This document shows, piece after piece, positions 1-17,103 of a stretch of DNA of 17,103 nt. Within the stretch, counting starts at the first letter, position 1. Every line of letters begins with the position of its first letter. This DNA comes from Phycisphaerae bacterium. GTDB taxonomy: Bacteria; Planctomycetota; Phycisphaerae; Sedimentisphaerales; Anaerohalosphaeraceae. A program made the position numbers and the translations under genes. Where the stretch lies: NCBI GenBank assembly GCA_021736615.1, contig JAIPFN010000115.1, forward strand, positions 1 through 17,103, in the 5' to 3' direction. The notes under the pieces are model-generated. The model saw only the letters and a program-made list of their open reading frames with translations, was not told the DNA's origin and did no database searches.

Positions 1-1
1 A

Positions 2-253
2 GACGATGGAACAACACCAGATTCAACCTCCCAAATTCGGGAATGTTCTGATTGTTTAAGAATTATTAGTGAATGTAATACTGTAACCTGTCCCAACTGC
101 GGCCATATCTTCTGTCTGCCTTGCACGATTTTGGGAATGTTCAATAATCAGAAGGAGCGAATTTGTAAAGACTGCGATATTAATCTCAATGGAGACTGCT
201 TTGACAAAATAAATAGGTGGTTTGAAAAAATAGAACAAAAAAGACTTAGGTAA
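2..253 (+). CDS. Partial protein with C-terminal RING-finger-like zinc domain
   Basis: The N-terminus lies left of the window; 83 residues and a TAA stop remain. Numbered from the first visible codon, the metal ligands are C15-x2-C18-x14-C33-x1-H35-x2-C38-x2-C41-x13-C55-x2-C58. This fits the RING-HC consensus (CxxC, CxH, CxxC, CxxC), including the typical CGHxFCxxC core. Extra cysteines sit at 25, 30 and 66. The tail after the domain is charged (Lys, Glu, Arg). The ATPase gene starts 12 bp downstream on the same strand, and the E2 and E1 homologues follow, so an E3-like role is an attractive inference. RING domains bind E2s in eukaryotes, and prokaryotic RING fingers are known. Other treble-clef or zinc-ribbon folds could give a similar pattern. 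The spacing is seen directly; E3 function is not shown. Confidence 0.7.
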   Translation, partial: DDGTTPDSTSQIRECSDCLRIISECNTVTCPNCGHIFCLPCTILGMFNNQKERICKDCDINLNGDCFDKINRWFEKIEQKRLR

Positions 254-265
254 GAAGTCAAAAAA

Positions 266-1558
266 ATGTCTAACTTCACAACAGGACAAATTAAGCAAGT
301 AATGCAAGACCCAAAACTGAGGGCACAGGACTGTCCCCAGTTAATGATGATTGCGAATCATTTGTTGATAAATCCCAATGATGATTATCTTCAGGAATGT
401 TTTATCCAAATGGTAAGAGGCAGAGCTGAAATCGTAGGCCAGGCGGGTCCATTATACTTAAACTGTCCGCCTAAAGGTGCGATATTGACTGAAGGACCTG
501 CGGTAGGAGTTGGGATACTGCAAACTGGCGATACTTTTCCATTTCCTTGTAATAGAGCTTCTGCCGGTACAATAGTTACAGGATTGCCAGGAAGCTGCAA
601 AACCACACTTGCCATGATAATTCTTATTCAGCTTATTCTCTCAGGAGTACAGGCAATAGTTTGGGATATTAAGGCCACCTGGCGCAAACTTCTTTCTTTT
701 CCTCCCCTTGCTGAACGGGTAATTGTTTTCTCTATACATGATATTATTGTGGCCCTTCTTCAACCGCCACCTGGCACGGGCCAACACGAATGGACGAATC
801 GATTTGTAAAAGTTTTTGCTCAAGCTTATGCCAGGATAAGTGCCCAGAGAATACTGAGGCAGGTCATAGACGAACTGCTTGCGTTTTGCCCACCAGGATG
901 CTGGCCTACTCCAAAAATGATGATAGAGAGGTTAAAAAAACTTCAACTTAAAAACTTTCGGGAGAAGGAGTACATATCAAGCATACTCTGGACTTTGATT
1001 GATTTGGACAATCATTTTCCAAATTCTTTTGAATTTACATCTTCAAATTTCCTTGAAAACCTATACGACATGCCGGGCAAGCTTATTATTATCGAAGATG
1101 AGGGGCTCCCGGTTCAACACTGGAACTTTTTGATAAGCCTGTTCAATGAATGGATCTTGACCTATCGGAAGAATAACCATCAATCCAGAAACTTCGACAT
1201 CGTTCATGTGGCTGAAGATTCCAGCTCACTGCTTGATGCTGCAAATGACAGAAGTACCCCGGGGGGAGTCTCTTTGATGGCTCAAAATCTAAACCTGTGC
1301 AGGGAGATGAGAATAGGCAACTTTCTGATTTGCCACAGTTTGAAAGAGGTGAGCCCCAAGATCCTTGCCAACATAGAATCATATTTTCTGTGCAGTCTTC
1401 GCGGTGATGACCCTCGGCTTGCTCAGCAACTGCTCGGCATATCTCGAGAGCAAACCGAGTTCATGAGAACAAACCCCAGAGGAACTGCATGCTCTCTTGT
1501 ACCGGCTATCTGGCCTTTGCCGGTATTAATCAATTATCCCAGGCTACCAGAGATGTGA
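266..1558 (+). CDS. P-loop ATPase, HerA/FtsK/VirD4-like
   Basis: A 430-residue protein with a P-loop at residues 106-114 reading GLPGSCKTT. The usual second glycine before the lysine is Cys111, which is unusual. A Walker B-like strand follows at about 273-279 (LIIIEDE, acidic pair D278/E279). Late in the protein, 'GNFLICHSLKEVSPKILANIESYFLC' style text (about residues 350-375, only partly quoted) resembles the sensor region of FtsK/HerA/TraG-type DNA pumps, where a conserved polar residue follows a strand. This suggests a ring ATPase that translocates DNA or protein. It sits 12 bp after the RING-like gene and 2 bp before the winged-helix gene, so all three are probably cotranscribed. Its role could be element transfer or partition, or effector in a defence system. 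The superfamily is fairly secure; the family and role are not. Confidence 0.7.
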   Translation: MSNFTTGQIKQVMQDPKLRAQDCPQLMMIANHLLINPNDDYLQECFIQMVRGRAEIVGQAGPLYLNCPPKGAILTEGPAVGVGILQTGDTFPFPCNRASAGTIVTGLPGSCKTTLAMIILIQLILSGVQAIVWDIKATWRKLLSFPPLAERVIVFSIHDIIVALLQPPPGTGQHEWTNRFVKVFAQAYARISAQRILRQVIDELLAFCPPGCWPTPKMMIERLKKLQLKNFREKEYISSILWTLIDLDNHFPNSFEFTSSNFLENLYDMPGKLIIIEDEGLPVQHWNFLISLFNEWILTYRKNNHQSRNFDIVHVAEDSSSLLDAANDRSTPGGVSLMAQNLNLCREMRIGNFLICHSLKEVSPKILANIESYFLCSLRGDDPRLAQQLLGISREQTEFMRTNPRGTACSLVPAIWPLPVLINYPRLPEM

Positions 1559-1560
1559 TA

Positions 1561-2325
1561 ATGACAACATTTAATAATGATATTAAAGATAAATTCCTCC
1601 AAAGCATCCGCTTTGTGGAGTGCCCGACCTTATATCTGCCTGATGCAAGAACCGCGGTATCAAGCGGTACCAAGCCATCCTCTAAAAGTGGTGAAGACTT
1701 ATCAATTAAGGCCCTTACATTGCTTGCAGTACCTATACCGCCACGAATCACTGATTTGTATGAAATGTTAAATATAAACCGCACCAAAGGCTCGAGGCTT
1801 ATTAAAAACCTTATCAACTCAGGCTTTATTATTCAACATCAATATCATCCCAGCAGGGCCGGTGGAAGCATCAAACTTCTCGAAATAACCCCAACAGGCT
1901 GGCAGAAGCTAAAACCCTTAGGCATTGATCCACCTTCAAAACTAATCCAAGGAAGTTGGGAGCATAATCTTTGTGGTGCTGTACTGAGTGTTATCGGCAA
2001 GCAGCAAAAATACAAAGTCTTATATGAAGTGCCTGTCGGTCCTGAAAAGACCGTACGCATAGATGTAATATGGGAAAATGAAGATGGAAAGCGAATCTAC
2101 TGGCAGTGCGGAGTAAGTTCCCATCAACGAGAAGCCCAGTCTATTATCAAGGCTTTAGAAGTGCCTGCAATTAGGTCGGGTCAGCTTGCCTTGCTTTGTA
2201 AAAACAAAAACTTCGGCAATCAGGTCAGCAAGCTTTTAAATGCTAAAAGCAAATATGTATCAATCAAATTGATAAGCGATGCACTTGATCACTATTACAA
2301 GAAAACAGGTGAGAGCCTGTTATGA
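1561..2325 (+). CDS. Winged-helix protein with degenerate nuclease-like C-terminus
   Basis: A 254-residue protein if it starts at ATG 1561, two bases after the ATPase stop. An in-frame ATG at 1489 has a good GAGGA five bases upstream but would overlap the ATPase gene by 70 bp, so I prefer 1561 without certainty. Residues of about 45-110 look like a winged helix: a helix pair around DLYEMLNINRTKGSRLIKNL, then a basic wing and 'ITPTGWQKL'. The C-terminal half has a strand-acidic-strand pattern (YEVPV, then VRIDVIWE, then IYWQCGVSS) reminiscent of the PDDEXK-type fold seen after winged helices in replication-relaxation proteins. The expected ExK is replaced by Gln and Gly, so it is probably not catalytic. 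The pairing with an upstream HerA/FtsK-like ATPase recalls mobilisation modules. The winged helix is likely; the rest is inference. Confidence 0.6.
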   Translation: MTTFNNDIKDKFLQSIRFVECPTLYLPDARTAVSSGTKPSSKSGEDLSIKALTLLAVPIPPRITDLYEMLNINRTKGSRLIKNLINSGFIIQHQYHPSRAGGSIKLLEITPTGWQKLKPLGIDPPSKLIQGSWEHNLCGAVLSVIGKQQKYKVLYEVPVGPEKTVRIDVIWENEDGKRIYWQCGVSSHQREAQSIIKALEVPAIRSGQLALLCKNKNFGNQVSKLLNAKSKYVSIKLISDALDHYYKKTGESLL

Positions 2326-2399
2326 AACACAGGGACATAAACAGTCAAGGCCCCAAACAGCCATCTCCATACCAGAGGTTGTCAAAAGGTCATAAGTAA
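2322..2399 (+). CDS. Possible 25-residue basic micro-ORF
   Basis: An ATG at 2322 overlaps the TGA of the winged-helix gene (ATGA, 4 bp), the arrangement used for translational coupling. The frame runs 25 codons to TAA 2397-2399 and encodes a basic, Pro/Gln/Lys-rich peptide beginning MKHRDINSQG and ending KGHK. It fills most of the gap before the Ubl gene. I recognise no homologue, and short frames arise by chance, so this is a candidate only. It could serve to carry ribosomes from one gene to the next. Confidence 0.25.
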   Translation: MKHRDINSQGPKQPSPYQRLSKGHK

Positions 2400-2434
2400 A
2401 TGAAACCATTAGTAATATTTGAAAGGAATTGATC

Positions 2435-2653
2435 ATGAGAATTTTTGCAGGTGGCAGAGAAATTGAAATACCTACAGATTCGGAAGGTAATGCAGATGTC
2501 GAGGAAATAAGACGGGTTGTTAATATACGTGAGAATCGGATGCCAATTATTCAACGGAATACTGGCGAAAACTTTATAGTACCAACGAATGGGCAAATAA
2601 AACTTAATCCATATGATAGGTTTTTGGATGCCCCTATAGCAAAGAGAGGTTGA
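2435..2653 (+). CDS. Ubiquitin-like protein with C-terminal Arg-Gly
   Basis: A 72-residue protein. I start it at ATG 2435, preceded by AAGGA with 7-bp spacing; a TTG two codons earlier is less likely. The layout suits a beta-grasp fold: a first beta hairpin (RIFAGGREIEIP), a helix (about 19-28, ADVEEIRRVV), then strands ending in a hydrophobic 'YDRFLDAP' and a flexible tail AKRG. The exposed C-terminal glycine is what an E1 would adenylate, so no processing step would be needed. It resembles single-unit members of the bacterial multi-ubiquitin family. The next gene, encoding an E2-like protein, starts 1 bp after its stop, and the E1 follows that. Sequence identity to ubiquitin is too low to judge by eye, so the call rests on size, tail and context. 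Confidence 0.7.
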   Translation: MRIFAGGREIEIPTDSEGNADVEEIRRVVNIRENRMPIIQRNTGENFIVPTNGQIKLNPYDRFLDAPIAKRG

Positions 2654-2654
2654 T

Positions 2655-3245
2655 ATGAATCGCAATAGACTCTTATCTGATATTAAAAGGCTATCGTGCG
2701 TTTATCCAGTGGCTGTAGATGATAATTTGGAGAGTTTGATTATTCGCGATTTTAACTTGCCGCCGGGATATAACTGTAACTATGTTTCAGTTTTGTTAAT
2801 GCTGCCGTCGGATTACCCTGAAAGTCCTCCCGGAACTGGAGATTCTAAAGTTTATTTGCCAAATGGTTTACTTTTTAAGGGTGAAATACCAGCTGATTAC
2901 CACGAAAATAATGGACCAGATGATGACTGGGCATGGTGGTGTTATGAAGATATAGAATGGGATTTATGTAAGGATGATCTGATTACTTTTTTCGAGTTGC
3001 TAAGAGCGCATATGACAAATCCTGAAGATGATGACTGGAATCCAATTAATACATTAATCAACCTTGATAATTACCAGCCTCCGATTAGTCCACTTATCAA
3101 CTTCCAAGATGATCTCCTGCATTCTATATATCAACATACCAACTCTGAGAAAAATATGCAGTATCTAAATTACAGACTTACAGATGTTGGTAATTCTGAT
3201 TTAAACCTTTTTGAATCACTTTTTCGAAAGAGAGATGAACTATGA
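2655..3245 (+). CDS. E2/UBC-fold conjugating-enzyme homologue (Prok-E2_E-like)
   Basis: A 196-residue protein starting 1 bp after the Ubl stop, with a GAGAGG ribosome site inside the Ubl gene end. Residues of about 10-125 follow the UBC layout: a beta meander with LPPGYNCNYVSVLLMLPSDYP (the classical YP-x-x-PP turn), 'YLPNGLLFKG', a loop, then an aromatic-rich segment WAWWCYEDIEW and a helix DDLITFFELLRAHM ending near NP. C96, just before W102, aligns best with the catalytic Cys of eukaryotic E2s (Cys, several residues, Trp, then a helix to P); C105 is the alternative. There is no His-Pro-Asn motif; an 'LPN' stands near that place. The region after about 125 is an Asn/Asp-rich tail of unknown role. 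It overlaps the JAB-E1 gene by 4 bp (ATGA). The pattern matches Pfam Prok-E2_E as I recall it; a profile search was not possible. Confidence 0.75.
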   Translation: MNRNRLLSDIKRLSCVYPVAVDDNLESLIIRDFNLPPGYNCNYVSVLLMLPSDYPESPPGTGDSKVYLPNGLLFKGEIPADYHENNGPDDDWAWWCYEDIEWDLCKDDLITFFELLRAHMTNPEDDDWNPINTLINLDNYQPPISPLINFQDDLLHSIYQHTNSEKNMQYLNYRLTDVGNSDLNLFESLFRKRDEL

Positions 3246-4888
3246 TTAAATTTAAAATAATTGAATGGTTGACGACTATTTGCTCTCGCCTACTGAAGTC
3301 GCAACTTGTAACAGCATGCAAAAACACTGTTACAACAATAATAAACTCTGTAGTTTCATTTTGCCACCACTACTGGTCATGTTTTAATCGTATCATTGAC
3401 AAATTGTTCCAGGATTATAAGTCAGGAGAATTAAACCTTCTGCCTACCGTTGAATATATTATCAGATTCTCACAGAAAGACTTTAATGCTCTTAAAGAAC
3501 ATTTGTTGTCAGCAGGCAACCTCGAAAGCCAGGCCTTTGCGCTTTGCTCAAAGGCTAAAGGGGCAGCATTTGAAATACTTATCTGCGACAAATTAATTTT
3601 GCCTGATGCTATTGACCTTAGAAATCAGTCACAGGCTTCAGTAGAACCATCACAGGAGCATCAAGCGATTGTCTATGGTCTTGCCTGTGAACTTGGATTG
3701 TGTGTTGTAGATATACATACACATCCCTTTAGTAGAATTGCCAGATTTAGCCCTATTGATAACTATCATGGAGAAAAAAATGCCAGATACCTTGCAAACA
3801 ATTTCCCTGAAAACTCAATGATGGGAATGATAGTTTTTGGTGGTGACCTTGAACATTTTGATGCCCAAATATGGAACAGTGAAGAAGCGATTTTTGAACC
3901 TGTTCAGAGATTGGAGATATTAGGCTATCCAACCACCATATTAGATAGCTCCGAGATTGTAAAAACTCCTCATGATAAGTTTTTTGCCCGACACCAAACC
4001 ATACCTGGCTGGAAACAAGGTACGCTGGAACGATTAAAGGTGTTTGTATGTGGACTTGGGGGTAACGGCTCACTGGTCTTTGAAAGCTTAGTGAATTTAG
4101 GGGTAGGTAAATATGGCTGGATTAAAGCTTGCGATCCTGATGTTGTTGAACCCTCTAACTTGCCCAGAATACCTTATGCTTTCCCCAGGGACATAGGTAA
4201 GCCCAAGGCAGAAATATCACAAGTATATGCAGATAATAAAGGCCAAGGCCTCAAAGTTTATTGCTACCATGATTCAATAGAGAGCGATTGGATTAAACAG
4301 CAAGCCAAAGAAGCAAATGTTATCATCAGCGCCGTAGATAATGATGGGGCAAGAAAAATAATCAATAGTTTGGCTGCACGTTACATGATTCCGTGTATTG
4401 ATCTTGGAACTGAAATCATACTCGAAGAATCATCTTATGAATCAATAGGGCAAGTACAAGTATTTATTCCATGCAAAACCGGATGTTTCATGTGTTCAGG
4501 TGCCATTGATCCTTCTCAGGCAGCTTTGGATTTATTGACAGAACAGGGGCAACAGGAACATGCTGACATTGGCTATATCAGAGGCACAAACGAAACCCCT
4601 ACGCCTTCAGTATTGCATCTAAATGGCGTAGTGAGTCATTTAGGAATATCACATTTCCTTAGGATGGTCTTTGGTGATTCCATTGATGGCAAAGAATATG
4701 TGCATTATGACCGTCAAAGATCCCGACTCATTACTGCGGCAATCAAGCCTTCATTAGATTGTCCAATATGTGGGAGGGATGGATACTTAGGTGCTGGGGA
4801 TATAAAAGAAAATGAAAAACTATGCCTTAATGACATCAAGGATAGCAACATCACCCTCATTAATGGTGATATAAAAAATGATGAATAA
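3242..4888 (+). CDS. JAB/JAMM isopeptidase fused to ThiF/E1-like activating enzyme
   Basis: A 548-residue fusion. Residues 1-70 form an amphipathic extension I do not recognise. A JAB domain (about 75-225) carries the JAMM ligands E95, H159-x-H161, S170 and D173; the spacing from HxHP to S is one residue longer than usual. The E1 domain (about 262-515) has the nucleotide-binding GLGGNGS at 271-277, the acidic residue and 'SNLPR' arginine typical of ThiF/MoeB (D298/D300, N306, R309), 'ISAVDN' near 363-368, and a structural zinc site C415-x2-C418 with C507-x2-C510. The family normally adenylates a Ubl C-terminal glycine; a catalytic Cys for the thioester is not obvious (C411 is one candidate). 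The JAB half would cleave conjugates. Activation and removal thus sit in one chain, directly downstream of Ubl and E2. It overlaps the primase gene by 8-11 bp. Confidence 0.92.
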   Translation: MIKFKIIEWLTTICSRLLKSQLVTACKNTVTTIINSVVSFCHHYWSCFNRIIDKLFQDYKSGELNLLPTVEYIIRFSQKDFNALKEHLLSAGNLESQAFALCSKAKGAAFEILICDKLILPDAIDLRNQSQASVEPSQEHQAIVYGLACELGLCVVDIHTHPFSRIARFSPIDNYHGEKNARYLANNFPENSMMGMIVFGGDLEHFDAQIWNSEEAIFEPVQRLEILGYPTTILDSSEIVKTPHDKFFARHQTIPGWKQGTLERLKVFVCGLGGNGSLVFESLVNLGVGKYGWIKACDPDVVEPSNLPRIPYAFPRDIGKPKAEISQVYADNKGQGLKVYCYHDSIESDWIKQQAKEANVIISAVDNDGARKIINSLAARYMIPCIDLGTEIILEESSYESIGQVQVFIPCKTGCFMCSGAIDPSQAALDLLTEQGQQEHADIGYIRGTNETPTPSVLHLNGVVSHLGISHFLRMVFGDSIDGKEYVHYDRQRSRLITAAIKPSLDCPICGRDGYLGAGDIKENEKLCLNDIKDSNITLINGDIKNDE

Positions 4889-5915
4889 TAAACTGGAAAA
4901 ATATCATTGGATTGAGTTAGCAGCCATGACAGCTGATGGCAAAATGGCAAGGGGCGAATATGTTCGCATTGATGATACCAATGCAATTAACGCCTGGAGA
5001 GAAAAATTCACAAACCGTGATGTATTCACCTCTGTTTGCAGTTACGCCAAACCTAACCACACATCAGAATTCATCGTGCCTGTATTCTTTGATATTGATT
5101 GTCCAACCGACCTCAAAGCAGCACAAGAAAGTACACTTACACTTTGCATTATGCTCATGGACAGAATATCTGTCCCCCAGGAAAGTTTGGATATTTATTT
5201 CAGCGGCAATAAAGGCTTCCATGTCCTTGTGCCATGCAAGGTTTTTGATGCGTTTTATTCACCGCACATATTAACTCTTTATAAGGCAATGGCCCAAAAG
5301 GCCCAACAGTACGGCGTTCATTTCATCGATAACACTGTTTATACCAACCGCCGCATATGGCGAATGGCAAATTCCATCAATACAAAGTCAGGTCTTTTCA
5401 AAATACCCTTCACCTTTGAAGAACTTCGGGATATGGGTATTACAAGCATTCAGGATTTGGCTCGATCTCCACGACCCGAGGATTCATTTGCGATATCGAA
5501 AACCTTCGTACAAACCGCACAATGGTATAACAAAATAATCAATTATTTTGAAAATCAGTCAGAGAAATCTCAAGACCCTTCAAAAAAGATTAACCAGGAA
5601 TTTAAAAATGGCTGGCGTATACTGCCATGTATAAAAGAAATACAACAGACCACTCTAACCGATGGCAGCCGTCATCATATCTATATGATCCTGGCTCGCT
5701 ACTACAGCTACCTCAATATGCACCATGATGAGATACTTGAAAGAATTGAAAGATTAGATACTCGCAACCCGATCCGTGATGCCGATTACATTGAGCGTAT
5801 CGTTAAGTTCGGCCTGAGATACCCCGGCTTTTCGGGGTGCAATGATCCCCAACTTCAAAAATACTGCGACAACCGTAACTGCTTTTATGCAAAAATAAAA
5901 AAACGTGATGGCTAA
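4878..5915 (+). CDS. Archaeo-eukaryotic primase (PriS-like with PriL-like Fe-S tail)
   Basis: A 345-residue protein (or 344 from the second ATG at 4881) overlapping the JAB-E1 gene end. The AEP catalytic motifs are in order: D72-x-D74 in FFDIDCP, SGNKGFHVLVP at 109-119 with H115, and R162...N165-S166...K170 in the segment RMANSINTKSG. The C-terminal part has LPC251 followed by a helical stretch and then C321, C330 and C335. This spacing resembles the four-Cys Fe-S domain of PriL fused to PriS in mobile-element and phage primases. It probably makes primers or extends DNA for the element; a role beside the ubiquitin-like enzymes is possible because the genes overlap. A weak hairpin (TGATGG/CCATCA, 5906-5922) straddles its stop codon, without a U-run. 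The AEP assignment is strong, the Fe-S domain likely. Confidence 0.88.
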   Translation: MMNNKLEKYHWIELAAMTADGKMARGEYVRIDDTNAINAWREKFTNRDVFTSVCSYAKPNHTSEFIVPVFFDIDCPTDLKAAQESTLTLCIMLMDRISVPQESLDIYFSGNKGFHVLVPCKVFDAFYSPHILTLYKAMAQKAQQYGVHFIDNTVYTNRRIWRMANSINTKSGLFKIPFTFEELRDMGITSIQDLARSPRPEDSFAISKTFVQTAQWYNKIINYFENQSEKSQDPSKKINQEFKNGWRILPCIKEIQQTTLTDGSRHHIYMILARYYSYLNMHHDEILERIERLDTRNPIRDADYIERIVKFGLRYPGFSGCNDPQLQKYCDNRNCFYAKIKKRDG

Positions 5916-5983
5916 ACCATCAAAACTAAAGAGGGAACTTGATTCAAGAAGTTTGTAACTCCTAAAACAAGGATGGATTTCTG

Positions 5984-6265
5984 ATGTCGCCTGAAAAGTC
6001 GAAAAACAGTTACAGGTTCATACCGCCAACTGTCCTGCCAGATGGCAACGGAGGTTTTACGCCTTGTCCTGAACTGTTAACTGAGGAAGAAGCAATCAGA
6101 TTTCTTCGCCTTGATCTAATTTCTGTCGAAGATTCTTCTGGGACTTTGAGGTATTACAGAAAAAAAGGCCTTCTTAGGGCAACGCAGGTAGGCAAGTGTA
6201 TTAGGTATCGCCGTATCGAACTCGAAAAGTTATTAGAAAAGCTTACAGAAGTTAATCCACGCTAG
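5984..6265 (+). CDS. MerR/excisionase-type helix-turn-helix protein
   Basis: A 93-residue protein. After a Pro-rich start (residues 1-30), residues of about 31-88 form a MerR-like winged helix: LLTEEEAIRFLRLD (helix, turn), TLRYYRKKGLLRATQVG (recognition helix and wing) and KCIRYRRIELEKLLEKL. This small domain is typical of excisionases and of regulators beside phage-type integrases. An AAGGA lies 12 bp before the ATG. It is 68 bp downstream of the primase gene and 134 bp upstream of the integrase gene. The gap before it holds a short palindrome CTTGATTCAAG (5938-5948) that could be an operator, though that is weak. Function as recombination directionality factor or repressor is inferred from context. 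Confidence 0.8.
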   Translation: MSPEKSKNSYRFIPPTVLPDGNGGFTPCPELLTEEEAIRFLRLDLISVEDSSGTLRYYRKKGLLRATQVGKCIRYRRIELEKLLEKLTEVNPR

Positions 6266-6309
6266 AAATTTATTGTTAAAAATAAAAATAAATTTTTTAA
6301 AAAAAGTTC

Positions 6310-6338
6310 TTGCGCTCGACTGCCAAATGCGCTTTAAT
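6310..6338 (+). promoter_or_regulatory. Candidate promoter of the integrase gene
   Basis: TTGCGC at 6310-6315 and TTTAAT at 6333-6338 are separated by 17 bp, about 60 bp before the integrase ATG and downstream of a very AT-rich run (6265-6306). The -10 matches the sigma-70 consensus at 5 of 6 bases and the -35 at only 3 of 6, so this is a modest candidate. Confidence 0.3.
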
Positions 6339-6399
6339 CCAGGAAAAGCATCATCTGCAAATTTAATGCGGAACAATATTTATGTAGAAGGAATAAAAG

Positions 6400-7506
6400 A
6401 TGGCAACGAAAAGCACCGTTACTTTAAGCAGTAATGGCAAATATTGGCAGGCTTCATATTATGACACTTTGGGAAGGCGAAAAGCTAAAAGCCTTGGTCC
6501 CAAAAAGGAGCTTTCAAGACGACAGGCAAAGGTCAAATGTGATCGTTTTGCTGCTCAATTGATTCTCAATCCTGGAAGCGCTGACACTTCTCGCTCTTAT
6601 AAACTAAGTGACCACCTCGAACGATATTTTAACAGTCGAACTGACCTTCAGAAATCTACACTAGATTTGCATCGTTTAACAGGCAGCTATTTAAAAGAAT
6701 TCTTTGGAGAAGAAACCGATATTAACCGTATCAATCGAGCATTAGCCTCTGATTGGCGGGCAGCCATGGCCAAAGGTAAACTTAGCTTTCATAAAAAAGG
6801 GAATCCAATGTCAGAGGCGTCCGTATGTATACATGCCCGCAATGCTAAAACGATTTTCGGTTATGCCGTAAAAGACGACCTGATCCTATTCAACCCCTTT
6901 GACCGCCTTAAAGGAAATGCTGCTGAGCCGGACAAGGATTGGAAATACGTCAGTATCGAAGAGCTTGATAAACTGCTTGACGCCTGTCCGAACATAAACT
7001 GGAAATTATTGATTGCTTTATGCCGGCTTGCAGGCTTACGCAGGGGTGAAGCATTGGATCTGAAATGGTCATCTATTAATTGGCAGCAGCACCATTTTAG
7101 TGTGATCGCAATAAAAACCGGCCGTCGCAGAATCGTCCCGATCGTGCCGAAATTATATCAGCTGCTTCTTGATGCATTTGATCAGGCAGAGGAAGGTCAA
7201 GAGTTGGTTTGTCCGATTTCACGACACTGCCTGTGGCGTAACTTCCAGGTTTATCGCAAGCGGGCAGGGCTAAAAAAGTGGAAAGACGCCTTTCAGGTTT
7301 TGCGAAGGAACTGTGAAACTGACTGGGCACAAGAATACCCCCAATATGCGGTTTCAAACTGGATCGGACATAACATCCAGGTATCCGCCCGCCATTACCT
7401 GCAGGTCCCGGCAGAGCTATACAGCAAGGTCGCTGCCACAAACAAGCCACAAACTGCCACAAAAACTGCCACAAAACAGCACGACGACCAACACGCAAAA
7501 AAATAA
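6400..7506 (+). CDS. Tyrosine recombinase / phage-type integrase
   Basis: A 368-residue protein starting at ATG 6400, with AGAAGG upstream. It has an N-terminal arm-type DNA-binding part (1-60), a SAM-like core-binding domain (about 70-180) and a catalytic domain (about 195-340). Catalytic residues visible: R214 in AGLRRGEA, K239 in IKTGRRR, R302 in FQVLRR, H324 in IGHN and the nucleophile Y333 in ARHYLQV. Box II is Q299-x-x-R302 rather than the common His-x-x-Arg. The C-terminal 25 residues are repetitive (Thr-Ala-Thr-Lys) because the DNA there is a set of direct repeats. The gene ends 37 bp from the 3' end of a tRNA gene, which marks this as the element's integrase beside its attachment site. 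Its last codons overlap the terminator of the convergent tRNA. Confidence 0.95.
   Translation: MATKSTVTLSSNGKYWQASYYDTLGRRKAKSLGPKKELSRRQAKVKCDRFAAQLILNPGSADTSRSYKLSDHLERYFNSRTDLQKSTLDLHRLTGSYLKEFFGEETDINRINRALASDWRAAMAKGKLSFHKKGNPMSEASVCIHARNAKTIFGYAVKDDLILFNPFDRLKGNAAEPDKDWKYVSIEELDKLLDACPNINWKLLIALCRLAGLRRGEALDLKWSSINWQQHHFSVIAIKTGRRRIVPIVPKLYQLLLDAFDQAEEGQELVCPISRHCLWRNFQVYRKRAGLKKWKDAFQVLRRNCETDWAQEYPQYAVSNWIGHNIQVSARHYLQVPAELYSKVAATNKPQTATKTATKQHDDQHAKK
7434..7476 (+). repeat. Four phased direct repeats, candidate integrase arm sites
   Basis: (T/A)GCCACAAA(C/A) occurs at 7434-7443, 7445-7454, 7455-7464 and 7467-7476, with starts 11, 10 and 12 bp apart, about one helical turn each. They lie inside the integrase 3' end, 70-110 bp from the tRNA. 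Integrase arm-binding sites are commonly short direct repeats close to the crossover site, so a binding role is a reasonable inference. A coding repeat by chance slippage is the alternative. Confidence 0.5.
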
Positions 7507-7539
7507 GTCCTTGTAACTTATTCCCTTACAAGGACTTAT
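7497..7539 (-). terminator. Intrinsic terminator downstream of the tRNA
   Basis: Arms 7503-7516 and 7526-7539 pair perfectly over 14 bp (core AAGTCCTTGTAA / TTACAAGGACTT) around a 9-nt loop. Read on the minus strand the hairpin is followed at once by seven T (7497-7503), the form of a rho-independent terminator for the tRNA transcript. It overlaps the stop codon of the convergent integrase gene. On the + strand it lacks a T-run. Confidence 0.75.
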
Positions 7540-7543
7540 AAAG

Positions 7544-7617
7544 TGGGCGATACTGGACTTGAACCAGCGACCCCCTGCGTGTCGAGCAGGTGCTCTAGCC
7601 AACTGAGCTAACCGCCC
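7544..7617 (-). tRNA. tRNA-Val (GAC), probable attachment site
   Basis: Reading the minus strand from 7617, a 74-nt cloverleaf forms: a 7-bp acceptor stem GGGCGGT/ATCGCCC with one G-U pair, a 4-bp D stem GCTC/GAGC, anticodon stem CCTGC/GCAGG with loop TCGACAC (anticodon GAC, valine), a 5-nt variable loop and T arm GCTGG-TTCAAGT-CCAGT, then discriminator A. CCA is not encoded. Position 33 is C where U is nearly universal. The element's integrase ends just beyond the 3' end, so this 3' half is presumably the att core. The matching second copy would lie left of the window. Confidence 0.93.
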
Positions 7618-7627
7618 CAGTGGGAGT

Positions 7628-7657
7628 ATAATATCTATATTTCCACGCCAAATGCAA
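7628..7657 (-). promoter_or_regulatory. Candidate promoter of tRNA-Val
   Basis: On the minus strand, TTGCAT (7652-7657) and TATTAT (7628-7633) are 18 bp apart. The -10 ends about 10 bp before the tRNA 5' end, a suitable distance. The -10 is 5 of 6 to consensus, the -35 only 3 of 6. Confidence 0.45.
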
Positions 7658-7732
7658 GTGTTTAACCTGAAATTTTTATATTTATTGAAAAATTTGCAAG
7701 ATTGCTGCCTTAAAGCCTTTATTTATAAAACT

Positions 7733-8635
7733 TTATGGCTTGTGCAGAAAGCCAATTGTCGATTCCATTATTCGATTGTGGACTTCGGTGGTTTTGTCCT
7801 CCTTTGTCTGTTCCTGGAGGTCCTGGAGATTTGCGCGGCAAAAATGACAGCCGAGTTTGTTTAGGTGGAAGTCAACATATTCCGCCCAGGGTTTTTCGAG
7901 TGTTTCGAGCAAATACGCACCGATAGTGCTTCGCTTTGGACAACTCGGCCGGGCAGAGTCCCATACCTGAGTAAGCATGGACTCTATGCCGGTATCGCCG
8001 AGCGAGGACAGGTCGCATTTCTGAACATACCCGCGGATTTGCTTTATGCAGCGGTGCTTTATGACGGCTATGTGCTGCTGGGAGATATCCATCGCTTTTG
8101 CGATATCTGTATTTGACAGCTGACAATAGAACAGCAGTTCAACGGTCTGCAGTTCGCGGAAGTCCAGATTGGCCTTGTAATTTTTGACAAGCTCGTTAAG
8201 GGCATCGCCCAGGGCGGTCAATTGGGCGGAGCGATCCTCATCACGGCCGACATATCTGCTTGCCGTCAGTTCATCAGAGGCCAGATTAGAGAAGGCGTTC
8301 GACGATGATTCCTCCGAGCCTGATTTGCCGTAGATGTCCTGTATGAGCGTTACGTGCCTGGAATGGGCGCTGCGGTAGGTGTCTGCGATCTTGCGGCGGA
8401 GGATAGCAAACAGGTAGCTCTCGACGGGCGATTCCTGCCTGAATGACGGGAGGGATTTGATAAACGCGATGAAGGTGTCCTGGACGACGTCCTCGGCGTC
8501 GGCGCGCTGGGCGACCTTGGCCCTGGCGAAGGAGACTAAACGTCCCCTGAAGCGGTCTATCAGTTGAGACCACGCTTGCTGGTCGCCGGAGCGGATGCGG
8601 TCTATCAGATATTTGTCCGCTGCTGTCGGTTTCAT
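7733..8635 (-). CDS. ECF-like sigma-70 factor with C-terminal zinc motif
   Basis: A 300-residue protein, longer than a typical 180-200-residue ECF sigma. Sigma region 2 (about 10-85) includes DRIRSGDQQAWSQLIDRF and the DAEDVVQDTF helix that contacts core polymerase. Region 4 (about 145-205) has LQTVELLFYCQLSNTDIAKA and a helix-turn-helix MDISQQHIAVIKHR. The C-terminal extension (205-300) contains HLNKLGCHFCRANL, a His-x5-Cys-x2-Cys pattern recalling the zinc motif of anti-sigma factors, so self-regulation is possible. This layout occurs in planctomycete sigma factors. No clear ribosome site precedes ATG 8635. The upstream region carries an unusual array of TTTACC motifs that may control it. 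Confidence 0.85.
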   Translation of the reverse strand: MKPTAADKYLIDRIRSGDQQAWSQLIDRFRGRLVSFARAKVAQRADAEDVVQDTFIAFIKSLPSFRQESPVESYLFAILRRKIADTYRSAHSRHVTLIQDIYGKSGSEESSSNAFSNLASDELTASRYVGRDEDRSAQLTALGDALNELVKNYKANLDFRELQTVELLFYCQLSNTDIAKAMDISQQHIAVIKHRCIKQIRGYVQKCDLSSLGDTGIESMLTQVWDSARPSCPKRSTIGAYLLETLEKPWAEYVDFHLNKLGCHFCRANLQDLQEQTKEDKTTEVHNRIMESTIGFLHKP

Positions 8636-9098
8636 GTTTTATTTGTCCGGTTTTGCGGCCGGGTGTACCAAAAGTTTACCGTTCTTTACCGTTTTTTACC
8701 GTTTTTTTACCATTTCCTTTACCGTTTTGATCTGAATTTCAATCTATTTTCATTATTTATCCTCATTTAAAGGCGTTTATGGCACATGTTTACCAAAGTT
8801 TACCGTTTTTTTACCGGTTTTAATCGGCCTTAAAACATTACCTGCAATGTCCTGTAAGTGGCGAATATATAATGCCCGTCTATAATTGCACAAACTTACT
8901 TGTTTCATGCGAAAATGGGCGTATTTTTGCCTGTCTAAATCGCCTAAGTCGTTTGCGCATAAGGGATTAAAAAATAGTATTTTTTTTGCAAATAGCAAAA
9001 TAGTGTCATTGCATTTAATTCGATTTTGATCAAGGCGGCGGGAATTAATTACGAATTATCCCATTGTAGAATACCTACGCATTTACCGGAAGGCCCTA
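8636..9098. other. 463-bp intergenic region
   Basis: Between the sigma gene and the membrane-protein gene. It holds the TTTACC array (8675-8815) and AT-rich sequence around 8970-9060. A 73-codon minus-strand frame (8777-8998) runs through part of the array and lacks recognisable features or a ribosome site, so I do not call it. I see no convincing terminator after the membrane-protein gene. Confidence 0.6.
8675..8815. repeat. Helically phased TTTACC array upstream of the sigma gene
   Basis: On the + strand TTTACC (often TTTACCGTT) starts at 8675, 8685, 8695, 8706 and 8718, then again at 8789, 8799 and 8810. Steps are 10, 10, 11 and 12 bp, a 71-bp gap, then 10 and 11 bp. All copies have the same orientation (GGTAAA towards the sigma gene). 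The last base of the first cluster lies about 40 bp upstream of the sigma start codon at its nearest. The regular one-turn spacing suggests a protein binding side by side on one DNA face. Confidence 0.75.
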
Positions 9099-10655
9099 TC
9101 ATACCATGGTTAGCAATATCACTACTGCGATTATACCTATGACTGTCAGTATTCGCAAGACTACTGTGTAATATCCCTTTGTCGCGGCGTTTAGTATGAG
9201 ATATATCACGCAGATAACCAGTGCGATTCCGATCGCCGAGAGTATATGATATGCCCAGGATTGCCTTGCGGCCTTATATACCCCCAGCTTGTTTTCGGCA
9301 AGACGCTGAACATTTTGGGGTAAAAGGTTAAGAAGTATAGCCTGCCTGTGAATATTCGATGCTTTGCCGCTCAGAGACTGTGCGAATTGATCCTCTACGA
9401 GACCGTAATTCCATAAATCATCCCTTGATATCGAATAGTTTTCGACCCTGCCGTCATATTGCGGCAATGAGCGGGCAACCTGGAATATTCTTTCGGCTAC
9501 TAGCTGCGTTGCCTGGTTTTCGGCTTGTGCCTTTGCGGATTCATAAGAGCTTGCCGGGTTTTGAGAATATGCTATCAAGTAGTGATTTCCGGGTCTTGCG
9601 TTTGAGTAAGCATCTAGGTTTTCGAGCCACGGCCTGTCCTGGAAACTGACCACTTCTTTATGGCTGCTGGTTTTAGTATGAGTTTCGATCGTAATCTGAC
9701 CATCTTTGGAAGTTTTAACAATGTCCGGTTTGCCGGGGACTCTGATAGTGACTGTACTGTGTGGGTGTTTTGATAAAGTAACACGCAATGCAATTCTGTT
9801 ATCGTAACTTTCTATTGAATCGATCCCCACTGAAAGGGGTATGAATTCTGTTTCCGGCAAAAGCTGCTGGAAATAGCTTACTGCCTGAGCGAATACGTTT
9901 TCGTCGATTTCGTCCCTGTATGTTACCAGTGCAATTTTTTTGGGAATGGGATGATCTTGAAGAGCTAACTGTCGAAAATATTTTTCTGAACGAGCGGCAA
10001 TGCCTCGCAATGCGGCAGATATAGAATAATAATTGCTTGCGGTGAACTCCTTTTCCATGCCGGGTGACCATACGGCAGGCAGAGGCTTATCGGCGGCAGC
10101 TTCGATCATCTGGGGGTATTCGGCTACTGCTATTTGTTCTTGGCGTGGCGATATGTGTCCGGCCCTTAAGTAAAAAATACTTAGAACACCCAAGGCACCA
10201 ACTCCGAGCGGGATAAACAGCATTGCCCATTTTTTTCGAATTATCGCTATAACAATAAGTACGACCAGAGCGAGCAAACCGATTAGAAGAATCAGTGAAG
10301 TAAAAGCCAAATTAGGCGTGACACTAGTATGCACAACATTGGGCTGGTTGCGTGTTACCTTTACGCTGCCGTCAAGACTGTATTCGGCAACCTGGTCGCT
10401 GTTGTTTGAGCTATTGCCCTGTCTGACATGCGTATCCTGTACTGCCTGGACACGTGCGGCAGTCGCCCTATTCCGGACAAGATGTTGAGACTCGGTCGAG
10501 GACACGAAATGCAAACCAATAAATACAGTAAACAGCATTACAAGGCCCAACGGTATGAAGAGCAAGGCCCATTTTTTACTTATTATCGCATAGATTATCA
10601 AGGCTAGAAAGCCTGCGATAAGCATTAGCATTGGTAAAGCTAGAAAAACAACCAT
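9099..10655 (-). CDS. Membrane protein with duplicated N-terminal module, unknown function
   Basis: A 518-residue protein with AAGGA 9 bp upstream of the ATG. Residues of about 5-50 and 115-165 are two copies of one module: two hydrophobic helices joined by a basic turn, reading AIISKKWALLFIPLG in the first and AIIRKKWAMLFIPLG in the second. A long soluble region follows (about 170-460), with no motif I recognise; part near 380-400 is Ala/Gln-rich and helical. Two more membrane helices close the protein (about 465-515). The soluble part would therefore sit between membrane anchors, possibly in the periplasm. It lies 185 bp downstream of the kinase gene and may be part of the same transcription unit, but the hairpin cluster between them makes this uncertain. 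Confidence 0.8.
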   Translation of the reverse strand: MVVFLALPMLMLIAGFLALIIYAIISKKWALLFIPLGLVMLFTVFIGLHFVSSTESQHLVRNRATAARVQAVQDTHVRQGNSSNNSDQVAEYSLDGSVKVTRNQPNVVHTSVTPNLAFTSLILLIGLLALVVLIVIAIIRKKWAMLFIPLGVGALGVLSIFYLRAGHISPRQEQIAVAEYPQMIEAAADKPLPAVWSPGMEKEFTASNYYSISAALRGIAARSEKYFRQLALQDHPIPKKIALVTYRDEIDENVFAQAVSYFQQLLPETEFIPLSVGIDSIESYDNRIALRVTLSKHPHSTVTIRVPGKPDIVKTSKDGQITIETHTKTSSHKEVVSFQDRPWLENLDAYSNARPGNHYLIAYSQNPASSYESAKAQAENQATQLVAERIFQVARSLPQYDGRVENYSISRDDLWNYGLVEDQFAQSLSGKASNIHRQAILLNLLPQNVQRLAENKLGVYKAARQSWAYHILSAIGIALVICVIYLILNAATKGYYTVVLRILTVIGIIAVVILLTMV

Positions 10656-10683
10656 TTTTTTATTTCCTTATTTCAAACTAGCT

Positions 10684-10839
10684 GCGGGCAAGATGCCCGC
10701 ATTACGGATCAACGTCGGCAAGATGCCGACATTACGAAAAAGCCGCGGGCTGGAAGCCCCCGCTACGATACAGCGTGTGCTGAAGCACACCATACGATCT
10801 TGTTTTTTTAAGCACAGTAACAGCGTGGGCACGGCCCAC
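10684..10839. repeat. Cluster of five REP-like hairpins
   Basis: Five short hairpins follow one another: GCGGGC-AAGAT-GCCCGC (10684-10700), GTCGGC-AAGAT-GCCGAC (10714-10730), GCGGGC with an imperfect partner (10745-10763), GTGTGC-TGAA-GCACAC (10775-10790) and GTGGGC-ACG-GCCCAC (10825-10839). Each is followed by a variant of ATTACG/CTACG. Start-to-start distances are about 30, 31, 30 and 50 bp. The stems differ in sequence yet keep pairing. They lie between the kinase stop codon and the next gene, where REP elements usually sit. Confidence 0.85.
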
Positions 10840-10840
10840 C

Positions 10841-13390
10841 CTACGGTTTATTTTCCATATACAGCGACGACATTAATTCGGGCTGATCACGTTTTGGCGG
10901 CCAGGCGAGAATCACTACTGATGCGATAAATATTATTGCCGCTAGCATCAAATTTTCTTCAGAAGTCCTGCCTTCAAATAGTTTGTCCGATTGGCCGGAA
11001 AACACTTTTTTCAGAGATTCAACAGTATAACTCCTGAAAAGTGCGTCGTGCATCATGAGTAATGAGATAACGAATCCTGACATAGCGACAATCGAACGTA
11101 ACATGTGACGTATACCATGACGGCGGCGAGCGATGATTATCGATGTCGCCGCCAAAGCCCCTAGAATTATTGTACCCAGAAAGAGTATCATACTAAGCAT
11201 AACTGCCCAGCCATTTCCTAACTCGTTTTGCATGCCCAAAGCCAATTCGGGGATCGCTCCCTCTATGATAACCGGAAAACGCACAGCAGCAGCGATACCA
11301 AGTATCAATGCGATAAAGAGCAAAACGTATCCGAGACCGGCAAGCAGGTATGCGAATGGTTTGAAAGATGGTTTGTAAAAACTTGACGCGAAAGACTGCT
11401 TCCGAGCGTACTGCGGTTGATCTGTTGTCGGTTGAGACTGTGTTGAATCATTACCTGTTTCAGTTGTCTTTGCAGGTTCGGCGCTTTGCTGTTGCGGGTT
11501 ATCATCGGTGCGCTCGCGCTTCGGGTTTCTGTTTCTTCCGGGAATTTTCGATTCCTTTTCCCATAGCATTAGCTTGCGCCCCTGCTTATCTGTAAACTGT
11601 CCGGTTAGGATCATTATCGTATCGATGATCTGGCCGATACCGAAGAATCCGAAAGTAAAGAGCCACAGTATTCCCGTCCCGATCTTGCCGACGTAAAAAC
11701 GATGGAGACCGCCCACACAGGAGAAAAGCATTATACAGGACATGAACAATGCAATAAAGCCGTTGTAAGGTGAAACGTCGGAGGCAGCGGCGGCTTGCGG
11801 CTTGACCGGTTTTGGAGCGGGTTTTGGCCGCGGTTGCGGGTTCGATTTTTTCTCTGCACCGGTCGGAGCAAATGGAGAAGCGATCTGCACGGCGAAAGCG
11901 GTACCGGCAAAAACACAGGCAAGCAACTGCGGTGGAATATGGGCAATATGACCGGCAATCCATCCGACAAATCCCACCCACAGAGCGGTCCAAAGCGACA
12001 ATCTCGTTTGCCGGTCAGGCGAAGCAAGCTTCCACCAATCAACAAAACTTATTCCAATGTAAACGACGATAAACCCAAACAAACTGCTTCTCACAAATCC
12101 GCCATAGTCTATAATAGACGACAATACCATAACCCCTATCAAAGGCATCGAAGCAATAAATCCCATAAGCGAGCGGCGTCCCATGCCTGCCTGATCACTC
12201 ATATCTGCAAACCACTGACGGCGGGCAGTAACGACTAATGCAGCTGTAAGTCCGATGACGAAAGAATAGATTCCGACATTCAACGTAGATGTTTTCACAC
12301 CGGCAACACCAAAGGCGGCACCTGCCAATGAGATCAATACTATAGCCATCAAAAAAAGTACCGCGCGTTGTTTGCTAGTTACAAAGTCCGCGTTCGCAGC
12401 CTCTTGCCATGTATAGGCAGCCGTCCTGACCCTGCGACCGGCTTCGTCGAGTCGGGAGTTTACAGTTTTTCCAGCATGATCGATCCTATCAGCGATGGGA
12501 TCCTTGCGATGCGGCAGGTCGTGTCCCATTTTTTTGCCGACTCGCTCTGCGACCATCGACAGTGAGTTCGGCGAAAAGTGCGACATACTGTTTTGTACCT
12601 GCTCGGAACCGAAAACATCTTCGACCATTTCCTGGACTGTCTGGTATCTTTCGGCGGGATCCTTGCAGAGGGCTTTCTTTATTACCCGCTGGAAAGGCTG
12701 CTCGATATTGTCGAGTTCCGCGTCTGCGGTGAGGTGTTTCATGAGTACTTCGGCGGGGCTTGCTCCGAAGAACGGTACCTGGCCGGTTACCATTTCATAC
12801 AGAAGCACGCCGAGTGCGTAGATATCGACGGACCGGTCGTAACGCCCTGCTCCGATCTCCGGGGCCATGTAGTGAACGGTACCGACGGTGATTGTCTGGG
12901 CGGAATTCTGGCTTGAGTTGATGGCTTTGCTCAGGCCATAGTCACCGATCTTTACCGCTCCGTTTTCATAGAAGATGTTACTCGGTTTGAGGTCGCGGTG
13001 GACGATTCCGCATTCGTGCAGATACGACAGGCCCTTTGCTATCTCTCGCAGAAAGAAGGCCGTCTTTTGTGTGCCGAGACCGCCGGGGGAATCTTTGATT
13101 AATTCCGACAGCGACGGGCCAGAGACGAATTCCATTATAACGAAGGGTTTTCCTTCGGCGTTATACTTGACGTCAAAAATGCTCACCAGGTGCGGGCTTT
13201 TGAGGTTCATGCACTGGGTAATGCCGCGAAGCTCGATCTGCTCGTAGTTCTGGATAACCTTAAGCGCGACCTGACGGCCGGAATCGCTGACGGCATAGTA
13301 AACCTCACCGAAACCACCAAAACCTGCGCCTCGCTCGATAGTATAACCTTCAAGCGGCCGGTCACCATGTTTATATTGAAATTGTCGCAT
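10841..13390 (-). CDS. Membrane Ser/Thr protein kinase with TM2 domain
   Basis: An 849-residue protein. The Hanks-type kinase domain (about 16-270) has the glycine loop GAGFGGFGEVY (21-31), Lys44 in VALK, the catalytic HRDLKPSN with D133, a DYG instead of DFG with D150, and the APE motif. A linker follows, then a block of about six membrane helices (335-510), a Pro/Lys-rich linker, a TM2 domain around 545-605 (GGLHRFYVGKIGTG then GIGQIIDTIMIL), a Gln/Thr-rich disordered stretch and four further helices to the end. All key kinase residues are present, so it is probably active at the cytoplasmic membrane. It lies 39 bp after the FHA-like gene, whose product could read phosphothreonine marks. 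The signal sensed is unknown. Kinases with varied membrane tails are common in Planctomycetota. Confidence 0.93.
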   Translation of the reverse strand: MRQFQYKHGDRPLEGYTIERGAGFGGFGEVYYAVSDSGRQVALKVIQNYEQIELRGITQCMNLKSPHLVSIFDVKYNAEGKPFVIMEFVSGPSLSELIKDSPGGLGTQKTAFFLREIAKGLSYLHECGIVHRDLKPSNIFYENGAVKIGDYGLSKAINSSQNSAQTITVGTVHYMAPEIGAGRYDRSVDIYALGVLLYEMVTGQVPFFGASPAEVLMKHLTADAELDNIEQPFQRVIKKALCKDPAERYQTVQEMVEDVFGSEQVQNSMSHFSPNSLSMVAERVGKKMGHDLPHRKDPIADRIDHAGKTVNSRLDEAGRRVRTAAYTWQEAANADFVTSKQRAVLFLMAIVLISLAGAAFGVAGVKTSTLNVGIYSFVIGLTAALVVTARRQWFADMSDQAGMGRRSLMGFIASMPLIGVMVLSSIIDYGGFVRSSLFGFIVVYIGISFVDWWKLASPDRQTRLSLWTALWVGFVGWIAGHIAHIPPQLLACVFAGTAFAVQIASPFAPTGAEKKSNPQPRPKPAPKPVKPQAAAASDVSPYNGFIALFMSCIMLFSCVGGLHRFYVGKIGTGILWLFTFGFFGIGQIIDTIMILTGQFTDKQGRKLMLWEKESKIPGRNRNPKRERTDDNPQQQSAEPAKTTETGNDSTQSQPTTDQPQYARKQSFASSFYKPSFKPFAYLLAGLGYVLLFIALILGIAAAVRFPVIIEGAIPELALGMQNELGNGWAVMLSMILFLGTIILGALAATSIIIARRRHGIRHMLRSIVAMSGFVISLLMMHDALFRSYTVESLKKVFSGQSDKLFEGRTSEENLMLAAIIFIASVVILAWPPKRDQPELMSSLYMENKP

Positions 13391-13414
13391 TACAATCCAT
13401 TTAAAATTATTATC

Positions 13415-13442
13415 GCTAATTGCTTATTGCTAATTGCTAATC
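13415..13442. repeat. Heptanucleotide repeat GCTAATT
   Basis: Four tandem 7-bp units, GCTAATT, GCTTATT, GCTAATT and GCTAATC, run from 13415 to 13442, with a further decayed unit after. The array covers the stop codon and the last codons of the FHA-like gene (minus strand), so it contributes its final residues. A related array lies at 16116-16150. Confidence 0.7.
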
Positions 13443-15007
13443 GCTTCTTTAAGAACCAATGACATTTTCCCTATTGTTATTGGTTTGTTCATCGTCAGGC
13501 CTATGCGGCTGTCGTAGCGTTTCTCATCTACTTCTATGTTCTGGTCGGTTCTGCACAGCAGCTTGCCGTTTTGTTTGAACAATACTATCTGGTCGTTCAT
13601 TCCGGTCGCGCGAATATGGTTTTTGATGCCCGCACCTATCAGAATTTCGCGGTCCATCAGGATTATATTTCTCGTGTCGGCGTTCGGCAGACGTGCACTG
13701 GCCAGCGAAATAACCGCCGTCGAACTAGCGGCGTTGGGAACATTAAACTTCATTCTGCACCGCATTGAAAGCGAAATCTTGTCGCCGTCTTCGAGCAGTT
13801 TGTCGGTTACGGAACTATCGTTGACATCAAGCGGTTCTTTCGAACGGATAAAATAATCGCCTTCCACGCGGTCTATTGTCGCAACGGGCAAACCGGGTTG
13901 GGCCATCAGGCCTACCAGCGGGCGATGCGAAGAACTGATCGGGCCTATCGTCGCGGGAGTTTCGGAAATTACCATGTAGCTGCCCACACCGTCGATCTGG
14001 AGCAGGAAATTGTTCGGCATTTTTTCGTTTGAGTTTTCATAGACCAGTGAATTCTCCTTTTGCACGTCTAAAGCTGCGGCAGGCAAACCGTCGGAGACTA
14101 TGCCCCTCGGCTGATCCTGCGACCATAGCATTGACAATGGGCCTACCATTAGATCGTCAATCGCTTCGGCGGCTTTCTGGGCGTCTTTTATTGCCGCTTC
14201 GAGCCACTTTGCATTTGGCAGAATCGTCCTTAACCTGCGGAGGGTTTCCAATGCCCTGGGCAAATTTCGGCAGTTGAGAGAATCGGCTGCGATTTGACAT
14301 TGGGCAAGTGCGTATGTGAAGTCTTTTGTCTGCGAAGAATCCGGGCTTAGCATCGTAAGTTTGCAGAGGTAGTCGGCGGCGTGGTCGAGCCTTCCGGTGT
14401 TTAGCTTTTCGGTGATGATTTCTGCGAGTCTGGAAGCGGCGAGCGTGATTGTCTCGGCGGCGGAGGTGTTGGCTGAGGTGTTTAGTTTTGCGTCTGCGAG
14501 AATTCTTACTGCATGATCGAGGTCGTTGCGTTCGATTGCCGCGTTTGCCTTTGAGATTACCGCGGCTGTCTTTGTGCCTATTACAGAGGCCTGCTGGGTG
14601 AGGATCGCCGCCTGCCCGCTTTCCGGGGCTTTCTCCAGAATCGCCCTGCCGACCGATACCATTCCATTTTGGATGTTGGCCCTGGCGTCTTCGAGGACGG
14701 CTTGGTGTTTGGCCTGGGCGAATCTGTTGTCTTCAATCGACTTGCAAATATCTGCGCGAAGCTTGGCAGCGTCGGTTAGATTACCGGCGAGTTTTTCGGC
14801 CTTGTTGCAGTCGGCGAGGGCACTGTCTACCCGCGACGCTTCAAGGTGGGCATTGCCCCGGGCGATCAAGGCTGCGGCGAGTTTCTTGGCAAGCTTTTGA
14901 CCCTGTCGCTGGCCGAGCAGAACTCCGGCGAAGACAAGGTCATACGCCTCGTCAAGACGACCGTCGGAAAATGCCGCTTTTGCCTGTTTTAGTTTTAGAT
15001 TAAACAC
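13430..15007 (-). CDS. TPR-like and FHA-like domain protein
   Basis: A 525-residue protein. It starts at GTG 15007, supported by GAGG 8 bp upstream. Residues 1-300 are helical and Ala-rich with repeats resembling tetratricopeptides (for example GRLDEAYDLVFAGVLLG and GRLDHAADYLCKL). Two beta-rich regions follow, about 325-430 and 435-525. The first ends 'LLEDGDKISLSMRCRMKF', the usual close of an FHA domain, but the phosphothreonine-binding Gly-Arg and Ser-x-x-His are not clearly seen, so binding is doubtful. The second (NIILMDREILIGAG...) looks like a further FHA-like copy. No signal peptide. It lies just upstream of the kinase gene in the same orientation, so a scaffold or substrate role in that pathway is inferred. 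Confidence 0.75.
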   Translation of the reverse strand: MFNLKLKQAKAAFSDGRLDEAYDLVFAGVLLGQRQGQKLAKKLAAALIARGNAHLEASRVDSALADCNKAEKLAGNLTDAAKLRADICKSIEDNRFAQAKHQAVLEDARANIQNGMVSVGRAILEKAPESGQAAILTQQASVIGTKTAAVISKANAAIERNDLDHAVRILADAKLNTSANTSAAETITLAASRLAEIITEKLNTGRLDHAADYLCKLTMLSPDSSQTKDFTYALAQCQIAADSLNCRNLPRALETLRRLRTILPNAKWLEAAIKDAQKAAEAIDDLMVGPLSMLWSQDQPRGIVSDGLPAAALDVQKENSLVYENSNEKMPNNFLLQIDGVGSYMVISETPATIGPISSSHRPLVGLMAQPGLPVATIDRVEGDYFIRSKEPLDVNDSSVTDKLLEDGDKISLSMRCRMKFNVPNAASSTAVISLASARLPNADTRNIILMDREILIGAGIKNHIRATGMNDQIVLFKQNGKLLCRTDQNIEVDEKRYDSRIGLTMNKPITIGKMSLVLKEAISN

Positions 15008-15129
15008 GATTTAAGCCTCACAGATCAGGATGCCGATTGCCGGCAGCCGCGAAAAAATCACGAACTATTTATTTTAACGTTTTTCCGCCAAAATAGCAAA
15101 TCAAGATGCTTTGAAAACCAAACCTGACG

Positions 15130-15927
15130 TTAATTGACCTCTGTTGGCAATTTTTTGGAGAAATATTCGTCGACCTGGCCGGTCAGCTCGGTTTCGCTTA
15201 CTTCGTCGAGGGGGATCGACTGGACGAACTGGTTTTCGTGGGCGAGGACGCGTTCGGCGACGGTCAGACGCTTTTTGATCTCGCCGATTAGCTTTTCGGT
15301 CTGGGCGAGTTTGCTGTTGTCGACGTGTATGCCCGATTCGACGGCTGAGGCCTTCAGGAGCCTGTACTGGGTTTCGAGACTTTCGATCTTGCTGGCTAGC
15401 AGGCGTTTTCGAGACTTGGTCTTTTCGAGCAGGTCCATTGACGATTGCAGTGCGGTTTGTCTTGTCGCGAGCAGTTTATTCTTGCTTGCAAGTACCAGTT
15501 CCGACTCTTTGAACCGGTCAAACCGCCATGAAAGATCGTCTTTTACCTGCTGGCGCGAATATTCTCTGCCGCCGAAGCTGAAGGCCTTTTTGTCGGATTT
15601 GAGGTAGTCTCTAAGCTGGGCGATCCGGCCCTGCTGGTCCTTGACGGATTTTTCGCCCTCGGAAACCTCATTTTTCAGGGCGGCGACTTCTACTTCTTCC
15701 CTGGCGATAAGGCCGATATTTGCGTGCATTTCGGGGATTATCTCTTCGAGAAGGTCCCTTGCCCGGCGAAGCTCGAACTCGACCGGGACCGAATCCTTGA
15801 TCGCCGACCTGGCCCATTTACCCGAGCTTTTCGCATAGCTGAGAACATCTCTGCCAAAGAAGAAAGTGCCTACTACTAAAAGACTTACGACAAGAATTAC
15901 ACTTCTTTTGATCCATTTTCCAAACAT
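15130..15927 (-). CDS. Membrane-anchored coiled-coil protein of planctomycete type
   Basis: A 265-residue protein. I start it at ATG 15927, which has AAGGAG 7 bp upstream; an in-frame ATG 14 codons earlier lacks one. After MFGKWIKRS comes one membrane helix (about 10-28, VILVVSLLVVGTFFFG). Residues 50-245 are almost entirely charged helix with heptads, broken by a short conserved-looking segment FSFGGREYSRQQVKDDL near 130. The layout (single N-terminal anchor, 'SVPVEFELRRAR', long coiled coil) matches a protein I remember as widespread and uncharacterised in Planctomycetota; function is unknown. PspA-like coiled coils are a distant alternative. It stands alone, 122 bp upstream of the FHA-like gene. 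Confidence 0.75.
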   Translation of the reverse strand: MFGKWIKRSVILVVSLLVVGTFFFGRDVLSYAKSSGKWARSAIKDSVPVEFELRRARDLLEEIIPEMHANIGLIAREEVEVAALKNEVSEGEKSVKDQQGRIAQLRDYLKSDKKAFSFGGREYSRQQVKDDLSWRFDRFKESELVLASKNKLLATRQTALQSSMDLLEKTKSRKRLLASKIESLETQYRLLKASAVESGIHVDNSKLAQTEKLIGEIKKRLTVAERVLAHENQFVQSIPLDEVSETELTGQVDEYFSKKLPTEVN

Positions 15928-16029
15928 AATATTGCTCCTTAATTGCAACTGTGTTTCTAAATTCAGCATAGCTGCCGATCAGCTATATAGACGTAGTCGC
16001 AGACGGGAGGGGGAAATTACAGGAAAAAT

Positions 16030-16062
16030 AAAAAAAAAGCGAATCCCGATGTACATCGGGAT
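16030..16062 (-). terminator. Intrinsic terminator after the sulfatase gene
   Basis: ATCCCGATGTACATCGGGAT (16043-16062) is a perfect 20-bp palindrome. On the minus strand it is followed by TCGC and nine T (16030-16038). It lies about 145 bp downstream of the sulfatase stop and would end that transcript before the coiled-coil gene. Confidence 0.75.
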
Positions 16063-16115
16063 CCAACAAGGAATATCGAATTATGAAGTAAAAGCATGCA
16101 AACCGGTTTTTTGTT

Positions 16116-16150
16116 GGTTATTGGTTATTCCTTGTTCGTTATTGGATATT
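16116..16150. repeat. Degenerate heptanucleotide array GGTTATT
   Basis: Five 7-bp units, GGTTATT, GGTTATT, CCTTGTT, CGTTATT and GGATATT, fill 16116-16150 in the spacer downstream of the sulfatase gene. The part TATTCCTTGTT (16126-16136) is also an inverted copy of AACAAGGAATA at 16065-16075. Confidence 0.6.
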
Positions 16151-16205
16151 CAAAACAACAACGTCAGTAAGATCCAACCTACCGATAACTCGGCAGTACA
16201 AGGTT

Positions 16206-17102
16206 TTATCCCTGCGATTGCTCTTCGGTTTTTTGCTGAGGCAGAGTTCCTTCGTTCAGCGCACGGTAGGTTTGACCGGCTATCAGTTTGCCGTTTTGTG
16301 AGAAGCCTTCCGGTCTGTTTTCCAGTCGCTTGATCATTCGATTTCGCCAGATCTTTAATGTTTTGGCATGTGAATTGTCTTTGGACAGGTCGCGGACTTC
16401 TGTTGGGTCGGTTTCGAGATCGAACAGGTGCTCTCGTCCGTTAAGCGGTCGCCAGATATATTTGTAATGGCCGTCGGTTAAGGCATGGTAGGCCTGTGCC
16501 TCGCTGTAACAGGTTGCATGCTCAAAGTGCAGCCATTGGCGGATATCCTGTTTACGGCCCTTAAGCGAATCGACAAGACTTACCCCGTCAACGCAATCCG
16601 GGGTCTTTACACCAGCAAGATCAAGCATTGTCGGCATTATGTCTTCGAGACAGACGGGCTGATTTATACGATTGCCCGTCTTAAAGCCCATTGATTTTGA
16701 ACCGGTAATAATAAACGGTATATTCGCCGAACCTTCAAACGGTTCACACTTGCGGAAATATCCGTGGTCGCCGAGCATCTCGCCGTGATCGCTGAAAACC
16801 GCGATAACCCATGGCCGCCCTGCCTTTTCGCTTCTTGCTTTGAAATCGCTTATAAGCGAAGCGATCTGGTCGTCCAGATGTTCGATAAGGCCGAAGTAAC
16901 CTGCTTGTGACCTTTGCAGGACTTCGCCTTTCAGCAATATTCTGTGTCCGTTGCTGTCCCCCTCTGGCGAAAGCGAATCCCAGTCCACCCAGTCTCCTCG
17001 GGCAGGCGCCGGCAGTTTAGCGTTCATGTATTTGTCGAAATATTTCTTCGGCGGAAACATCGGCGGGTGCGGAGCGTAGAACGATGCTGTCAAAAACAAC
17101 GG
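16206..17102 (-). CDS. Sulfatase, C-terminal part (truncated by window edge)
   Basis: About 298 codons of a larger gene; the reading frame stays open to the right edge. The visible part begins with PLFLTASFYAPHPPM, the mid-protein strand of type I sulfatases (usually 'PFFLyvsfxxPHxP'). About 100 residues on comes VIAVFSDHGEMLGDHGYF, carrying the Asp-His metal ligands. Then 'VPFIITGSKSM' style text, 'DIMPTMLDLAGVKTPDCVDGVSL' (partly quoted motifs) and HYKYIW...LFDLETDPTEVRDLS near the C-terminus complete the pattern. The Cys/Ser-x-Pro-x-Arg site that is oxidised to formylglycine would be outside the window. Sulfatases of this kind remove sulfate from polysaccharides and are numerous in Planctomycetota. 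The C-terminus ends in a Gln/Glu-rich tail. A terminator lies downstream. Confidence 0.93.
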   Translation of the reverse strand, partial: PLFLTASFYAPHPPMFPPKKYFDKYMNAKLPAPARGDWVDWDSLSPEGDSNGHRILLKGEVLQRSQAGYFGLIEHLDDQIASLISDFKARSEKAGRPWVIAVFSDHGEMLGDHGYFRKCEPFEGSANIPFIITGSKSMGFKTGNRINQPVCLEDIMPTMLDLAGVKTPDCVDGVSLVDSLKGRKQDIRQWLHFEHATCYSEAQAYHALTDGHYKYIWRPLNGREHLFDLETDPTEVRDLSKDNSHAKTLKIWRNRMIKRLENRPEGFSQNGKLIAGQTYRALNEGTLPQQKTEEQSQG

Positions 17103-17103
17103 C

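Follow-up and report, generated by a model that had tools for sequence, protein, structure and literature searches.

The question raised by this locus is whether the integrase-proximal operon of a bacterial element carries a complete eukaryote-like ubiquitin cascade, as an earlier note on the DNA had claimed, or a ubiquitin-like conjugation set without a RING ligase. The window, which is the whole stretch of DNA analysed (17,103 nt, contig JAIPFN010000115.1 of a Phycisphaerae bacterium), does hold parts for modifier, activation, conjugation and removal, but the ligation part of that claim, a RING E3, is weakened by comparison of cassettes among relatives. We consider it rather probable that a tRNA-integrated element carries, next to its integrase, a putative conflict or defence operon whose relay can be exchanged and is ubiquitin-like here.

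Gene order and tRNA integration

The protein genes of the window described here all lie on the forward strand. The first encodes a zinc protein with RING-type ligand spacing (2..253), which is 5′-open at the window edge and incomplete here; it is followed by a HerA/FtsK-type P-loop ATPase (266..1558) and a winged-helix protein (1561..2325), which correspond to the N-terminal and C-terminal parts, respectively, of ATPases that are fused in relatives, the C-terminal region of the latter being nuclease-like by weak matches. Next come a solo ubiquitin-like protein (Ubl) of 72 aa with an Arg-Gly end (2435..2653), an E2 of the Prok-E2_E type with its Cys in a WAWWC motif and a C-terminal extension (2655..3245), and a fusion of an N-terminal JAB with an E1/ThiF domain, which has an additional N-terminal stretch of ∼65 aa (3242..4888). 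ATG 2435, and not TTG 2429, is the most likely start of the Ubl. The stop codon of the Ubl (2651-2653) is separated from the E2 start codon (ATG 2655) by a 1-bp gap, and E2 (stop codon 3243-3245) overlaps JAB-E1 (ATG 3242) by 4 bp; the ORFs of the window and their spacing on one strand from Ubl to E1 are as had been described.

The end of E1 is overlapped for 11 bp by the ORF of an archaeo-eukaryotic-type primase (4878..5915), behind which lie an HTH_17 excisionase-like protein (5984..6265), a tyrosine integrase (6400..7506) and, on the reverse strand, a tRNA-Val(GAC) gene (7543..7617) that is the presumed attachment site. The excisionase-like gene, the integrase and the adjoining tRNA-Val bear out the claim of a mobile element, and the pairing of integrase and tRNA was also seen in 9 relatives: in the window, in G436 and in 8 further loci, which were picked because an integrase-like gene was visible, a tRNA overlaps the integrase gene at its 3′ end or lies at most 92 bp from that end. 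In L006, L059 and L096, where a tRNA also lies at most 140 bp from an integrase-like gene, it is on the 5′ side of that gene; L003, L005 and L009, which have integrase-profile matches, lay outside the tRNA scan, and the integrase of L097 gave a profile match of 6.3e-7. None of 9 loci, the window included, showed a second copy of its tRNA 3′ end within the flanking sequence first covered; with 60 kb of added sequence, a perfect 47-bp copy of the 3′ half of tRNA-Phe was seen 58.8 kb away in G138, where it bounds the island. By eye, the genes past tRNA-Val in the window resemble host genes.

JAB-E1 was found at E up to 1e-60 in 8/161 genomes of the order and 6/397 of the class. At 1e-25 there were matches in 78/392 genomes of the phylum, of which only G001, G003, G006 and G138 were better than 1e-100, and the other phylum matches look like different ThiF proteins. 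The first 13 loci bear 11 planctomycete names, one Methanocella and one deltaproteobacterium. No relative was found in the viral contigs and phages searched, and a plasmid search gave 19 records, all below 60% identity.

The ATPase core and the cassettes behind it

In relatives the region 5′ of the cassette holds the zinc protein and a HerA-like ATPase whose C-terminal part is winged-helix/nuclease-like by weak matches (MarR 0.056, MTES_1575 0.028). Zinc protein and ATPase were present in 8 of the 10 JAB-E1 loci with at least 4 kb of upstream sequence (L001, L006, L007, L009, L010, L055, L059 and L060), both genes being diverged in L007 and L010; neither was found upstream in L011. By eye, the upstream region of L012 is interrupted by transposase-like genes, and a small hydrophobic protein often also lies 5′ of the cassette in relatives.

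A single protein carries both ATPase parts in L001, L006, L009 and L055; L059 and L060 have them split, like the window. The window ATPase and winged-helix proteins align to successive parts of the fused proteins (hhalign, E 4.3e-8 and 7.4e-6) and of one G436 protein (3.9e-67 and 2.3e-22). A frameshift splitting the two ORFs was considered and rejected; we read two genes because the parts are also apart in G731, G781 and G515 and because another ATG follows after two bases. The mechanical winged-helix ORF spans 1489-2325, and the start codon is, as judged from the sequence, most likely ATG 1561, two bases past the ATPase stop, and not 1489.

The core ATPases are of the HerA/TrwB type. An assignment of the window ATPase to a widespread ‘far’ HerA group (mostly 43-58 bits against 3-22 near, on a long branch) was dropped. 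We place it beside the near clade because the G436 protein bridges them: it groups with the window ATPase at 100/100, and the support for placing the two with the close clade is only 89/88. The excisionases of window and G436 also match, at 3.7e-35.

The cassette directly behind this ATPase is swapped between elements, as counted in 11 genomes with a close ATPase and surrounding sequence. Ubl-E2-JAB-E1 fills the slot in 4/11 (G001, G002, G006 and G138), and E2-JAB-E1 with a Ser E2 and no detectable Ubl in 2/11 (G731 and G781); at the level of loci, Ubl was undetectable in L059 and L060. A PP2C-kinase cassette occupies the slot in G719 (1/11; PP2C 4.2e-5, just under the cut-off, and kinase 7.6e-10, over it), and an Hsp70 cassette in the remaining 4/11 (G515, G436, G575 and G810). 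Hsp70 was recognized by Pfam in G515 and G436, each with VWA and GrpE (GrpE over the cut-off in G515 and under it in G436), and the Hsp70 proteins of G575 and G810 match that of G515 at 1.7e-202 and 9.5e-202; the contigs of G002 and G810 start within the ATPase. The 9/159 genomes with Prok-E2_E do not include G719, G515, G575 or G810, and these four and G436 are absent from the JAB-E1 matches of order and class at E up to 1e-60. In the order, 27/159 genomes have a match to the ATPase itself at E up to 1e-8; at E up to 1e-25 there were matches in 4/307 of the class and 2/392 of the phylum.

Judging from their folds, the zinc protein, the HerA-like ATPase and the winged-helix/nuclease-like partner may form a DNA-engaging core, and the exchangeable relay would sit in the slot behind it, the version in the window being ubiquitin-like conjugation. 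NACHT/STAND NTPase genes adjoin five operons divergently, in G138 (NACHT 1.6e-10), G515 (nSTAND 3.3e-10), G781, L009 and L059; the matches are under the cut-off in G781 and L009 (NACHT 9e-6), and the divergent gene of L059 matches that of G138 at 7e-62. The neighbours in G001 and G719 have only the N-terminal domain in common with the genes of G138, G515 and G781, and L006 has an HTH protein in this place. In the window, which begins within the zinc gene, no such sensor gene is visible. Because sister elements adjoin NACHT/STAND genes, the evidence suggests that the activity of the putative element is triggered by invaders.

Core, primase, excisionase and integrase might instead be genes for replication or transfer of the element, with the Ubl trio as an unrelated passenger. 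The HerA/TrwB type of the ATPases would suit such a role, and since in G809 a related ATPase is directly followed by a related primase without any Ubl, ATPase and primase look like element backbone too. However, the ATPase core keeps only a few kinds of cassette directly behind it at many tRNA sites, and several such operons adjoin NACHT/STAND genes, and we regard an unrelated passenger as unlikely.

A conflict operon with an exchangeable relay may also be viewed more widely, and here we stop a little short of calling the view probable: the elements would form a planctomycete family with a fixed zinc-HerA-winged-helix core, with interchangeable relays (Ubl conjugation, kinase-phosphatase signalling and GrpE-Hsp70-VWA), with variable sensors that are often NACHT/STAND proteins, and with a hybrid Ubl chemistry in which a Cys E2 is fed by a Bub-like E1 that has a near-invariant Ser and lacks any conserved free Cys. 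Should the contents of the slot really be exchangeable, tagging by Ubl, phosphorylation and the work of chaperones would be equivalent in one bacterial conflict system, and the role of a bacterial Ubl tag would be directly testable by comparison of sister elements. We found no description of a HerA core with exchangeable Ubl, kinase and Hsp70 cassettes in the open-licence PMC literature.

The zinc protein and the question of a ligase

The ligands of the zinc ORF are C-x2-C-x14-C-x1-H-x2-C-x2-C-x13-C-x2-C, which is the C3HC4 spacing of RING E3s, and a hydrophobic residue follows C2. A scan with a general RING pattern, which did not report ORFs of 400 aa or more, found this ORF as the sole match among 1429 ORFs of at least 45 aa in the window and 13 relatives, so the match is not commonplace and the RING-pattern protein described earlier is present. 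No Pfam RING model passed the cut-off. P0120, a relative of 144 aa that is 76% identical to it, has FYVE as its best Pfam model (2.7e-4, under the cut-off), and its close relatives in the protein search comprise the window protein only. In the PDB, at E up to 0.5, the zinc protein matched 22 chains, 13 of which are RING E3s, 7 FYVE domains and 2 other proteins; RING E3s come slightly ahead of FYVE domains, with Arkadia as best match (3.6e-4).

It had been proposed that the zinc protein acts as E3 in a full, eukaryote-like Ubl cascade, and in favour of this stand the RING spacing with its hydrophobic residue, the RING E3s that make up 13/22 of the matching PDB chains, and its place in the same operon as the Ubl genes. 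Moreover, the longest contig listed for P0120 and that for a Ubl, P0125, are both of 6285 bp, an agreement that hints at neighbouring genes in a second organism. However, the structure model reached a pLDDT of only 36 and does not confirm a RING fold, and the 32,777-bp contig of the closest other Ubl and JAB-E1 has no RING homologue listed, although this contig may end short. The window protein also lacks a Trp in the interval from C6 to C7 and carries Asp instead of Lys/Arg after C8; by the criteria in the available text of PMC5654768, the Trp and Lys/Arg of the E2 contact are missing from P0119 and P0120. The same text describes the Ub-E1-E2-srfp operon of Caldiarchaeum subterraneum, which likewise combines Ubl, E1, E2 and a RING-pattern protein, and in whose srfp E3 the Trp and an Arg, both missing in the window protein, were tested by mutation (PMC5654768).

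The comparison of cassettes also weighs against the ligase. The zinc protein of G436 (148 aa), which lies immediately 5′ of the ATPase, accompanies Hsp70 without any Ubl and has Arg at the position of the RING-type His of the window. It is related to the window pair (hhalign 77.8%, E 1.9e-5; phmmer 3.9e-5 in a set of 2394 sequences; BLASTP 3e-6 in a comparison of one pair) and also to six close-clade zinc proteins (hhalign 90.3%, E 1.5e-6). Homology was undetectable when the window protein was compared with these six directly (hhalign 1.3%), and we link them because the G436 protein bridges them. The eight ligands are invariant in the six, with CxxC-x31-CxxC-x4-CxxH-x14-CxxC in L001, a spacing nearer to FYVE-like than to C3HC4. 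The C-x-H ligand pair is kept in P0120, has Arg in place of the His in G436 and is CxxC in the six close-clade relatives, and the zinc proteins of L096 and L097 retain only part of the ligands. The zinc protein further accompanies the PP2C-kinase element and, with ligands partly lost, two Hsp70 elements, and it lies 5′ of the ATPase in all 4/4 non-Ubl operons with upstream sequence (G719, G515, G575 and G436). From this pattern the supposed RING ligase seems to belong to the ATPase motor and not to the tagging kit, and a role as E3 is in our view quite improbable.

The conjugation genes and their known relatives

The Ubl, E2, E1 and JAB described earlier are real parts, conserved as an operon in relatives, which share the gene order Ubl-E2-JAB-E1. 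Profile searches recognized the E2 (Pfam Prok-E2_E 8.9e-8, over the cut-off) and the E1 (ThiF 1.2e-28); the Ubl found no match in Pfam, but its structure model is a confident beta-grasp (pLDDT 89) nearest to the multi-ubiquitin of Citrobacter, so the expected fold was upheld. Among PDB sequence and fold matches, E2 is closest to BubB and JAB-E1 to BubCD. Solo Ubls amount to 24 proteins of 71-83 aa, the window's own included, in a search that admitted lengths of 0.55-1.75 times the query.

The JAB residues E95, H159, H161, S170 and D173 are invariant in the 111-112 of 118 homologues having the position, and Ser456 of the window E1 aligns with a Ser of BubCD. Cys stands at the active-site position in 13/15 distinct E2s, the exceptions being L059 and L060 with Ser, which BubB also has at the place aligned with the window Cys; of the samples used, A1 comprised 32/118 homologues, A7 is without the E2s of L010, L011 and L055, and A8 is without the Ubls of L010 and L011. 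With these parts, the ThiF domain would adenylate the Arg-Gly C-terminus of the Ubl, the E2 cysteine would take the Ubl over for attachment to a target, and the JAB would remove it; several Ubl relatives carry a C-terminal tail that the JAB could trim. Oxyester chemistry is an idea for Bub, and a Cys E2 with a Bub-like E1 may stand between oxyester-like and thioester-like chemistries. A sulfur-carrier or cofactor chemistry of the ThiS/MoaD-ThiF type in place of protein tagging would suit a ThiF-type E1 with a CxxC...CxxC tetrad and no other Cys column above 98/118, but E2 adjoins JAB-E1 in 12/13 first loci (the 13th starts at E1), the JAB motif is kept and the nearest structures are those of Bub, and we find it scarcely credible.

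Bil operons, which had been proposed as the relative, share with the window a Ubl, E2, E1 and JAB in one operon. However, profiles point to Bub/multi-ubiquitin, the BilC and BilD HMMs giving only 0.0093 and 0.034, and membership was rejected on architecture, as Bil in the accessible part of PMC11354881 keeps JAB and E1 on different proteins and has a Ubl of two domains, and the window has a JAB-E1 fusion and a solo Ubl. We class the window cassette as a relative of Iyer type 6e/Bub with a solo Ubl and not as Bil. Type 6e, in the portion of Iyer et al. 2006 at hand (PMC1779556), consists of polyUbl, an E2/RWD-like protein, JAB-E1 and a metal-binding protein, with a solo Ubl mentioned for one species; JAB N-terminal to E1, a small E2, a Ubl of ∼70-75 aa and sporadic occurrence are common to both. 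The window thus has the JAB fused N-terminally to a ThiF-type E1 and the multi-ubiquitin-type Ubl of 6e/Bub, and has neither its tandem Ubl domains (two or three) nor its Cys-less E2. In that portion of the paper the type 6e E2 is called inactive, whereas the window family mostly has the Cys, and the window cassette, unlike type 6e as presented there, is coupled to a zinc protein-HerA core (PMC1779556).

A bacterial Ubl set with a RING E3 would not have been a first, because FtsH ternary systems combine Ubl conjugation with a RING E3 in bacteria (PMC7159879, as far as the available text goes). These systems likewise place Ubl conjugation within a larger conflict system, planctomycetes included, but in that text they have Ubl and E2 fused, JAB and E1 separate and a MoxR-vWA-FtsH core, and the core of the window is HerA (PMC7159879). 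Bub, known here from PDB titles and the accessible part of PMC13373217, whose authors state there that its protection against phage is undemonstrated, provides, with Citrobacter BubA/BubB/BubCD, the top PDB match by sequence or fold for each of the three window parts. It differs in having multi-ubiquitin and a Ser in BubB where the window has a solo Ubl and a Cys in E2, and the first zinc CxxC is kept in the window E1 and lost in Citrobacter BubCD.

Possible kinship with the MADS defence system

In the PP2C-kinase cassette that lies behind the HerA-like ATPase of a sister element, the kinase (L095:8913-10175) matched the PADLOC family mad6 at 3.4e-9, alongside other families. A related ATPase (L006:6447-8627) likewise matched mad8 at 5.6e-14, among matches to other families, and the kinase and ATPase matches together hint at kinship with MADS defence.

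Modifier and JAB-E1 variants in relatives

In a Methanocella MAG, a Ubl-like stretch appears to lie at the start of the E2 gene (L011:6144-6782; weak profile match, 0.0052), and this gene, immediately 5′ of JAB-E1, may encode a Ubl-E2 fusion. At the expected Ubl place, the loci of G731 and G781 have only ORFs of 55 aa (L059:7270-7437) and 66 aa (L060:9960-10160), respectively, both unlike Ubl, ending near Lys-Gly and accompanying a Ser-type E2; these short ORFs possibly encode another modifier instead of Ubl.

JAB-E1 of the window has an additional N-terminal stretch of ∼65 aa (3242-3440), common to its two closest relatives, P0002 and P0003. On a haloarchaeal plasmid (L062:3295-5650), a small protein, E2 and JAB-E1 follow the same gene order as in the window, with JAB-E1 identity of ∼28%. 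On a cyanobacterial plasmid (L063:515-8831), type III-B CRISPR genes (Cas10/Cmr2, Cmr3) lie directly 3′ of the JAB-E1 homologue, and cas2 is nearby.

Neighbours and copies of the HerA operon

NACHT/STAND-type NTPase genes adjoin the HerA operon at L055:13503-16751, L097:1-3470, L060:14168-16363, L009:1222-4959 and L059:11526-14097. The N-terminal domain common to the NTPases of genomes G138, G515 and G781 is also present in proteins of G001 and G719 that otherwise differ from them. A single planctomycete MAG (G006) holds two diverged operon copies on separate contigs (L006, L009). G809 (L103:6489-9902) has a related HerA ATPase and, after it without intervening Ubl genes, a primase related to that of the window.
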